Source: Candidatus Peribacteria bacterium
GTDB taxonomy: Bacteria; Patescibacteriota; Gracilibacteria; UBA1369; LOWO2-01-FULL-3
Direction: 5' to 3'
Length of the DNA stretch: 64,000 nucleotides
Assembly: GCA_943357285.1 (NCBI GenBank)
Contig: CALRGJ010000002.1
Span: 1-64,000, forward strand
Shown: positions 1-64,000 of the stretch, piece after piece
How positions within the stretch are numbered: position 1 is the first letter of the stretch
How the letters are laid out: each line of letters opens with the position of its first letter
Translations under genes and position numbers: made by a program
Notes under the pieces: model-generated
Told to the model about the DNA's origin: nothing
Seen by the model: the letters and a program-made list of their open reading frames with translations, nothing else
Database searches by the model: none

Positions 1-321
1 GGATTAAACAACTTACAAACCGGTGATATTTTAATTAATGCTTCATCTATTTGGTTGAAAGATCCAAATATTAGGAATGAAAGTTTGCCTTATTTCTGCA
101 AACCTGAATTCGTCAGGGAATTTACTTTGGTAATGGATATTTCCTACAAACCTTTAGAGACACCATTGATAAAAGTGGCAAAACGAATGGGTAAGGAATG
201 CGTTACAGGCGACAAAATGCTTTTGTACCAAGCAATAGACCAATTCGAATTATGGACAGGGAAAAAAGCACCTATTGATGTAATGAAGGAGGCACTTGAG
301 GAAGGGTTGAGAACCTATTAA
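1..321 (+). CDS. aroE: Shikimate dehydrogenase, C-terminal part (5' end outside window)
   Basis: The reading frame is open from base 1 and ends at TAA 319-321, so the first 106 codons visible are the tail of a longer gene. The segment INASSIW matches the NATS(I/V)G-type turn of shikimate dehydrogenase. The end, with LLYQAIDQFELWTGKKAP, matches the conserved C-terminal helix (usually GxxMLVxQAxxxFxxWTG). The enzyme reduces 3-dehydroshikimate to shikimate with NADPH in the cytoplasmic aromatic amino acid pathway. The catalytic Lys and Asp lie upstream of the window and cannot be checked. The gene converges on, and overlaps by 4 bp, the membrane-protein gene on the other strand. Confidence 0.85.
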   Translation, partial: GLNNLQTGDILINASSIWLKDPNIRNESLPYFCKPEFVREFTLVMDISYKPLETPLIKVAKRMGKECVTGDKMLLYQAIDQFELWTGKKAPIDVMKEALEEGLRTY

Positions 322-1118
322 TTGTGTCTCAAAAAATTCGCACCTTCTTCATCTTTTGCTTTTGGAGTTTCAGGTTCTTCTTCGGCTTCTACTTCTTTAC
401 CGTAGTCTTTACCGTAAACCGTTTGAGTGGAAAGAAAGTCTTTGTCGTATGTACGAGCAATCCAGCCATAAAGCATCGTAAAAATGCTCTGTACGAAGGC
501 TAGTGAGCCCCAAACTATTGGTAGAGCCACGAAAAGCAAAATTTGTGGACTGCTAACTATTCCAGCTAGACCGAACATAATTCCAGCACTAACTAAAATA
601 GAAAAAGTAATTCCATAAACTCCCACCAAGGCATAGCGATAATTAGAAACGATTTCCAAGATCAAAGCGCTAACCTGAGCGGCAATAATAATGTGTAAAG
701 CAACAGCGTAAGCAGTAATTGTTACATTTGTTGCTGCAGTAATAAAGTAAACAGGCACCATCAAAATAAAGATAATCATGCTGATAATGAAAACCTGAGA
801 AATAGCTGAAGATATTCTGGTATACTTTTCTCTTTCAGTAAGAGCCATCAACCAAGTACTGATAATATTTCCTACTGTTGTAGCAAGGAAAATCATCATC
901 ATTAAAATGAATGTGAAAATTGGACTTACTTCTATCGCAGCTCCGTCCTGAGCACCTGTAAGTGGTGTCATTACAGATGCAGCTAAGACGAAAATCACTA
1001 CTAGAACAAGACTTCCTCCAATACCTCCGGCTGTACCGGCAAGTATTTTCAAAAGAAATGTACCAAAGGAAATTTTTCCTGGACCTAGTTCTTGTACTTT
1101 TGTTTCTGTATCAGCCAT
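318..1118 (-). CDS. Multi-pass membrane protein, unknown function
   Basis: A 266-residue protein with a short polar N-terminus and about six hydrophobic segments (roughly residues 20-48, 65-95, 105-128, 133-158, 163-187 and 190-215). It ends in a charged tail rich in Glu and Lys (EVEAEEEPETPKAKDEEG). No catalytic motif is visible and I do not recognise a family. It lies just downstream of lspA on the same strand with a 14-bp gap, so the two are probably cotranscribed. The tail should face the cytoplasm if the even number of helices is right. Its stop overlaps the aroE stop. Confidence 0.75.
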   Translation of the reverse strand: MADTETKVQELGPGKISFGTFLLKILAGTAGGIGGSLVLVVIFVLAASVMTPLTGAQDGAAIEVSPIFTFILMMMIFLATTVGNIISTWLMALTEREKYTRISSAISQVFIISMIIFILMVPVYFITAATNVTITAYAVALHIIIAAQVSALILEIVSNYRYALVGVYGITFSILVSAGIMFGLAGIVSSPQILLFVALPIVWGSLAFVQSIFTMLYGWIARTYDKDFLSTQTVYGKDYGKEVEAEEEPETPKAKDEEGANFLRHN

Positions 1119-1132
1119 AAGGATGGGGATAA

Positions 1133-1600
1133 TTATTTGACGAGTTTTTCGTCTGTTGTTCTTTTTATTCTACCATAAAACACGATCATTAACAATATCC
1201 CGACACTAATATAAGCATCTGCGAGGTTAAAATTAGGCCAGCTCCAAATCCCAATAAAGTCGACTACAAAGCCTCTCGTAAGCCTATCTATGAGGTTTCC
1301 AAGAGCACCAGCAAGTATTAAAATCAAAGCAGCCCTTCCTATAGGTTGCTCCAAATCAAATTCTTTATTTATGATCCAAATAATCAATCCCATTAAAAAA
1401 ATATTTCCTATAATCAGCAACGTATAAGGAACAGGAAGTCCAAATGCCACACCGGTGTTTTGGCTATACTCAATACGAAAGAATCTTCCAATAATTTCCG
1501 TAGTTTCTTGTGAATAATTGTGAACAAAGTATTTAGTTAATTGATCCAAAACAATTAGAATCAAACACCAAATTCCTAACTTCAAAAATTTATTTTTCAT
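1133..1600 (-). CDS. lspA: Lipoprotein signal peptidase (signal peptidase II)
   Basis: A 155-residue protein with four hydrophobic segments. It cleaves the signal peptide in front of the lipid-modified Cys of prolipoproteins. Both catalytic aspartates are visible: D105 in GNLIDR and D128 in FNLADAY. The conserved NTGVAFG motif is at about residues 48-54. I start at ATG 1600 because the upstream in-frame extension adds 12 residues not typical of the family. A possible promoter (TTGTTT, 17 bp, TCTATT) would place transcription at the ATG. Likely substrates in this window are the lipobox proteins at 12.0, 13.3, 14.9 and 45.0 kb. Confidence 0.93.
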   Translation of the reverse strand: MKNKFLKLGIWCLILIVLDQLTKYFVHNYSQETTEIIGRFFRIEYSQNTGVAFGLPVPYTLLIIGNIFLMGLIIWIINKEFDLEQPIGRAALILILAGALGNLIDRLTRGFVVDFIGIWSWPNFNLADAYISVGILLMIVFYGRIKRTTDEKLVK

Positions 1601-1672
1601 CGTTAATAATAGAACACAAAAAGCTTGAAAAAACAATGTGATAGGTAGAATATCACTCTACAAAAAAGATTT

Positions 1673-2881
1673 ATGAAACAATCCTTTAAATTTGATACGA
1701 TTTTGGCTTTAACAGTACTGTTCTTGCTAATTTTCGGTTTGATAATGATCACCAGCATAGGTGTGCCAAAATCAATCGAGCTCTCTGCTCCAGGTGTTCA
1801 GTACCCAAATTGCAGTGACGCAAATGTAGATTGTTATCTGCTTTTCAAAAAACATTTGGTCAGGTTGGGAATTGGAATTGTGATGTTCTTCTTAGCCTGG
1901 AAAATACCAATGAAATTTTGGAAGAAGATAGCTCCGGCATTTTTTGTTTTGATAGTGATAATGCTGATCATGGTAATCACTCTGGGAAAAAGCTTCGGAA
2001 CCATTGCTACAAACTGGCTGCTGATTTTCAATACGTCCTTTCAACCTTCTGAATTTGCGAGGTTGGCCTTAATTCTTTACTTATCTTATTGGTTCACCAA
2101 ACGGCGAGATTCGGTGGAGAGTTTTCACGATGGATTTCTGCCCTTTTGTTTTATCTGTGGAATGATTCTTTTGCCAGTAGTTTTAGGAAATGATTATGGA
2201 TCTATTGCCGTAATGAGCTTGATTGCTGTAAGTATTTATTTTATTGCAGGAGCAAAATTAAAGCACCTTGGCCTTGGTTTTTTGGGGGCGCTGATTGCTG
2301 CTATTGTTGTGGTTTCTTTTGTTCCCCATGTGAGAGAAAGATTCCAAGGCTTTATGAGTGTGGATAAAGATTGTATAGAGGATTACTGCTGGCAATCTCA
2401 ACAAGCAAATATCGCTGTGGGAAGCGGTGGACTATTAGGGAAAGGTTTGACTCAAGGAGTGCAAAAATCATATTGGTTGCCTCAGGCTTCAGATGATTTT
2501 ATTTTCGCAGCTTCTTCCGAAGAATTGGGTTTTATAAGAATTATTTTTGTAGTTCTAGCCTATCTGGTAATTGCTCTCCGTGGTTACCAAATTGCCAATA
2601 AAGCCAATGGTAGCTTTGAGATGTTTGTGGCGGTAGGAATTACCACCTGGATTACCGTGCAAGCTTTTGTAAATATTGCAGTAAATACGGCTCTTTTCCC
2701 AGTGACCGGAATTACTTTACCTTTTGTGAGTTACGGAGGATCTTCGTTGATAGCGGATTTAGTTGCCATTGCTATACTTTTAAATATTTCCGAAAATACA
2801 ACTTATTATGCGAGTAGTCCTAACAGGTGGGGGGACAGGAGGTCACGTCATCCCGAACTTCGCCGTTATCGAAGAGCTTAA
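1673..2881 (+). CDS. ftsW: SEDS-family peptidoglycan glycosyltransferase FtsW/RodA
   Basis: A 402-residue polytopic membrane protein of the SEDS family, which polymerises lipid II. Family landmarks are FQPSEFARLALILYLS (about residues 124-139), GNDYGS and, near the end, FPVTGITLPFVSYGGSS. The last is the conserved SEDS motif before the final helix. I favour FtsW over RodA because murG follows directly, but sequence alone does not separate them firmly. A loop at about residues 45-55 contains two Cys. The C-terminal tail is Arg-rich because its last 24 codons are read in another frame through the start of murG (74-nt overlap). It is divergent from lspA across 72 bp. Confidence 0.9.
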   Translation: MKQSFKFDTILALTVLFLLIFGLIMITSIGVPKSIELSAPGVQYPNCSDANVDCYLLFKKHLVRLGIGIVMFFLAWKIPMKFWKKIAPAFFVLIVIMLIMVITLGKSFGTIATNWLLIFNTSFQPSEFARLALILYLSYWFTKRRDSVESFHDGFLPFCFICGMILLPVVLGNDYGSIAVMSLIAVSIYFIAGAKLKHLGLGFLGALIAAIVVVSFVPHVRERFQGFMSVDKDCIEDYCWQSQQANIAVGSGGLLGKGLTQGVQKSYWLPQASDDFIFAASSEELGFIRIIFVVLAYLVIALRGYQIANKANGSFEMFVAVGITTWITVQAFVNIAVNTALFPVTGITLPFVSYGGSSLIADLVAIAILLNISENTTYYASSPNRWGDRRSRHPELRRYRRA

Positions 2882-3857
2882 AAAACAGAAGAAAACTGAA
2901 ATTCTTTATATTGGTTCAGCCAATGGTGTAGAGAAAAGTATGGTGGAGAAAATTGGCATACCTTACAAGTCTGTGGCTTGTGGAAAATTGCGCAGATATT
3001 TTTCTATAGATAATTTAATAGATATTTTCAAAGTACCTGTGGGTATTTTTCAGGCCTGGAGAATTTTGAGGAAATACAAGCCGGATGTGGTATTTAGCAA
3101 GGGTGGATTCGTGAGCGTGCCGGTGGTAATTGCGGCAAGCTGGCTTGGGATACGAGTCATAATTCATGAATCGGATGTAAGACCTGGCTTAGCAAATAGA
3201 ATTTGTGCGAGATATGCGGATAAAATTTGTATAAGCTTTGAAGAAACTAAAAAATATCTTCATAAATGGGCGCGAAAAATTATTTTCACAGGAAATCCTG
3301 TAAGAAAAAGCATTCTGGATGGCAATGTGGAAAATGGCTATAAATTCACAGGATTAGACAAACATAGACCGGTGATTTTGGTGATGGGAGGAAGCCAGGG
3401 AGCTCAGCAAATCAATGAATTGGTTCGTGGTGGGATGAATGAACTTTTGAAAAGATTTCAAATTGTACATATATGCGGACGAGGAAATTTGGATATGAGT
3501 TTGCACAAAAAGGGCTATGTTCAATATGAATTTTTGAATGAACAAATGAAGGATGTGTATTCGATAAGTGAATTGGTTATTTCTCGTGGTGGAGCCAATA
3601 GTTTGGCAGAAATTGCAGCATTAAAAAAGAAGGCTTTGGTTATTCCATTGGGGACAATGGCAAGTCGCGGTGACCAGATAGAAAATGCGGAAATATTTGC
3701 CAGAAAATTAGGCTGGGGTGTGATGGTAGGAGATGTACAAGTGGAGGATTTTATTAAAGCAGTGGAAATGGTAAATAGAAATAAATTCAATGTGAAAGAA
3801 AAGTTTAGGAATGGAGTTTATGATATTGTTAAGTTAATTCTTAAAGTTGGAAAATGA
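2808..3857 (+). CDS. murG: UDP-GlcNAc:lipid I GlcNAc transferase
   Basis: A 349-residue GT28 enzyme that adds GlcNAc to undecaprenyl-pyrophosphoryl-MurNAc-pentapeptide, making lipid II on the cytoplasmic membrane face. The N-terminal glycine loop TGGGTGGHVIPN (residues 5-16), HESDVRPGLANR and the C-terminal donor-site motif SRGGANSLAE are all present. Length is normal. The start at 2808 is fixed by the glycine-loop position and lies inside ftsW. The stop TGA overlaps the next ATG (ATGA at 3854-3857). ftsW-murG-glycosyltransferase therefore appear translationally coupled. Confidence 0.97.
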   Translation: MRVVLTGGGTGGHVIPNFAVIEELKKQKKTEILYIGSANGVEKSMVEKIGIPYKSVACGKLRRYFSIDNLIDIFKVPVGIFQAWRILRKYKPDVVFSKGGFVSVPVVIAASWLGIRVIIHESDVRPGLANRICARYADKICISFEETKKYLHKWARKIIFTGNPVRKSILDGNVENGYKFTGLDKHRPVILVMGGSQGAQQINELVRGGMNELLKRFQIVHICGRGNLDMSLHKKGYVQYEFLNEQMKDVYSISELVISRGGANSLAEIAALKKKALVIPLGTMASRGDQIENAEIFARKLGWGVMVGDVQVEDFIKAVEMVNRNKFNVKEKFRNGVYDIVKLILKVGK

Positions 3858-4984
3858 AAATCGGAGTAAATGCTAGACTGCTTACAAAGCCTTTTACGGG
3901 CATTGGACAATACACCAGGAATCTCGTGGCGGAGTTGGCGAGGAAAGATGCTGAGACTCAGTATGTGCTTGTGGTGCCACATGAAATTCCTCATCAACTA
4001 GAGGCTGAGTTTCCAAAAAATGTGGAGATTAAAGTTCTTAAAGAAAAGAAATTTCCAAGTGCGGGACTGCGCAAAACTTGGTGGGAACAGATTCAGGTGC
4101 CGGAGTTTTTCGTTCAACAAAAAGTGGATGTGGCATTTTTCACTTATCCTTCTAATCCGTGGACGAATGATTGGTATAAAAAAGGTCTGAAGACTGTGGT
4201 GACAGTGCATGATTGTATTCCGTGGATGAATAAAAATTATCGCAAAGGAATTTTATCTAAGATGTACCATTCACAGACAAGAAAGGCCGTGAAAAAAGCT
4301 GATCTTGTGCTGACAGTTTCTGGAAGTTCAAAAGAGGATATTGAGAAGGTGTGCGAAGTGAATGAAAAGAAAATCGAAGTGGTTTATAATGATGTATCCC
4401 CTGTTTATAAAGAGGAACCTCATAAGACTTTTGTAAGTGAAGTTTTGGGCAGATATAGTTTAAAAAGTGGAAAATATTTTTTGTATGTTGGTGGCTATGA
4501 TGAGCGAAAAAATGTGAATCATTTAGTACAGGAATTTCTAAAATTTGAGAAGGAACATAGGGGTGTGCCTCTAGTTTTAGCTGGCGGAAAATTATTCAAA
4601 AATAAACTTTATAAGAGTTTTGATAAACTGGAAAATCTTGGAAACATCGTAAAAACAGGATTTCTCAGCGAAGAAGAATTGGCTTGCTTGTATAGAAATT
4701 CGCTAGCATTCGTAAATCTTTCAAAACATGAAGGTTTTAATTTAACAATTTTGGAAGCGGCAAATTCTGGTACAGCAATGATTCTTTCAGATATTCCTGT
4801 GCATAGAGAAGTAGCGGAGAATTCGGCTTTGTTTACAAAAAACAGTGAGGTCATTGAATCACTTGAGGAGATGATTAATGAAAAGAAAAGAAGTGAGTGG
4901 CAAAAAAAATCTGCAGCGTTGGCAAAAAAGTATTCCTGGAAAAAATATGCACAGATTGTTAAAGATATGCTACATTCTCTCTAG
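3854..4984 (+). CDS. GT4-family glycosyltransferase
   Basis: A 376-residue GT-B fold enzyme of family 4. The start MKIGVNARLL with GIGQY(T)RNL is typical of mannosyl- and rhamnosyl-type GT4 enzymes. The C-terminal half has the nucleotide-sugar motif NLSKHEGFNLTILEA (E-x7-E), preceded by YVGGYDERKNVNHLV. No signal peptide or membrane span is seen, so it probably works at the membrane surface. It is coupled to murG by an ATGA overlap, which suggests a role in an envelope glycan. The acceptor and sugar cannot be read from the sequence. Confidence 0.88.
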   Translation: MKIGVNARLLTKPFTGIGQYTRNLVAELARKDAETQYVLVVPHEIPHQLEAEFPKNVEIKVLKEKKFPSAGLRKTWWEQIQVPEFFVQQKVDVAFFTYPSNPWTNDWYKKGLKTVVTVHDCIPWMNKNYRKGILSKMYHSQTRKAVKKADLVLTVSGSSKEDIEKVCEVNEKKIEVVYNDVSPVYKEEPHKTFVSEVLGRYSLKSGKYFLYVGGYDERKNVNHLVQEFLKFEKEHRGVPLVLAGGKLFKNKLYKSFDKLENLGNIVKTGFLSEEELACLYRNSLAFVNLSKHEGFNLTILEAANSGTAMILSDIPVHREVAENSALFTKNSEVIESLEEMINEKKRSEWQKKSAALAKKYSWKKYAQIVKDMLHSL

Positions 4985-4998
4985 AATAAATTTAAATT

Positions 4999-5544
4999 AT
5001 GTTTAGTTTTAGTACTGAAGTAAATATTTCAATAGTGGTGGGAGCGGTGGTGTTTTTGTGTGCGCTATGGTCAGTAGTGGCCGTGCGTCATTTAAAATCT
5101 CTGAAGAAACAGGTGGATGAACAGTGGGAATTGATAGATGAAGAATTGCGAAAGAGACAGAGCATTTTGCCTAATTTAATTGAGACGGTGAGAGTATATT
5201 TAAAGGATAAGGAAGAGCTTTTGGAGAAAATGATTGCGGCGAGAATATTGGCAGCAAAAGAATATGCGGCTGGCATAAAAAAAATTGAATACGAACACGA
5301 TTTAAGTATTTTGATTAAAGAAATATTTGATTTAGGAAAGTTAAATATGGAGCTCGCGAAGGACACTAATTTCCTAGAGCTAAAAACTGAAATAGATGAA
5401 ATAGGAAACGATTTGGAAGAAGAGGTAAAAAAATATAATGAGATGGTCAGGTACTATAATGGACATCGCAATTTAGCGATTTTGAGACCAATCGCAGCAG
5501 TATATAAATTCGGAATGTTGAATATATTTGAGGTGGAGACTTAG
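4999..5544 (+). CDS. lemA: LemA family protein
   Basis: A 181-residue protein with one N-terminal membrane segment (about residues 9-30). Four charged amphipathic helices follow, with the family-typical RRQSILPNLIETVRVYLKDKEELLE-like region (here at about residues 50-75). The C-terminal KYNEMVRYYNGHRNLAIL then AVYKFGMLNIFE corresponds to the usual LemA ending (YNxxVxxYNxxxxxFP...FGF). LemA proteins are membrane-anchored helical bundles with no firmly established biochemical role. It lies 14 bp after the GT4 gene. Confidence 0.85.
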   Translation: MFSFSTEVNISIVVGAVVFLCALWSVVAVRHLKSLKKQVDEQWELIDEELRKRQSILPNLIETVRVYLKDKEELLEKMIAARILAAKEYAAGIKKIEYEHDLSILIKEIFDLGKLNMELAKDTNFLELKTEIDEIGNDLEEEVKKYNEMVRYYNGHRNLAILRPIAAVYKFGMLNIFEVET

Positions 5545-5606
5545 GGTTTTCAAAATAGATTTTACACAAATTAACTGATTAGAAAGCAGCTCTATTAAAA
5601 ATACTC

Positions 5607-5635
5607 TTGACGGTGAGTGAGTACTCACCTAATAT
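5607..5635 (+). promoter_or_regulatory. lexA promoter (sigma70-type)
   Basis: A -35 box TTGACG (5607-5612) and -10 box TAATAT (5630-5635) are separated by exactly 17 bp. The expected transcription start is near 5642, inside the second LexA operator, giving a leader of about 29 nt. Confidence 0.85.
5612..5629. promoter_or_regulatory. LexA operator 1
   Basis: GGTGAG-TGAGTA-CTCACC: an 18-bp dyad with perfect 6-bp arms. It fills the spacer of the lexA promoter, so a bound repressor would exclude RNA polymerase. Assignment to LexA is inferred from position and from the matching second copy. Confidence 0.8.
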
Positions 5636-5653
5636 GGTGAGCGTACGCTTACC
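5636..5653. promoter_or_regulatory. LexA operator 2
   Basis: GGTGAG-CGTACG-CTTACC: same arms and 6-bp spacing as operator 1, with one arm mismatch. It sits 24 bp downstream (centre to centre) and covers the predicted transcription start. The shared form GGTGAG-N6-CTYACC differs from the E. coli (CTGT-N8-ACAG) and Bacillus (GAAC-N4-GTTC) LexA boxes. Confidence 0.78.
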
Positions 5654-5670
5654 TATTAAAAATAATCCTT

Positions 5671-6285
5671 ATGTCAGAGGCATTAACAGAAAAACAAGAA
5701 GCTGTGTTGAAATTCATTGGTGAATATCAAATGGCTTATGGAAAATCTCCTACTCTACGCGAAATGCGCGAACACTTTGGAGTGAGTTCTGATAATAGTA
5801 TCTTGAAACATTTGAAAGCATTGGAAGAGAAGGGCGCGATAAGCAAAGATGATACTCCTAGAGGAATTGGATTATTGGGAAGAGTAAAGGAAAAGCTAGA
5901 AGACACTGGTGTGAGATTGCCTGTTTTGGGATTTATTCCCGCTGGTGGGCCTGTTTTGACTGAAGAGTATGTGGAAAGCTGGATGGGCGTGGGCCAGGAA
6001 TTAGCTAAAAATGCAAATGACTATTTTATCCTTAGAGTTACCGGTAACAGCATGATTGATGCCGGAATTTTCGAAGGAGACCTTGTTGTGGTTAACGCTA
6101 AGAAAACTCCTCGTCATGAGGATATAGTGGTGGCGTTGGTCGACAATCACAACACTTTGAAACGCTTCATGAAAAAGGATGGAAAGGTATACTTAAAAGC
6201 TGAGAATAAGGCTTATAAGGACATCTATCCTGAGAATGAACTATCGGTTCAAGGTGTAATCACCGCACTGATCAGACAATACTAA
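5671..6285 (+). CDS. lexA: LexA repressor, SOS response regulator
   Basis: A 204-residue repressor of full length. The N-terminal winged-helix DNA-binding domain (about residues 1-65) has TLREMREHFGVSSDNSILKHL as recognition region. The S24 peptidase domain follows. The self-cleavage site is Ala91-Gly92 (FIPAGGP), with catalytic Ser127 (GNSM) and Lys164 (TLKRF). RecA-stimulated autocleavage should relieve repression. Two operators in its own promoter indicate autoregulation. No Shine-Dalgarno sequence precedes the ATG. It heads a cassette with a small basic ORF and dinB. Confidence 0.96.
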   Translation: MSEALTEKQEAVLKFIGEYQMAYGKSPTLREMREHFGVSSDNSILKHLKALEEKGAISKDDTPRGIGLLGRVKEKLEDTGVRLPVLGFIPAGGPVLTEEYVESWMGVGQELAKNANDYFILRVTGNSMIDAGIFEGDLVVVNAKKTPRHEDIVVALVDNHNTLKRFMKKDGKVYLKAENKAYKDIYPENELSVQGVITALIRQY

Positions 6286-6369
6286 AATAAATATCTCAAA
6301 AACAGTTTCTGCCGGACATTTTTAAGCATGTCTTGATTCATCGACCCTAATAATTTAATCCTCAAAAAT

Positions 6370-6570
6370 ATGTTCATCACATTCACAATCGACACTCACA
6401 AAAAGAAAAATAAAATAATCAGATTTAATACAAAAAGATTTAATCCAGCAAACGGTTGGCAGAAGTCCATTAATGCTAGGAAGAGAGGTTTCTGGCAGAA
6501 AGCGGTGGCGTGGAGACGCTCACTGAGAGAAGGAGTGTATAAGTTAGGAGGTCAAACTGCAATGTTCTAA
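6370..6570 (+). CDS. Small basic protein between lexA and dinB, unknown
   Basis: A 66-residue ORF that starts 84 bp after lexA and ends 4 bp before the dinB ATG. The close spacing argues that it is a real gene translated from the same message. It is very basic: a Lys/Arg-rich stretch HKKKNKIIRFNTKRF, then several Trp and Arg residues (NGWQKSINARKRGFWQK, AWRRSLREG). No membrane segment or known domain is visible. Context suggests an SOS-induced function, perhaps nucleic-acid binding or division control, but that is inference. Confidence 0.6.
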   Translation: MFITFTIDTHKKKNKIIRFNTKRFNPANGWQKSINARKRGFWQKAVAWRRSLREGVYKLGGQTAMF

Positions 6571-6574
6571 AAAC

Positions 6575-7765
6575 ATGTTTACACTACCACTCAATCAGAG
6601 AAGGCGTCACATCCTACACATAGATGCAGACGCTTTTTTTGCATCTGTGGAACAGGTATTGAATCCCAACCTGAAGGGCAAGGCTTTGCTTGTAGGAGGT
6701 CCTAGCGGTACAAGAGGAATTGTATCGGCTGCCAGCTATGAAGCTCGTAAATTCGGCATTCACGCAGGGATGGCGATGTATCAAGCAACCAAAAAGTGTC
6801 CGCACGCGACGATAGTTCCCGGGAATTTTGAAGCTTATAGAAAATTCTCCAGGCAGTTTTATAAAATTCTTTTAAATTATACGCCCGAAGTGGAAATGGC
6901 TTCTATTGATGAAGCATATTTGGATATCAGTGGATGTGCTGAGATGCATAAGCTCGAATACCCTGAGTTGGCGAGAAGAATTCTTGAGGATATCCACAAA
7001 CAAACTGGCCTCTCTTTTTCCTGTGGAATGGCTAGTAGCAAGATCGTGTCTAAAGTGGCCTCTAGCACGAATAAACCTCATAAACTAACGGTAATTCCCT
7101 ACGGTAGTGAAGCTAAATTCATGGCAAATTTGCCTCTGAGAGCGATGCCAGGAATTGGACCAAAGACCTTTGCGTACCTAGAAGCTCAAGGCCTAAAAAT
7201 AATTGACGATTTGGCGAAGATGAACGTCAGCGAAGTGATGAAAAAATTTGGAGTGCAGGCCATTCCCCTATGGAAACATTGTCTCGGCATCGATAATTCC
7301 AAAGTAATTTCTTCCCATGATTTACCAAAATCTATTTCGAAGGAAAATACTTTTTACGAGAAGAATGTTAATAAAGAAATTGCGTTAAAATATCTACGAG
7401 AACTGTCTGGAATTGTGTTTGAGAAATTGCGCTCGCATGGGCTCCGAGCGAAGACGGTGTTTGTGAAAATTAGATACCTTGATCATGAAGATGGAAAAAT
7501 GGTTTTTCAGGATTTTGGCTTTCAAAAGAACATGGACTTCCCTACTTCGTTGGATATGAAATTATTTCCAGCTGTGAAAAAATTATTCCTAGAAAATTTG
7601 GATAATCAAAAGTCATTAAGGCTCATAGGAATGGGCGTAACCAACCTTTCTCAGAATTACAATTTAAGTCTTTTTGAGCGTGATGACGATGACCAAAAAC
7701 TTCTTTTTGATATTGATGCGATGAAAAAAATGTACGGAGAGGAGAGCATTAAGTACGGAATTTAA
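6575..7765 (+). CDS. dinB: DNA polymerase IV (Y-family translesion polymerase)
   Basis: A 396-residue Y-family polymerase. Metal-binding catalytic residues are D17 (HIDADAFF) and D112-E113 (SIDEAYLD). The steric-gate region FFASVEQ and the helix-hairpin-helix LPLRAMPGIGPKT are present, followed by a little-finger domain. Near the C-terminus YNLSLFE resembles a beta-clamp-binding QLxLF motif. It copies damaged DNA with low fidelity. It is the third gene of the lexA cassette, so LexA control is very likely. Confidence 0.95.
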   Translation: MFTLPLNQRRRHILHIDADAFFASVEQVLNPNLKGKALLVGGPSGTRGIVSAASYEARKFGIHAGMAMYQATKKCPHATIVPGNFEAYRKFSRQFYKILLNYTPEVEMASIDEAYLDISGCAEMHKLEYPELARRILEDIHKQTGLSFSCGMASSKIVSKVASSTNKPHKLTVIPYGSEAKFMANLPLRAMPGIGPKTFAYLEAQGLKIIDDLAKMNVSEVMKKFGVQAIPLWKHCLGIDNSKVISSHDLPKSISKENTFYEKNVNKEIALKYLRELSGIVFEKLRSHGLRAKTVFVKIRYLDHEDGKMVFQDFGFQKNMDFPTSLDMKLFPAVKKLFLENLDNQKSLRLIGMGVTNLSQNYNLSLFERDDDDQKLLFDIDAMKKMYGEESIKYGI

Positions 7766-7780
7766 AAAAGAAAATTTTCG

Positions 7781-7789
7781 TGCTATGTT
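7781..7789 (+). promoter_or_regulatory. Extended -10 promoter for tRNA-Thr
   Basis: TGC followed by TATGTT (7784-7789) gives an extended -10 element, with an A/T-tract stretch directly upstream (7761-7778). The tRNA 5' end lies 17 nt downstream, the same spacing as in the two tRNA-like genes of this window. Confidence 0.5.
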
Positions 7790-7806
7790 GGCAATGCTGA
7801 TAACTA

Positions 7807-7881
7807 GCCGGTGTAACTCAGGGGTAGAGTAGCTGTTTCGTAAACAGCAAGTCACGAGTTCGAATCTCGTCTCCGGCTCCA
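7807..7881 (+). tRNA. tRNA-Thr (anticodon CGT)
   Basis: A 75-nt tRNA with acceptor GCCGGTG/CTCCGGC (one T-T mismatch), D arm, anticodon stem GCTGT/ACAGC with loop TTCGTAA (anticodon CGT), T arm ACGAG-TTCGAAT-CTCGT and encoded CCA. It reads ACG codons. Confidence 0.92.
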
Positions 7882-7901
7882 GAGTGTGATAAAATCTGAC
7901 T

Positions 7902-8222
7902 ATGGATTTCAAATTCGTAAAAATTGTTGTTTTTGTACCAGCTACTCATGCGGATAAAGTGCGCGAAGCTCTTGCTGAATCTGGGGCAGGACACATTGGT
8001 AATTATGATTGCTGCAGTTTTAGCGTGAAAGGAATTGGAAGATTTCGAGGACTAGAAGATAGTAGACCATTTATTGGTAAGGCTGGAAAAATTGAAGAAG
8101 TGGAAGAAGAAAGAATTGAGACAATTTGTCCTAGTGAAAAACTGGATGAAGTATTGGCGGCAATCAAAAAAGTACATCCGTATGAAGAGCCAGCTATAGA
8201 TATTTACCCATTGTTGAATTAA
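7902..8222 (+). CDS. YqfO/NIF3-like PII-fold domain protein
   Basis: A 106-residue protein matching the small alpha-beta domain that is inserted into, or stands apart from, NIF3/YbgI proteins (the YqfO type). Characteristic sequences are KIVVFVPATHADKVREAL at the start, GHIGNYDCCSF, GLEDSRPFIG and the ending HPYEEPAIDIYPL. The fold resembles PII and CutA proteins. The stand-alone form has no settled function; metal or nucleotide binding is possible. It lies 20 bp after tRNA-Thr and ends at a strong terminator. Confidence 0.85.
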   Translation: MDFKFVKIVVFVPATHADKVREALAESGAGHIGNYDCCSFSVKGIGRFRGLEDSRPFIGKAGKIEEVEEERIETICPSEKLDEVLAAIKKVHPYEEPAIDIYPLLN

Positions 8223-8257
8223 AAAAGCCCTTTCCACGTGTGGGAAAAAGGCTTTTT
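8222..8257. terminator. Bidirectional intrinsic terminator
   Basis: An inverted repeat AAAAGCC...GGCTTTTT with an inner TTTCC/GGAAA stem lies between two convergent genes. It has T-runs on both strands, so it can serve the YqfO-like gene and the Fn3-like gene. Confidence 0.88.
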
Positions 8258-8278
8258 AATTGCGAGGCTAAATAATCT

Positions 8279-9286
8279 TTATAGAATGTTGTTTTCTACA
8301 GTCACCCAGTTTGAACCTGGCTGATGGTAAACTTTTGTACCGTTTGGCAATTCGTTGTAAGCATAAACCTTCAAAGTATAAGAACCTGTATTGCTAGGAT
8401 AAGCAGTGAAATTCTTTTTATCTTTGCTTAGAAAAATCGGACTAGCATTATCGAGAGATGATTCACCTTGTTTGCCGTAAACCACATAGGCAGCATATCC
8501 ATCAACCTGCTTGTTGTTATTTGTAGTAAAAGTAGCTTCAATTTTTCCGCCAAGAGATTGAGCAGATAATACTATTTTATTTTCCGCTAGATTGATTAGT
8601 TTTCTATTACTAGCTGCACCTTTTACATAATCAAGAGTACCCTGATTATTCTTTAAATAAGGCAAAACCTGAACATTATAACGATGACCAGCTATGACAT
8701 TCAAATCATCAAAGGAAGTATCTGTTGTTGAAACGTAATAATAAATATTATTTTTTGGAATTTTCTTATAGTTCTTATCAATCTCTTCTAGTTTGATAAT
8801 GTAACCATCGAAAGTTCCTTTAAAAGTACTCCAATTAAGCACAACTTTTTCTCCTGATTGATCGACTTGCATTTTCACTGCAGGAATTTTCTTTTCAACT
8901 TTTTTATCTTCTATTTTTAGCTCAACCTTATTGCTAGGATTTACGTAATGAATGCCATTAACGTCGTAGTAATAAAGATTCACTTCAAACTTATAACTAC
9001 CTTTCTTCATTCCGCTTAGGTTGTAATAATTGTAGTTATTATTTTCAAACTTGAGCATAGCGAAGGTCTTGCCGTTCATAAGGACAGCATAACCATCATA
9101 GAAATCGTAAACATACTGATAATCATTCTTTTCTGGAGTAGTCCAGGAAAGATTGATTGTATTTTCGGAAGAGACTGAGCCAGTAAGAGTTGTAGCAGGC
9201 ATGCTTCCACCAGCTTGAGTAGTGGTCATTGGCATTACCATAGCTATTGTCGCTACTGTAAGAATTTTGCTAATAAATTTTGTCAT
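8279..9286 (-). CDS. Secreted protein with Fn3-like domains
   Basis: A 335-residue protein with a Sec signal peptide (MTKFISKILTVATIAMVMPM, cleavage probably after TTQA). The mature part shows three beta-sandwich repeats of about 100 residues with Fn3-like features: SENTINLSWTTPE, GEKVVLNWSTFKGTFDGYII and GGKIEATFTTNNNKQVDGYAAYVVYG, each followed by Tyr-rich strands. No cell-wall anchor or SLH domain is seen. It is probably an exported adhesion or surface-associated protein. It is divergent from mutS. Confidence 0.75.
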   Translation of the reverse strand: MTKFISKILTVATIAMVMPMTTTQAGGSMPATTLTGSVSSENTINLSWTTPEKNDYQYVYDFYDGYAVLMNGKTFAMLKFENNNYNYYNLSGMKKGSYKFEVNLYYYDVNGIHYVNPSNKVELKIEDKKVEKKIPAVKMQVDQSGEKVVLNWSTFKGTFDGYIIKLEEIDKNYKKIPKNNIYYYVSTTDTSFDDLNVIAGHRYNVQVLPYLKNNQGTLDYVKGAASNRKLINLAENKIVLSAQSLGGKIEATFTTNNNKQVDGYAAYVVYGKQGESSLDNASPIFLSKDKKNFTAYPSNTGSYTLKVYAYNELPNGTKVYHQPGSNWVTVENNIL

Positions 9287-9366
9287 AAAATGGTATTAAA
9301 TAATAATTAGATCAATGTTGCAACTCGCTAAGGAATACGGGACATATGCGGAAATATTACTCTTTG

Positions 9367-9395
9367 TTGTTTTACAGATGGAATTTCTATAGAAT
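9367..9395 (+). promoter_or_regulatory. mutS promoter
   Basis: TTGTTT (9367-9372), 17-bp spacer, TAGAAT (9390-9395). Only 8 nt separate the -10 box from ATG 9404, so the mRNA should be nearly leaderless. This supports ATG 9404 over the upstream TTG at 9395, which lies in the -10 box. Confidence 0.7.
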
Positions 9396-9403
9396 TGGGA
9401 TCC

Positions 9404-11971
9404 ATGACAAAGCTCACGCCGATGATGGCGCAGTATAGAGAGATAAAAGAGAAATATCAGGATTGTATTCTGATGTATAGGCTTGGGGATTTTTATGAAA
9501 TGTTTTTTGAAGATGCTTTGGAGGCTTCAAAGATTTTGCAGATTACTCTGACGTCTAGAAATAAGAATGGAGAGAATAGTGCGCCGATGTGTGGAATTCC
9601 TTTTCATGCTTTAGAAGGCTATTTGTGCAAGCTGACACGAGCAGGTAAGAAGGTGGCTTTGTGTGATCAAATGACTCAACCGGATGGCAAAGGAATTGTG
9701 CAGAGAGAAGTGGTGCGAGTAGTCACTCCCGGTACGACTTTTGATGAAAATATTATTGAGCAAAAGGCAAATAATTATGTTGCTACTATCGTGACGGATA
9801 AAAGCCGATTTGCTTTAGCACATGCCGATGTTACTACCGGAGAATTTCGTGTAAGTGAAATGGAAAGTTATAAAAAACTGGAGGAAGAGTTGATGAGAAT
9901 TGGGCCGGCGGAATGTATTTTGAAGCGGGAACTTTTGAATGTGATGAATCCCCTTTTAAAGGGACAAGGCATTTATTTATTCCCTTTCGATTACTTCAAA
10001 GAACCTGAGAACGAATTGAAAAATCATTTTGCTGTGAAATCTTTGCAAGGATTTGGATTGGAAGAAAAAAAATTGGCGATTGAAGCTGCTGGAATGCTTT
10101 TTGAATATCTTCGCGAAACGCAAAAAACTGAGCTCACTCACATTGGAAAAATAAGTTACTACGAAGTTTCAGAATTTATGGCGATGGACCAAGCGCTGAT
10201 TCGCAATTTAGAACTTTTCTATACCAGTCAGGGGAAAAAAGAAGGAAGTCTAATAAATATTCTCGATCAAACAGTAAGCCCAATGGGCGGACGTATGCTG
10301 AGAAATTGGTTACTGCATCCACTTCTAGAGAGAGCGAAAGTTGAAAATAGATTGGGAAACGTGGCGAAAATTGCTGAAAATTCTAGTCTACTAAGAGAGC
10401 TCAGAGATAGCTTGGGAAAGATTTATGATATGGAAAGATTGCTAAGTCGTTTGAGTCTTGGCAGCGGAAATGCGCGAGATTTAATTGCGATGAAGGAATC
10501 GTTGAAGGTGGTGCCTAGTTTGAAAATTTTAATTAAGGAAAATTTTGCGGATTATTTTGGAGAGTTAGATGAATTGAGTGTACTCGTAGAACTGATTGAA
10601 AAAGCAATTTCTGATGAGCCACCACACACGGTAAGAGAAGGTGGCATGATTAAAAAAGGCTTCAATGCTGAGCTAGATGATCTATTAGGAATCAGTACGG
10701 AAGGCAAAGGTTTCATCGCCGATTTACAACAGAGAGAAATAGAAAGAACCGGAATTAATTCTTTAAAAATAAGATTTAATAGTGTTTTTGGATATTATAT
10801 TGAGATTAGCAAAACCAATTTGGATGCAGTTCCACAAGATTACATTCGCAAACAAACTCTCGTAAATGCGGAGCGTTTTATTACGCCGGAATTGAAAGAG
10901 TACGAGGATAAAGTTTTGAATGCTGAGACGAGAATTAAGGAATTAGAATATGAACTTTTCTATGGTGTGAGAATGGAAGTAGTGAAAGAAATTCTAAAAA
11001 TTCAGACCAATGCGCGAGTAATTGCGGAATTGGATGTATTGGCAAATTTGGCTTACATAGGAGTAAAAAACAACTATTGCCGTCCGGAAATTACCGAAGG
11101 AGTAATGGAAATAAAAAATGGTCGTCACCCGGTAATTGAGCAATTAAGTTTCGCGAAAAACTTTGTGCCTAATGATTGTATTTTCAATGACGAAAGAAAA
11201 TTCGGATTAATTACTGGACCAAATATGGGCGGTAAATCTACTTACCTCCGACAGGTGGCTTTGACTGTTTTATTAGCGCAAATTGGAAGTTACGTACCTG
11301 CAGAAAGTGCAAAAATATCGCTTGTAGATAGGATTTTTACGAGAGTTGGTGCCAGTGACAATCTCACTCGCGGCGAGAGTACTTTTATGGTGGAAATGAA
11401 TGAAACTGCTTTTATTTTGAATCATGCGACAGAAAAAAGTTTAATTATTTTGGATGAAATTGGTCGTGGCACTTCTACTTATGATGGAGTGAGTATTGCT
11501 TGGGCAATTATGGAATTTATTCACGATAAAATTGGTGCGAAAACTTTGTTTGCAACTCATTATCACGAATTAATAGAATTAGCGGAAAGGCTAGAGAAAG
11601 CAGTAAATCTAAGCGTACTTGTGAAAGAGAATGAAAAAGAAGGAGTAGTATTTTTATATAAAATTGTGGAAGGAGGTGTGGATAAAAGTTATGGAATTGA
11701 GGTGGCAAAATTGGCTGGTTTACCAGTAGATTTGGTTTCCAGAGCGCGAGGAGTTTTGTCTGAATTAGAAAATAGACACATTAAAAAAGGCCGTGTAAGT
11801 CCTGATCAAATTGAGCTTTTCGATGATGATGAACGTGAACATAAAAAAATTGATGTTGTAGATAATAAGATGATGGAAGAATTGAAACTGCTAGACTTGA
11901 ATAGTATGACTCCAATGCAAGTGATGCAGAAGCTACATGACATGAAGAGTCGATCAAGCAAGGAAGATTAA
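9404..11971 (+). CDS. mutS: DNA mismatch repair ATPase MutS
   Basis: An 855-residue MutS, close to the normal bacterial length. The mismatch-binding N-terminus carries the Phe-X-Glu motif in GDFYEMFFEDA. The connector, lever and clamp domains follow. The ABC-type ATPase has Walker A GPNMGGKST (about residue 605), the signature region SDNLTRGESTFMVEM, Walker B LIILDEIGRGTSTYDG and the switch His in LFATHYHEL. It recognises mispairs and recruits MutL, which is encoded 3.5 kb downstream on the same strand. Three envelope genes sit between them. The start is discussed under the promoter. Confidence 0.97.
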   Translation: MTKLTPMMAQYREIKEKYQDCILMYRLGDFYEMFFEDALEASKILQITLTSRNKNGENSAPMCGIPFHALEGYLCKLTRAGKKVALCDQMTQPDGKGIVQREVVRVVTPGTTFDENIIEQKANNYVATIVTDKSRFALAHADVTTGEFRVSEMESYKKLEEELMRIGPAECILKRELLNVMNPLLKGQGIYLFPFDYFKEPENELKNHFAVKSLQGFGLEEKKLAIEAAGMLFEYLRETQKTELTHIGKISYYEVSEFMAMDQALIRNLELFYTSQGKKEGSLINILDQTVSPMGGRMLRNWLLHPLLERAKVENRLGNVAKIAENSSLLRELRDSLGKIYDMERLLSRLSLGSGNARDLIAMKESLKVVPSLKILIKENFADYFGELDELSVLVELIEKAISDEPPHTVREGGMIKKGFNAELDDLLGISTEGKGFIADLQQREIERTGINSLKIRFNSVFGYYIEISKTNLDAVPQDYIRKQTLVNAERFITPELKEYEDKVLNAETRIKELEYELFYGVRMEVVKEILKIQTNARVIAELDVLANLAYIGVKNNYCRPEITEGVMEIKNGRHPVIEQLSFAKNFVPNDCIFNDERKFGLITGPNMGGKSTYLRQVALTVLLAQIGSYVPAESAKISLVDRIFTRVGASDNLTRGESTFMVEMNETAFILNHATEKSLIILDEIGRGTSTYDGVSIAWAIMEFIHDKIGAKTLFATHYHELIELAERLEKAVNLSVLVKENEKEGVVFLYKIVEGGVDKSYGIEVAKLAGLPVDLVSRARGVLSELENRHIKKGRVSPDQIELFDDDEREHKKIDVVDNKMMEELKLLDLNSMTPMQVMQKLHDMKSRSSKED

Positions 11972-12025
11972 TTGATTTACAGAAGGAAATTTGTTAGATT
12001 GGGAGTTAATATAACCCTAGTTTTT

Positions 12026-13258
12026 ATGAAGAAACTTTTGAGTATCAGCGTGATTGCCAGCGCACTGTTGTTGTTTGTCGCGTGCAATAAAAATGATGAT
12101 ACTGTAGTACCAACACAAGATGCAAAAACACAGGCAGAATTGCAGAAACAAATTGATGATCTAAAAAAGCAGCTTGATGAAACTAAAGGTGAGACAGAGA
12201 CAAAAACCGATGAGGTAAAACCTGGAGAAGTTAAAGCTGTGGATACTAAAGTTTCTGATGAAGCAAAAAAGGCAGCAGACGAGAAAGCTGTAGCAGATGC
12301 TAAAAAAGCTGCTCAACAAAAAGCTGATGATGATGTTGTTGCGAAGGTGAACGCTTATAAAGGGGCAAATTATATTACCTTAAAATCACCAAAAAACGAA
12401 ACTAATTTTCAAGAAGAACCAATAATATTTACTGGTGTTGTTTCCCCAAATACTAAAAAAATAATGGTAAAACAAAGCTCTGGAGATCCAACATGTGATA
12501 CTAATATGGGAATGTGTAATTACTACTCTGAAGATGTATACACACTACAAGATTTTAATTTAGGTAACTCAGATTTTACATACAGAGCTGCAGTTAAATG
12601 GAATAACTTAAGACTCGGAACAAACAACTATGATTTTACTGCTACTTTTTGGGATGGTTCTACAAGTACAACTTCTGTAAAAATTTATTTCACACCAGGC
12701 GGAGCAGAAATGGGTAAGCCGGTGATTTACTTATACCCACAGGAAACTACTCAAGTATCAGTAAATGTAGTTCCGACAAATGGAATTTCCGTTTCTGAAC
12801 CAGCGATTGGTCGTGGATGGAATGTGATTGCAAATCCTAGCGGTCAACTTTTTAATTTGGCTGATTCCAAATCTTATCCTTATCTTTTCTGGGAAGGGTT
12901 TGCGGCTAATTTTCGCACACCAACAGAAGGTTTCGTAGTAGCAAAAGCTGATGTAAAAAAACTGTTTGAAGAGAAATTGGCAATTCTTGGAATGAATGAT
13001 AAAGAGACTGCTGATTTTGAAGAATATTGGTTGCCGAAATTGAGCGAAAAACCATATTACTTCATTACTTTTATCCCACAGGTGGAGTTTGAAAAATATG
13101 CTCCTCTTACAGTAAGCCCAAAGCCAGACTCTGTAATTCGTGTATTCTTTGATTACAAAGGTTTGGATAAAAAGACTTCTGTAGTTGAACAAAAACTAAC
13201 TCGTGTAACAAGAAGTGGTTTCTCAGTAGTAGAATGGGGTGGAAGACTCTACAGATAA
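12026..13258 (+). CDS. Lipoprotein with coiled coil, Ig-like domain and KPVIYLYP/VEWGG domain
   Basis: A 410-residue prolipoprotein whose signal peptide ends in a lipobox LFVAC with Cys20. Next come a Gln/Lys/Glu-rich coiled coil (about 30-110), an Ig-like beta domain (about 115-225, starting ITLKSPKNE) and a C-terminal domain of about 185 residues. That domain runs from KPVIYLYPQET through YLFWEGF, YWLPKL and PKPDSVIRVFF to GFSVVEWGG. I recall the last pattern from uncharacterised surface proteins of Firmicutes and CPR bacteria. I start at ATG 12026, which places the lipobox correctly. The first two regions are paralogous to the 14.9-kb lipoprotein. Confidence 0.8.
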   Translation: MKKLLSISVIASALLLFVACNKNDDTVVPTQDAKTQAELQKQIDDLKKQLDETKGETETKTDEVKPGEVKAVDTKVSDEAKKAADEKAVADAKKAAQQKADDDVVAKVNAYKGANYITLKSPKNETNFQEEPIIFTGVVSPNTKKIMVKQSSGDPTCDTNMGMCNYYSEDVYTLQDFNLGNSDFTYRAAVKWNNLRLGTNNYDFTATFWDGSTSTTSVKIYFTPGGAEMGKPVIYLYPQETTQVSVNVVPTNGISVSEPAIGRGWNVIANPSGQLFNLADSKSYPYLFWEGFAANFRTPTEGFVVAKADVKKLFEEKLAILGMNDKETADFEEYWLPKLSEKPYYFITFIPQVEFEKYAPLTVSPKPDSVIRVFFDYKGLDKKTSVVEQKLTRVTRSGFSVVEWGGRLYR

Positions 13259-13268
13259 AAATATTTAA

Positions 13269-14837
13269 ATGATTAAACTACTACGTTTATTTAGCCTAAC
13301 TCTGGCTATTAGCGTAGTAGTTTTTGGTTGTACTCGAGATGGAAAATTAAAAATTACATATACTTATCCTGGCGATGTAGAGCTGTGGAATTATATTTTC
13401 AAAGTTGATGAACCCTATAAATTCGAGAGTATTCCTCTTGGAGTAATTGCTCCTCACCATTTAATTGCTGCCGATGTCTTGGTTAAATTTTATGATGGGT
13501 TGAGCAAAGTCACTCAGCCAAAATTAGTGATATTAATCAGCCCAAATCATTATCAAAATGGTGACGCAGATATTCAGACATGCCAGTACTGCGAATATCA
13601 ATCTACAAATGGCTCAGTAGCATTATCATCTCTACGAGATAGTCTTGTGAAGGATGGAATAGCAAAATTCAATGATGAAACTTTTATTCAGGAACATGGA
13701 ATTTACAATCATGCTCCATTCATTAAAAAGTATTTTCCAGATGCAAAAATTCTACCAATTGTTTTGAAATGGAAAATATCAAAACAAAAAGCGGAAGACT
13801 TAGCAGAGTGGTTAAACAAGAATTTACCTGAGGATTCTTTGGTGATTGCGAGTGTGGATTTCTCTCATTATATACCTGTAGAAGCGGCTGATTTTCATGA
13901 TTGGTCAGCATATGCAACTATAAAAAACTTTGATTACGAAAATGTTTATGATTTGGAAATAGACTCTCCTTCTTCCGTTTATACAATTTTGAAATTGATG
14001 GAAAAGAGAGGTTATCAAAAGGCGGAAAGATTAGCGCATACTAATTTGCAAGATTATGTTTCTCATCGTGAATCGACAACCAGTCATCAGTTTTTTAGTT
14101 TTTACAAAGGTGGGACAGATAAGGTGAAGAGCATTACTATTTCTAGCTTTGGAAACATGCCGGAGAATAATGGCTTACTACTAAGTAAAGGATGGTCTTG
14201 GGATATAAAACAATTTCCATTTAGAGACGTTGGAATTCTAAACTTATTCAAAAATTTAAAGGGTGAGGAGGATAGGTTTTTAGTTGGAAGTGACTTTATG
14301 GTTTTTGATTTGAAAGAATCTACCTGTCGTGAGGAAAAGCAAAATGATTTAAAAATTAGTTTCTGTAAATTTAGCGAAAACGGTGAAAACTTGAACGAAG
14401 ATCTTGAAAAAATTAGAAAGGAAAAAAAGAGCGCAGATATTGTTTACTTGTTATATCAATTTAATAGCGGTAATAAGCCAAATGTAGTTCAACAGAATTT
14501 AGCGGAAAAATTTGCTGAAGCTGGTGTGGATATTTTCGTTGGTAGAGGTCTAAGTGAAATTTCCAATATGAGAATCTATAAAAAATCATTGATTTTCTAT
14601 TCATTGGGAGATTTTATAACTGGGACTGCTTTATCAAATAACGGCTTGAGTATTGGTACTGTCGTGACTCCTGAGTCTTTTAAAATTTATCTTTTCCCAT
14701 TAGAAATAGTCGATGGATTTTCTCAATTGTTGGATTTCGAACAGCGTGCTAATTTCTTAAAAAACTTCACCAAAAATATTAGCTCGAGTTTATTGGACAT
14801 GAATGCTGGGAAAATGTTCGTAGAGATTAAGAGATAA
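13269..14837 (+). CDS. MEMO-CapA fusion lipoprotein
   Basis: A 522-residue protein with a lipobox VFGC (Cys21). Residues about 55-285 match the MEMO/AmmeMemoRadiSam B fold: IAPHHL (His63, His64), SPNHYQNG (His94) and ASVDFSHY (His200). The classical active-site Cys region reads TTSHQFFSFY, without Cys. The remainder (about 310-500) matches the C-terminal part of CapA/PGA_cap metallophosphatase-like proteins (VVQQNLAEKFAEAGVDIFVG, YSLGDFITG), but the usual HWG and GHHPH ligand motifs are replaced (LYQFN, GRGLSE). It is 10 bp after the preceding lipoprotein gene. Function unknown; the second half looks catalytically degenerate. Confidence 0.75.
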   Translation: MIKLLRLFSLTLAISVVVFGCTRDGKLKITYTYPGDVELWNYIFKVDEPYKFESIPLGVIAPHHLIAADVLVKFYDGLSKVTQPKLVILISPNHYQNGDADIQTCQYCEYQSTNGSVALSSLRDSLVKDGIAKFNDETFIQEHGIYNHAPFIKKYFPDAKILPIVLKWKISKQKAEDLAEWLNKNLPEDSLVIASVDFSHYIPVEAADFHDWSAYATIKNFDYENVYDLEIDSPSSVYTILKLMEKRGYQKAERLAHTNLQDYVSHRESTTSHQFFSFYKGGTDKVKSITISSFGNMPENNGLLLSKGWSWDIKQFPFRDVGILNLFKNLKGEEDRFLVGSDFMVFDLKESTCREEKQNDLKISFCKFSENGENLNEDLEKIRKEKKSADIVYLLYQFNSGNKPNVVQQNLAEKFAEAGVDIFVGRGLSEISNMRIYKKSLIFYSLGDFITGTALSNNGLSIGTVVTPESFKIYLFPLEIVDGFSQLLDFEQRANFLKNFTKNISSSLLDMNAGKMFVEIKR

Positions 14838-14903
14838 AGCCTCCTGTAGTTTGATTTTTGGGCCTAATTCTGCTAAATTTTCCTGGGCTTTAACAATTCG
14901 TTT

Positions 14904-15539
14904 ATGAAAAAAACTTTAAATATTATTTTGGCTGTTTCTGCATTTTTTGCTTTCACAGCTTGTGGCAACCCGAATCAATCTGCAGATGATGCTGCAAAGC
15001 AGGCTGAAGTTCAAAAACAGGTAGATGAGCTAAAAGAGCAGGTTAGCAAATTAAAAGATGAGCAAGATGGAGTGGAGCATGTTCAAGTGGCAAAAACAGA
15101 AGTCAAAACTGAAATTAAGACTGATACTAGCATTGAAACGAAACCAGTAGAACCAGTACAAACAAATGGCATAGCTTTACAGATTGAAAATATAGTAAAG
15201 ATGACTGGTTTAGAAATTAAGACTGAAGAAAAAGTAGTGGTGAAAGATACAACTTCTATCGTTATTGATACTCCAAAAGACCAATCAAATATTTCTGGTG
15301 ATGCGGTAACTTTTACTGGAACTATTTCTGCCGGTGCAACGAAAATAGTGGCTAAATCAAGCGCAGATAATGACCCTTATACATTGCAAAGTTTCAAAGC
15401 TGGTTCTAAGAAATTCACATATAAAGCAGCCTTGGCCTTCAAAAACTTAAAAGTAGGAAAAAATACTTTTGAATTTACGGCTTATTTTAAGGATGGAACG
15501 ACAAAAACTGCAACTGTAACGATCAATTACTCTAAATAA
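14904..15539 (+). CDS. Lipoprotein with coiled coil and Ig-like domain
   Basis: A 211-residue prolipoprotein (lipobox FTAC, Cys20) with a coiled coil (AEVQKQVDELKEQVSKLKDE, about residues 34-53), a Thr/Lys/Glu linker and one Ig-like domain starting at about 125 (IVIDTPKDQSNISGDAVTFT). It aligns along its length with the N-terminal half of the lipoprotein at 12.0 kb (shared DPYTLQ/DVYTLQ, FTY(K/R)AA, NLKVGKN/NLRLGTN, DGTTKTATV/DGSTSTTSV) but lacks the VEWGG domain. The pair probably arose by duplication. It ends 5 bp before mutL. Confidence 0.8.
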   Translation: MKKTLNIILAVSAFFAFTACGNPNQSADDAAKQAEVQKQVDELKEQVSKLKDEQDGVEHVQVAKTEVKTEIKTDTSIETKPVEPVQTNGIALQIENIVKMTGLEIKTEEKVVVKDTTSIVIDTPKDQSNISGDAVTFTGTISAGATKIVAKSSADNDPYTLQSFKAGSKKFTYKAALAFKNLKVGKNTFEFTAYFKDGTTKTATVTINYSK

Positions 15540-15544
15540 GTCTC

Positions 15545-17323
15545 ATGTCTATTATAAAAGTTCTACCGGAGAGTCTGATCAATCAGATTGCCGCTGGTGA
15601 GGTTGTTGAAAGACCTGCCAGCGTGGTTAAAGAGTTGGTAGAAAATAGTATCGATGCCGGTGCTAAAAATATTGTGGTGGAATTGAAAGATGCCGGAAAG
15701 AGTTTTATCAAAATCATCGATGATGGATGCGGAATGATTCCGGAAGATTTGGAATTGGCTTTGCAAAGACACGCTACAAGTAAAATAAGAGATGAAGCTG
15801 ATCTCTGGAAAATTAAAACTATGGGTTTTAGAGGTGAAGCTTTAGCGAGTATTTCATCTGTTTCGAAGATGATAATTCGTAGTAAAACGGCAAATGATTT
15901 GGCTGGAACGGAGATTCAATCGGTTGGTGGAGAGATTAAAGTTAAACAAGAAGTGGGGATCCCCTCTGGAACGCAAATAGAGGTCTATGACCTGTTTTTC
16001 AATACACCGGCGCGTCAGAAGTACCTAAAGCAGGACAGCACGGAATTAGGACATGTAACGAGTATCCTAGACATGATTGCTCTGGCTCATCCGGAGTTAT
16101 CTTTGAAATTAGTGCACAATGATAAAGTAATTTTTGATTTAGCTAGGAGTAGCGATTTGATTTCGAGAGTGGCAGATATTTTTGGTAAAGCTACTTCCGA
16201 GGCGATGCTACCGGTATTTTATGGTGGAAGTGCGTTTCAGATTGATGGATTTATTGGTAAGCCTTTACTCAGTCGTAGCACAAGTCAGCACCAATATTTC
16301 TTTGTGAATGGCAGACCAATTCAGCATTTTCTTTTGGCAAATACTATCAAGACCGCTTTCCACTCTATGCTGATGGAAAACAAAAAACCGGTGTTCATTT
16401 TGAATATCAAGATTGATCCGGCTTTGATTGATGTGAATGTGCATCCGAGAAAGACGGAGATTCGTTTTGAGGACCAGCAGAGCCTAATAAAAGTGGTTTA
16501 TGGATGCGTAAAAGTGGCACTAGAGAAAAATATTTTAATTCCAAAAGGATTCACAGAATCTCAGAGATATATGTCGGATAGTTTTCCTAAAGATGAAGTA
16601 AGTAGTGGTGAATCTGAGCTTGGAGGTTTCATGAAATTTGGTGGTAGCCCTGTGAAACAAGAAAATTTCAACTTTGGAATGGGGGAGGTAAAAGCTGAAA
16701 CTCGCCAAGCTGAAGGGATTCAAACTGGGGCGGTGACTGAGAAGCGTTTTGATATGAAACCAATCGTGCAGATTTTCAATTCTTATATCGTAGCGCAGAA
16801 TGAAAGCGGACTAGTTTTGATTGATCAACATGCGGCGCATGAGCGCGTGAGATTTGAGGAATTAATTTCACAATTTGAAAATCAGAAAAAATCCGTACAG
16901 CCCTTATTGATGGCTTTACAGATGGAATTGAGCAATGAAGAGGTGTCGTTGATTAAAGAAAATATGGATATTTTTAATGGACTTGGTTTTGAAATTGAGC
17001 CATTTGGAGGTAATACTTTTGTGATTCATGCTGTTCCTGTTTTCTTAGCAAAAGAGAATATGGAAGAAGTAATCAAAGGTGTTTTAGATGATATTCTTAA
17101 TCAAAAAAACACTTCAAAGATGCATGGTCGCAGAGAGGAAATGTTGACCTACATGTCTTGTAGAAGCGCAATTAAATTTGGACAGAAACTGAGTTTAATT
17201 GAAATGCAGGCTCTAATTATGCAGATGGAAAAACTTCAGAGACCTTATACTTGTCCACATGGAAGACCGACTATGGTTTCTCTAACTATGGATGAATTGG
17301 GAAAAATGTTTGGCAGAAAATAG
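15545..17323 (+). CDS. mutL: DNA mismatch repair protein MutL with endonuclease motif
   Basis: A 592-residue MutL. The GHKL ATPase domain is intact: AAGEVVERPASVVKELVENS, DDGCGM, MGFRGEAL, then NVHPRKTEIRF. A variable linker (about 335-400) precedes the dimerisation domain. That domain carries the endonuclease motif DQHAAHERVRFEE and the associated SCRSAIK and CPHGRP motifs, so this MutL should nick DNA itself, as expected without MutH. It lies 5 bp after a lipoprotein gene and shares the strand with mutS. Confidence 0.96.
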   Translation: MSIIKVLPESLINQIAAGEVVERPASVVKELVENSIDAGAKNIVVELKDAGKSFIKIIDDGCGMIPEDLELALQRHATSKIRDEADLWKIKTMGFRGEALASISSVSKMIIRSKTANDLAGTEIQSVGGEIKVKQEVGIPSGTQIEVYDLFFNTPARQKYLKQDSTELGHVTSILDMIALAHPELSLKLVHNDKVIFDLARSSDLISRVADIFGKATSEAMLPVFYGGSAFQIDGFIGKPLLSRSTSQHQYFFVNGRPIQHFLLANTIKTAFHSMLMENKKPVFILNIKIDPALIDVNVHPRKTEIRFEDQQSLIKVVYGCVKVALEKNILIPKGFTESQRYMSDSFPKDEVSSGESELGGFMKFGGSPVKQENFNFGMGEVKAETRQAEGIQTGAVTEKRFDMKPIVQIFNSYIVAQNESGLVLIDQHAAHERVRFEELISQFENQKKSVQPLLMALQMELSNEEVSLIKENMDIFNGLGFEIEPFGGNTFVIHAVPVFLAKENMEEVIKGVLDDILNQKNTSKMHGRREEMLTYMSCRSAIKFGQKLSLIEMQALIMQMEKLQRPYTCPHGRPTMVSLTMDELGKMFGRK

Positions 17324-17336
17324 AAAGTGAGACGGT

Positions 17337-19499
17337 TTATTTCTTCCAAATTCCGGAGAAATAACGATCATATACCAAGTTTGTAGGGTAGCTAATTTCT
17401 GTATCGGAAATTTTCCTAGCTTCTTTAGGATAGATGGAAATATTCTTTATTTCAGGATCAGTGTGAGTAGTTTTGGTAAAAATACTACCGCGACTTCCCG
17501 GCTGCTTATCTACAATTAATTTATAATTTACGGCACTGTCATTCATATCTAAAAGGAATGGCAGACGATATCTAAATCGTAAATAACCAGTCTTTCCGGC
17601 GGTCATTTCCATGGAAGTAAGAAAATAATTTTTCTTAACATCTTTGTCATATTCTAAAGTCAGATTTGGATCTGTTGAATTAAGTAAAATACTACCTTCT
17701 GGAACGTAAACTTTTATTAAACTTTTGTTTCTTCCCCTACCTAAAATATCGATTATTTCATTTGGCATTTCACTTAACCCATAACTTTGAAGAATTTTTT
17801 TCCAGCGGAAATAAATAGCATCACTCCATTGATGGTGACGCTTAATTGTCACTTCATCAGTTAGATTTCCGTTTTTATCAATGTAAGTATCATGAGTAAC
17901 ACTCTCTTCTATGAAAAGATCTGACTTTGTACCACCGGCAGAAAAATTAATAACACTGAGATAATCTTCATCGGGTTTGTTCTGATACATTCGACCACTA
18001 ACCCCCAATGAATCAAAAAGCCCCTCCACTTCAGCGTCAGAGGAATACATCATTATATGTTTTTGCTGAATGGCTTTATAAAGTTTTGATCCCACCTTGC
18101 TAAGGTTCTCTTCCTTCATGATAGCCTTCTGAAAAGCCGGAATAAACACTTTTAAAATATGTTTTGGATTTTCTGGTCCCCAAATTTTTCCTTCAATAAC
18201 ATAGCTCAAAAGCAGGTTATAATTTTCCGAATTTAATTTTCCAAAATTACCAACTTGAACTGGTCCTGTAATATCCAACATATCTTGTAATAAACCCTGA
18301 TTAATAGCTATTACGGTATCAACCATTGGCCCACCTTCCTTATTTAAAAACCATTTGGCTTTAGCGGCAGTGGTAGGGAAATCGGCGGAATAATTACTAT
18401 CACGGAAGCGCCAATTGGAAGTGAATTGTTTCATATAATCCGGCGGTTCAATAATGTCCTTAAACGACCCATCTATGTCGTAAACATCCTGAACATCCAG
18501 TTTTTTAATAATTCCCTTATCAATATCTATAATGGCATAACTTCCTATAAACCCTCCTGAAGGTCTTATTTCATTATTATTTTGTAGAAGAACCAAATAA
18601 CGATGAGGATATTCATCTCCAAGTAATTTCAAAAGTGCCGGAAAATAACTTGCCGTTGAATTCAAAGTTTCAGAAACCATTTTTACCTGATTTTTTACAG
18701 CAGCTACGCGCGGAGCTATTTCTCCCGGAAGATTATTTTCATTTACCGTCGCTAACTCATTGGAAGCAATATTAATTTCTTTAATCGCTAAATCTGTATT
18801 TTTTAAGCCATCTTTTAAAGTATCGGTAAGAGACGGCCCACTAGAATCTGGATTATTATTCTTAGCTACGAAATAGAGAGGAACTTTATTAAACTCTTCT
18901 AGGGCATCTAGAAAATGTTGGCCTGCTGCAGTAAAATGCTCACCACCAACAATGAGTGATTTAACACTTGATCCTATATTATTCTGAGAACTGTAATAAG
19001 ATTTATCACTACTTAGGAACCATAGTTCTTTTTTTACGTCATCAAAATTTTTAATCGCTTTTTGAAAAGATTCGGAAGCATTAGCAAACTGAACTTTACT
19101 GGCGCTTTTTCCAGCATCGATAAGTAAAGAATAGCCCTGATAAGCTTCATTCGAGATATTTTTTTCTAATTTTTTCGTAGTGTAATAAACGTTTATCGTA
19201 TTGATAAATAGAATTATAAGAAAACCAAAAAAACCGATTTTCAAAAGATTTCCCAGTGATTTTGGAGGATTAAATTTTTCACCTCTCACATAGATGAAGT
19301 GTTTTTTTCCATCCGTTTTCAAATCCTTAACCTCATTAATGGGAGTGTGTTTCTTGTAAAACTTGTGCTGCTTTTTATTCAAAATATCAGCATCTTTGCC
19401 AGCGCCAAGAATTGCGAGATTCGAGTGCTTTTTATCGCCCTTCAAATTAATATCGTTGATTTGATTTTCTTGCTTTATGTCCTGAAGTTTTTTGGACAT
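17337..19499 (-). CDS. DUF4012 membrane-anchored protein
   Basis: A 720-residue protein with a basic cytoplasmic N-terminus of about 85 residues, one membrane segment (LLKIGFFGFLIILFINTINV, about 85-105) and a large extracytoplasmic part. The DUF4012 hallmark YLVLLQNNNEIRPSGGFIGS (about 310-330) is followed by a conserved beta-rich region with TVIAINQGLLQDMLDITGPVQV. These proteins occur widely in CPR bacteria and Actinobacteria; similarity to LytR-type envelope proteins has been noted, but the activity is unknown. It is cotranscribed with the DUF3352 gene (3-bp gap). Confidence 0.85.
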   Translation of the reverse strand: MSKKLQDIKQENQINDINLKGDKKHSNLAILGAGKDADILNKKQHKFYKKHTPINEVKDLKTDGKKHFIYVRGEKFNPPKSLGNLLKIGFFGFLIILFINTINVYYTTKKLEKNISNEAYQGYSLLIDAGKSASKVQFANASESFQKAIKNFDDVKKELWFLSSDKSYYSSQNNIGSSVKSLIVGGEHFTAAGQHFLDALEEFNKVPLYFVAKNNNPDSSGPSLTDTLKDGLKNTDLAIKEINIASNELATVNENNLPGEIAPRVAAVKNQVKMVSETLNSTASYFPALLKLLGDEYPHRYLVLLQNNNEIRPSGGFIGSYAIIDIDKGIIKKLDVQDVYDIDGSFKDIIEPPDYMKQFTSNWRFRDSNYSADFPTTAAKAKWFLNKEGGPMVDTVIAINQGLLQDMLDITGPVQVGNFGKLNSENYNLLLSYVIEGKIWGPENPKHILKVFIPAFQKAIMKEENLSKVGSKLYKAIQQKHIMMYSSDAEVEGLFDSLGVSGRMYQNKPDEDYLSVINFSAGGTKSDLFIEESVTHDTYIDKNGNLTDEVTIKRHHQWSDAIYFRWKKILQSYGLSEMPNEIIDILGRGRNKSLIKVYVPEGSILLNSTDPNLTLEYDKDVKKNYFLTSMEMTAGKTGYLRFRYRLPFLLDMNDSAVNYKLIVDKQPGSRGSIFTKTTHTDPEIKNISIYPKEARKISDTEISYPTNLVYDRYFSGIWKK

Positions 19500-19502
19500 G
19501 CA

Positions 19503-21305
19503 TCACTTGATATGCAAATAATTTATCGTTACAACTCCATCTTCAAAATAATTTTTACCGGAGCTGAAAGAAGAAATCATTCCAAGTGCCGGTGGTATAA
19601 CCTTTTGTTTAAATATTAGAGGAAGAATTCCTTCTAAATCAAAGAAACTCACTTCATCTGATCCTTTAATCACAGGCTGAATATTGCTAGAGAATCTTTC
19701 CGTAGAAATTAAGCTTTCTCCGTTGCCCTTCATCAAATCTACCGTAACCTTAATAGAATCTAAATCATTACAAATAACCGCAAAATCATTCACAATAGCA
19801 TAATATACGCTCCAATTTTGTTTACCCATTTTTAACTCGTAAATCATCGTATCATTATAGGAATTTTCTATTTTTGTAATTTCTTCAGGCGCAGCAACAA
19901 TTTCCCTTCCAACAGTGCCATCAGGCAAAGTGTGCTCAACAACTTTTGGCTCGAAAATTCCACCATAGTTAGCGAAATTACTAGCAAGCTGATGAAGCTT
20001 AACAGTATCAGTTTGAGCAGTTTCCAATCCGAAAATTAGCTTATAAATATTTTTGTTTTTATTTTTCTCAATTGAAAATGCAAATTCATTCTTCAAAAGA
20101 GGTAGAAGGTCCTGTTCAAAGCTAGTATCCTGTCCAAAATATTTTTGAGTATAGCTCTGCAAAATTTGATCTACTAGCATCTGACTGGAATCATCCCCAC
20201 CGGCAAAAGTGGAAAGCATCTTCTGTAATTCAGACTCCAAATCTTGTCCTCCCCAGAAGGCCAAAGTTTCTTTTGGCAAATAGGCAGCTAGATTGGCGCT
20301 ATATTTTTTCTCAAATGAGAGATATGAAGAATTGCCGGAATTTTTTCCTTTTAGAGTTAGGAAAGTTTGAACTGCAAACTCATTATCCAAAGCGATCAAA
20401 GCTGCTCCTTCAGAATCAAAAGATTTGAGTAAAGGCTTTACCATAACCATTGATATTCCTTTTGTATTTATGAATGGCAGTTTGTGTAAGAAATTATCAC
20501 TTAATTGATCGAAATTAACATACACAAAAGCTGTACGATTCAGAGGTAGATTATTGTCTACTTTACGATACTGAGGTGTGAAATATAATTTCTGATTACT
20601 GGAGTTTTGGCTATCTACAAGCTGGAAAATCGCCTGTTCACTTGAGCTGGCAATGAGATAATTATTAAGAAAAGTTATGAAGGCCGGACCTCCTGGAAGT
20701 TTTACGTTGTAAGTTTTATGACCGGTGTAAATATTCTCTACAGGGTTATATCTCTGGAGAAATTTATCGACATTTGTCTGACTCAATATTTCGGCAAAAT
20801 ATAATTCATAAACGACATTAGTTTCTTTTGCAGAATTAATGTAAGCAACTCCTACCTCTCTACCAAGCCAAGGCTTCACATCTGTCTCGTAAACCAAACT
20901 GAAAAAAGTTTCAGCAAATTTGATCAAACTTTCTTTGCTATATTCGGGATGACCTGCAAGAAGTTTGAAAGTTTTATTAAGCTGAGTGTGGTCAAAATTA
21001 GTATTAACTTCCACTAAAGCCACTGTAGATTCGGCAGGTAGTAATTTAGCGATAGGCTCAGCGCGAAACGCTCTTTCAAAAATCAAATAACCGACGGCAA
21101 CCAAAATTGCTAGCATAATTAGTGCCAAGACTCCGCCAAAAAGTTTCTTCTTATTGATCTTAAAACGAGGTTTTTTCACTTCGCCATCAGTCAAAATTTC
21201 AGATTCCTTTTTAGACTTCTTCTTGTTTGCATTAAGCTCGTTTTCCGTGTCACCGGCTTCTATTTGCTGGCGTATTATTTTTTTAGCTTTTGATTTTCTT
21301 CCCAT
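19503..21305 (-). CDS. DUF3352-type membrane-anchored protein
   Basis: A 600-residue protein with a lysine-rich cytoplasmic start, one membrane segment (about residues 55-77, FGGVLALIMLAILVAVGYLIF) and a long exported domain. The post-membrane sequence KLLPAESTVALVEVN and repeated lipoprotein-like beta-alpha units resemble DUF3352. Function unknown. A TGC-TAATAA extended -10 element lies 7 nt before the ATG inside a 15-bp palindrome (21307-21321), so the message is probably leaderless. It is first in an operon with the DUF4012 gene and divergent from alaS. Confidence 0.78.
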   Translation of the reverse strand: MGRKSKAKKIIRQQIEAGDTENELNANKKKSKKESEILTDGEVKKPRFKINKKKLFGGVLALIMLAILVAVGYLIFERAFRAEPIAKLLPAESTVALVEVNTNFDHTQLNKTFKLLAGHPEYSKESLIKFAETFFSLVYETDVKPWLGREVGVAYINSAKETNVVYELYFAEILSQTNVDKFLQRYNPVENIYTGHKTYNVKLPGGPAFITFLNNYLIASSSEQAIFQLVDSQNSSNQKLYFTPQYRKVDNNLPLNRTAFVYVNFDQLSDNFLHKLPFINTKGISMVMVKPLLKSFDSEGAALIALDNEFAVQTFLTLKGKNSGNSSYLSFEKKYSANLAAYLPKETLAFWGGQDLESELQKMLSTFAGGDDSSQMLVDQILQSYTQKYFGQDTSFEQDLLPLLKNEFAFSIEKNKNKNIYKLIFGLETAQTDTVKLHQLASNFANYGGIFEPKVVEHTLPDGTVGREIVAAPEEITKIENSYNDTMIYELKMGKQNWSVYYAIVNDFAVICNDLDSIKVTVDLMKGNGESLISTERFSSNIQPVIKGSDEVSFFDLEGILPLIFKQKVIPPALGMISSFSSGKNYFEDGVVTINYLHIK

Positions 21306-21306
21306 G

Positions 21307-21321
21307 TGCTAATTATTAGCA
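21307..21321. promoter_or_regulatory. Palindrome with extended -10 box before the DUF3352 gene
   Basis: TGCTAATTATTAGCA is a perfect 15-bp dyad (7-bp arms). Read on the minus strand it contains TGC-TAATAA, 7 nt before the start codon. It could be an operator overlapping the promoter. Confidence 0.5.
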
Positions 21322-21345
21322 TATTTTGGCCCCCTCTGCAAAAGC

Positions 21346-21374
21346 TTGTATCCTGATGTTTTTTTACGTAGAAT
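21346..21374 (+). promoter_or_regulatory. alaS promoter
   Basis: TTGTAT (21346-21351), 17-bp spacer, TAGAAT (21369-21374). Expected start near 21381, 26 nt before ATG 21407. Confidence 0.65.
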
Positions 21375-21406
21375 AAGCCCACTTGATACTTTTTGAATCT
21401 GAAAAT

Positions 21407-23260
21407 ATGAAAATGACAGCTAATGAACTCCGCCATTTATTTATAGATTTTTTTGTAAAAAAGAATGGACATAAAGAAATTCGTGGTTCTTCTTTAATTC
21501 CGGAAAATGATCCTACTGTTTTATTTACGACTGCGGGAATGCATCCTTTGGTACCATTTCTTATGGGCGAGAAGCATCCATCAGGTAGTCGTTTAACAGA
21601 TGTACAGAAGTGTATTCGTACGGACGATATTGAGGAAGTGGGAGACAAGAGTCATTTGAGCTTTTTTGAGATGTTGGGTAACTGGTCTTTGGGAGATTAT
21701 TTCAAAGAAGGTGCTATTAAGATGAGTTTTGAATTTTTGACTTCGAGCGATGGTGGGCTTGGTTTGCCTTTGAGCAGATTGGCTTTTACTTGTTTTGCCG
21801 GTGACGCTGATGCTCCTAAGGATGAGGAGTCCTTTGCAATTTGGAGAAGTCTTGGCGTAAGTGCCGATCGTATTTCATTCTTACCTAAAAAAGATAACTG
21901 GTGGGGACCTGCAGGAAAAACTGGTCCATGTGGTCCAGATACAGAAATGTTTTATTGGACAGGAACTGAGCCAGCGCCAGAAAAACACGATCCATCAGAC
22001 AAGAGATGGGTGGAGATTTGGAATGATGTGTTCATGCAGTACAACAAGCAGGAAGATGGCAGTTTTGTTCCTTTGAAACAGCAAAATGTGGATACAGGAA
22101 TGGGACTGGAAAGAGTTTTGGGAATTATGAATGGTTTGAATTCACCTTTTGAGACTGAATTATTTGTGGATGTGATTGCGGAAATTAGAACATTAGCCGG
22201 ATACGGTGAAGCCGACGAAGCAAAAATGGTTTCTGAAAAAATTATTGCTGATCATTTGAGAGCAGCGACATTTATCTTGGGTGATCCAAGTGCTGTAACT
22301 CCTTCAAATACAGATCAGGGATATATTCTAAGAAGACTTATTCGTAGAGCAATTAGGAATGCAAAGAAGCTAGGAATTGCAGGTGAATTTGCAAGAAAAA
22401 TTGCCGGAATTATCGTGAAAAACTATGGGGATTATTATAAAGAATTAGAATTGAATGCAGAAAGAATTTACGAAGAGATGAGCAAAGAGGAAATTCAATT
22501 TGGTCATACTTTGGATAAAGGTTTGGCGATGATTCATCGAGAGCTTGCACGTAAAGAAGAACAAAAGGAAAAGGGCATAAATGCCCTGGGCGAAGATTTC
22601 TGTTTTGAAATGTTTGCAACTTACGGCTTCCCTATCGAGATGACAATTGAAGAATTACAGGAAGCTGGTTGGATTCGTGATGCAGCTGAGAAGGCAATGT
22701 TGATTAAAAATTTCGAAGATAATTTCAAAAAACATCAAGAATTATCTCGTGCCGGTGCTGAGAAAAAGTTTGCTGGAGGACTTTCTGACCACAGTGAAGA
22801 AGTTACTAGATTGCATACGGCTACTCACCTTTTGCATAAAGCACTACGAACAGTTTTGGGTGATCATGTAGAGCAGAGAGGTTCAAATATTACTGCTGAA
22901 AGATTACGTTTTGACTTCTCTCATTCGACAAAAATGACCGATGAGGAAAAGATAAAAGTAGAAGGAATTGTGAACGACCAAATTCGTGCAGCCTTGCCAG
23001 TGAGCTATGCAGAAATGAGCGTGGCTGAGGCAAAAGAAAAGGGCGCTATTGGCTTATTTGAGTCAAAATATGGCGACGTGGTAAAAGTGTACACAATGGG
23101 TGAACCAGAAAAAGGCACACTTTTCAGCATGGAAATTTGCGGTGGTCCACACGTTAAAAATACTAGCGAACTTGGCAGCTTCAAGCTCTTAAAAGAAGAA
23201 GCTTGCTCAAGCGGAATCAGAAGAATTAAGGCGACAGTGGGGGCAAATGCGAAAGCCTAG
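21407..23260 (+). CDS. alaS: Alanyl-tRNA synthetase lacking the C-terminal C-Ala domain
   Basis: A 617-residue class II synthetase that charges tRNA-Ala. The catalytic core is complete (FTTAGMHPLVPFLMG, SFFEMLGNWSLGDYF, GPCGPDTEMFY, DTGMGLERVL). The editing domain is also present, with its zinc ligands in HTATHLLH and CGGPHVKNTSELGSF. The protein ends just after SSGIRRIKATVG, so the oligomerisation/C-Ala region that brings usual bacterial enzymes to about 870 residues is absent. I start at ATG 21407; ATG 21413 is equally plausible. The stop overlaps the miaB stop by 4 bp (convergent). Confidence 0.94.
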   Translation: MKMTANELRHLFIDFFVKKNGHKEIRGSSLIPENDPTVLFTTAGMHPLVPFLMGEKHPSGSRLTDVQKCIRTDDIEEVGDKSHLSFFEMLGNWSLGDYFKEGAIKMSFEFLTSSDGGLGLPLSRLAFTCFAGDADAPKDEESFAIWRSLGVSADRISFLPKKDNWWGPAGKTGPCGPDTEMFYWTGTEPAPEKHDPSDKRWVEIWNDVFMQYNKQEDGSFVPLKQQNVDTGMGLERVLGIMNGLNSPFETELFVDVIAEIRTLAGYGEADEAKMVSEKIIADHLRAATFILGDPSAVTPSNTDQGYILRRLIRRAIRNAKKLGIAGEFARKIAGIIVKNYGDYYKELELNAERIYEEMSKEEIQFGHTLDKGLAMIHRELARKEEQKEKGINALGEDFCFEMFATYGFPIEMTIEELQEAGWIRDAAEKAMLIKNFEDNFKKHQELSRAGAEKKFAGGLSDHSEEVTRLHTATHLLHKALRTVLGDHVEQRGSNITAERLRFDFSHSTKMTDEEKIKVEGIVNDQIRAALPVSYAEMSVAEAKEKGAIGLFESKYGDVVKVYTMGEPEKGTLFSMEICGGPHVKNTSELGSFKLLKEEACSSGIRRIKATVGANAKA

Positions 23261-24630
23261 ACCAATTCCCCTTCAAGAATCCACTCCATTGCTTTGGTGA
23301 TTTTCACTGGGACTATTTCTCCGAGGAGTTTTCTGCCGGATTGGAATTGTACGGTTTTGAAGTGTTCGCTGCGACCGAGACATTTTTTGCCTTCTTGGCT
23401 TTCTACTAAAACTTGGACGGTTTTGCCGAGGAATCTTTCGTGAGCTTTTTTGGATTTTTGGCGAAGGAGATTGTCGTTTAATTTGTTCCAACGCTCTTGT
23501 TTTACGGCTTCCGAGATGTCGTCTTTTATGAATCTGGCAGCGGTGGTTCCGGTTCTTTCAGAATATTGAGAAATGTATCCGTGTTCGAAATCCATCTCAT
23601 CAAAAAATTTATAAGTATTCTCAAATTCTTCATCTGTTTCACCACAAAAACCCACAATTATATCTGTAGAAATAGAAATTCCCGGAATTGCTTTGCGAAG
23701 TTTTTCTATAATTTTTCTATAATGTTCGACGGTATAAGTACGATTCATGCGCTTGAGTGTGCGATTATCACCTGCTTGAACTGGGAGATGTAAATACGGC
23801 ATTATTGTCTTCAAATTCGCCATCGCCTCAATGAGTTGATCAGACATATCTTTAGGATGAGAAGACGTGAAGCTGAGACGCACGAGACCTTTGGTGTGAA
23901 GCTTATCGATCTCTTCTAAAAGGTAAATAAATGGCTCTTTTTCTCCGAGAAATTCAAAAGTTTTTTCTTCTTTGTCATATTGGCTGAGACCATAAGAATT
24001 CACAGTCTGACCGATGAGAGTAATTTCCTTACAGCCATTCTCCACTAGCTGTGTACATTCTTTGAGAATTTCCTGGATGTCACGGCTCTTCTCGCGACCG
24101 CGGCTATATGGAACGATGCAGTAGGTACAAAATTTATCGCAACCATTGGAAATGGCCACAAAAGCCTGAGCTTTGGACTGGTGAGAACTATGAGTTGGAG
24201 AAATTTTGAAATAATCTTCGAGGGACTCTTCTTTAATTTCCGGAATTTTACTTTCTGGGTCGAGCTCGCGAGCGAGAGCAGCAAGTTTTGGCAATTCTTC
24301 AGTGCGAAGTGCGATATCTAATTCACGAGTTGTATTGAAAAGTTTATCTCTTTCTGAAGAATATCGAGAGCTGGATTTGCGCACCATACAGCCGGTAATT
24401 ACCACTGTGATCTTTTTGTGCTGGCGACGCATTTGCTCGATTGTACGCATGTGACCGTAGACACGATCCTCAGCGCTCTGACGAATGCTGCAAGTATTGA
24501 ACATAATCAAATCCGCCTCTTCAAAAGAGGGCGCTTTATCATAGCCGAGTGCCTGGAGATAAGACTCCATGCGTTCTGTATCAGAATAATTCATCTGACA
24601 GCCGTAAGTTTGAATGTGGTAGGTAGACAT
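23257..24630 (-). CDS. miaB: tRNA-2-methylthio-N6-dimethylallyladenosine synthase
   Basis: A 457-residue radical SAM methylthiotransferase. The N-terminal UPF0004 domain binds a second 4Fe-4S cluster through Cys11, Cys47 and Cys81. The radical SAM motif CDKFCTYC supplies Cys164, Cys168 and Cys171, and a C-terminal TRAM-like domain follows (VQVLVESQEG onward). It adds the methylthio group at position 37 of tRNAs that read UNN codons. The length is typical and IVPYSRGREKSR favours MiaB over MtaB or RimO. Confidence 0.94.
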   Translation of the reverse strand: MSTYHIQTYGCQMNYSDTERMESYLQALGYDKAPSFEEADLIMFNTCSIRQSAEDRVYGHMRTIEQMRRQHKKITVVITGCMVRKSSSRYSSERDKLFNTTRELDIALRTEELPKLAALARELDPESKIPEIKEESLEDYFKISPTHSSHQSKAQAFVAISNGCDKFCTYCIVPYSRGREKSRDIQEILKECTQLVENGCKEITLIGQTVNSYGLSQYDKEEKTFEFLGEKEPFIYLLEEIDKLHTKGLVRLSFTSSHPKDMSDQLIEAMANLKTIMPYLHLPVQAGDNRTLKRMNRTYTVEHYRKIIEKLRKAIPGISISTDIIVGFCGETDEEFENTYKFFDEMDFEHGYISQYSERTGTTAARFIKDDISEAVKQERWNKLNDNLLRQKSKKAHERFLGKTVQVLVESQEGKKCLGRSEHFKTVQFQSGRKLLGEIVPVKITKAMEWILEGELV

Positions 24631-24710
24631 GTGAAAAGCATAATTGCAGCGGCAATCATAATCAGAGAGGTGGCTTTAGGCAATGGAAAGTCTTATCTCC
24701 AACCATGATC

Positions 24711-27700
24711 TCAAATTTTGCCTTTTTCAGAAGACATACTTGCCTGTAGATTATTTAAATGAAACTCCCAGGTGCTCAAAGGCACAAACATCAAATAATC
24801 TCTTAGATATTCTCGTGCCGCCGTTTCGTTCATTCCTTGATTTTGAATAAATTCTACGGTAGCGGCAAGTTTGTATACGATAGCTTGTGCATCTTCCAAA
24901 TATTCATCACGCGTAGATTCCAAGGCATGATTAAATGTTTTTTCAAGTAAAGCTGGATCCTTGGTACTTGCTTGCGCCTGGGCAATACCCAATTCATTGA
25001 AAGCCATTTGTCTGAATTCCGTATCGCCTAAATAATCGTAAGAACCGTTAGGATTGAGCAATCTATTACATATACTATTTAATGAGTGCCCTTCTGTGAC
25101 CAAAAAAGCCAAGGCCTCATCTTTTAAACGGTGTTCGTAAAAAGCTTTCTTGGCCTGCATATAAGTATGTATAGATTCAGGCCTTATATCCCCATCCGGA
25201 GTAAGAATAGAAAAATTGCCATCAACTCCCCTAATACTTTGTAAAGCTTCTCCATGTATAGCCATTTCCGGTTCCAAAGAATTAGATCCTTGTTTATAAA
25301 TATGCTGAAGCTCGTGAATAATGACATGACTTTTCATGGAAAGTTCTACATGTGGTTTTACCACTATTATACCGATGCCAATGCCTGATTCTGTAGCAGA
25401 AAGAGCAAGACCTGCAGAGGTGTGAGAATCAAAGTCTCCAAAGAATTTTGCGTAATCGGCTGCTGTTTCACATCTGATACATAACACCCCATCAATCATT
25501 TTATAGGCGATCTTGCCCTCAATACTTCGATGTAAAGTCCCTGCCTCAATAAGGCGAGCCTTGAGTGCTTCATCTTTTGCCTCCTGTGTTGAACCGCTTA
25601 ATCCCGCCTCAAAAGCTACGGTATTTCCCCGAACGTTAATCATGTGAGATATGGTAGCAACTATCATTTGCTGCTGCTCAAGTGGTATGTCCGAATCTTG
25701 AAGATATTTTTTATAAAGATCCTCCACCGATAATTGGTCATTACCTGAATGTAATTCCTGACGAATTGACTTAATCACATCTCGGGCTTTATTCTGAATT
25801 TCATGAACTTTGGCTTTGTAAGCATCTCGCGTCATTCTTCCAGCTGCAACGTCCTTTCTGGCTTCATCAAAATCAAACATTCTATCTTTTAGGGCATTCA
25901 TTTTACCCCAACATTCTTTTGTCTCCCGAGTCATTCTAGCTAGGTTTGTTTCTGAATTAGAATCGGCGGACGCAGCGGCCTTAAGTGAAACTATCTCATT
26001 ACCTTTTATGGCCGTAAATGAGCCATCAGGATTATCACCATTAATCACAAAACCCTTATTCTTCAGATATTCAGTTAAAGCAATTTTTCCCTCTGGAGAA
26101 AGATTGGTAAATTCGTATTTATTTTCTCCAGCTTGTTTCAGTCCATATAATCTTTTGATTTCACTCTTGCCAGTCTCGTCCAGACCTTCAGTAAAAAGCT
26201 GTCTTATCCACAGACTTTCCGTAGTTGGTTTGAAAATCATTTTGTTTTTTGCGACAGAGCCATCCTTCAATGTAATGGTGGTTTCAGCTGTAACAGTGCC
26301 ATCTTCAGAGACTTCCACTTTGAAGCCATTTTTTCCATATTCCGCTTGCAGATTTTTGATAAATTCAGCTCTCTGAGACTGATCGTAGCTCCAATTAGTA
26401 GACACTTCATTGTCTCCAGTCTTACTGGCTCCATTGGAAACAACTTTATATTTGCCCATTTTATAAGATACCGCTCCTCCGTTTAGACAATGATACAGAG
26501 AAGCTAAAAATCCGAGAGCAGGATGCCCCTTTTCTGCAGCACTTTCAATCATTTCCTCACGTGTTTCTTCCAGAAATTCTCTGCCTAATTTATTCATCAT
26601 ATTGCCCAATCCTTTTTGATTGAGCAGGTTAATTTCATGATTTCTAAGTTTAGGTATCTTGCTTAAAAGCTTTGCCGCCATGCCTTTAAACCCCGGGGAT
26701 GCTCCATTTGCAGCCGCAAACTTGCTCAAGAATTTTCCGGCGATTTGTCCGCATCCGAGTAAAGCAAAAGTGGTGACAAAACCAACTACGAATTGTTTGC
26801 CGTAGACTTGGTTTAATTCGGAACTGCTTATTTCTTCATATTGTCCCGTCTGAGGGTTGAACACTTTTTCGTCCGTAATATATTTACCCAGCATTGTTTT
26901 ATTAGTAAACCCATCTTCCCCATACACGGCCTTGCCAATATAATTAGAGCCAATAGTAGCTAATTCATTTCCGGCCATACCAGCTAAAGTACCCACCCCT
27001 GCCATCAGCATCAAGCCACCAACTCCTGACCCTACTCCTGTACAAATCAAAACTATGGCAACAGTAGCTGTCAAAATAGCTCCAATAAAAGGTAGGGCAT
27101 CTTTAATCATCCATCTATCAAAAGAATCTTCTTCAAAATCCGCACTCAAAATCATATTACAAAAAGATTCTATCCTTTTACTGTCTACAAGAGCTGCAAC
27201 TTGAGACAGTTGATTCTCCATGGATAAAATTTTCTGTTCGAATTCATCCTTCATGCCAGTTTCTCCAAACAATTTCAATTTATTAAGATCGGCACGAGCT
27301 TGAGCAAGATTAGATCTAAGATCAGCAATTGAACCGGAACTAACGGAATCTTTTACTTCTCTGGCATATCCTTTGGCCAACTCAATAAAATTTCCCGGCT
27401 TATTTCCCTCCAATGTTTTATAAAACAACATTTGTAAGGGCGCAAATTTTGCATTTATATCTTTGCTAGCAGCTCCTAAAGCTTTAAAGCTAGGTTTTTC
27501 CCTTAATATTTTTTGAAAAGCTTCTTTCATAGTTGCATCCTGCTTGTCTGAATCTGCAATAGTCTCGGCATCGATAACCTGATCCCCCTTACTGCCATCC
27601 TCCTTGACTGCAATATAATTTAAAGAGCCATTGATGTTTTCCTTCATTAAATAGATAGCATCATTGCTAATTCCTTTGTGAGAATTTGTTTTATTGAGAT

Positions 27701-30131
27701 CATGCCCATACATTGGCACATATCCCTGAGCAATTTTCTGGGCGGCAAAACTATTACTCTTTGATGGAAATTTTTCTTTTAACTGAACAGTTTGGAGTGA
27801 ATTTCGACTGTTTCTAAAAGAGTTAATCAAAGTATTATTTCGTGAATTACTAATGTCGTAATCTGCCGCTGCAAGTATCCGCAAATTGTGACCACCAGCG
27901 TTAGTTTCAATACAATTCACAGAGCCGTCTGAGTTTTCCTTCATTAAATACACAAGAAGGTTACTACCACCCTCTGTAGATCCCATCACAATTGCTACAT
28001 AGCCCTCCCTAATTTTTTGTTTTGCATCAACTCCATCTCCCGGTTTTCCACTCATAATCAATGCAGTCATTCTTTTTGTTGTTTCTGAGTCCTTTTCAGC
28101 TCTGAATTTTTCAAGAAGTTTTTCTTTATTGGAACGATTCACTAAATCCTTTCCTATTTCCATTCTCTCTCCATTCTCATCAATACGGATATAACTCAAA
28201 GACCCCTTGATACCTTCCTTCATCAAGCAGAGACAATTGTCATCGACACCCTTCAGAGTATATCCTTCCTTTATTTTCTGGGCGGCAAAACTGGTGGGAA
28301 AACCAGGTTTTGATTTAAGTCTTACAATTGAGGACTTGGCCCATGGTGATTCTTCCTTGCCTCGGTGGGCCTCAATTAGATCATGATTACCCAGAACATC
28401 ATTATCAAAAATGTTTGTTCTTTCCTTGTTTAATTGCCCCAGCAGATTCAAAGCTTCATCATATTTTCCTGCATAGATGAGCTTTTGAACTTCAGAAGCT
28501 TGTGAATCAGCCTGGAATTCGACAACAGCATTATCAATTTCAGATTTTAAAAATACTGGTGCATTGTCCCCAAGTGTGTCATGCATAGATAAAAGTACCT
28601 CTCTAGGATTTTCTCCGGTGTTTTTTAGTAACTGATACTGGTTTGTAAGGCTACAGCTTAATAACGATTGCTGCTCTTTTTTTATTCCTGAAATTTTACT
28701 TTCCTGCTTATTAATAAGTTTATCCCATTTGCCTAAATTTTCTATAGCCTGCGTTATTAAAATTTTAGTGGAAGGCGTCCAAAAATTGAGGGATCCGGGA
28801 TTTTCTGTGACTTGTTTGGCCAACCATTCATACTGCCCCTCTTTTTGCCCTTCCAAATGAGTTAATCTTGTCTGTTCTTCTTTTAATACCTCTTCTAATT
28901 CTTGATATTTTTCTTTGGCCTTCATTACATTTACCGCTAAAGTTTCATTACTTATCAGATTTTCTCTTTGCCCATTAATTAGTTTCCCAAAAGCTTCTAT
29001 CAAAGGTCTTCTGGCTTGTTCCCTATCTGCTTTGTGTGAATCATCCAATTCGCTAAGAGACCAGGTATCTTTATCTACAAGAAAATTTTCCCTTAGGCTG
29101 GTAATAATGGAGCCGATGATACTAGGTGAAATCCTCTGCTCCTCTGGAACTTGCAGATAGGCTTTGTAATAAAGACCCATAGTTTCTACAGACAATCCAA
29201 GGTCTCTATTTATCGCTAGAAAATTTGGTGGAATTTCTGCAACCTCACCAAGAGGTTGCATATTTTGGAGATATTCCTTTTTTGCTTTTATAGCATTGTT
29301 TCTTATTTCACTTTCTTCTTTTTCAAGAGTTTCCAAGTCTGAAACTGTATTGGCCTTTTCCTGTTTTCCCCATATTTCTTGAAGTTTTCCTAAAGTATTC
29401 GTGTCAATTTGTTTCCACTCAGTAGATGTAACTATTGCCTTGGAATCAGATTTCCCAATCGCAAACGCTTCAGGCTGTACGGAAACGTAAATAGCCTCTA
29501 CCAATTTTACAGAGTAAGGTTGATTGTAGATTTGCTCATTAATAATTCTTATTGTCTCGGGACCGACAGCCCCATCGGCAGTAATTCCCAACATTTTTTG
29601 GGCACCGCTAATTTTGTTCTGGTCAAACCCAATTGATTGCATTTTAGAATTTATAGCCTTCCAGTCTTCACTTTTACGGCTATATAGAGGCAAATTCATA
29701 GCCCCCTGAATCTTCTCCTTATTTTTATAGAGCGGTAGAATGTATTTTAAAATTTCTGCGACTTCCGGCTGCTGATCAAAGTTTTCGAGATCAGTCTCTA
29801 TTTCAGCAAAAAGTTTTTTTAGTTTTTCTTCCTTTTTAACGTCTATTTTAGCAAGATCATTTTCTCTTTTTTCAAGCACTTTCTTTAAGGAATTCCCTAG
29901 CTGGTCCTTATATTTTGGGCTAACCGGAGAAGCTTTTATTTTATTCTCAATTTTATCAATTTTTTCCTTTATTTCTGATTCCGTGACTATCTCAGCTTTG
30001 CCTTCCCCTGCTTTTGACTTCTCTTTTTCAGCCTGAACTTTCTTCTCTACAGCCTGAATTTTAGGTACAAACTTATCAGATTGTCCCCCCTCAAAAAAGA
30101 CTAATTTTGATTCTTTAAAATTAAGCTTCAT
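24711..30131 (-). CDS. Giant protein (1806 aa) with HExxH motif, unknown
   Basis: No signal peptide is visible. A charged, coiled-coil N-terminus (about 1-150) precedes a segment like a peptidoglycan-binding fold (GAQKMLGITADGAVGPETI, about 175-195) and long helical regions. Three repeats of about 90 residues begin near 614, 702 and 794 (SFAAQKIKEGY, DAKQKIREGYV, SFAAQKIAQGYV), each with a LMKE-G/D-GS strand. Strongly hydrophobic segments lie at about 1010-1055 and 1110-1130. Near the C-terminus VIIHELQHIYKQG (HELQH at 1606-1610) is an HExxH zinc-protease signature, with possible third ligands E1622 or E1628. The start overlaps the upstream small ORF by 11 bp. A large exported protease or effector is possible but unproven. 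Confidence 0.8.
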   Translation of the reverse strand: MKLNFKESKLVFFEGGQSDKFVPKIQAVEKKVQAEKEKSKAGEGKAEIVTESEIKEKIDKIENKIKASPVSPKYKDQLGNSLKKVLEKRENDLAKIDVKKEEKLKKLFAEIETDLENFDQQPEVAEILKYILPLYKNKEKIQGAMNLPLYSRKSEDWKAINSKMQSIGFDQNKISGAQKMLGITADGAVGPETIRIINEQIYNQPYSVKLVEAIYVSVQPEAFAIGKSDSKAIVTSTEWKQIDTNTLGKLQEIWGKQEKANTVSDLETLEKEESEIRNNAIKAKKEYLQNMQPLGEVAEIPPNFLAINRDLGLSVETMGLYYKAYLQVPEEQRISPSIIGSIITSLRENFLVDKDTWSLSELDDSHKADREQARRPLIEAFGKLINGQRENLISNETLAVNVMKAKEKYQELEEVLKEEQTRLTHLEGQKEGQYEWLAKQVTENPGSLNFWTPSTKILITQAIENLGKWDKLINKQESKISGIKKEQQSLLSCSLTNQYQLLKNTGENPREVLLSMHDTLGDNAPVFLKSEIDNAVVEFQADSQASEVQKLIYAGKYDEALNLLGQLNKERTNIFDNDVLGNHDLIEAHRGKEESPWAKSSIVRLKSKPGFPTSFAAQKIKEGYTLKGVDDNCLCLMKEGIKGSLSYIRIDENGERMEIGKDLVNRSNKEKLLEKFRAEKDSETTKRMTALIMSGKPGDGVDAKQKIREGYVAIVMGSTEGGSNLLVYLMKENSDGSVNCIETNAGGHNLRILAAADYDISNSRNNTLINSFRNSRNSLQTVQLKEKFPSKSNSFAAQKIAQGYVPMYGHDLNKTNSHKGISNDAIYLMKENINGSLNYIAVKEDGSKGDQVIDAETIADSDKQDATMKEAFQKILREKPSFKALGAASKDINAKFAPLQMLFYKTLEGNKPGNFIELAKGYAREVKDSVSSGSIADLRSNLAQARADLNKLKLFGETGMKDEFEQKILSMENQLSQVAALVDSKRIESFCNMILSADFEEDSFDRWMIKDALPFIGAILTATVAIVLICTGVGSGVGGLMLMAGVGTLAGMAGNELATIGSNYIGKAVYGEDGFTNKTMLGKYITDEKVFNPQTGQYEEISSSELNQVYGKQFVVGFVTTFALLGCGQIAGKFLSKFAAANGASPGFKGMAAKLLSKIPKLRNHEINLLNQKGLGNMMNKLGREFLEETREEMIESAAEKGHPALGFLASLYHCLNGGAVSYKMGKYKVVSNGASKTGDNEVSTNWSYDQSQRAEFIKNLQAEYGKNGFKVEVSEDGTVTAETTITLKDGSVAKNKMIFKPTTESLWIRQLFTEGLDETGKSEIKRLYGLKQAGENKYEFTNLSPEGKIALTEYLKNKGFVINGDNPDGSFTAIKGNEIVSLKAAASADSNSETNLARMTRETKECWGKMNALKDRMFDFDEARKDVAAGRMTRDAYKAKVHEIQNKARDVIKSIRQELHSGNDQLSVEDLYKKYLQDSDIPLEQQQMIVATISHMINVRGNTVAFEAGLSGSTQEAKDEALKARLIEAGTLHRSIEGKIAYKMIDGVLCIRCETAADYAKFFGDFDSHTSAGLALSATESGIGIGIIVVKPHVELSMKSHVIIHELQHIYKQGSNSLEPEMAIHGEALQSIRGVDGNFSILTPDGDIRPESIHTYMQAKKAFYEHRLKDEALAFLVTEGHSLNSICNRLLNPNGSYDYLGDTEFRQMAFNELGIAQAQASTKDPALLEKTFNHALESTRDEYLEDAQAIVYKLAATVEFIQNQGMNETAAREYLRDYLMFVPLSTWEFHLNNLQASMSSEKGKI

Positions 30132-30435
30132 TGAGTTTATTTAGAATATTTTCACTATTCTCCTGTTCTTCCTTTTCTTCTGCCTTTATCGCCTTCTTCT
30201 CTTGCAGGTGGAAAAATTCATTTATATTGAGAATAAATGATTGATTTAGGGCTCTTTTCTCCAAATTCGCCTCCTCTTCTATCTTTTTTACTGAATCTGC
30301 CTCAATTTGAAAAATCTTCAGAAGCTGTTTTTGCTTTTGTTCATCAATGAAATCGAGCAATTTTGAATAAAGGGCTTTTTCTGAGTCCTTAATTACACGA
30401 CTAGATTTGATTAACTCCTTTATTTTGTCTTTCAT
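30121..30435 (-). CDS. Small coiled-coil protein, operon partner of the giant protein
   Basis: A 104-residue, highly charged, almost wholly helical protein (many Lys, Glu and Gln). It has no Cys and no membrane segment and ends EEKEEQENSENILNKLNEA. Its stop lies 11 bp inside the giant gene, so translation is probably coupled. It might be a chaperone or assembly partner for the giant protein, as an inference from coupling only. TATAAT 21 nt upstream and a 21-bp inverted repeat mark its promoter region, which is divergent from kup. Confidence 0.65.
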   Translation of the reverse strand: MKDKIKELIKSSRVIKDSEKALYSKLLDFIDEQKQKQLLKIFQIEADSVKKIEEEANLEKRALNQSFILNINEFFHLQEKKAIKAEEKEEQENSENILNKLNEA

Positions 30436-30456
30436 TTTGGTTTTTGCAATCTGTAG

Positions 30457-30483
30457 ATTATACCATTTTTAGACCAAAAATGG
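30457..30483 (-). promoter_or_regulatory. Promoter -10 box with adjoining inverted repeat
   Basis: Minus-strand TATAAT (30462-30457) is directly preceded by a perfect 8-bp-arm inverted repeat with a 5-bp centre (CCATTTTT 30463-30470, AAAAATGG 30476-30483). The dyad fills the place between -10 and -35, the position of a repressor operator for the giant-protein operon. Confidence 0.55.
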
Positions 30484-30510
30484 AAGTATCAGATGCTATA
30501 CTGTAATAAA

Positions 30511-30538
30511 TTGACGATAGAAATTTCATCGGTATAAT
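30511..30538 (+). promoter_or_regulatory. kup promoter
   Basis: TTGACG (30511-30516), 16-bp spacer, TATAAT (30533-30538). Seven nucleotides separate the -10 box from the kup ATG, so the transcript should be leaderless. Confidence 0.75.
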
Positions 30539-30545
30539 TAAGTCC

Positions 30546-32468
30546 ATGCAGAATCCTCATAAAAGCAAAGGCAAATTATTAACCATGTCTTTTGCCGCTC
30601 TTGGGGTGGTTTTTGGAGATATTGGCACTTCACCACTTTATGCCGTAAATGAAATGTTTTTTGGTCATGGCCAGATTCCAGTAACTCAAGCAAACGTACT
30701 TGGTAGCATCTCTTTAGTTCTCTGGGCTTTGACTTTAATTGTGGCTTTCAAGTATCTGATTTTTGTACTCCGTGCTGATAATGATGGAGAGGGTGGAGTT
30801 TTCGCACTTTATGGACTTTTGAATAAATATAAGAAGAAAAGCCTAGCTTTTTTGATGATAATTTTAACTTTGGCGGCGGGATTACTTTTTGGTGATGGAA
30901 TTATTACGCCAGCTATTAGCGTGCTTTCTGCTGTGGAAGGATTGAATGTGGCGACACCAATTTTTGCCAGCTACATTGTGCCGATTACAATCGTTATTCT
31001 CACACTGCTTTTTGCGATTCAGTATAAAGGAACAGCAAAAATCGGTAAGGTTTTTGGTCCAATTTTAATTATATGGTTCGTGGCGATTGCTATTTTAGGA
31101 TTCAAACAAATAACAATTAATCCTCAAATTCTTCAGGCTTTAAATCCAGTGTATGGATTCGAATTTTTGGCTGCCAGTTCAATGAAATCTATATTCTTAA
31201 TTCTTGGAGCGGTAATGTTGGCTATTACTGGAGGGGAAGCTCTTTATGCGGACATGGGACACTTTGGGAAAAATCCAATTAGGGTTAGCTGGTTTCTAGT
31301 GGTTTATCCTGCACTTATTCTGAATTATCTTGGCCAGGGAGCTTTATTGCTCGGGCAGAATCAAATCATTAACGGAAATATTTTCTATAGCATGGTACCT
31401 CATGCCTTAATTTTCCCTATGGTAATTTTGGCTACTTTGGCGACAGTGATTGCCTCACAAGCGCTTATTTCTGGAGCTTTCTCTCTGACTACTCAAGCAA
31501 TCGCTCTTGGCTTATTGCCTAGGTTAAAGATCAGTCATACCCATCACGAACATTCTGGTCAGATTTATATAAATTTTATAAATTGGGCTTTGTACATTGG
31601 ATGCGTCTGTCTTGTTCTAGTATTTAAATCTAGCAGTGCTCTGGCTTCGGCATACGGTCTAGCGGTGTCTTGCGATATGGTGACGACTTCTCTGGCAATG
31701 ATGGCAATTGCTCGCAATAAATGGAACTGGAATTACGTTAAAATATTCATGATTTTTGGACTTTTATCTATCGTGGATCTTTCCTTCCTCACTGCAAATT
31801 CAATCAAATTTCTCGAAGGAGGTTTCGTGCCGCTAACAATAGGTGTGGTTTTATTCAGTGTAATGCGAACCTGGAAATGGGGAAGAAAATCCACTTTTTC
31901 GGCCTATTCGAGCCAGGATACTTTGTCTATTAGCGCTCTAATTAAATTAAAACAAAAGGCTACTCATTTAGTGAATCAGACAGTTATATTTATGGCGCCG
32001 AAGCCATTGGAAAAGGCTTCCGATAACACTCCAGCTCTTTTTCAGGCTTACTATGAAAGAACTGCAGCACTTCCAAAAAATATAGTTTTTGTGGATGTAA
32101 TTACTCAAAAAGTTCCTTACATTTCAGAGGAAGAACGTCACAATGTGAGAGTTTTTGAAAAAGGAAATAAAGGCACGATTTTGGGAGTTACTATCAATTT
32201 TGGCTTCATGGAAGAATCAAATGTAGAAGCAGTTCTAGAGGATATGGCTTCTCATAAAGAACTAAAACTTGAACACGATCCTAAGCAATGGCATGTAGTG
32301 GCGTCTTTGGAAAGACTTATTCCTGCTACAGATCTTTCAATAATGAAAAGAATACGCCTAGCTTACTTCAAACTATTACGCAGAAATTCTGAACCAGCCT
32401 ATGAATATTTCTGTCTAGGAAATGACGTACAACTGACACTTGTACAGATACCGGTAAAAATTCGGTAA
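30546..32468 (+). CDS. kup: KUP-family potassium uptake protein
   Basis: A 640-residue potassium-proton symporter of the KUP/HAK/KT family. The signature GVVFGDIGTSPLYAVNEMF opens the protein (about residues 20-38), and GDGIITPAISVLSAVEGL and GGEALYADMGHFG follow. About twelve membrane segments extend to residue 450, and a cytoplasmic C-terminal domain of about 180 residues follows. It works in the cytoplasmic membrane. The promoter suggests leaderless initiation. It is a single gene, with tRNA-Arg convergent right after it. Confidence 0.95.
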   Translation: MQNPHKSKGKLLTMSFAALGVVFGDIGTSPLYAVNEMFFGHGQIPVTQANVLGSISLVLWALTLIVAFKYLIFVLRADNDGEGGVFALYGLLNKYKKKSLAFLMIILTLAAGLLFGDGIITPAISVLSAVEGLNVATPIFASYIVPITIVILTLLFAIQYKGTAKIGKVFGPILIIWFVAIAILGFKQITINPQILQALNPVYGFEFLAASSMKSIFLILGAVMLAITGGEALYADMGHFGKNPIRVSWFLVVYPALILNYLGQGALLLGQNQIINGNIFYSMVPHALIFPMVILATLATVIASQALISGAFSLTTQAIALGLLPRLKISHTHHEHSGQIYINFINWALYIGCVCLVLVFKSSSALASAYGLAVSCDMVTTSLAMMAIARNKWNWNYVKIFMIFGLLSIVDLSFLTANSIKFLEGGFVPLTIGVVLFSVMRTWKWGRKSTFSAYSSQDTLSISALIKLKQKATHLVNQTVIFMAPKPLEKASDNTPALFQAYYERTAALPKNIVFVDVITQKVPYISEEERHNVRVFEKGNKGTILGVTINFGFMEESNVEAVLEDMASHKELKLEHDPKQWHVVASLERLIPATDLSIMKRIRLAYFKLLRRNSEPAYEYFCLGNDVQLTLVQIPVKIR

Positions 32469-32473
32469 ACTTC

Positions 32474-32548
32474 TGGTGCTCTCGGCAGGAATTGAACCTG
32501 CATCTAAGGTTTAGGAAACCCCTATTCTATCCATTGAAATACGAGAGC
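32474..32548 (-). tRNA. tRNA-Arg (anticodon CCT)
   Basis: A 75-nt tRNA on the minus strand with acceptor GCTCTCG/CGAGAGC (seven perfect pairs). The anticodon loop is TTCCTAA (anticodon CCT, reads AGG), with two wobble pairs in the anticodon stem. T arm GCAGG-TTCAATT-CCTGC and encoded CCA are present. Confidence 0.9.
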
Positions 32549-32557
32549 CTGGGCTCT

Positions 32558-33163
32558 TTAGCACTTATTCAAAACTATGCACCTTGTCTTGTCTTCAGGC
32601 AATTCAGCTTTAGACTTTATGACAAATTTATCCATAGTTTCTACTTTATCAGCCCAAACTCCTTTGAGAGCTCCTTCTAGGTCTTCATCTCCCATTGGAA
32701 TAATAATTCTTGGCTCAATACCTTCAATTACTTCGCTGGCTTTTTTAGCTTCAAGATTGCTGTTTTTACCAACTTTTATCATCAATACATCTACATCTCC
32801 AATTTCCTTCAACATGTCGCTAGTAAGAGTATGTCCTAGTTCTCCGAGATGACAGATCTTAATTCCATCCACTTGAAAACGGAAAATTATAGTTTTTTCA
32901 CCTTTATTTCCTTCTTCTTCTTTTGATTTAGATTGAGTCCAAGCTGAAAATCCAACGATTGGCACATCTTTGATCTCATATTCTCCTGGCCAGTCGAAAA
33001 CTCTTGTAGCTCCTTCTACTGCCGCAATCTCTTGCTTAGAACCAAGGCTAGAAAGCACAAAATCTCCTTTCAGTTTACCAGCGCTACTGTCTGGATTGAT
33101 CACCAAAGTAGTGTCTTTATTCTTGATTGTGAAGCAACTATTGTTATGCCAGGTAATTTCCAT
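32558..33163 (-). CDS. Metallo-beta-lactamase-fold protein without the metal motif
   Basis: A 201-residue protein with the beta-strand order of UlaG/Lactamase_B_3-type proteins: MEITWHNNSCFTIKNKDTTLVINP, FDWPGEYEI, FRFQVDGIKICHLGELGH, VDVLMIKVG and RIIIPMGDE. The usual HxHxDH loop after the second strand is absent (SLGSKQEI instead), so normal dinuclear zinc hydrolase chemistry is unlikely. Such shortened members are common in CPR genomes. Function unknown. It ends 9 bp before the tRNA-Arg gene on the same strand. Confidence 0.75.
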   Translation of the reverse strand: MEITWHNNSCFTIKNKDTTLVINPDSSAGKLKGDFVLSSLGSKQEIAAVEGATRVFDWPGEYEIKDVPIVGFSAWTQSKSKEEEGNKGEKTIIFRFQVDGIKICHLGELGHTLTSDMLKEIGDVDVLMIKVGKNSNLEAKKASEVIEGIEPRIIIPMGDEDLEGALKGVWADKVETMDKFVIKSKAELPEDKTRCIVLNKC

Positions 33164-33291
33164 ATAGTTTAGTTAAATCTGTAAAATGCAGGGGAAGACT
33201 AGCAAAAATGGGGGAAATAGGCAAGATTTCGGGAAGCTTGTCAGAGTATTGCTTTGTTGATAGAGTATGTTCCGATTGAAACAAGCCTTAA

Positions 33292-34620
<1,329 letters not shown>

Positions 34621-34632
34621 AAATTTCTGAAC

Positions 34633-35493
34633 ATGATGCAGGATATTAAAAAATCAGTAGTGAGAGATTTGTGGCCTAAAAGGGCTGCTGATTCTCATAA
34701 AGGCCAGAATGGTCGTGTGCTAATTATTGGAGGAAGTATTGATTATTCGGGTGCGCCAATTTTGTCTGGCCTTGGAGCTTTGTACAGTGGTGCTGATTTG
34801 GTTTACCTTTATGTTCCGGAATGTAATTTTGAATGTTCTCGCAGTATGTATCCGGATTTTATTGTAAAAAAATATCCCGGAGAATTTCTCACCCCTAGAT
34901 ATGCAGCAGAGATAATCGAATTCGCGAAAAAAAAGGCCGATAGTCTTTTAATCGGACCTGGGATGGGAGAGAGAGAACAGACTCAGGAAGCAATTTTGGA
35001 AATCGTGAATAATCTGCATATACCAATGGTTTTGGATGCTGAAGCGATGATGGTTTTGAAGAAGATTGATAAGTTTCCGTTACAACAACAAATCGTAATT
35101 ACTCCACATCAAAATGAGTTCAAACATTTGGTGGATAGAGATATTGTGGTGAGTGAAAATGACCCTAAATCTTCTGTGCTTTTGCGTTCAGTAGCGATGG
35201 ATTTACATATTAATGTTTTGCTGAAGGGTCGTGTGGATTATGTGTCATCTGAGGAAGGAGTGGTAGAAACAAATCGTACCGGAAATGCTGGCATGACCGT
35301 CGGTGGAAGTGGTGATGTGCTCGCCGGTGTAGTGGCGACTTTATTGGCTCAGGGACTTGATGGATTTAATGCTGCGAGATGTGCAGCTTATTATGTGGGA
35401 GTAGCTGGAGACATGCTAAAAAAGAATAAAGGATATCATTTCTCAGCTAGCGATATTGCCATGATGCTTCCATATGCACTTCCTGAAGTTTAA
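34633..35493 (+). CDS. nnrD: ADP/ATP-dependent NAD(P)H-hydrate dehydratase
   Basis: A 286-residue protein matching the C-terminal (dehydratase) domain of YjeF, a ribokinase-like fold that repairs hydrated NADH and NADPH. Visible motifs are GRVLIIGGSIDYSGAPILSG, LLIGPGMG, LDAEAM, TPHQNEF and the signature NRTGNAGMTVGGSGDVLAGV. The YjeF N-terminal epimerase domain is absent, and no separate nnrE lies in the window. It overlaps pgeF by 20 bp. Confidence 0.93.
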   Translation: MMQDIKKSVVRDLWPKRAADSHKGQNGRVLIIGGSIDYSGAPILSGLGALYSGADLVYLYVPECNFECSRSMYPDFIVKKYPGEFLTPRYAAEIIEFAKKKADSLLIGPGMGEREQTQEAILEIVNNLHIPMVLDAEAMMVLKKIDKFPLQQQIVITPHQNEFKHLVDRDIVVSENDPKSSVLLRSVAMDLHINVLLKGRVDYVSSEEGVVETNRTGNAGMTVGGSGDVLAGVVATLLAQGLDGFNAARCAAYYVGVAGDMLKKNKGYHFSASDIAMMLPYALPEV

Positions 35494-36256
35494 AATTTTT
35501 GAAAAGTTTGCTGGCATGATTCGCCATGGTCTTTCGACGAGAAATGGTGGAGTGAGTGGTGGCGAGGACGGAAAGGAGTATTTGGCGAGCCTGAACTTGG
35601 GACAATTCGAGGAAGATAGTAAAGAAAATTTGGAAGAAAATTATAAGAGATTTTGCGAGGAGGTGGGGGTGGATAGTGGGCGGCTGGTCAGGGCCAATCA
35701 AGTTCACAAAGATGATATTTTAATTTTAAAAGGCGAAGTAGACCGTGGTAATTATGGCCTAAATAAGCCACAAGGCGACCATGATGGATTTATTACGAAT
35801 GTGAATGGCTTGGCTCTTTCTGTGCGCTTTGCGGACTGTCAGGGAGTGTTGTTTTTTGATCCGGTTCGGCGAGTAATTGCGGCGGTGCATGCTGGCTGGA
35901 GAGGAAATGCAAAAAATATTATTGGAAAATGTGTGAGAAAAATGGTGGAGGAATTTGGATGCTCGGCGGGAGATATTTTCGTGGGAATTTCACAATCATT
36001 GGGACCATGTCATGCGGAATTTAGCGAGCCGGAAAAGGAATTGCCCGATTGGATGCAAAAATATGTGGGAGGAGCAGATGGCCGCCATGTAGATTTATGG
36101 CAATGTAGTTTTGATCAATTGGTGGCAGAAGGTGTGCCGGCTGAAAATATTGAAATAATGCGACGATGCACCGTATGCGAAAATGATATTTTCTTTTCTT
36201 CTCGTGCTGGAAAAGGGAAAATGGGAGTGATGGCAGGGGTGATTTGTTTGAAATAA
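35474..36256 (+). CDS. pgeF: Laccase-domain protein, peptidoglycan editing factor PgeF (YfiH family)
   Basis: A 260-residue protein of the YfiH/DUF152 family. Key motifs are LSTRNGGVSGG, the metal-site His in ANQVHKDD, Cys in FADCQGVLFFDP and His in AAVHAGWRGNAKNII. Homologues in other bacteria remove wrongly inserted amino acids from peptidoglycan precursors or act as purine nucleosidases. The start at 35474 overlaps nnrD by 20 bp; Met at 35516 is an alternative. Expression is probably coupled to nnrD. The small-RNA promoter at 36247-36275 begins inside its last codons. Confidence 0.9.
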   Translation: MHFLKFKIFEKFAGMIRHGLSTRNGGVSGGEDGKEYLASLNLGQFEEDSKENLEENYKRFCEEVGVDSGRLVRANQVHKDDILILKGEVDRGNYGLNKPQGDHDGFITNVNGLALSVRFADCQGVLFFDPVRRVIAAVHAGWRGNAKNIIGKCVRKMVEEFGCSAGDIFVGISQSLGPCHAEFSEPEKELPDWMQKYVGGADGRHVDLWQCSFDQLVAEGVPAENIEIMRRCTVCENDIFFSSRAGKGKMGVMAGVICLK

Positions 36257-36275
36257 GCTTTTTATTTGATATAAT
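36247..36275 (+). promoter_or_regulatory. Promoter of small RNA A
   Basis: TTTGAA (36247-36252), 17-bp spacer ending in TGA, then TATAAT (36270-36275). The extended -10 plus following bases, TGnTATAATTATT, is repeated exactly at the second small-RNA locus (63961-63973, minus strand). Confidence 0.8.
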
Positions 36276-36281
36276 TATTTT

Positions 36282-36392
36282 GGGTGACAATCCAAATTTA
36301 TTTTTCTTGGCTTTTTAAAACCAAGCTGGTGGAGCCGTTAGATCACTGTCGGCATGTAAGAAAAGCTCTCTAATCAATTTAGAGAGCTTTTT
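36282..36392 (+). ncRNA. Small RNA A, complementary to the convergent tRNA-like RNA
   Basis: A predicted 111-nt RNA. Its 5' end GGTGACAATCC (36283-36293) is complementary to the anticodon-loop region of the tRNA-like RNA (36436-36446). A hairpin CTTGG/CCAAG (36306-36325) is followed at once by CTGGTGGAGCCGT (36326-36338), which complements that RNA's 3' acceptor strand plus CCA (36399-36411). It ends in the shared intrinsic terminator. No ORF is apparent. Function is inferred from complementarity only. Confidence 0.65.
36361..36392. terminator. Shared bidirectional terminator, locus A
   Basis: A perfect 13-bp-arm hairpin AAAAGCTCTCTAA-TCAAT-TTAGAGAGCTTTT with T-runs on both strands. It lies between the small RNA (plus) and the tRNA-like gene (minus). 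Confidence 0.9.
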
Positions 36393-36399
36393 GCTAATC

Positions 36400-36471
36400 T
36401 GGTGGAGCCGTGGGGAGTTGAACCCCAGACACCTAGGTGACAATCCTGGTGTCGCAACCACCACCGGCCCC
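36400..36471 (-). tRNA. Aberrant tRNA-like RNA A (possible anticodon TGT; identity uncertain)
   Basis: 72 nt with a good acceptor stem GGGGCCG/CGGCTCC, T arm TGGGG-TTCAACT-CCCCA, discriminator A and encoded CCA. The middle is odd: a stable hairpin ACACC-AGG/CCT-A-GGTGT with loop ATTGTCA competes with any D stem, so the RNA may lack a D arm, as tmRNA ends do. Reading the loop as an anticodon gives TGT (Thr) with a mismatch in the stem; GTC (Asp) would have no stem. A promoter lies upstream. Confidence 0.6.
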
Positions 36472-36487
36472 ATCGAGTAGCAGTCTG

Positions 36488-36532
36488 GTTATATCAACCA
36501 AACATTAAATTTTCTTAAATTAATTCTAAATT
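36488..36532 (-). promoter_or_regulatory. UP-like element plus extended -10 promoter of tRNA-like RNA A
   Basis: Minus strand: A/T-tract element (36532-36497), then TGA-TATAAC (36496-36488). No -35 consensus. The -10 box ends 16 nt before the RNA gene. The same arrangement is found at 40781-40832 and 63696-63750. Confidence 0.7.
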
Positions 36533-36580
36533 CGTCAAAGAAGAACTTGAGGAAAGTTAAAATGTATTGGCAAATACAAG

Positions 36581-37705
36581 TTAGCCCTTCAAATATTTGC
36601 TCTGAGTCTTAAACCATTTCCTCATTTCACCGGCAGAGATGCGGCGCTTTTTCATGATGAGGCTGCGTTTTTTTAGAGCGCGTGGAAGTTGTTTAATGTA
36701 ATCAAAATATGAAGCCCAGAGATATGGTTCATTGACAGTAATGTAAGCAAATACTGCTAATTTTTTGAAAATAATTGGAAAGAAATCGGCAAAATAATTT
36801 AGCCAGAGTTCATTTTTTCTTTCCATCAAATGCTGATTTTTGAAAGAATATTTTTTCTGAAATTTGCTGAGACTCTTACGATTGGCCACAATTTCTTTAT
36901 TGAAAAATCGGCGTTGTACTCCTGTGCCACGTCCGTGATAAGCCACAGCTCCCGGATAATAAAAATTCTTCCAACCTGCGAGCAAAAATCTCCAAGAAAG
37001 ATCTACATCTTCCTTGTACATAAAAAAATCTTCGTCTAAATATTCACCCATAATTTTCACATCTTCTAAAGCCTTTGTACGATACAAAGGACAAGCTCCA
37101 GACACGCCAAAAACCTCACACTCTTCATCAAATTGACCTTCATCAATCAAGCCCTGACCATCATCGATTATGCGACGATTTTTGTAAGCAAAAAGTCCCA
37201 CCGTATCAATAATATTTGTCGGCTGTAATCTTTCAAAATCATATTTGTAAACTTTACCGGTAAGAGCGGAAATTTTCGGATCTTGTTCTATACGAGCAAT
37301 GGCTTCTTCAAAATATGTTGGGGAGTAGACGATATCCGGATTGGTAATAACGACATAATCAGCTTTTTCGAAATTAGTTGGAGCGTTTGCCAATACATTT
37401 TCTGAAAGATCGGGCAACAATGCTTCTTCCTGATCCTTTCCCTCTATCGCCATTCTAATTCCTTGATTTGCCGCTTTGGCATAACCAAGATTTTCAGAAT
37501 TTGGAACAATAATTAAATTAGTTTTGTGTCCGAAAGTTTTTTTCACATACTCGAGACCGGTTTTGTCAGGAGAATTATTATCGATAAAAATTACTTCAAT
37601 ATTTTTGTATGTCTGTTCAAAAATAGCCGTGAGACAAGACTCCAAATAATGAGGAGTGTTGTAATGAATAATTACTAAGGATATTTTTGGCTGATTTTCT
37701 GACAT
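36581..37705 (-). CDS. GT2-family glycosyltransferase
   Basis: A 374-residue GT-A enzyme of the rhamnosyltransferase-like (WbbL) group. MSENQPKISLVIIHYNTPHYL opens the nucleotide-binding domain. The DxD-like site is ITNPDI, and the acceptor and catalytic region has SGACPLYR and EDVDLSWR followed by HGRGTG. The C-terminal 110 residues are basic and partly hydrophobic, suiting membrane association. I start at ATG 37705 because upstream residues do not fit the family. It is probably part of surface polysaccharide or S-layer glycan synthesis; donor and acceptor are unknown. Confidence 0.87.
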   Translation of the reverse strand: MSENQPKISLVIIHYNTPHYLESCLTAIFEQTYKNIEVIFIDNNSPDKTGLEYVKKTFGHKTNLIIVPNSENLGYAKAANQGIRMAIEGKDQEEALLPDLSENVLANAPTNFEKADYVVITNPDIVYSPTYFEEAIARIEQDPKISALTGKVYKYDFERLQPTNIIDTVGLFAYKNRRIIDDGQGLIDEGQFDEECEVFGVSGACPLYRTKALEDVKIMGEYLDEDFFMYKEDVDLSWRFLLAGWKNFYYPGAVAYHGRGTGVQRRFFNKEIVANRKSLSKFQKKYSFKNQHLMERKNELWLNYFADFFPIIFKKLAVFAYITVNEPYLWASYFDYIKQLPRALKKRSLIMKKRRISAGEMRKWFKTQSKYLKG

Positions 37706-37769
37706 AGCAATTGTGTTTACAGGCTGGCACTTTTGGCTTAAAATCCACACTAGTATAGTGATAGTCGCT

Positions 37770-37775
37770 TATAAT
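37770..37775 (+). promoter_or_regulatory. Putative -10 box of metK
   Basis: TATAAT lies 20 nt before ATG 37796. No convincing -35 box is seen at 16-18 bp upstream. Confidence 0.45.
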
Positions 37776-37795
37776 TGAAAGATAAAAACAATACT

Positions 37796-38923
37796 ATGTC
37801 AACTCACCTTTTTACATCAGAATCAGTGACGGAAGGTCATCCAGATAAAATGGCAGACCAAATTTCCGATGCAATTCTAGACGATCTTTTAAGACAAGAT
37901 CCACAAAGCCGTGTCGCCTGCGAAACTATGGTGACCACAGGTCTAGTTTTTGTAGCTGGAGAAATTAAAACAAAAGCGTACGCAGATATTCCAAAAGTAG
38001 TGCGCGAAACAATTAAAAAAATTGGTTATAGCGATTCTGCTTATGGCTTTGATTACAAGGCTTGCAGCGTAGTTACAGCTATCGATGAACAAAGTCCGGA
38101 TATTGCGATGGGTGTGGATACAGGTGGAGCCGGAGATCAGGGAATGATGTTTGGTTTTGCGTGTAATGAAACAAAAGAACTCATGCCAATGCCAATAATG
38201 CTCGCACATAAAATGGCGAAAAAATTATCCGAGTTACGCAAAAAAGGCGTGCTAAAATATCTTCGTCCAGATGGAAAAACTCAAGTAACTGTGGAATATG
38301 ATGGTTTCAGACCAGTGCGTGTGCATACAGTGGTTGTTTCTACTCAACATGGTCCGGAAGTGACTCAGGCGAAGATAAAAAAAGATATGATTGAAAAAGT
38401 AATTAAACCTATTTGTGGAGATTTAGTAGATAAACTTACGGTGTTCCATGTGAACCCAACCGGTAGATTTATTATCGGTGGGCCTCCAGGTGATTGTGGA
38501 TTAACCGGTCGCAAAATTATTGTGGATACTTATGGCGGAATGGGACATCATGGTGGTGGCTGTTTTTCAGGTAAGGATGCTACAAAAGTAGATCGCAGCG
38601 GTGCTTATATGGCGCGTTATGTAGCGAAAAATGTGGTGGCTGCGAAGCTCGCTGAAAGATGTGAAGTACAGATAGCTTATGCGATCGGAGTGAAGGATCC
38701 GGTTTCTATTTATGTGAATACTTTTGGTACGGGAACATTGGAAGATGAAGACTTGGTAGAGTTGATTAAAAAGAATTTTGACTTTTCTCCACGTGGAATC
38801 ATTGAGCATCTCAAATTGAGACGTCCTATTTTTAGTTCTACGGCCGCTTACGGACATTTTGGACGTGATGGTGAGGAATTTACTTGGGAGAAGACAGACA
38901 TCGCTAAAAAGCTTAAAAAATAG
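37796..38923 (+). CDS. metK: S-adenosylmethionine synthetase
   Basis: A 375-residue enzyme that makes S-adenosylmethionine from ATP and methionine. The motifs are [32 protein letters not shown] (the methionine and ATP loop), [38 protein letters not shown] and [16 protein letters not shown]. Length is typical. I start at ATG 37796, which aligns with other MetK N-termini; an upstream TTG at 37775 is part of the -10 region. The gene precedes ahcY, so SAM production and recycling of its by-product are adjacent. SAM users in this window include miaB. Confidence 0.97.
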
Positions 38924-38958
38924 ATGGCTTTTGGTTGGTCCATTTTTGAAACTGTTTG

Positions 38959-38999
38959 CATGTAAAATTTGACGTCAATTTGCCATCAAAATTTACATG
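38959..38999. promoter_or_regulatory. Nested inverted repeats between metK and ahcY
   Basis: Outer arms CATGTAAA (38959-38966) and TTTACATG (38992-38999) enclose a perfect 10-bp palindrome TTGACGTCAA (38969-38978). TTGCCA (38980-38985), 16 bp, TAATAA (39002-39007) is a plausible ahcY promoter that would be covered by the right arm. It may be an operator or an RNA hairpin. Confidence 0.4.
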
Positions 39000-39058
39000 A
39001 ATAATAATTGAAAGATGACTGGCTCAAGGCTGGCAGTAAAAATATAATAATTAAACTC

Positions 39059-40336
39059 ATGAATGACTCTAAAATTAAAGATATAAGCCTCGCGGCTCAA
39101 GGTCTTGAAAATATTGAATTGGCCGAGAGAGATATGGGCGCGCTTTTGGAAGTTCGCCGTAAATTCGCGAAGAGTCAGATTTTTAAAGGACTTAAAATTG
39201 GTATGGCTCTGCATGTCACCAAGGAAACTGCAGTGCTTGTGCGTACTTTGCGTGCTGGTGGAGCGGAGGTGTGGTTGGCTTCATGCAATCCCCTTTCTAC
39301 TCAGGATGATGTGGCGGCGGCATTGGCAAAAGAAGGTGTGCATGTGTATGGACACAAGGGCGAAAGTGAAAAAGATTATTATAAATTTTTGAAATGCGTA
39401 GTGGAGGCGAAACCAAATCTTACAATTGATGATGGATGCGATCTCGTAGCGGAAATTCACAAAAACTATCCTGAATTATTGAAGGGTATTATTGGTGGCT
39501 GTGAGGAAACTACTACCGGCATTATCAGATTGAAATCTATGGAAAAGGCTGGAGCGCTGAAGTATCCGGTGGTGGCAGTGAATGACAATAAGACTAAGCA
39601 TTTGATGGATAATTATTATGGCACAGGCCAGTCTACTCTTGATGGAATCATGAGAGCCTGCAATTTTATGTTTGCGGGGAAGACGGTGGTAGTCGCCGGA
39701 TATGGATCTTGTGGAAAAGGTGTGGCGATGAGAGCGCGAGGAATGGGTGCGCGTGTGATTGTGACGGAGGTGGATAATTTCCGTGGATTACAGGCGATGA
39801 TGGATGGACACATGGTGATGAAAATGAGTGAAGCTGCGAAGGTTGGTGAACTTTTTGTAACTGTGACCGGCGATGTGAATGTGATTCGTGCAGAGCATGT
39901 GAAGGTGATGAAAGATGGTGCTATTTTGGCTAACAGCGGACATTTTAATTGCGAGATTGATTTGGAAGGAATTGAAAAAATGTGCGGAAAAGGTAGGCAG
40001 GTGAGACCGGCGATGAAGGAATATTCTGTGGGGGCTAAGGCTGGAGCGAAAAAAATCTTTGTTTTAGCTGATGGCCGTTTAGTAAATCTAGCTGCGGCAG
40101 AAGGACACCCTAGCGAAGTGATGAGTTTGAGTTTCTGCGGACAGGCTTTGGCTTGCGAATTTTTGGTAAAGAACGCTGGTAAAGGCAGCAAAGGATTAGC
40201 AGCGACAGTACATACTTTGCCAGAAGAAATTGACGATTATATTTCTGCGCTGCAATTGAAAGCGATGGGCGTGGAGATTGATAAACTCACTGAAGATCAG
40301 AAGAAGTATTTGGCGGGATGGGAGAGTGGGACTTGA
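39059..40336 (+). CDS. ahcY: Adenosylhomocysteinase
   Basis: A 425-residue NAD-dependent enzyme that splits S-adenosylhomocysteine into adenosine and homocysteine, relieving inhibition of methyltransferases. Motifs are GLKIGMALHVTKETAVL, NPLSTQDDVAAAL, DDGCDL, EETTTGIIRL, NDNKTKHLMDNYYGTGQS, the Rossmann loop VVAGYGSCGKGVA, NSGHFNCEID and HPSEVMSLSFCGQ. The family usually ends in KPxxYRY; here the tail is truncated to KKYLAGWESGT, so the final motif is altered. I start at ATG 39059. It pairs functionally with metK just upstream. Confidence 0.95.
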   Translation: MNDSKIKDISLAAQGLENIELAERDMGALLEVRRKFAKSQIFKGLKIGMALHVTKETAVLVRTLRAGGAEVWLASCNPLSTQDDVAAALAKEGVHVYGHKGESEKDYYKFLKCVVEAKPNLTIDDGCDLVAEIHKNYPELLKGIIGGCEETTTGIIRLKSMEKAGALKYPVVAVNDNKTKHLMDNYYGTGQSTLDGIMRACNFMFAGKTVVVAGYGSCGKGVAMRARGMGARVIVTEVDNFRGLQAMMDGHMVMKMSEAAKVGELFVTVTGDVNVIRAEHVKVMKDGAILANSGHFNCEIDLEGIEKMCGKGRQVRPAMKEYSVGAKAGAKKIFVLADGRLVNLAAAEGHPSEVMSLSFCGQALACEFLVKNAGKGSKGLAATVHTLPEEIDDYISALQLKAMGVEIDKLTEDQKKYLAGWESGT

Positions 40337-40339
40337 AAA

Positions 40340-40534
40340 TTATTTAAGCTTTTTTTTGCTTTTGTTAATTAATTCTTCTAAATCAAAATCCAGGAGAACT
40401 TCTATGTTTACGATCTTTCCATCTACGTCGTAATCAAAGATGCAATCACCTTCTGAATCACTACTAACAATTTCTGCTTTGCTTAAGCGAATCATTAGTA
40501 TTTTAACTTCTGGATCGTAGGTTACTTTGGTCAT
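40340..40534 (-). CDS. DUF2283 family protein, putative antitoxin
   Basis: A 64-residue protein with the DUF2283 pattern: YDPEVKILMIRLS, then SDSEGDCIFDYDVDGKIVNIEVLLDF. Such proteins are often encoded beside DUF4258 proteins and are suspected antitoxins. Its ATG overlaps the TGA of the DUF4258 gene (ATGA, 40531-40534), so translation is coupled, with the toxin-like gene first. No experimental function is known to me. Confidence 0.85.
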   Translation of the reverse strand: MTKVTYDPEVKILMIRLSKAEIVSSDSEGDCIFDYDVDGKIVNIEVLLDFDLEELINKSKKKLK

Positions 40535-40773
40535 GATAAATATCTTTTAAGTTGAGAACTTTCGTAAACTGTAATAATTGTACACTCGTCATTTTCAATT
40601 CTACAAGGCAAAATAAGTAGATGCTGATTATTCTTGATTAATTTTTTAAATAGAAATTGATCATTTTTATAATCTACCCTGGTTGGATTATTTATACAGT
40701 TATGAATGTCCAAAAGAGAGATTTTTCTCTCTTCAAGTTGCTGCGTTGCGTGATAAGTAAATTTCAGTTCCAT
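40531..40773 (-). CDS. DUF4258 family protein, putative RelE/ParE-like toxin
   Basis: An 80-residue protein with the DUF4258 layout: FTYHATQQLEERKISLLDIHNCINNP, then strands ending in TIITVYESS. The fold is expected to resemble RelE/ParE toxins, and the H..QQLEER motif is the family hallmark. It is transcribed from a UP-like plus extended -10 promoter whose -10 box is 7 nt from the ATG, so the message should be leaderless. It forms a bicistron with the DUF2283 gene. Confidence 0.82.
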   Translation of the reverse strand: MELKFTYHATQQLEERKISLLDIHNCINNPTRVDYKNDQFLFKKLIKNNQHLLILPCRIENDECTIITVYESSQLKRYLS

Positions 40774-40780
40774 GCTTACC

Positions 40781-40832
40781 GTTCTAGCAGGTGAACATTA
40801 AATTTTCTTAAATTTTTTCTAAATTAATTCTG
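40781..40832 (-). promoter_or_regulatory. UP-like element plus extended -10 promoter of the toxin-antitoxin pair
   Basis: Minus strand: A/T-tract element nearly identical to those before the two tRNA-like RNA genes (40832-40790), then TGC-TAGAAC (40789-40781). The ATG at 40773 follows after 7 nt. Confidence 0.75.
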
Positions 40833-40864
40833 CCGGCCGTCAGACATGTATAAAATTTAGTCAC

Positions 40865-40898
40865 AAAAAAAAGGCCCTCCATTTCTGGAAGGCCTTTT
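40865..40898 (-). terminator. Terminator of the 825-residue SLH protein gene
   Basis: Hairpin AAAAGGCC-CTCC/GGA-GGCCTTTT with a run of eight T on the minus strand, 38 bp after the stop codon. Confidence 0.85.
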
Positions 40899-40935
40899 CG
40901 ATTTGTGAGAATATTTGCGCTTGCGCGCCTATCTA

Positions 40936-43413
40936 TTAGATCAAGTCTTTGAAGATTCTGTATAGAACTGTAGTAGCTTCAGCTCTTGTGATGCTCTTTG
41001 CACCATCGAAGCATTTATCAGCACCGCATGTTCTACCATTTACAAATTCTTTATCTTTAGCTGTAGCAGCTACGTTTGCGTACCAATCTTTCTTTGTATC
41101 TACGTCCTTGAATGAAGCTTTTGGCTCTGCTGCAGTCATAGAAGCGTCGAAATCTGTCTTAGCTTGGTCTTTTAGCAATGTACCGTAAGCGCGTAGTGCT
41201 AGAGCGATAAATTCTGCTCTATTTGCCTCCTTGCTTGGCTTATAGCTTCCGTCTGGATTTCCAGTTACTACTTTTGCTGATTTCAATTGAGAAACGCAGC
41301 TTCCGAAGTATGAATCTTTCTTTACGTCTGTAGCTGGATCAGCATCCACAGCTTTCATTTCGTCAACCTTCATGATACGGCAGATCAATACTGCAGCATC
41401 TGCTTTATTTAAAGCATCTTCAGGTTTGAATGTTCCGTCTTTGTTTCCTTTCACAATTCCTTTTGCTGTCATAGCTTCAATTTCTGTCTTAGCCCAGCTC
41501 TTGTCTACGTCGGAAAGAGTTACTATTCCACCGTTTGTTAGAGTAATTACTGTATCTACGGCTGTAGCTGGAGTTGCTGGAGTCGCTGGAGTTGCTGGAG
41601 TCGCTGGAGTTGCTGGAGTCGCTGGAGTTACTGGAGTTACTGGAGTTACTGTTCCACCAGTAGTAAAGCCAGAGGAACTATTAGCAGAATATACTGTTCC
41701 TAATCCCAAGGAAGATGCTGTTTCAATTTCGGCATCTAATGAAGTTGTTGTTGTAACTGTTGCATTGCCACCTGCTCCCGTTGCAGAAGGGGTTCCTACA
41801 CTAGGAATTCTAATACTATATGTTCCTGCTACATTTGTGGATCCTCCAGTTTGAGTAAGTGTAACAGTTTGTCCGCTAACAGTTGCTGTCCAATCTCCAT
41901 TGAGTCCTGAAAGATTCGTTACAATTTTATTATTAGCATAACTTGTTATCCACCCACTTGGATAAACAACCACTATTTTTCCAGAATTAGGAATAGTAGC
42001 CGAAGTAGTAAAGGTAACTGTATGATAGCCCGCAGAAAAGGCTGTAAGAGAATTTGGGGTAACACTTGCAGAAGTAAGATCTCCGGTTGTTACTGCTGTA
42101 TTCATTGTCTTGCTTACGCCAGTATTTGCTGATGCAGCGACAACATCTTCACCACCACTCTTTTCTATCAATACAGTTATTGATGGAGCAGATGAGGCGT
42201 AGGTCGCTAGAACCTTATCGGCCTGGAAACTGAGTGTTTCAGAGCCAGCAGCTTGTGATCCTTCTAAAGTAAGAGTTACTATTTGACTTGATACACCTAC
42301 GGTAACAGTATTGTCTAAACCATAGCTTTTTCCTGCACCTGTAGTTAATGTGCTTACATCGTAATTTGCTGGGAAAGCGATCTTTACAGTATCTCCAGCT
42401 GATAATTGATTGGGAAAAGTAATTCCAGTCAAAGTAAACGTACCAGATAAGTCACCTGGGCTAGCAATTGCAGAGTTGTTTACTGTTGTAACTGTTAGTG
42501 TAGTAGCTGCTGTTGAAGCAGTAGTTGTAAAACCTGTAATTGCTGTATTGTTACTGGCTGCTGCTATATCGGCTCCTGCAGCTCTCTCAATTAAAATTGA
42601 AGATGTTCCGGAAGCTGCATAGCTAGCAGCAATGTTTTGTGTGCCTGGAAATGTAAAAACAGTTGACCCATATGTAATAGTGCCTGTAGCTGTAATCGTT
42701 AGAACCTGTCCTGTTACGGACATATTGGCTATAGTTCCTTCTGTAGCAATTCCATTGAGAGCAGCAATATAGTAATTAGCTGGGAAAGTTAATTTAATGG
42801 TATCTCCTGTTGTAAGTACCGTTGGCAAGTAAACTGTTAAATTGGATGAACCGCTTCCTCCTACTTGATTGGATCCAATAGTAACTGTAGCAGTAAGAGA
42901 AGTCGTTGCTGTCACACCAATTGTTGCAGATCCATTTCCAAAAGTGGCTGCAGTATAATCTGCATTATTATTTGCAAACTGATATGCTGTTGCTGAAGAA
43001 GTTGACCCTCCTACCAACGTCAATCCTGAAACTTGGATGGTGTTTCCTGCTGCACAGTTTGAGGTTATATTTAATTTTACTATTTTTGGAGCTGCTCCTC
43101 CCTCAGGAAAAGTTACAGTGGTGCTTGTTACGCATGTTCCACCATCAACTATGGTTGCAGTAGTATCAGTAGAATCAAATACAGCATCTACATCAGCTGG
43201 AATCTTAATTAGAAGATCATTTGCGGCGGTAATAGTTGCTCCATCTGTATCTGTCACAGTTAGAGTGTTCATCTGAGTTAGAGTACCAACTGTTAGCACT
43301 AAAGCCGTACCAGTTAGGGTATTTGCAGCGGCAAAAGCCATTCCTGAGGATAGAAGCAAAAATGCTCCTGTTGAGAGCAAGGCGGCTCCAATAATTTTGA
43401 CGATCTTTTTCAT
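40936..43413 (-). CDS. Secreted SLH-domain surface protein with Pro-Ala-Thr linker
   Basis: An 825-residue exported protein. The signal peptide ends at AFA-AANTLTG (about residue 28). Residues about 30-600 are Thr/Ser/Ala/Val-rich beta repeats, three of which share a phrase like GDTIKLTFPANYYI or GDTVKIAFPANYDV. A linker of PVT and PAT triplets follows (about 600-625). Three SLH domains end the protein: DVDKSWAKTEIEAM.., DVKKDSYFGSCVSQL.. and DVDTKKDWYANV... SLH domains normally bind pyruvylated wall polymers. It is probably an accessory S-layer protein. Confidence 0.85.
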   Translation of the reverse strand: MKKIVKIIGAALLSTGAFLLLSSGMAFAAANTLTGTALVLTVGTLTQMNTLTVTDTDGATITAANDLLIKIPADVDAVFDSTDTTATIVDGGTCVTSTTVTFPEGGAAPKIVKLNITSNCAAGNTIQVSGLTLVGGSTSSATAYQFANNNADYTAATFGNGSATIGVTATTSLTATVTIGSNQVGGSGSSNLTVYLPTVLTTGDTIKLTFPANYYIAALNGIATEGTIANMSVTGQVLTITATGTITYGSTVFTFPGTQNIAASYAASGTSSILIERAAGADIAAASNNTAITGFTTTASTAATTLTVTTVNNSAIASPGDLSGTFTLTGITFPNQLSAGDTVKIAFPANYDVSTLTTGAGKSYGLDNTVTVGVSSQIVTLTLEGSQAAGSETLSFQADKVLATYASSAPSITVLIEKSGGEDVVAASANTGVSKTMNTAVTTGDLTSASVTPNSLTAFSAGYHTVTFTTSATIPNSGKIVVVYPSGWITSYANNKIVTNLSGLNGDWTATVSGQTVTLTQTGGSTNVAGTYSIRIPSVGTPSATGAGGNATVTTTTSLDAEIETASSLGLGTVYSANSSSGFTTGGTVTPVTPVTPATPATPATPATPATPATPATAVDTVITLTNGGIVTLSDVDKSWAKTEIEAMTAKGIVKGNKDGTFKPEDALNKADAAVLICRIMKVDEMKAVDADPATDVKKDSYFGSCVSQLKSAKVVTGNPDGSYKPSKEANRAEFIALALRAYGTLLKDQAKTDFDASMTAAEPKASFKDVDTKKDWYANVAATAKDKEFVNGRTCGADKCFDGAKSITRAEATTVLYRIFKDLI
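41563..41650. repeat. 9-bp minisatellite encoding the Pro-Ala/Val-Thr linker
   Basis: About ten tandem copies of a 9-bp unit (GCTGGAGTT or GCTGGAGTC, then ACTGGAGTT on the plus strand) lie inside the SLH gene. They encode PAT and PVT triplets. Copy number could vary by slippage without frameshift. Confidence 0.9.
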
Positions 43414-43547
43414 AGGTTATTTTTTAGAAAATATAAAAAAATTTACCTGAAAATCTTATCTCTTAGATCATCATATGTCTAACAATATCTTTTGACGAAA
43501 GGCTTAGAGGTTTTACAATCTTAAAAGATTAATAAACACCTGATATC

Positions 43548-44984
43548 TCACTTAAATATTTTGAACATTATGGCTGCTGCTTCTGCTCGGGTAATTGAAT
43601 TTTTACCGTAAAAACATTTATTTGCTCCACAAGATTGGCCTTCAATATAAGCCTTTTCACTAGCAAGGGTTACAACTTTCGCATACCAGTCTGTTGATTT
43701 TAAATCAAAAAACTTACTAGTAATTGTTCCTTCCAGGATGGATTTCAATTCAGCCTGCTTTTCTTCAGAACTATTATTTAGGAGCGTATTTATTGCTAAT
43801 TGTAAAAATTCTCCTCTATTAATTTCTGCATCTGGCTTGAAACTATTATCACCATAACCTTTCGTAATTTGGCGAGTTTTTAATTCCAATACATAACCAG
43901 CGTACCAGAAATCCTTTTTAACGTCTTTAAAGCCTGTCTCAGCAGGCAAAGATGGTTCGTCTAATCCAAGTACCCTATAGAGTATTGCGGCTGCCTCAGC
44001 TCGTGTAATTTTATTGTCAGGGCGGAAGGTTTTATCGTCATAACCTTTTATTATTCCCTTTTCCGCCATAGATACAACAATATCCTTTGACCAATGATTT
44101 GATATATCTGTAAATTCAGGTTTTGGAGTTTGCACTGGCTGATTAGTCGTTTGAGTATCTGGAGGGGTGGTGGTTGTATCGGTAGGAGTCTTTACTTCCA
44201 CTATTGGAGCAGGAGTAACGTCTGTGGCCTCTACGCTTTTTGAAGATAATCCTTGTAAATCAAAAACAACTGCTGAAAATCCTTTTTTAGAAGTAGTATT
44301 TATAATTAATTCGTTTTTTGTTTGAGCATAAATTATTTGTTTCTCACTGGTATCGTTATTAGTGATTTCTAATTTGTAAAAATCTAGATCTGGTGGCCAA
44401 ACCCAATTTAAAGTAGTTTTTCCCTCTATAACTTTTGATGTGAATTTTGTAACTTCATATGGAGAGGTCACATCAGCTTGAGCATCTGACTGCTCTATCC
44501 TGATAAAGTTCGGATCAATCTTATCAATTTTACTATCTTTATTTGTATCAACCCCTATCTGTTCATATCCTGTTGAAAGCTGATAAATTCTAACGACTAC
44601 ATTATCCATAGCGATAACATCATCCTTCGCAAAATCTGCTTTCACTGGAAGATAGAGTGTTTTTCCGTCATCTGAATATTTATAATTATCAACATCAACT
44701 TTTGACAATGCCTTTCCGGAAAATTTAATACCTTTGTTTTTTATATCAAAGGTTATCTTAAGTGTATCTGGAATAATAATAGCTAAACCATTTGCGGCGG
44801 TGATTTCGCCTGAATTATCAGCCTGAATATTAACGGAATTTAAAGGTGAAGGTAAATTATTTTGAAAAAATCCATTATAACTTTGGGTATAGAAAGTCAG
44901 AGCATAAGCGGCACTAGAAACGCTCATTAGAACTGCTAGGGTTGCAGTTAGTCCTAGGAATTTGAAGGGAAAATTTTTTTTCAT
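43548..44984 (-). CDS. Secreted SLH-domain protein
   Basis: A 478-residue protein with a signal peptide (MKKNFPFKFLGLTATLAVLM.., cleavage near AYA-LTF). A beta-rich domain (about 30-170) resembles the first domain of the 825-residue SLH protein (GEITAANGLAIIIPDTLKITFD against ATITAANDLLIKIPADVDAVFD). An Fn3-like section (TTLNWVWPPDLDFYKLEI) and a Thr/Pro linker come next. Three C-terminal SLH domains follow (DISNHWSKDIVVSM, DVKKDFWYAGYVLEL, DLKSTDWYAKVVTL). It is coupled by an ATGA overlap to the TPR lipoprotein upstream. Confidence 0.85.
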   Translation of the reverse strand: MKKNFPFKFLGLTATLAVLMSVSSAAYALTFYTQSYNGFFQNNLPSPLNSVNIQADNSGEITAANGLAIIIPDTLKITFDIKNKGIKFSGKALSKVDVDNYKYSDDGKTLYLPVKADFAKDDVIAMDNVVVRIYQLSTGYEQIGVDTNKDSKIDKIDPNFIRIEQSDAQADVTSPYEVTKFTSKVIEGKTTLNWVWPPDLDFYKLEITNNDTSEKQIIYAQTKNELIINTTSKKGFSAVVFDLQGLSSKSVEATDVTPAPIVEVKTPTDTTTTPPDTQTTNQPVQTPKPEFTDISNHWSKDIVVSMAEKGIIKGYDDKTFRPDNKITRAEAAAILYRVLGLDEPSLPAETGFKDVKKDFWYAGYVLELKTRQITKGYGDNSFKPDAEINRGEFLQLAINTLLNNSSEEKQAELKSILEGTITSKFFDLKSTDWYAKVVTLASEKAYIEGQSCGANKCFYGKNSITRAEAAAIMFKIFK

Positions 44985-45565
44985 TTTGTTGTGGTATTAT
45001 TTTCTAAATAATCTTTTATTTCAGGGTCTATATTCGTACCTCCATCTTTCTTATATAAATCTATCAATTCCTGAACTTTATTCTTGTCTCCTTGATTGAG
45101 GTAGCATCTTGCAGCGTATTGTATGTATTCCACTCCTGCTTGTCCAAATGCTTCGTAGGGCTTAATGTAGTACTTTTCGGAGTTACCACATTCACCAACG
45201 TCTGAATATATTGCTCCAAGATTGAGCCAAGAAGCAGAGGATACTTCATAGTAATTAAGTGATTTCTTCAGTGTGCTAATTGCTTCATCAATTTCTCCGA
45301 GTCTGCGTTCAGCTTTTGATTTCTCAAGAAACCAATCTACTGGTGGCTTATTGAGATCAGAATATTCTTCAGGCATTTTCTCTCCCTCTTTGAGTTTCAA
45401 AGGGGCGAAGTTTTTTATTTTCTCATCGTAAGTTTTAACTGTTTCTGTCAGCTTGGTTTTCTGCTCTGGAGTGAGACTTTCCAATTTAACTTTATAGGTT
45501 TTGGCACAACCAATGAAAGTTAGAGTGGTTAGGGCGATTGCTAGAAATAAATATTTTCTATTCAT
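44981..45565 (-). CDS. TPR-containing lipoprotein
   Basis: A 194-residue prolipoprotein (MNRKYLFLAIALTTLTFIGC, lipobox FIGC, Cys20). The mature part is helical with two to three TPR-like repeats (AERRLGEIDEAISTLKKSL, SASWLNLGAIYSDVGECGNSE, YIQYAARCYLNQGDKNKVQE). I start at ATG 45565 because it gives a standard lipoprotein signal; an earlier in-frame start at 45592 is possible. It precedes the 478-residue SLH protein gene with overlapping stop and start, so it may help assemble that protein. Confidence 0.82.
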   Translation of the reverse strand: MNRKYLFLAIALTTLTFIGCAKTYKVKLESLTPEQKTKLTETVKTYDEKIKNFAPLKLKEGEKMPEEYSDLNKPPVDWFLEKSKAERRLGEIDEAISTLKKSLNYYEVSSASWLNLGAIYSDVGECGNSEKYYIKPYEAFGQAGVEYIQYAARCYLNQGDKNKVQELIDLYKKDGGTNIDPEIKDYLENNTTTK

Positions 45566-45621
45566 AGTGGTGGAGTTAAGTTCACTTATCATTGTACTCA
45601 GGTTTAAAAAAAATTAAACAC

Positions 45622-45656
45622 AAAAAAGAGCCGCACACTTTCGTATGCGGCTCTTT
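45622..45656 (-). terminator. Terminator of the main S-layer gene
   Basis: Hairpin AAAGAGCCGCA/TGCGGCTCTTT with a 10-nt loop and six T on the minus strand, 43 bp after the stop of the 1511-residue gene. Confidence 0.9.
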
Positions 45657-45698
45657 CACAATTTCTATAAATTGTACGAACGAATATCTAAGAGAGAA

Positions 45699-48600
45699 TT
45701 ATCTGCTCAAAGTATTCTGAATACCTGTAAGAACATTTCTTACAAGGTAACCATTTGTCCAATCGGTAGTTGTTGTAGCGTGAGAATTATCTGAGTTGTC
45801 TGACCAAACGAAGTTGAAGCCAGTACCAACTAGAGCTGAGTTAGCTGTAAGTGCTCCAGCTGTAGGATCAGTAACAGCAAAGTCTAGTTCATTAGAGAAC
45901 GCTCCATTGTCGTTTATATCGAAGTAAACTTTTGTACTTGCACCTGCTCTCAATCTGTAAGTAAGCTTAGCAGCTGATGTAGAATTACATCCTGCATATG
46001 TGCTCGCAGTAGTAGCAATAGCAATCTTTAAGTCTGTAGAAAGGTTATAAGCACCACTTCCATCAACATCGATGAACAAGTAGTCACCAACGTCTGTACA
46101 ATCAGCAGTTGAAGTATCACCCTTTAGGTAGATATTTCCTGGAATGATTGCATCTGCAGCAAAAGTTGCAGTAGCAGCAGTTGCAGCGAATGCTGTCTCA
46201 GTAGCTGCATCATATGCAGCATTTCCATTAAGGTCTAGGTACAAAGATGTATTGTTAGCAAGACGAGCTCTGATTACAACGGCTGTACCGTTTGCAGTAG
46301 CAGCAGCTGTTTCACCACTTGTAGCTGTAGAAGTTCTCAATCCACCAACAGCTAAGTTAGCTGCGCTAACTGAGTCGTATGAAATGTATGAAGAAATTGA
46401 ATCACCAGAAGCAGATCCAGATACATTTGCTCTTACAATGTATGTATCAGCACCACCAGCTGAAGTAACAGATTCGTCAGAAGCACTCTTATCCCAAGTA
46501 ATGTAGATTACATCGCTTGTAGCTGAACCACCTTCTGTAGCGAGGTTAGAACCTCCAAGTTTCAAGTTTGAACCAATAGAGTTTCTGATAGAAACGCTAG
46601 CTGTAATATCAGTGTCTCCCTTCAATACCTGTAAGTTATTTACTGTGATACCAGTAGAGAAGTTAGTATTGATAGCAACACGTTTCAAAGCAACAGCAGC
46701 ACCTGCGTCTGCAGTAACCTTAAATCCGTAGATATCTCTCTGACCATCTAGTAATGAAGTGCTAAGACCAGCAGCAGCAGTAACAGTTGGCAATGTTTTT
46801 CTTACAACAAATTGCTTAACTTCTGTTGCAGCAGCTGTAATAGTTACTCCATCGTAAGATTTTGTCTCAGATGAAGACTCTCCAACAGCCTTAAATGTAT
46901 TAGTAGCGTCTTGGTATTCACTTAGACCAACGTGTAATACAGCTCCAGTAATAGCACCACCAGCAATGCTGTTTACGTCAGTGTAAATAGAAATGTAAGA
47001 ACTTGCGTCTTTTGGAACATAGAATGTAGCTCCTGAGAAGCTAGCTTTACCAGAAGAAAGAGTACCTGTCTGTGTTTGTTCTACACCAGCAGCATCTTTG
47101 TATTTAACTGTAATCAATTGAACATCATTCTGAGTAGATGTATCTCCAGATGGAGCATCTGCGAAGTTTGAACTAGCGAATACAGTAGCACCGTCAGTAT
47201 CCATAACTACGTCGAATTTCTGAACTGTGTAAGCCTCGTTTACAGCTGTAAACTTATACTTAGCCATCAAAACGCTTGATTGACCAGCAACTGCAATGGC
47301 AGCATCTGGAGAACCTTCAGCCTTCATTGAAATTGAACCAGCAGCAGCAACAGTCATATAAGCGTCAGGAGTAGCTCCAGCAGGTGTAGTTGTATTAACA
47401 GTGTTTAAAGTAGCACTAACTGTAGCAGTTACAGAATTAGACTGACTGTCGCTAGCCGTAACGTCGCTGCTAGCCATAGTAGCCATAATGTATCTTGTTG
47501 CAGAAAGAGTATTCTTCAAATCAACAACGATTTTGTAATTTTCTGTATGACCAGATTTAATTACTTCGCTAAGATTCTGGAATTCAGCTTTGTAATAACC
47601 TTCGCTTCCGATAGTTCCCACTAAAGTCATTCCTACTGGACCAGCAACTTTAGCATTACCTTTGTAAAGGTAAACTTTGTCGATAACTGTATTAGCAGCA
47701 GTATCTCCGTATGAGCTATTGAAAGTAGTATTTGTATCAGCACCTAAACGAGCAACAACCTTAGAAACAGTTACGTCTCCAGAGTTTGAAGCTGTGTATG
47801 AAGTACCAAGAAGGTCAACTAATTGTTGTCCCTTAACAAAAGTCTTTGAAACAGGTACTGAAGACTTTGTTACTGTAAGAGAAGTAGCTGTGATAGTTTG
47901 TGTCTTACCAAAAAGGTTACCACCAACTATATCACCTGAGCTTAGATACTCATTAGCATCGTTATCCTTCACGTAGTTTGTACCAGTGAAGTCGAAACCA
48001 AATTTGTATGCATTAGCAGCAGTAGCTGAAGTATCAACATCAGCCTTCAATGCAAGATGTCTTGTCTCAGCATTTATATCGAAATCGTCTGAAGCAAGAT
48101 TGTATCCAGTTGGAGTAGCAACAGAGTAAATTACAGCTCCTGTGTCTGTATCAACAAGTTTCAAATTCTTGATTTTTCCGCTTGAAAGTGAAGCATCCCA
48201 AACAATAGTGAAGACTTCGCTATTAACGATAGTTCCACTGTTTTTTGGAGTAACTTTTGTAATAGTAGCACTAGAAACCTCATCAACTAACAAATAAACA
48301 CCTGAAGCAGTCTTTATGATGTCACCAACTCCTACATTTGGAGTTGTAGCATCAGAAATAGCTGTACCAAAAGTAACCTGAGTTCCCTTAGTTACGGCTT
48401 GACCAGAATCTGCCTCTAAAGCACCTGCAAGATCAGAACCGTCTGAACTAGCTGTCTGCTCAAGAATCAAATCGTAATCCTTGAAAGTAATGCTTCTATC
48501 AGCAGTAACGCCGAAGCTGAAGAATGAAGTCTGTGTTGTGTTCTTAGCAATATCTCCTGCTACTGGACCATTATCAGCAAATGTAACTGCACCTGCTTGG

Positions 48601-50234
48601 AAAGATCCGTTTGAAGGACATGTGTTTGAACCAGCACCTAAACAATATGCTGAGCTTGAACCGAAGTTATTTGTGATATATGCTCCGAAAGTATATTGAG
48701 CATCTTCTGCCATAATGTCTCCAGCTTCTTCGATGTATAGCCTTACAGTATCAGTAGATTTACCACCTGTAGTGTCAGCATAAACATCAAATGTGCGGTT
48801 CTGAGATTTTGTAATAGTGTATGGCTCGTCGAATTGAACAACAAGTTTATCACCTACAAGAGCCTCTGCAGCTCCCATTTCTTTACCAGAAACGCTTTCC
48901 TTAACAATGAAATTTTTCAAATAGCTATTTGAAATTGATCCGTTTTGAACCAAAGTAACTCCGTTGATAATTGCATTATTAGTACCAGCAGTTACCTTAA
49001 AACTACCAACTTTAGCAGCTGATTGTCCAAGAGTTGGTTTTGATAATGTAGCTCCGTTAGCAACAGTGATTGTAGAAACAACAGTTGTAAGAAGTTTTAC
49101 TTTTTCAGCTGTAACAGGAAGACCTGTAATTGAATCAGCATCAGTAGTTACATCTTCGTCGTTTGCAATTCCGAAGTAGTTTTCTTCACCACCAGTTACA
49201 GTACCTGTAGGAGTTGATGTAGATGTACCAGCAATATCACCCTTCAAAGAAACTTCTACTGATTCATTCTTTGCAATCTTGATGCCAAGATTTGAGAATT
49301 CAACAGTGTTATCGTCTGAAGAGATAGTCTTGCCAGATCTTAGACGAACTCCGTCTGCGTAAACATATACAGCAGTAAAGTCGTTTGTATCACCAAGTCC
49401 TGTACGTGTGAACTTGATTGAGCTGATAGAATCAGCAGCTCCGTTTGATTTGAATGTAAAAGAACCAAGATTTACACCAGAAGCTAATGCTGGAACTGAT
49501 GCCTCAACCGGAGAAGAATCTGAAACTGAGATATCAAGATCACCACCACCAGTTACCACTGGAGGAACTACAACCTCACCAGGTGTACATTCAGCTTTCA
49601 ATGTAGGAGCGTCTTTTGCAACGATCATCATTTTAGCTACTTCACCTCTAGTAATATCTTTTCCAGGTTTGAAAGTACCGTCTGCGTAACCTTTTGTAAG
49701 GCCGTAGCAGTAAGCTGTATAGATGTTGTTCATCCAAGCGTCTGCACCTGTGTAAGAAAGGTTAACGTCTGAAAGAGTTTTAGTCTTTGGAGTAGCAGGA
49801 GTTAGACCAAAAGCTGAAACGATAATTTTAGCAGCTTGAGCTCTGTTTGTAACGCCAACAGCGTCAAACTTTGGCTTCTCAGTAAATACATTAGCTTGTC
49901 TAGCAGCCTGTAGGGATTTATACCAATAGTCTGTAGATTTAACGTCTGTAAATACTCCAGATGGGAAAGCTTCTAAGCTTGTCATATTTAGACCAGCTGC
50001 AGCAGCAATCATCATAGCCATATCAGCACGAATTACGTTCGCGTCTGGCATAGCAGTTGTCTTTGTGAAAATACCAGCGTCCTTTGCCTTAACGTCCCAG
50101 CCCTCGGTTGTAAACCAGTGCTTGTCTCCGACGTCAGTAAATGGACTCTTTGCAAATGCTGCATTTGTAACAGCAAATGTTGAAAGGATTGCCACCAATG
50201 AAATTGATGCAATCACTTTTCTTAGATTACCCAT
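45699..50234 (-). CDS. Large S-layer protein with N-terminal SLH domains
   Basis: A 1511-residue exported protein, probably the main S-layer subunit. The signal peptide ends at AAFA-KSPF (about residue 29). Three SLH-like domains follow (FTDVGDKHWFTTEGWDVKAK, FTDVKSTDYWYKSLQAARQ, LSDVNLSYTGADAWMNNIYT..GYADGTFKPGKDITRGEVAKM, to about 210). The remaining 1300 residues are beta-rich, low in Cys, and contain EF-like Asp repeats late in the protein (LYLDLNGNAAYDAATE, LFIDVDGSGAYN, VYFDINDNGAFS), which probably bind calcium. It has a long leader and a strong terminator. Confidence 0.88.
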   Translation of the reverse strand: MGNLRKVIASISLVAILSTFAVTNAAFAKSPFTDVGDKHWFTTEGWDVKAKDAGIFTKTTAMPDANVIRADMAMMIAAAAGLNMTSLEAFPSGVFTDVKSTDYWYKSLQAARQANVFTEKPKFDAVGVTNRAQAAKIIVSAFGLTPATPKTKTLSDVNLSYTGADAWMNNIYTAYCYGLTKGYADGTFKPGKDITRGEVAKMMIVAKDAPTLKAECTPGEVVVPPVVTGGGDLDISVSDSSPVEASVPALASGVNLGSFTFKSNGAADSISSIKFTRTGLGDTNDFTAVYVYADGVRLRSGKTISSDDNTVEFSNLGIKIAKNESVEVSLKGDIAGTSTSTPTGTVTGGEENYFGIANDEDVTTDADSITGLPVTAEKVKLLTTVVSTITVANGATLSKPTLGQSAAKVGSFKVTAGTNNAIINGVTLVQNGSISNSYLKNFIVKESVSGKEMGAAEALVGDKLVVQFDEPYTITKSQNRTFDVYADTTGGKSTDTVRLYIEEAGDIMAEDAQYTFGAYITNNFGSSSAYCLGAGSNTCPSNGSFQAGAVTFADNGPVAGDIAKNTTQTSFFSFGVTADRSITFKDYDLILEQTASSDGSDLAGALEADSGQAVTKGTQVTFGTAISDATTPNVGVGDIIKTASGVYLLVDEVSSATITKVTPKNSGTIVNSEVFTIVWDASLSSGKIKNLKLVDTDTGAVIYSVATPTGYNLASDDFDINAETRHLALKADVDTSATAANAYKFGFDFTGTNYVKDNDANEYLSSGDIVGGNLFGKTQTITATSLTVTKSSVPVSKTFVKGQQLVDLLGTSYTASNSGDVTVSKVVARLGADTNTTFNSSYGDTAANTVIDKVYLYKGNAKVAGPVGMTLVGTIGSEGYYKAEFQNLSEVIKSGHTENYKIVVDLKNTLSATRYIMATMASSDVTASDSQSNSVTATVSATLNTVNTTTPAGATPDAYMTVAAAGSISMKAEGSPDAAIAVAGQSSVLMAKYKFTAVNEAYTVQKFDVVMDTDGATVFASSNFADAPSGDTSTQNDVQLITVKYKDAAGVEQTQTGTLSSGKASFSGATFYVPKDASSYISIYTDVNSIAGGAITGAVLHVGLSEYQDATNTFKAVGESSSETKSYDGVTITAAATEVKQFVVRKTLPTVTAAAGLSTSLLDGQRDIYGFKVTADAGAAVALKRVAINTNFSTGITVNNLQVLKGDTDITASVSIRNSIGSNLKLGGSNLATEGGSATSDVIYITWDKSASDESVTSAGGADTYIVRANVSGSASGDSISSYISYDSVSAANLAVGGLRTSTATSGETAAATANGTAVVIRARLANNTSLYLDLNGNAAYDAATETAFAATAATATFAADAIIPGNIYLKGDTSTADCTDVGDYLFIDVDGSGAYNLSTDLKIAIATTASTYAGCNSTSAAKLTYRLRAGASTKVYFDINDNGAFSNELDFAVTDPTAGALTANSALVGTGFNFVWSDNSDNSHATTTTDWTNGYLVRNVLTGIQNTLSR

Positions 50235-50261
50235 GTTTTATTTGGGTTAAGAAATAATGTG

Positions 50262-50285
50262 AAACAGATAAAGAAACAGATAAAA
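50262..50285. repeat. Tandem 12-bp direct repeat in the S-layer gene leader
   Basis: AAACAGATAAAG followed directly by AAACAGATAAAA (plus strand). On the coding strand this is TTTATCTGTTTC-type repeats about 30-50 nt before the S-layer ATG. The role is unknown; protein binding or mRNA stability are options. Confidence 0.7.
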
Positions 50286-50311
50286 GTTTGTATATATATT
50301 AAAGTTTTAAA

Positions 50312-50328
50312 CTCCTGATAGAAAGGAG
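50312..50328 (-). other. Small hairpin in the S-layer leader
   Basis: CTCCT (50312-50316) and AGGAG (50324-50328) can pair around a 7-nt loop. They lie between the terminator-like hairpin at 50331-50360 and the S-layer gene. Confidence 0.4.
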
Positions 50329-50330
50329 CC

Positions 50331-50360
50331 AAAAACAATCTTTGCCCTGTTAAGGATTGT
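50331..50360 (-). terminator. Terminator-like hairpin upstream of the S-layer gene
   Basis: Minus strand: ACAATC, 14 nt, GATTGT followed by TTTT. It could end an upstream RNA (the structured region at 50473-50606) or act as an attenuator in a long S-layer leader. Confidence 0.45.
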
Positions 50361-50472
50361 CATTTATTTTTAGTTTTTCCCGGTTTTCAAAGATCTAATA
50401 TGTAAATACTTTCTAATTGATGAGTAACCTCTTGAATAACCAAAATCGCACATCTATATCAATACTGCTTAC

Positions 50473-50606
50473 AAACCGCGGAGTCTGTCTCCTTTCGGTT
50501 TCTACATCTGTTAGGCTTCTTTTGCGGTCAGAGAAGAATTTATCAGACCGACTAGTCATCGTCAATTACATTTTGTAATTTCACTCCTGTTAGAGATGAC
50601 AAGTCG
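50473..50606. ncRNA. Structured RNA candidate upstream of the S-layer gene
   Basis: The gene-free stretch 50250-51068 holds three adjacent strong hairpins. Stem 1: AAACCG/CGGTTT with inner GGAG/CTCC (50473-50501). Stem 2: CGGTC/GACCG (50525-50550). Stem 3: CGACTAGTCATC/GATGACAAGTCG with one mismatch (50549-50606), holding an inner AATTACA/TGTAATT stem. No ORF or known RNA motif is recognised and the strand is unknown. Minus-strand transcription would reach the terminator-like hairpin and then the S-layer gene. I see nothing convincing in 50610-51050. Confidence 0.5.
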
Positions 50607-51053
50607 ATGTACACCTGAACGCTTCTTTTTCCGTGATTTAAGCCCTTTTAATCAGATTGAACGTTCGACTAATATAACTAATTTGATGGATTTTTGTTTC
50701 TAAAATATAGGTGACAGGGTTTTTAAATATGTTATTGCTACATTTTATATCATATGGTTGACGGATTGGGAAGTGTTTTTTAATTATTTGGCGAAAAAGC
50801 TTGCTTTGTGTATATTTTGATTGTCTTTATGGCTTAATTTAGTGATTTTTTTGGGGTATCTCTCTTCAAGAAATGAATAGCCAATTTGACAAGCTTTGGG
50901 TAATTTGGTGTGAGAAATGGGGTCTTGGAGTATTTACTGATTGGGATTTTGTGTTGCTTGGTTGTGGTGGGCATGGTGAAAAGGCGCCGATGGATAAGGT
51001 TGGCGTCAGATTGGAAATGTATAGGCGGAAATATTTTTAAAATTTAAATTTAG

Positions 51054-51062
51054 TGCTAGAAT
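51054..51062 (+). promoter_or_regulatory. Extended -10 promoter of the 51-kb glycosyltransferase
   Basis: TGC-TAGAAT (51057-51062) is preceded by an A/T-rich stretch (51030-51052). Six nucleotides separate the -10 box from ATG 51069, so the mRNA should be leaderless. Confidence 0.7.
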
Positions 51063-51068
51063 AAGCGC

Positions 51069-52475
51069 ATGAAAAGAATTTTACTGATTGGAAACTCACC
51101 ATTACCGGAAGAAAACACAGCTGTCAGACCTGCTGCGGCCCTAAGAACATGGCAGTTTTTGAAGGGTTTGGAGAGAGAAAATGCCGAAAGCGCGCATTTC
51201 CAGATCAGATTGGTTACCATAGATATGCCGGAATGTCGCGACCAAACTGCTGCAGATGAAAGCAGCGTTTTAGTGCAGCGTGAAGCCAAAAATTACGAGC
51301 ATTTCATTATTTCCAAGAATGACCCTGAAATTTCACAGAAAATACAGAGTTTACATGATGATTTTCACCCAGATGTGATTATTTCGGTGAATACTTACCC
51401 TTCTTATATAGCGGCGGGGCTGAAATCGCTCGCTCCCCTCTGGTCTGACCTAAATGGCTGGATCATGGCGGAAGCGCAGGCACAAGCCTTTAAAATGGGG
51501 TCTAATGACTACTTGGACCACTATTTTCAGATGGAAAAGCGTGTAATAGAAGCTGCCGATAAGCTTTCTGCAGTATCAAAGGCGGAAGCGGGAGCATTAT
51601 TGGGTGAAATTGCCGCATTTGGTAGGCTAAATAAGGAGAGTTTTGGCTACAAATTTGTGGAACATGTGCCAAATGGTACGGAATGGCTGGAAAGTGAGAA
51701 AAAAGACAGTGAATTAAGGCTTGTAGCCATTGAAAACCTACCAAAAGAGGCTTTTGTACTACTTTGGGTGGGCGGATATAATACTTGGGTGGACGAATTT
51801 ACCCTATTTAAAGGTGTAAATGAAGCCATGGCACAGTGTCCAAACCTCTATTTTGTCTCTACAGGAGGCCAAATCTCAGGATTAGATGGGCAAACATTCG
51901 AAAAATTCAAAAAAATGATAGAGGAGTCTGAATATAAGGATAGATTTGTGTTCTTGGGTTGGGTGGAGACGGCGGCAATGCCTGTGGCCTATGCTCGCGC
52001 GCAAGCAGGAATAAATGTGGACCGCAGATGTGTAGAAACGCTTACTGGTGCGAGAAATCGCATCAATGAAATGATGAAATTCGGTTTACCTATAATTACA
52101 ACGCGTGGCAGCGAAATTGCGGAAGAAATGGGACGAGTGGGCGCGGGAATGGCTGTGAAAAGCGGAGATCATGTGGGATTATCTGCAGCAATTGCAAAAA
52201 TTTATGGAGAATGGGAGGGAGGAGCCGATGAATTTAAGGCATATAGCAGGAAGGGTGTGGAATACATAGAATCTGAATGCAATTATAGTATGACTTTGGC
52301 GCCATTAGTGGAATGGTTGGAAAATCCGAGACCTGCACCGGACAGAGGCGTGAACGTGAAATTTGGTGGTGGTGCGAAGTGGATGTCTACGAAGGCACGC
52401 ATGGTATGGAGATATTTACGTGCAAATGGTTTCAAAAAATCTTTTCAAAAGTTTTTGCAGAAGGTAAAGGGGTAA
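51069..52475 (+). CDS. Glycosyltransferase, GT4-like
   Basis: A 468-residue GT-B-like protein. The N-terminal half starts MKRILLIGNSPLPEENTAVRPAAALRTW, which suits a glycogen-synthase-like acceptor domain. The C-terminal domain has the donor-binding features LLWVGGYNTWVDEFTLFKG, FVFLGWVE and RNRINEMMKFGLPIITT, and a basic C-terminal tail follows. The exact sugar is not readable. It lies inside the surface-layer region, so glycosylation of S-layer proteins or wall polymers is a reasonable inference. It ends at a strong bidirectional terminator. Confidence 0.82.
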   Translation: MKRILLIGNSPLPEENTAVRPAAALRTWQFLKGLERENAESAHFQIRLVTIDMPECRDQTAADESSVLVQREAKNYEHFIISKNDPEISQKIQSLHDDFHPDVIISVNTYPSYIAAGLKSLAPLWSDLNGWIMAEAQAQAFKMGSNDYLDHYFQMEKRVIEAADKLSAVSKAEAGALLGEIAAFGRLNKESFGYKFVEHVPNGTEWLESEKKDSELRLVAIENLPKEAFVLLWVGGYNTWVDEFTLFKGVNEAMAQCPNLYFVSTGGQISGLDGQTFEKFKKMIEESEYKDRFVFLGWVETAAMPVAYARAQAGINVDRRCVETLTGARNRINEMMKFGLPIITTRGSEIAEEMGRVGAGMAVKSGDHVGLSAAIAKIYGEWEGGADEFKAYSRKGVEYIESECNYSMTLAPLVEWLENPRPAPDRGVNVKFGGGAKWMSTKARMVWRYLRANGFKKSFQKFLQKVKG

Positions 52476-52485
52476 GGAGGGAGCA

Positions 52486-52520
52486 CAAAAAAAGCGCCCC
52501 TTTTTACGGGAGCGCCTTTT
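52486..52520. terminator. Bidirectional terminator
   Basis: GCGC-CCC/GGG-GCGC stem with A-runs and T-runs on both sides, between the convergent glycosyltransferase and MscS-like genes. Confidence 0.85.
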
Positions 52521-52545
52521 GGTAAGCTAATTTTTTGTTCCGATA

Positions 52546-53220
52546 TTAAAGTTTTTTCTCTAAACCTTCCAACCACTCAGCAGCTTTCTCCTTTCCACCT
52601 AAACCAAAAGCAATGCCTCCAGCTATAGCCATCATTGCGATGAAACCTGTGAATAAAGTCTGAACAAGAGCAGCAGCAATATTTAATTGAATCAAACTCG
52701 CCATCAAAGCAAAAATAATGATTGACCACTTAGCAGCATTTGCCAAGAAACGTGGTGAATGCATTTTCGCAGCTTTAACAGAACGGAAAACAATTTCATA
52801 AACGAAATTTCCTCCAACGAAACCAATCATCATTACCACTACGGCAATTACTACGTTTGGTAAGAATCCGGCAACTTGTTTCAAGAATTCGTTGATTTGT
52901 GACATTTGAAGAATATCTGCAACTGCCATCAAAACTACGATAATTAAGAACCATTTTACCAACCCTCCAATAATTCCACCGATACTAATTTTTCCAAAAG
53001 CTTTGAATGCATCATTTACTCCAAGCTTATCTAAAAGCTTGTCAACGCGTGTAAGCTCAATGAGCTTCTTGATAATTTTTGCCAAACTTGCTGCCACAAT
53101 AATACCGATAATCAGCACTAAAAGAGCCGCGATGAAATTTGGAAGAAAGTCTGTAACTTTGAGCAAGAGACCTTGCAAAGAAGCGGTTACAGCCTGTCTC
53201 CAGGTTTCAAAATACTGCAT
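52546..53220 (-). CDS. Mechanosensitive channel-like membrane protein (conserved TM helix type)
   Basis: A 224-residue protein with four to five hydrophobic helices. It has the repeat typical of the TM_helix (PF05552) group: LPNFIAALLVLIIGIIVAASLAKIIKKLIE, then LPNVVIAVVVMMIGFVGGNFVYEIV. It ends in AIAGGIAFGLGGKEKAAEWLEGL, which corresponds to the pore-helix and start of MscS. The MscS beta domain is missing, so it is a membrane-only member. It may form a small channel or modulate a full MscS protein. Confidence 0.83.
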   Translation of the reverse strand: MQYFETWRQAVTASLQGLLLKVTDFLPNFIAALLVLIIGIIVAASLAKIIKKLIELTRVDKLLDKLGVNDAFKAFGKISIGGIIGGLVKWFLIIVVLMAVADILQMSQINEFLKQVAGFLPNVVIAVVVMMIGFVGGNFVYEIVFRSVKAAKMHSPRFLANAAKWSIIIFALMASLIQLNIAAALVQTLFTGFIAMMAIAGGIAFGLGGKEKAAEWLEGLEKKL

Positions 53221-53334
53221 AGGAACGGGGTTAAAATATATTTTCCCGCCTAAGCGGGGTTTAGGTCCGAGGAGGACCTTTATTGATTAGGATTGTGCCA
53301 GATTGAAAGATTTTTTGCAAATAGAGGCGAAGCT

Positions 53335-53409
53335 TGGTAGCGCCAAGGGGAATCGAACCCCTATTGACGGCTTGAGAAGCCGCTGTCCTAACCATTAGAC
53401 GATGGCGCC
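53335..53409 (-). tRNA. tRNA-Glu (anticodon CTC)
   Basis: A 75-nt tRNA on the minus strand with acceptor GGCGCCA/TGGCGCT, anticodon stem GCGGC/GCCGT, loop TTCTCAA (CTC), T arm AGGGG-TTCGATT-CCCCT and encoded CCA. It reads GAG. Confidence 0.93.
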
Positions 53410-53421
53410 ATGAACGGTGAG

Positions 53422-53450
53422 ATTTTAGCGGAGGAATGACATGGAGGCAA
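53422..53450 (-). promoter_or_regulatory. tRNA-Glu promoter
   Basis: Minus strand TTGCCT (53450-53445), 17-bp spacer, TAAAAT (53427-53422). The -10 box ends 12 nt before the tRNA 5' end. Confidence 0.75.
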
Positions 53451-53459
53451 GCGCTATAT

Positions 53460-53500
53460 AAAAAGCTATCCCCGAGGATATTCCTCAAGGATAACTTTTT
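53460..53500 (-). terminator. Terminator of the giant SLH gene
   Basis: A long imperfect hairpin with arms AAAAGCTATCC and GGATAACTTTTT and a TCCTC/GAGGA core, ending in five T on the minus strand, 24 bp after the stop codon. Confidence 0.85.
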
Positions 53501-53523
53501 AGTTTCCAAGTCTCTTTTTGATT

Positions 53524-56500
53524 TTAGTTATTCATCATTTCCAGAACCATACTTACAACATTGCCTTTCAACATGAGAGAAGCAATTTTTGCGACTTCAG
53601 CTCTGGTGATTGGTTTGTTTGGACCAAAGGTTCCATCTTCGTATCCATTTACGATTCCGTTTTTAGCCGCATATATTACATATTTCGCATACCAATCCTT
53701 TAACTTAATATCTTTGAATTCACTATTTTCTTCAAGATATGCAGGGATGTCCTTGCCCGATGCTTCTAAAATAATCTTCATCGCTTCCGCTCTGGTAATA
53801 GGCTTATTTGGATTAAATGTCTTATCTGAAAATCCAACAATTATTTCTTTATCATATGCAGCCTGAATATAAGGCGCATACCATTCAGATGTTTTTACGT
53901 CTTTAAACGAGCTTGTGAACGATCCTGCAGGTTGCATAGGAATCTTATACATATTTACAACGATCTTAGTTAATTCAGCCCTTGAAATAGGTTTGTTTGG
54001 GCTGTAGTGACTCGCATCCATGCCTGAAACAATTTGTTTCTCATACAAATCTTCAATGTATGTTTGTGCCCAGTGTCCAATAACATCTTTAAGTGGGGTC
54101 GTTGTAGTTGTTTCCGTAGTTTTTGTTGTCTCTGTACTCTTGTCGCTGGTAGTAGTTTTTTTGCTAGGAGTTGGTAATGATCCTCCTCCGCCGCCACCTC
54201 CGCTGCTTCCGCCACCAGAAGATGCCGCTGCCGGAGTTGCTGCTGCTGCTGTAGATCCAGCTGAGCTATTTCCGTCATTATCAACAGCTATAATTTGGAA
54301 TGAATATGCTGTGCCGTTTGTAAGTCCGGTAATTGTTTTTGTACATGGTGATGTAGTACAAGCAGCTTGAGTAAGAGTTGATGTTACACCTTCTGTAACA
54401 TTTGATTCCCAAATGTCATATCTCAACATGTCTTCTTCACTATTTTTTGTCCATGACAATACTACTTGTCCGTCACCAGCTGTTGCTGAAAGTGAGGCTG
54501 GAGTCGCAGGTGGAGTAGCTCCACTGGAAACGATTGGAGCAAAAGTCGTAAAGTGATCTGTCTCAGCTGTGAATTTCACATAAGAAACTCCAGCAGCCTG
54601 AAGGCTTACTGAGGCATCTACTGTAGCGTTTGCAATCAAGACATTTCCAACAGTGTAATATTCCAATGTTGTTGATTCAGGAATCCATTCATCCGCTGTA
54701 TCATCCCAATAAGCAAGAGTGGTTTCTCCAGCTTCTAATGGAGTATCCACTCCCTCAGCTGTTAATTCTGCAAGACTCTTTTGGAGTGTGATGGTTACAG
54801 CATCGTCCAAATTGGTTATTGGATTTCCATTTGAATCCGTAGCAGAAATTTCCTGTCCGTTTCCGATAGGTTTAGCTGATGGAGTATCAAATACTTCATT
54901 GGTTTCCGCTATTGTCATTTGACCCGGATCAGTTTCTGAACCAAGTGCATTTGGCGGAACTACAACCTCTGTGTTTGTAGCTGTATCTGTAACAATTCCT
55001 CCATTTGAAGGCGTCAACGATTCTGTCTGAGGTTCTTCAAGCAAACTTCCACCGCTTAGTGCTGTAACCGTGAAGTTTTTATCAGTGTCACTTGTTGTTG
55101 TAACATCAACTTGAATTGCTGTTGCTCCGGAATATCCTTCCGCTACAGCATTCAAGGTCCAAATTCCAGGTTTTACTGAAATGCTATATGTTCCATCAGT
55201 AGTTGTTGAAGTGGTTTCAAAACCTCCACCAGCTCCCTCTGCATAAACTCTTGCTCCGGAAATTCCGGTAGATCCTACTTTTACAGAACCAGTTACCGTG
55301 CGTGAATTTGCAGTGAGGGTGAAATTGTTTCCTGTAGATGTTGCGCTAATCGTAACATCAATAGGTGTTGTGTCGTAACCAGGTTTATTAGGAAGAATTG
55401 TGTATGTTCCTGCAGGAAGTTTTACTAAATATTCTCCGTCTAGAGCTCCACCAGCACCATTTTCAGAAGTAATAACTGAGAAGGAATTTTTGGTAGTGGT
55501 ATCAGTAATTTGAACTGAAACATCATTTAATCCACTTCCGCCACTTAATACTTGTCCGGAAACTGAATAAAGAACCGGAAGAGCAATAGTTAAATTATCT
55601 CCCGTCCCATCTAGATCCACGGTATTGCTTGTACCTGGAGTACCATTTACGTTATTAAACTCTGCTCCCGCAACTGTTACATCTTCAAATTCAATTCCAG
55701 GAATATCTGTTTCAATATAATATGTACCATTTTCAAGCTGAATGATTCCGCTTGTAGAACCGGCTGGAATTACCAATTGATTTCCATTTCCATTCTCATC
55801 ATTGAAAGTAATCAAAGTATCTTCGCTCACAGCTTCATCAAGAGTAATAGTCATGTCTCTTGGTGTTGCTATTGAAAAATCTGCACCTACTTCGTCACCA
55901 TCAACCACTACGGATAATGGCGCCGTATCTCCTAGGCCTGGAATGAAAACTTTTACGGTATAGGTCCCAAATGGTACTGACAATTTGTATGTTCCGTCTG
56001 AGGCGGTAGTTGATTCATTCATTCCACTCGAACCGTATGCAGTCACAATTACACCAGAATCATCTGATTGACCGGTAACTGATACAGTTCCCGAAATGCT
56101 TCCCTGTCCACTTGCCACAGTAAAATCTTGGCTTGTTAAGCTTGTGGCTGCCACTGTCGCAGTTATTGATCCGAGATAGCCATAACCTGGCGCGTCAGAT
56201 TCTATTTTCCATGTGCCGGCAGATACATAAAGTGTGTAATTACCAGTACTGTCAGTCATAGTACGAATAGGAGGCATAGGACTATCGGTTCTATGTGCCC
56301 ACACTGCGGAATTTGCAATGGCACTTGATCCATCGGAAACTCTTCCCTGAATAGTAATGCTGGTTTTTGAAATTTTTATATTGAATGGATTTAATCCCGA
56401 TGAACCTGTTGATGCTGTAGGAGATCCATCTATATAGACACTACTGCCACTTACGAGAGCTGAAACTTCTGATGAATTTGGCATGCCCGGAATAAATGCT

Positions 56501-59500
56501 CCAACTTTGTAAGTTCCTTCAGTCAGATTGAGAGTAAATGCACCTGTAGAATCCGAGGTAGTATGAGCATTCATACCTCCTTTTGGATTGTAGGCATAAA
56601 CTTCAACGTTTTGTATTGCTGTACCGGAGGTATCAACAGTTTTTCCTGTAATTGTCTTATCTGCTGTTGTTAGGGCAAAGGCCATTCCACTTTTTGGAGA
56701 GCCATTTATGTCTGTAAAAGCAATCATCACATTTGACGGCTGACTAGGCATCCAATCTATTTCAGCTGGTGTTCCCGCCATTGGTCCTTTAGGCATTGAA
56801 GGGCCTATTCCCACAGTCCAGTTTCCCGGATTTGGAAGATACATTGTCGTGGAATAGCTTGAACCTGTAAGGCTTGCTCTTGCCACTGTCTTCACTACAA
56901 ATCCATTCTGGCTTCCGGCAAAAATATCAATGCTATCACTAAAACCAAGATTTGCAATTGCTGATAAACTATCCTGTGTATAAGTGATTGTTACAGGTTG
57001 TCTGGCATTGGATGCGGTATCTTGAGTTGTAACAGAGAAATTCTTTGTAGAGCTACCGGTAACAATGAGAGGCTCTTGAGACATTTTTCCAGTGTAAGCC
57101 GTATCGCTTATTGTGAACGTCGGTTCAGTCGAAATCATGTATTGACCGGCCGGTAGATTGGAAAATTTATATTCTCCATCTTGACCTCCGCTGTTTGCAT
57201 TATTTGCTGTCGTAGCTTCCATAGGACCTGTGAATGGAGAGAAGAGGAAAACCTTCACACCATTGAGACCTGTGCCGGAGGCGGTAACTCTTCCACCAAC
57301 GGTACTTGATCCAGCCTGGCTGATGTAAAAAGGCATGGACTGCATGACTTCAAGCACATTTGCAGAAGTATTGTATGTTTTTATTTGCACGCTATATCCT
57401 GCAGTTGATGGATCTTTTGGTTCGCTTGAATTTACAATTCCATCAAGATCTATTTGCAAGAAATCTGAGGCGTTGGTTGCTCCGCTTAATTTTACATAAA
57501 CTTTGTTTGCGCCTGTCATATACCCAACTCCATCATTTGCTTGAGCACCTGCTCCGTCAGTAGGTGTCGGATAAACGCTAGTTAAATTTGAGGCAAACGT
57601 AGTGGTTCCAGCTGCGGTACCATTAAAATCCGCATTCATAGGACTCTGAGCGTCTCTTTTTGCTCCCGTCACCACAAATCCTGAGGGGAATGTGAATTCA
57701 ACATATCCACCTGTAGGAATGACTGATGAAACTGGAAATCTTATGAAGTATTTTGTTGATGCCCCAGCCATTGAATTCATTGGCATGACGGAAATTGGAG
57801 TAACTCCCATTGTCCCCATATTGAAATCTTTCATCTCCAAATTTGCCATTGTTGACATTCCCTGTCCTCCTTGAAAGGATTCAGCATCCATTATTTTTCC
57901 CACCCAAGTATCATAAGAAGCATCGACATTATTGGCCGCGGCATCTTTTACGCTGGAGCTTGCCAAGATGTAAAAGCCGTCTCCGGATGTCAAAGTCATT
58001 CCATCTATCCATAGAGTGTTATCAAATTGGTCAAAATGCACATTAGATGTAAGTACGCTTGTCGCTGTCGGATCAGTGGTATTATCAAAACATTTTACAC
58101 CATCAGCATTTATCATCTGACCTGAACAAATTTTCAATGTATAATTTCCTTTATTTTGAACGGAACTATCATCCATTGCTTCATTAAATTTGACCTTTAG
58201 TCCGTAATTGTCGGCTTCTGCAAAAACTAGTTGTGGACTTGTTGAATCAGCCGATCCGGTTACAAATGTTTTTGTTGTCAAAGATACTGCGCTTCCTGTG
58301 ACGGAAGTTACGCTTGTTGAAATATTGAAGGTGTAAGTAGTGGTAGGGAAAAGTACGCTTGATGGAATAAACTCAACGGTATTTGCTTGTGCATCGTAAG
58401 AAACAGTTCCTACGACCGGAGTAGATCCCCTTTTCAGAGTAACGTTGGATGAAGTAACAGTTGATGGATCAAGAGGATTGCCATAACTAGCTCTTATTCT
58501 CATTGTCGTCGGAACTCCGGTGATACTTCCACTAGCTTTATATTTATCTAAATTCACACCCATGAGTGAAGCGGAAATTGTTGAGGTACCTGATCCTGTG
58601 TGAAAATTTTGTTTGAATGGACCCATGTTACTAAATCCGAAACCAAATCCTTGCAATGGTTCCCCACTATCACTAACAGGCATTCCCGCTATTTGTTTTC
58701 CTTTAGTGTCTTTTACTTCTCTTGTTACTACAACTCTATATTCACTATTTGCAGCAAGAGTTCCGCCACTGATTGTCATGTATGCAGTTTTGGAATTTCC
58801 TGTTAGAGGAGCAACTGTCGTAGTTACGCCTGGAGCTACTTCCGCACCACTTACTATTTTCTTTAGATATATTGTTGAATTACTGAATGTAGTGGCGTCC
58901 ATATCTCTATCAAAATCCACCGTAATCTTTGCAATATTTGTTGGCACATCCCATGATTCAGGTCTTGGATATCCAAGCATTGCCATTGGAGGAACATCTC
59001 CACCAAAAGTACCTGTAAATCCTCCGCCCATTCCTCCCGGAGCTGTACCGGCAGAAGTGGTGAATGTTCCTCCGGATGAACCGGTGGTAAATGTATATAC
59101 GTATGCAGAACCTGAATCAGTAAGCGCCGGCATACCTTGTAAATCAGTTCCTCCTACCGCCAAGGTCTTAAGTACTGAAACCGTGTGTAAAGTGGATGAG
59201 GAAAGAGTGTTTGTAGGGGCAAATACCGCTTTATAAAATGTAGTATCACCAATTCCTTCCTGCACAGATTGCCATGTTCCTGCTACAGCGGTGCCTCCAG
59301 CAGTAATGGAAATTGCACTGCTTGTTGTATTAGTAAGAGGAAAAATAACTGCCCCTCCAGATGGATTTTTATTCAAAAAGATATCAACAGGTGCATTTGT
59401 AGGAACACCTACTTGTCCTGCTGGAGGACCATAACCTTTTATTTGAAGAGAGGAAGCGGCAGAAACGGTCAATGTATCTGCTACTGGAGGATTACCTAAA

Positions 59501-60888
59501 CTTGGAGAAAATGCAGAAACTCTGAATGTACCACCTTCGCTTGCTACTACCACAGCTGACAACGAACCGCTTGTGAGCGTTTTGCCTGTAACAACAGTTG
59601 TCGTTTCATTTCCTGTCGCAACTCCACCTACTGAATAAATATATCCATCGGCATCGGCTCCGTTTGAAACAGTGTAAGCACTTGCCGCTCCGTCGGTTAA
59701 AGTAATTTTTGTAATATTCCCGGCTGCAGTTACGCATGAAGCGGAACCACCAATTGGTCCAATAACAGTTACCGTAGAATCCGCACCATTGTTTGAAGCG
59801 GAAACAACTGAAAAATGTCCTCCCAATCCACATTGTCCAGCTCCGGCTCCCGGCAAGCTGACAATGTCTCCGGCAACAAGAGTGGTGACACCGGATACAT
59901 TCACAGTAGATGCCACTTCTTTTGTGATTGTATCTCCTGGATCCACGGCGACGGCTACTCCATCCGCCACTCCACTTACTGGAGTAACATTAGAATTGCT
60001 ATAAATCATATTTGGAGTAGCTCCCATTACTTTAAAAGTAGTGGCTGAAATCGCGGACGTAAGATAGTAGGCACTTGTTTGAGCAGCAGATGTAAATTTT
60101 ACTATTCCGTATGCACCAAAATTGTGTGCCGCTGAACTTTCCATCAAAGAAGAAAGTGAGCCTGGTGATATCATTGTTGAGTTTATATCTATCACTGCAT
60201 CTGTTAATGCTGATGACACCACTCCTCCTCCACTATTTACCTGATTAATAGTAACTGTCTTTTGTTGTCCCACTTCGGCTGTAGTCTCAGATCCAAAGTC
60301 TGATAGTAAATGATCTGCTCCACCAACCGCTGCGCCAACTGTAATATTGGCAAAATCAACCCCAGGATAAGTTCCGGTTGCATCATTGATAGCTGAACCA
60401 TTTGCCCAGGCATAAATATTAAAACTTGAAGTCGCTCTAACGGTAATTGTATTTGAAGCAGAATCTCCTGTGGCCGCAGTGAAACATACTGCATTTGTAT
60501 TTGTTCCACTGAGATCTGAACCACTAGTTAGTGGATATGGTACAGAACCACCAGCACTATAATCGGTGATAGTGAGTCCATCACCTTTTGCTGTAATATC
60601 AGCTGAAGTATGAGGCCCAAATGTAGCCGAATTCATAATGTCCACACAAATTTTATCACCTCCTATGAAAGCCTTTGGAGTGTTTGATCCATCATAGGCT
60701 TTGATAGTAAAAACCAAAGTTCCTCCTGCCTCCATAGTGGCAACATCGCCGGCGGCAGTAAGAGTGAAATGATCTGTCGCAGCGATTGCGGCAAATCCCA
60801 CTAAAGAATTAGTGACAACTGTCGATAGCACCATTGCGGCGATCAACATGCGTGAAACAGCACGTTTGATCCAATTCGTTTTAGACAT
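53524..60888 (-). CDS. Giant SLH surface protein with Ig-like, carboxypeptidase-regulatory-like and Fn3 domains
   Basis: About 2454 residues. A signal peptide (RMLIAAMVLSTVVTNSLVG, cleavage near IAA-TDH) is followed by beta-rich regions. SbsA-like Ig domains follow (YPRPESWDVPTNIAKITVDFDRDM). Six carboxypeptidase-regulatory-like repeats occupy the centre (GGRVTASGTGLNGVKVFLF, TGKTVDTSGTAIQNVEVYAY, QGRVSDGSSAIANSAVWAH, SGTVSVTGQSDDSGVIVTAY, SGQVLSGGSGLNDVSVQI, TGSVKVGSTGISGARVYAE). An Fn3 domain (PPATPASLSATAGDGQVVLS), a Gly/Ser linker and three C-terminal SLH domains end it (DVIGHWAQTYI, DVKTSEWYAPYI, DIKLKDWYAKYV). It is likely an adhesin or S-layer stalk. ATG 60894 is an alternative start. 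Confidence 0.88.
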   Translation of the reverse strand: MSKTNWIKRAVSRMLIAAMVLSTVVTNSLVGFAAIAATDHFTLTAAGDVATMEAGGTLVFTIKAYDGSNTPKAFIGGDKICVDIMNSATFGPHTSADITAKGDGLTITDYSAGGSVPYPLTSGSDLSGTNTNAVCFTAATGDSASNTITVRATSSFNIYAWANGSAINDATGTYPGVDFANITVGAAVGGADHLLSDFGSETTAEVGQQKTVTINQVNSGGGVVSSALTDAVIDINSTMISPGSLSSLMESSAAHNFGAYGIVKFTSAAQTSAYYLTSAISATTFKVMGATPNMIYSNSNVTPVSGVADGVAVAVDPGDTITKEVASTVNVSGVTTLVAGDIVSLPGAGAGQCGLGGHFSVVSASNNGADSTVTVIGPIGGSASCVTAAGNITKITLTDGAASAYTVSNGADADGYIYSVGGVATGNETTTVVTGKTLTSGSLSAVVVASEGGTFRVSAFSPSLGNPPVADTLTVSAASSLQIKGYGPPAGQVGVPTNAPVDIFLNKNPSGGAVIFPLTNTTSSAISITAGGTAVAGTWQSVQEGIGDTTFYKAVFAPTNTLSSSTLHTVSVLKTLAVGGTDLQGMPALTDSGSAYVYTFTTGSSGGTFTTSAGTAPGGMGGGFTGTFGGDVPPMAMLGYPRPESWDVPTNIAKITVDFDRDMDATTFSNSTIYLKKIVSGAEVAPGVTTTVAPLTGNSKTAYMTISGGTLAANSEYRVVVTREVKDTKGKQIAGMPVSDSGEPLQGFGFGFSNMGPFKQNFHTGSGTSTISASLMGVNLDKYKASGSITGVPTTMRIRASYGNPLDPSTVTSSNVTLKRGSTPVVGTVSYDAQANTVEFIPSSVLFPTTTYTFNISTSVTSVTGSAVSLTTKTFVTGSADSTSPQLVFAEADNYGLKVKFNEAMDDSSVQNKGNYTLKICSGQMINADGVKCFDNTTDPTATSVLTSNVHFDQFDNTLWIDGMTLTSGDGFYILASSSVKDAAANNVDASYDTWVGKIMDAESFQGGQGMSTMANLEMKDFNMGTMGVTPISVMPMNSMAGASTKYFIRFPVSSVIPTGGYVEFTFPSGFVVTGAKRDAQSPMNADFNGTAAGTTTFASNLTSVYPTPTDGAGAQANDGVGYMTGANKVYVKLSGATNASDFLQIDLDGIVNSSEPKDPSTAGYSVQIKTYNTSANVLEVMQSMPFYISQAGSSTVGGRVTASGTGLNGVKVFLFSPFTGPMEATTANNANSGGQDGEYKFSNLPAGQYMISTEPTFTISDTAYTGKMSQEPLIVTGSSTKNFSVTTQDTASNARQPVTITYTQDSLSAIANLGFSDSIDIFAGSQNGFVVKTVARASLTGSSYSTTMYLPNPGNWTVGIGPSMPKGPMAGTPAEIDWMPSQPSNVMIAFTDINGSPKSGMAFALTTADKTITGKTVDTSGTAIQNVEVYAYNPKGGMNAHTTSDSTGAFTLNLTEGTYKVGAFIPGMPNSSEVSALVSGSSVYIDGSPTASTGSSGLNPFNIKISKTSITIQGRVSDGSSAIANSAVWAHRTDSPMPPIRTMTDSTGNYTLYVSAGTWKIESDAPGYGYLGSITATVAATSLTSQDFTVASGQGSISGTVSVTGQSDDSGVIVTAYGSSGMNESTTASDGTYKLSVPFGTYTVKVFIPGLGDTAPLSVVVDGDEVGADFSIATPRDMTITLDEAVSEDTLITFNDENGNGNQLVIPAGSTSGIIQLENGTYYIETDIPGIEFEDVTVAGAEFNNVNGTPGTSNTVDLDGTGDNLTIALPVLYSVSGQVLSGGSGLNDVSVQITDTTTKNSFSVITSENGAGGALDGEYLVKLPAGTYTILPNKPGYDTTPIDVTISATSTGNNFTLTANSRTVTGSVKVGSTGISGARVYAEGAGGGFETTSTTTDGTYSISVKPGIWTLNAVAEGYSGATAIQVDVTTTSDTDKNFTVTALSGGSLLEEPQTESLTPSNGGIVTDTATNTEVVVPPNALGSETDPGQMTIAETNEVFDTPSAKPIGNGQEISATDSNGNPITNLDDAVTITLQKSLAELTAEGVDTPLEAGETTLAYWDDTADEWIPESTTLEYYTVGNVLIANATVDASVSLQAAGVSYVKFTAETDHFTTFAPIVSSGATPPATPASLSATAGDGQVVLSWTKNSEEDMLRYDIWESNVTEGVTSTLTQAACTTSPCTKTITGLTNGTAYSFQIIAVDNDGNSSAGSTAAAATPAAASSGGGSSGGGGGGGSLPTPSKKTTTSDKSTETTKTTETTTTTPLKDVIGHWAQTYIEDLYEKQIVSGMDASHYSPNKPISRAELTKIVVNMYKIPMQPAGSFTSSFKDVKTSEWYAPYIQAAYDKEIIVGFSDKTFNPNKPITRAEAMKIILEASGKDIPAYLEENSEFKDIKLKDWYAKYVIYAAKNGIVNGYEDGTFGPNKPITRAEVAKIASLMLKGNVVSMVLEMMNN

Positions 60889-60946
60889 GTGCATTTATGT
60901 TTATAAATTATAAAATATATTAAGTTTTTTCATCTTCTCTTTAGAT

Positions 60947-60979
60947 ACATGTTTACACAAATATTTTGTGCAGACATGT
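60947..60979. promoter_or_regulatory. 33-bp interrupted palindrome upstream of the giant SLH gene
   Basis: Symmetric arrangement ACATGT-N3-CACAAA-TAT-TTTGTG-N3-ACATGT, with all four blocks centred on 60963. It lies 59 bp before the giant SLH gene and is shared with the divergent 61.07-kb gene. Likely an operator for a dimeric or tetrameric regulator. Confidence 0.6.
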
Positions 60980-61054
60980 CGGGTAGTCATTTTTTAATTC
61001 ACAGATTAAAAAGATGGTTTTTCCGCCTATACATTTGGCCTCTTTTTCGGAAAG

Positions 61055-61063
61055 TGCTAAATT
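61055..61063 (+). promoter_or_regulatory. Extended -10 promoter of the 61.07-kb gene
   Basis: TGC-TAAATT with six nucleotides to ATG 61070; leaderless initiation is predicted. Confidence 0.6.
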
Positions 61064-61069
61064 GTAGAT

Positions 61070-61579
61070 ATGAAAAATATCGTACAACTTTCGCTGGATA
61101 GCTACCAAGATTTATTTTCAGATTTTGATCCGAGAGCATACTCGGAACGTGGACTTTCCGATGATTTTTTGCATGAATTAAAAAGCGCGGTAAGAGAAAT
61201 TTTTGTTGAAGATTTTGAGCTGATTCTTTCACTACCGGAGAAAGAAAGAAATTTGGGACTGGAGAAAACCATTACCGATCGATTGCATGAATATTTCAAA
61301 AAACACGAACAATTCCTATTAAGAGAGAAACGTGATCAAATTAAATCCGGACTTTTAATGACGGCTTTTGGTTTCCTAATAATGTGTGGAGCCTGGTTTT
61401 TATCTTGGCAGGAAGGAAATAAAATGATGTCTTTACTTAGAGTAATACTTGAACCTGCAGGATGGTTTTTAAGCTGGGGCGGACTTGATAAAGTTTTCTT
61501 CTTATCAAACAAAAACAACCATTCCATCACTTTTTATAAAAAAGCAATTAAGGCGAAAATTGTTTTTGTAAATGTGTAA
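61070..61579 (+). CDS. Membrane protein with soluble N-terminal region, unknown
   Basis: A 169-residue protein. The first 95 residues are acidic and helical (DLFSDFDPRAYSERGLSDDFLHELK..). Two hydrophobic segments follow (about 98-117, SGLLMTAFGFLIMCGAWFLS; about 126-145, VILEPAGWFLSWGGLDKVFF) and a short basic tail ends the protein, so both termini should be cytoplasmic. I recognise no family. A leaderless extended -10 promoter precedes it, and dnaJ follows with its own CIRCE-controlled promoter. Confidence 0.7.
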   Translation: MKNIVQLSLDSYQDLFSDFDPRAYSERGLSDDFLHELKSAVREIFVEDFELILSLPEKERNLGLEKTITDRLHEYFKKHEQFLLREKRDQIKSGLLMTAFGFLIMCGAWFLSWQEGNKMMSLLRVILEPAGWFLSWGGLDKVFFLSNKNNHSITFYKKAIKAKIVFVNV

Positions 61580-61597
61580 AGTGCGATTTGACCTTAA

Positions 61598-61624
61598 CTT
61601 GCACTCGCCTCTCATGAGTGCTAG
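61598..61624. promoter_or_regulatory. CIRCE element (HrcA operator) of dnaJ
   Basis: CTTGCACTC-N9-GAGTGCTAG matches the CIRCE consensus TTAGCACTC-N9-GAGTGCTAA at 15 of 18 arm positions, with the exact 9-bp spacer. HrcA would repress here and be released on heat shock. No hrcA gene lies in the window. Confidence 0.88.
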
Positions 61625-61650
61625 ACAAGCTTTGGTGTGCCAATTATAAT
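61622..61650 (+). promoter_or_regulatory. dnaJ promoter
   Basis: TAGACA (61622-61627), 17-bp spacer, TATAAT (61645-61650). The -35 box overlaps the last three bases of the CIRCE right arm. Leader of about 22 nt. Confidence 0.82.
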
Positions 61651-61678
61651 GCGGTGGTAATCACGATTTAAAAAAATT

Positions 61679-62812
61679 ATGCCAAAAGATTTATACGAAG
61701 CTTTAGGAATAGCCAAAGGAGCTACCGATCAAGAAATAAAAAATGCTTACAGAAAGCAGGCTTTGAAATACCATCCCGATAAACATAAAGGAGAAAAAGA
61801 AGCGGAAGAAAAATTCAAAGAAATCAATCAGGCTTACGAAGTTTTGTCTGACAAATCCAAGCGTCAACAATATGATACTTTCGGTTCTACCGGAGGTGGA
61901 CATGGTGGTGGCGGAGGTGGTGGATTTGGAGGAGGAGCACAGGGATTTGGAGGATTTGATTTTGGTGGAGATCAGGGAGGTTTTGCAGATATTTTTGAAA
62001 CTTTTTTTGGTGGTCAAAGTGGATCAAGCAGAAGTAGCAGAAAATCCGGTGGGGCTATGCGTGGAAATGATATTGAAGCGAGTATAAAAATTAGTTTTGA
62101 AGATGCAGTTTTTGGTTGTGAAAAAGAATTGGAAATTAGTAAGCCTGACACTTGTGGACACTGCAAAGGCAATGGAGCAGAACCAGGAACTCCAATCGTT
62201 ACATGTAAACAATGTCGTGGTAGCGGAGAAATTCGCACAGTAAGAAATACAATTTTGGGACAAATGAGTTCAGCGCATGTGTGTGATGAATGTAACGGTT
62301 CAGGAAAAATGGCGGAGAAAAAATGTACTACTTGTCATGGATCCACTCGTGTAAGAGTAAAAGATCGCGTAAAAGTGAAGATTCCGGCAGGTGTGGATAA
62401 TGGCTCTACAATAAGAGTAAGTGGCAAAGGCGAAGGCGGAGCAAGAGGTGGAGCAAGTGGCGATTTATATATAAATTTAGCAGTGGAAGCGAGCAAAAAA
62501 TTTGTGAGAGATGGCACAGATATTCATAGTGAAGTGGAGGTGGCTTTGGTGCAGGCGGTGCTTGGAAGCGAAATAGACGTGGATACTTTAGATGGTATGC
62601 AAACAATTAGAATTCCTGCGGGAACTCAAGATGGAAAAGTATTTAAATTAAGCGAAAAAGGAGTAGTGAGAGTGGGTGGAAGTGTGCGTGGAAATCATTT
62701 AGTGAAGATTAAGATCAAGGTGCCGGAAAAATTATCAAAACGTGAAAAAGAATTATACATAGAACTCGCAAAAGAGAGTGGAATTGATGTAAAAAAAGGT
62801 GGATGGTGGTAG
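61679..62812 (+). CDS. dnaJ: Chaperone protein DnaJ (type I)
   Basis: A 377-residue Hsp40 co-chaperone that stimulates DnaK ATPase and holds unfolded clients. The J domain (1-65) has HPD at 32-34. A Gly/Phe-rich linker (about 70-115) follows. Four zinc-binding motifs come next ([32 protein letters not shown]), the last with Ser-Thr in place of the usual final Gly. The C-terminal client-binding domains are complete. dnaK and grpE are not adjacent; the gene stands alone under CIRCE control. Confidence 0.97.
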
Positions 62813-62834
62813 GAGTTGTTTTTATGCGCGAAGT

Positions 62835-62863
62835 TTGCAAAAAAGTCTGCTTAGTATTAGATT
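62835..62863 (+). promoter_or_regulatory. Promoter of the 62.9-kb membrane protein gene
   Basis: TTGCAA (62835-62840), 17-bp spacer, TAGATT (62858-62863). The leader of about 48 nt contains a small GC-rich hairpin (CGCC-TCCTC-GGCG). Confidence 0.6.
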
Positions 62864-62918
62864 TGTAGAGACGCACCGCCTCCTCGGCGTGATAGCGTGA
62901 TTCATTCCTAAAATTCTT

Positions 62919-63497
62919 ATGGACATTCATCTTTCGTGGGACCTGTTTATCATCGTATTCTTTGTAGTTATTTTGGCTTATAGCCTTATTATTGGTCGTG
63001 ATAATACTTTGAAAGTTATACTTGGAACTTATGTGGCAGCTCTTGCGGCTGATGCGGGTGGAAGTATTTTTGGAAAATATTTTAGTGGTTCAGAAATGTT
63101 TTTGAAACTTTTGAAATTCGCATCTTTGGGAACTGAAAGTGCGGCAGTAGCTTTTATGAAAGTATTATTTTTCGTGGTGATGGTTATTTTGATAGCGGTG
63201 AGAGGAGCGTTTTTTGTACAGACTACAAGCGATAGATCAGGACCAATTAGATTTATTATAAGTGTGATGTATGCGTTCATGAGCGCAGGACTTATTATAA
63301 GTGTCATTTTAGTGTTTGTGAGTGGCGTTTCCTTCATTGGTGGAGGTAATACTCAAACTACGGGCTCAGCCCTCTGGATGATGTATAGTCAGTCACAGAT
63401 GGTGAAGGCAATTGTGGCTAATAGTTACTTCTGGTTCTTCGTGCCGGCATTAGCATTCTTGGTACAAAGTATGTACAACAAGAAAGAAGGAACTTGA
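62919..63497 (+). CDS. Multi-pass membrane protein, unknown function
   Basis: A 192-residue protein with about five hydrophobic helices (about 6-25, 32-48, 79-98, 110-135, 168-185) and very short polar ends. No signal for export beyond the helices and no catalytic motif are seen. I do not recognise a family, though similar small five-helix proteins are common in CPR genomes. It has its own promoter and precedes tRNA-Lys. Confidence 0.72.
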   Translation: MDIHLSWDLFIIVFFVVILAYSLIIGRDNTLKVILGTYVAALAADAGGSIFGKYFSGSEMFLKLLKFASLGTESAAVAFMKVLFFVVMVILIAVRGAFFVQTTSDRSGPIRFIISVMYAFMSAGLIISVILVFVSGVSFIGGGNTQTTGSALWMMYSQSQMVKAIVANSYFWFFVPALAFLVQSMYNKKEGT

Positions 63498-63514
63498 TAT
63501 GCCTTTAATTCGCC

Positions 63515-63543
63515 TTGCTTTTGAAAGGCTCTCTGAATAGAAT
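63515..63543 (+). promoter_or_regulatory. tRNA-Lys promoter
   Basis: TTGCTT (63515-63520), 17-bp spacer, TAGAAT (63538-63543). The -10 box ends 20 nt before the tRNA 5' end. Confidence 0.75.
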
Positions 63544-63563
63544 GTGGTGGCAATTTTGACCGT

Positions 63564-63639
63564 GGGTCGGTAGCTCAGTCGGTAGAGCAACAGCCTTTTA
63601 AGCTGATGGTCGCGGGTTCGATTCCCGCCCGACCCACCA
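63564..63639 (+). tRNA. tRNA-Lys (anticodon TTT)
   Basis: A 76-nt tRNA with acceptor GGGTCGG/CCGACCC, canonical D arm, anticodon loop CTTTTAA (TTT), T arm GCGGG-TTCGATT-CCCGC and encoded CCA. Confidence 0.95.
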
Positions 63640-63695
63640 TTTTCGCACTTAGTTATTAAAGCTGAGGCTTTTTTGGCGTCGAGAGATTTTAGGAA

Positions 63696-63750
63696 TTTTA
63701 GAATTAATTTAGAAAAATTTTAAGAAAATTTAAGGTTTGTTTGATTTAAT
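63696..63750 (+). promoter_or_regulatory. UP-like element plus extended -10 promoter of tRNA-like RNA C
   Basis: A/T-tract element (63696-63734) nearly identical to 40832-40790 (minus), then TGA-TTTAAT (63742-63750). The -10 box ends 18 nt before the RNA gene. Confidence 0.7.
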
Positions 63751-63768
63751 GATGATGCATTATCGCCT

Positions 63769-63842
63769 GGGGGTGTGAGCGTGGTCGCTCGAGCTAGAGT
63801 TAGCACCTAGCTTCCCGGGTTCGATTCCCGGCACCTCCACCA
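63769..63842 (+). tRNA. Aberrant tRNA-like RNA C (identity uncertain)
   Basis: 74 nt with acceptor GGGGGTG/CACCTCC, T arm CCGGG-TTCGATT-CCCGG, discriminator A and encoded CCA. The D hairpin is compact (GAGCG-TGGT-CGCTC). The anticodon arm is overlong, six to seven pairs (AGCTAG/CTAGCT) with a nine-base loop AGTTAGCAC. Depending on how the loop is read, the anticodon would be TAG (Leu) or AGC (Ala), and neither fits the rest. It may be aminoacylated through its CCA end, but use in decoding is doubtful. Confidence 0.6.
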
Positions 63843-63849
63843 TAATGCT

Positions 63850-63883
63850 AAAAAGAGCCTCCGCTATACGGGGACTCTTTTTT
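63850..63883. terminator. Shared bidirectional terminator, locus C
   Basis: AAAAAGAG-CTCCG/CGGGG-CTCTTTTTT hairpin between the tRNA-like gene (plus) and small RNA C (minus), with T-runs on both strands. Confidence 0.88.
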
Positions 63884-63958
63884 AAAGGATTTCCTACACC
63901 TCCACCATGAGTCTAATCAGAAGATAAAGACTCGAAACTTAAACTAGAGTTAGCACCT
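63850..63958 (-). ncRNA. Small RNA C, complementary to the convergent tRNA-like RNA
   Basis: A predicted 109-nt RNA starting at 63958. Its first 15 nt (63958-63944) are complementary to the anticodon-arm sequence CTAGAGTTAGCACCT of tRNA-like RNA C (63794-63808). A hairpin GAGTCT/AGACTC (63933-63909) is followed at once by ATGGTGGAGGTG (63908-63897), which complements the acceptor strand plus CCA (63832-63843). It ends in the shared terminator. Same layout as small RNA A, with different sequence. Confidence 0.65.
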
Positions 63959-63964
63959 GTAATA

Positions 63965-63994
63965 ATTATAGCACCAACTAAAAACCAAAATCAA
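63965..63994 (-). promoter_or_regulatory. Promoter of small RNA C
   Basis: Minus strand TTGATT (63994-63989), 18-bp spacer ending in TGC, then TATAAT (63970-63965). Six nucleotides later the RNA begins with its anticodon-complementary segment. TGnTATAATTATT is shared with small RNA A. Confidence 0.8.
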
Positions 63995-64000
63995 ATTAGC

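Follow-up and report, generated by a model that had tools for sequence, protein, structure and literature searches.

Alanine-type tRNA-like RNAs and their complementary small RNAs form a candidate competence-linked pair in Patescibacteria

The window analysed here, a 64,000-nucleotide (nt) stretch of a Peribacteria genome, encodes at each of two loci, A and B, a tRNA-like RNA next to a small RNA that is complementary to it. Judged from the sequences, the two RNAs probably form an antagonistic, competence-linked pair (probability of roughly 0.8), a reading supported by the presence of both genes, their pairing and its co-variation, the orthogonality of the pairs, promoter logic and identity elements. 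Loci A and B are confirmed as members of a large family of D-arm-reduced, alanine-type (G3:U70, A73) tRNA-likes. An initial annotation of this DNA had raised the idea of an RNA-only antagonistic pair, and the conserved, co-varying pairing supports it as a serious candidate; the alanine identity, the multi-copy family and the competence promoter were absent from that annotation.

Gene anatomy at loci A and B

At locus A (36247-36532), a 72-nt tRNA-like gene and a plus-strand small-RNA gene converge on one hairpin terminator, with the following elements.

36248-36275, plus strand: promoter of small RNA A, TTGAAA-16 nt-TG.TATAAT, without the competence motif
~36282-36392, plus strand: predicted transcript of small RNA A, starting near 36282
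36283-36293, plus strand: small RNA A segment 1, GGUGACAAUCC, complement of the anticodon loop region at 36436-36446
36306-36325, plus strand: internal hairpin of small RNA A, CUUGG...CCAAG
36327-36338, plus strand: small RNA A segment 2, UGGUGGAGCCGU, complement of the acceptor 3′ strand and CCA at 36400-36411
36344-36353, plus strand: small RNA A segment 3, CACUGUCGGC, forming 10 pairs, including G.U, with the D region of tRNA-like A, GCCGGUGGUG
36361-36392, both strands: terminator hairpin common to both genes
36400-36471, minus strand: tRNA-like RNA A, with acceptor GGGGCCG/CGGCTCC, G3:U70, A73 and encoded CCA
36488-36496, minus strand: extended −10 of tRNA-like RNA A, TGA-TATAAC, read from the sequence
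36499-36519, minus strand: competence-regulon motif upstream of tRNA-like RNA A, TTTAAGAAAATTTAATGTTTG, continuing upstream as TTTAGAATTAA to ~36532

The fold, promoters and terminator previously assigned to a CCA-bearing tRNA-like (36471-36400, minus strand) and a small RNA (36282-36392, plus strand) are thus confirmed. tRNA-like A comprises a 7-bp acceptor stem, a reduced D region, a long anticodon stem closed by the 7-nt loop AUUGUCA, and a 5-bp T arm with a TTCAACT loop. It scores 44.3 bits with the tmRNA model RF00023 and 73.6 bits with R2, our covariance model of the family, and ARAGORN makes no tRNA or tmRNA call there. Rfam returns no family at threshold at locus A, the tRNA-like falling below both the tRNA and the tmRNA thresholds; below threshold, the closest models are those of tmRNA and of another small tRNA-like, mascRNA-menRNA. 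The latter model (MALAT1 tRNA-like) aligns to 36404-36471 on the minus strand with 37 bits against a threshold of 42.5, a similarity that is probably that of convergent small tRNA-likes with reduced D arms.

Small RNA A matches its neighbour in three places. The 11-nt complement to the anticodon loop region that had been noted is exact at 36283-36293; the complement to the acceptor and CCA, put at 13 nt, is exact over 12, and the 13th pair needs the trailing G of the precursor. The G.U-containing 10-nt match to the D region (36344-36353) had not been noted, and segments resembling it occur in relatives. Complementary runs of at least 11 nt, of which the real small RNA A has two, arose in none of 2,000 dinucleotide shuffles of it. 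The position of locus A is lineage-specific, being occupied only in the window's genome (G000) and in G002.

Locus B has the same anatomy with different sequences.

63719-63739, plus strand: competence-regulon motif upstream of tRNA-like RNA B, TTTAAGAAAATTTAAGGTTTG
63769-63842, plus strand: tRNA-like RNA B, with G3:U70, A73, CCA, a 5-bp/4-nt mini D arm and a loop containing ...AGUUAGCAC...
~63850-63960, minus strand: small RNA B, with −10 TATAAT at 63970-63965
63898-63909, minus strand: small RNA B segment 2, AUGGUGGAGGUG, complement of the acceptor 3′ strand and CCA
63944-63958, minus strand: small RNA B segment 1, AGGUGCUAACUCUAG, complement of the tRNA-like B loop and 5′ anticodon stem

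The window's genome carries five tRNA-likes and one degenerate copy. The latter (G000:C1:7150-7400; L144:100-350) is without a proper acceptor or CCA and keeps both its competence promoter and its partner, a small RNA in which 19 nt are complementary to the loop of the tRNA-like.

A family of tRNA-like RNAs and their partners

MAFFT alignment of diverse members misaligned the 5′ acceptor, so we built a covariance model from a five-sequence seed (R1) and extended it to 43 members (R2). A search of relatives with such a model, which the initial annotation had proposed, gives R2 matches in 47 of the 89 genomes of the order (E ≤ 1e-8), with at most six different copies per genome. Beyond the order, 12 more genomes of the class give matches, some of them false ones to tRNA-Ala, and the matches in other classes of Patescibacteria are scattered and patchy. 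A few R2 matches outside the order at the same threshold proved to be ordinary tRNA-Ala (76 nt; G136 was inspected) and were discarded.

Among 84 members, identity elements are nearly invariant: G3:U70 in 83, A73 in 83 and G1:C72 in 80. An exact CCA ends 67 members and is not encoded in the other 17. G3:U70 together with A73 is the established alanine identity, and among the 30 canonical tRNAs of the window's genome G3:U70 occurs only in tRNA-Ala (UGC and GGC); the acceptor GGGGCUG...CAGCUCC is identical in canonical tRNA-Ala and some tRNA-likes. In folded members the D arm is reduced to a mini arm, often of 3 bp and with GG in its loop; the anticodon stem runs to ~9 bp, about as long as D and anticodon stems together; and the T arm has 5 bp and carries TTCRA. 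On tRNA models the tRNA-likes score 27-28 bits or are unlisted, against an Rfam gathering score of 29 and at least 50 bits for each of 40 real tRNAs. Leader and trailer of the tRNA-likes also pair with each other (mean score 18.0 versus 11.1 for non-cognate combinations, against 10.0 and 10.5, respectively, for canonical tRNAs), and 3′-end maturation is not assured for this reason.

The loops are diverse. Canonical-looking 7-nt anticodon loops (CUACGAA, CUGAUAA, CUGUCAA and others) are found in 21 of 84 members, and a U-Y-R-N-C/G-A type in 57 by a loose pattern, a few of which were perhaps matched outside the loop. The latter can be read either as a 7-nt loop with C37, which to our knowledge is not found in ordinary tRNAs, or as an 8-nt loop. 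The anticodons that accompany the alanine identity, in a register that is ambiguous between 7 and 8 nt, include ACG, GAU, GUC, GCG, GAC and GAG; in some loops a genuine alanine anticodon can be read (AGC for B and G000e, GGC for G033a). The tRNA-likes do not replace a missing isoacceptor, as canonical GAU, GUC, GAC, GCG, GAG and GGC tRNAs are all present in the genome.

Partners were sought at all 84 loci. Full-length duplex energies between whole tRNA-likes and whole flanks were too noisy (cognate ranked first in 15 of 81; median z −1.8) and were therefore replaced by the best ungapped complement of the anticodon arm in 260-nt flanks on both strands. By this measure, 64 members find the best complement of all 84 flanks in their own, and for 74 it is among the top three, bearing out the earlier suggestion that the complementary RNA is dedicated to its neighbour. 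The exceptions are mainly contig ends, near-identical homologues and partners that pair with the acceptor or D region instead (G000e, G083a, G025a and G053a).

Convergence on one terminator, proposed as the layout of the pair, holds at A and is common (58 of the 74 top-three loci) but not essential: 11 partners lie divergently upstream and 5 in tandem downstream. At nine loci of other classes the partner is in tandem downstream with 14-20 complementary nt, and in one family (f30) it is in tandem upstream. We accordingly rejected the convergent layout as a requirement. In 58 of the 74, the distance from the end of a TATAAT-like box to the first paired nucleotide is 5-7 nt, and the predicted 5′ end of the small RNA is therefore its seed. 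From sequence, the general rule is pairing from this end with the anticodon loop and onward into the 5′ half; pairing with the acceptor and CCA is limited to a minority of loci.

The initial annotation had named loss of the complementarity in relatives as evidence against a functional pair; over the 84 loci, the pairing is retained while sequence, gene order and strand vary. Between B and G003d the loop changes from UUAGCAC/GUGCUAA to UUAACAC/GUGUUAA, and between G001a and G003a there are three changes, all compensated. Cognate pairs within one genome are mostly orthogonal. Against the best of 30 canonical tRNAs, small RNAs score their own tRNA-like at 32 versus 26 (A), 42.5 versus 28 (B), 39 versus 27.5 (c) and 38 versus 23.5 (d).

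A partner accompanies every intact tRNA-like whose flanks are complete. Among members with complete flanks, only G029b clearly stands alone, and it has lost A73 and CCA, while partners are retained beside the damaged tRNA-likes G005a (G3:A70), G027c (T stem) and the degenerate copy at G000:C1:7160. With damage defined by simple pair counts, in which a single T-stem mismatch may be tolerated, and with small numbers, this asymmetry, in which the partner outlasts the tRNA-like, resembles the pattern that toxin-antitoxin decay would leave. At the orthologue of locus A in G002 (G002a; G002:C1:75137-75411; L032:340-460), a 26-nt deletion removes the −10 of the tRNA-like but leaves the small RNA intact together with its pairing segments.

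A predicted competence regulon

All tRNA-likes of the window's genome are preceded by a 21-nt motif, and the region upstream of the tRNA-likes carries TTTAAGAAAATTTAANNTTTG; the small-RNA promoters are without it. With up to three mismatches, the genome has 35 motif sites, against 8 for a reversed control. In the same genome the motif stands directly upstream of ssb, comF (ComF-like PRTase), recA-recX, dprA, comM and comEC, and it leads genes for a ComEC-like MBL protein, YraN, two lamin-tail-domain (LTD) proteins, an HNH-like protein, a KilA-N protein and several protein toxin-antitoxin-like pairs. The comF, recA-recX, dprA, comM and comEC genes each have their own copy (L131, L133, L134, L140 and L143). 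From this gene content, we predict that the motif-led set is the competence regulon of the clade. A reading as a tRNA promoter was ruled out, since the sites precede com genes and tRNA-likes and do not coincide with canonical tRNAs.

The association recurs in other families. In f4, a diverged motif lies upstream of the six tRNA-likes of G064, ssb and an LTD-like protein. Family f13 has another such motif, which leads three tRNA-likes as well as ssb, dprA, the gene of an LTD-like protein and a Phd/RelE-like pair, the protein genes there being named from their sequences. A motif common to tRNA-likes and DNA-uptake or recombination genes is thus found in three families (f1, f4 and f13), with fewer genes checked outside the window's genome. 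The motif lies within a longer run of TTTA-GAA-like units ~11 bp apart (36499-36532 and 63690-63739; also at com genes). This spacing is as would be expected of an activator binding one helix face. From family to family, the sequence of the motif drifts.

The DNA-uptake regulon also seems to include protein toxin-antitoxin modules. One motif-led pair lies in the window.

40340-40812, minus strand: DUF4258/DUF2283 gene pair, toxin-antitoxin-like by layout, led by a motif site at 40812-40792

Other genomic sites lead Phd/PIN (L129), MazE-like (L135) and HicA-like (L132) modules. Secreted LTD proteins recur in the regulon of three families (L126, L139, L211 and L292) and are possibly surface proteins for DNA uptake.

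Possible action, rival explanations and related systems

We propose that the first RNA of the antagonistic pair is a compact tRNA mimic with an alanyl acceptor (G1:C72, G2:C71, G3:U70, A73, CCA), its elbow held by a tiny GG-bearing D arm and its variable, anticodon-like loop comprising 7-8 nt. It would be made during natural competence through its motif, an expectation that follows from the promoter motif being common to DNA-uptake genes. AlaRS would charge it with alanine and EF-Tu would deliver it to the ribosome, where a non-alanine or expanded loop would misread, shift the frame or jam the A site, making the RNA a toxin or a brake. The second RNA, from a plain and probably constitutive promoter, would start at its first pairing nucleotide, seed on the anticodon loop and extend into the 5′ anticodon stem, the D arm and, at some loci, the acceptor and CCA, unfolding the tRNA-like before it acts. 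Expression, charging, translation as the target, toxicity and neutralisation are the predicted steps of this scheme.

We give about even odds to a translation-directed toxin-antitoxin system that consists of an alanine-accepting tRNA mimic and a dedicated antisense RNA. An ancient, phylum-wide class of RNA-only toxin-antitoxin systems, in which a misreading or frameshifting, competence-induced alanine tRNA mimic is opposed by a 5′-seeded antisense antitoxin, is put forward tentatively, as falling just short of an even chance. Against the proposal stand the AGC and GGC loops of B, G000e and G033a, where misreading would be harmless, the 17 of 84 members without an exact CCA, the leader-trailer pairing and the ambiguous loop register. 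If the proposal is correct, the module could arrest translation in competent cells or penalise locus loss by transformation, and tRNAs would be seen to serve in their own right as regulated weapons or brakes. It would also give a handle on DNA-uptake control in poorly cultivable Patescibacteria and offer naturally orthogonal tRNA/anti-tRNA pairs, and the motif predicts a ready-made competence regulon for Peribacteria.

The main rival is a useful competence-specific tRNA, serving for instance programmed recoding, frameshifting or slowed translation during uptake, with the small RNA as its silencer outside competence. Such a pair would operate as in our proposal, but with neither toxicity nor selfishness. 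We regard this as unlikely, although the tRNA-likes lie within a conserved competence regulon in three families, the family persists across the phylum, and most of the same marks would be expected of a beneficial tRNA kept silent except during competence. Such a service sits poorly with the patchy presence of the family, with up to six mutually orthogonal copies per genome whose loops are unrelated, with lineage-specific sites such as that of locus A and with the protein toxin-antitoxin modules that share its regulon; the retention of partners beside damaged tRNA-likes also suits an addiction-like element better than one defined service. The roles could instead be reversed, with the small RNA as the main actor on canonical tRNAs or mRNAs and the tRNA-like as a sponge that titrates it during competence. 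This is improbable because the small RNAs mostly prefer their own partner to canonical tRNAs, clearly so for A, B, c and d against the 30 canonical tRNAs, even if a few of these score moderately (small RNA e, 31.0 with the tRNA-Asp acceptor versus 34.0 with its own partner); a sponge would, moreover, need no G3:U70, A73 or tRNA fold.

The two RNAs might also be the parts of one two-piece RNA, either a split tmRNA-like rescue molecule or a primer and template on incoming DNA. The tmRNA model does rate A and B, at 44 bits, higher than the genome's ordinary tRNAs, and at both loci the CCA end is covered by the small RNA in the manner of a primer-binding site. A complete tmRNA is nevertheless present in the same genome (G000:C5:7260-7687), which also ruled out tmRNA loss as an explanation; we noticed no conserved reading frame among the small RNAs, most partners leave the CCA end untouched, and pairing would destroy the tRNA fold, so we consider the two-piece RNA decidedly improbable. 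Decayed tRNA genes or integration-site remnants, with duplicated pieces pairing by descent, would account for complementary segments that are same-strand direct repeats of tRNA-like sequence. That divergent members retain fold, identity elements, promoters and compensated pairing, that R2 finds the family phylum-wide and that no integrase-like gene was noticed adjoining A make such an origin scarcely credible. Finally, a trans-acting T-box, a separate RNA that reads anticodon and acceptor and switches its own terminator by charging, is very improbable. In A and B the RNA does contact the anticodon region and the CCA end in the same order as a T-box, a resemblance that the initial annotation had pointed out. 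As a key to the locus, this comparison is not supported: the T-box model (RF00230) has no match at loci A and B at the gathering score or at E ≤ 1, most members are without an acceptor-pairing segment, and the anticodon-loop rule is the general one. The partner here is a separate RNA with long pairing and no downstream gene; no amino-acid or synthetase gene follows the small RNAs on their strand at A or B, where the terminators face the tRNA-like gene rather than a gene to regulate.

The antagonistic pair can be set beside several known systems. The tRNA-like domain of tmRNA (RF00023) shares the alanine acceptor with G3:U70, the T arm and a reduced D region, and in the genome's ranking by RF00023 score tRNA-likes come next after the real tmRNA. 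These differ, however, in their length (68-74 nt), their closed anticodon-like loop and their antisense partner, and they coexist with a normal tmRNA; an mRNA-like domain with a tag reading frame is absent from them, and ARAGORN finds none.

Allo-tRNAs and other irregular bacterial tRNAs (Mukai et al. 2017, reviewed in PMC7609411) have, in the accessible text of the review, Ser or Ala (G3:U70) identity that mismatches the anticodon. GCG and GUC anticodons are common among them, as in the tRNA-likes here, and the same text relays a guess that some irregular soil tRNAs belong to transposons or toxin-antitoxin systems (PMC7609411). It gives allo-tRNAs 8/4 or 9/3 acceptor branches and describes no antisense partner (PMC7609411). 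The tRNA-likes here have 7/5 bp, a mini D arm, a long anticodon stem and nearly always G3:U70, and are partnered, competence-linked and found in Patescibacteria; by structure, they are not allo-tRNAs.

A tRNA-shaped RNA with a dedicated antisense RNA to its anticodon loop appears to be undescribed: no such family is in Rfam at threshold or in the open literature that was searched (subscription papers lay outside the search), in agreement with the initial annotation, which knew of no described family. The nearest RNA-only system touching tRNAs, CreTA (PMC8501985), shares two RNA partners, tRNA-centred harm to translation and possible addiction, but works otherwise. A mini-ORF in CreT serves to sequester a rare tRNA, and CreA acts as a Cas-guided repressor (PMC8501985), whereas here it is the tRNA mimic itself that is the candidate toxin, and its partner pairs with it directly. 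The CRISPR-like creA of that system adjoins a CRISPR-Cas locus. General inspection of locus A noticed no repeat or Cas-like gene beside it.

In SdsR/RyeA-type toxin-antitoxin pairs both partners are RNA, and the directly pairing RNA partners of such RNA-only (type VIII) systems are found here from sequence and co-variation. In hok/sok and RNA I/RNA II, a constitutive small antisense RNA starts pairing at a loop of its partner, which it then unfolds. The target of those type I antitoxins and plasmid antisense RNAs is an mRNA or a replication primer; here it is a tRNA mimic.
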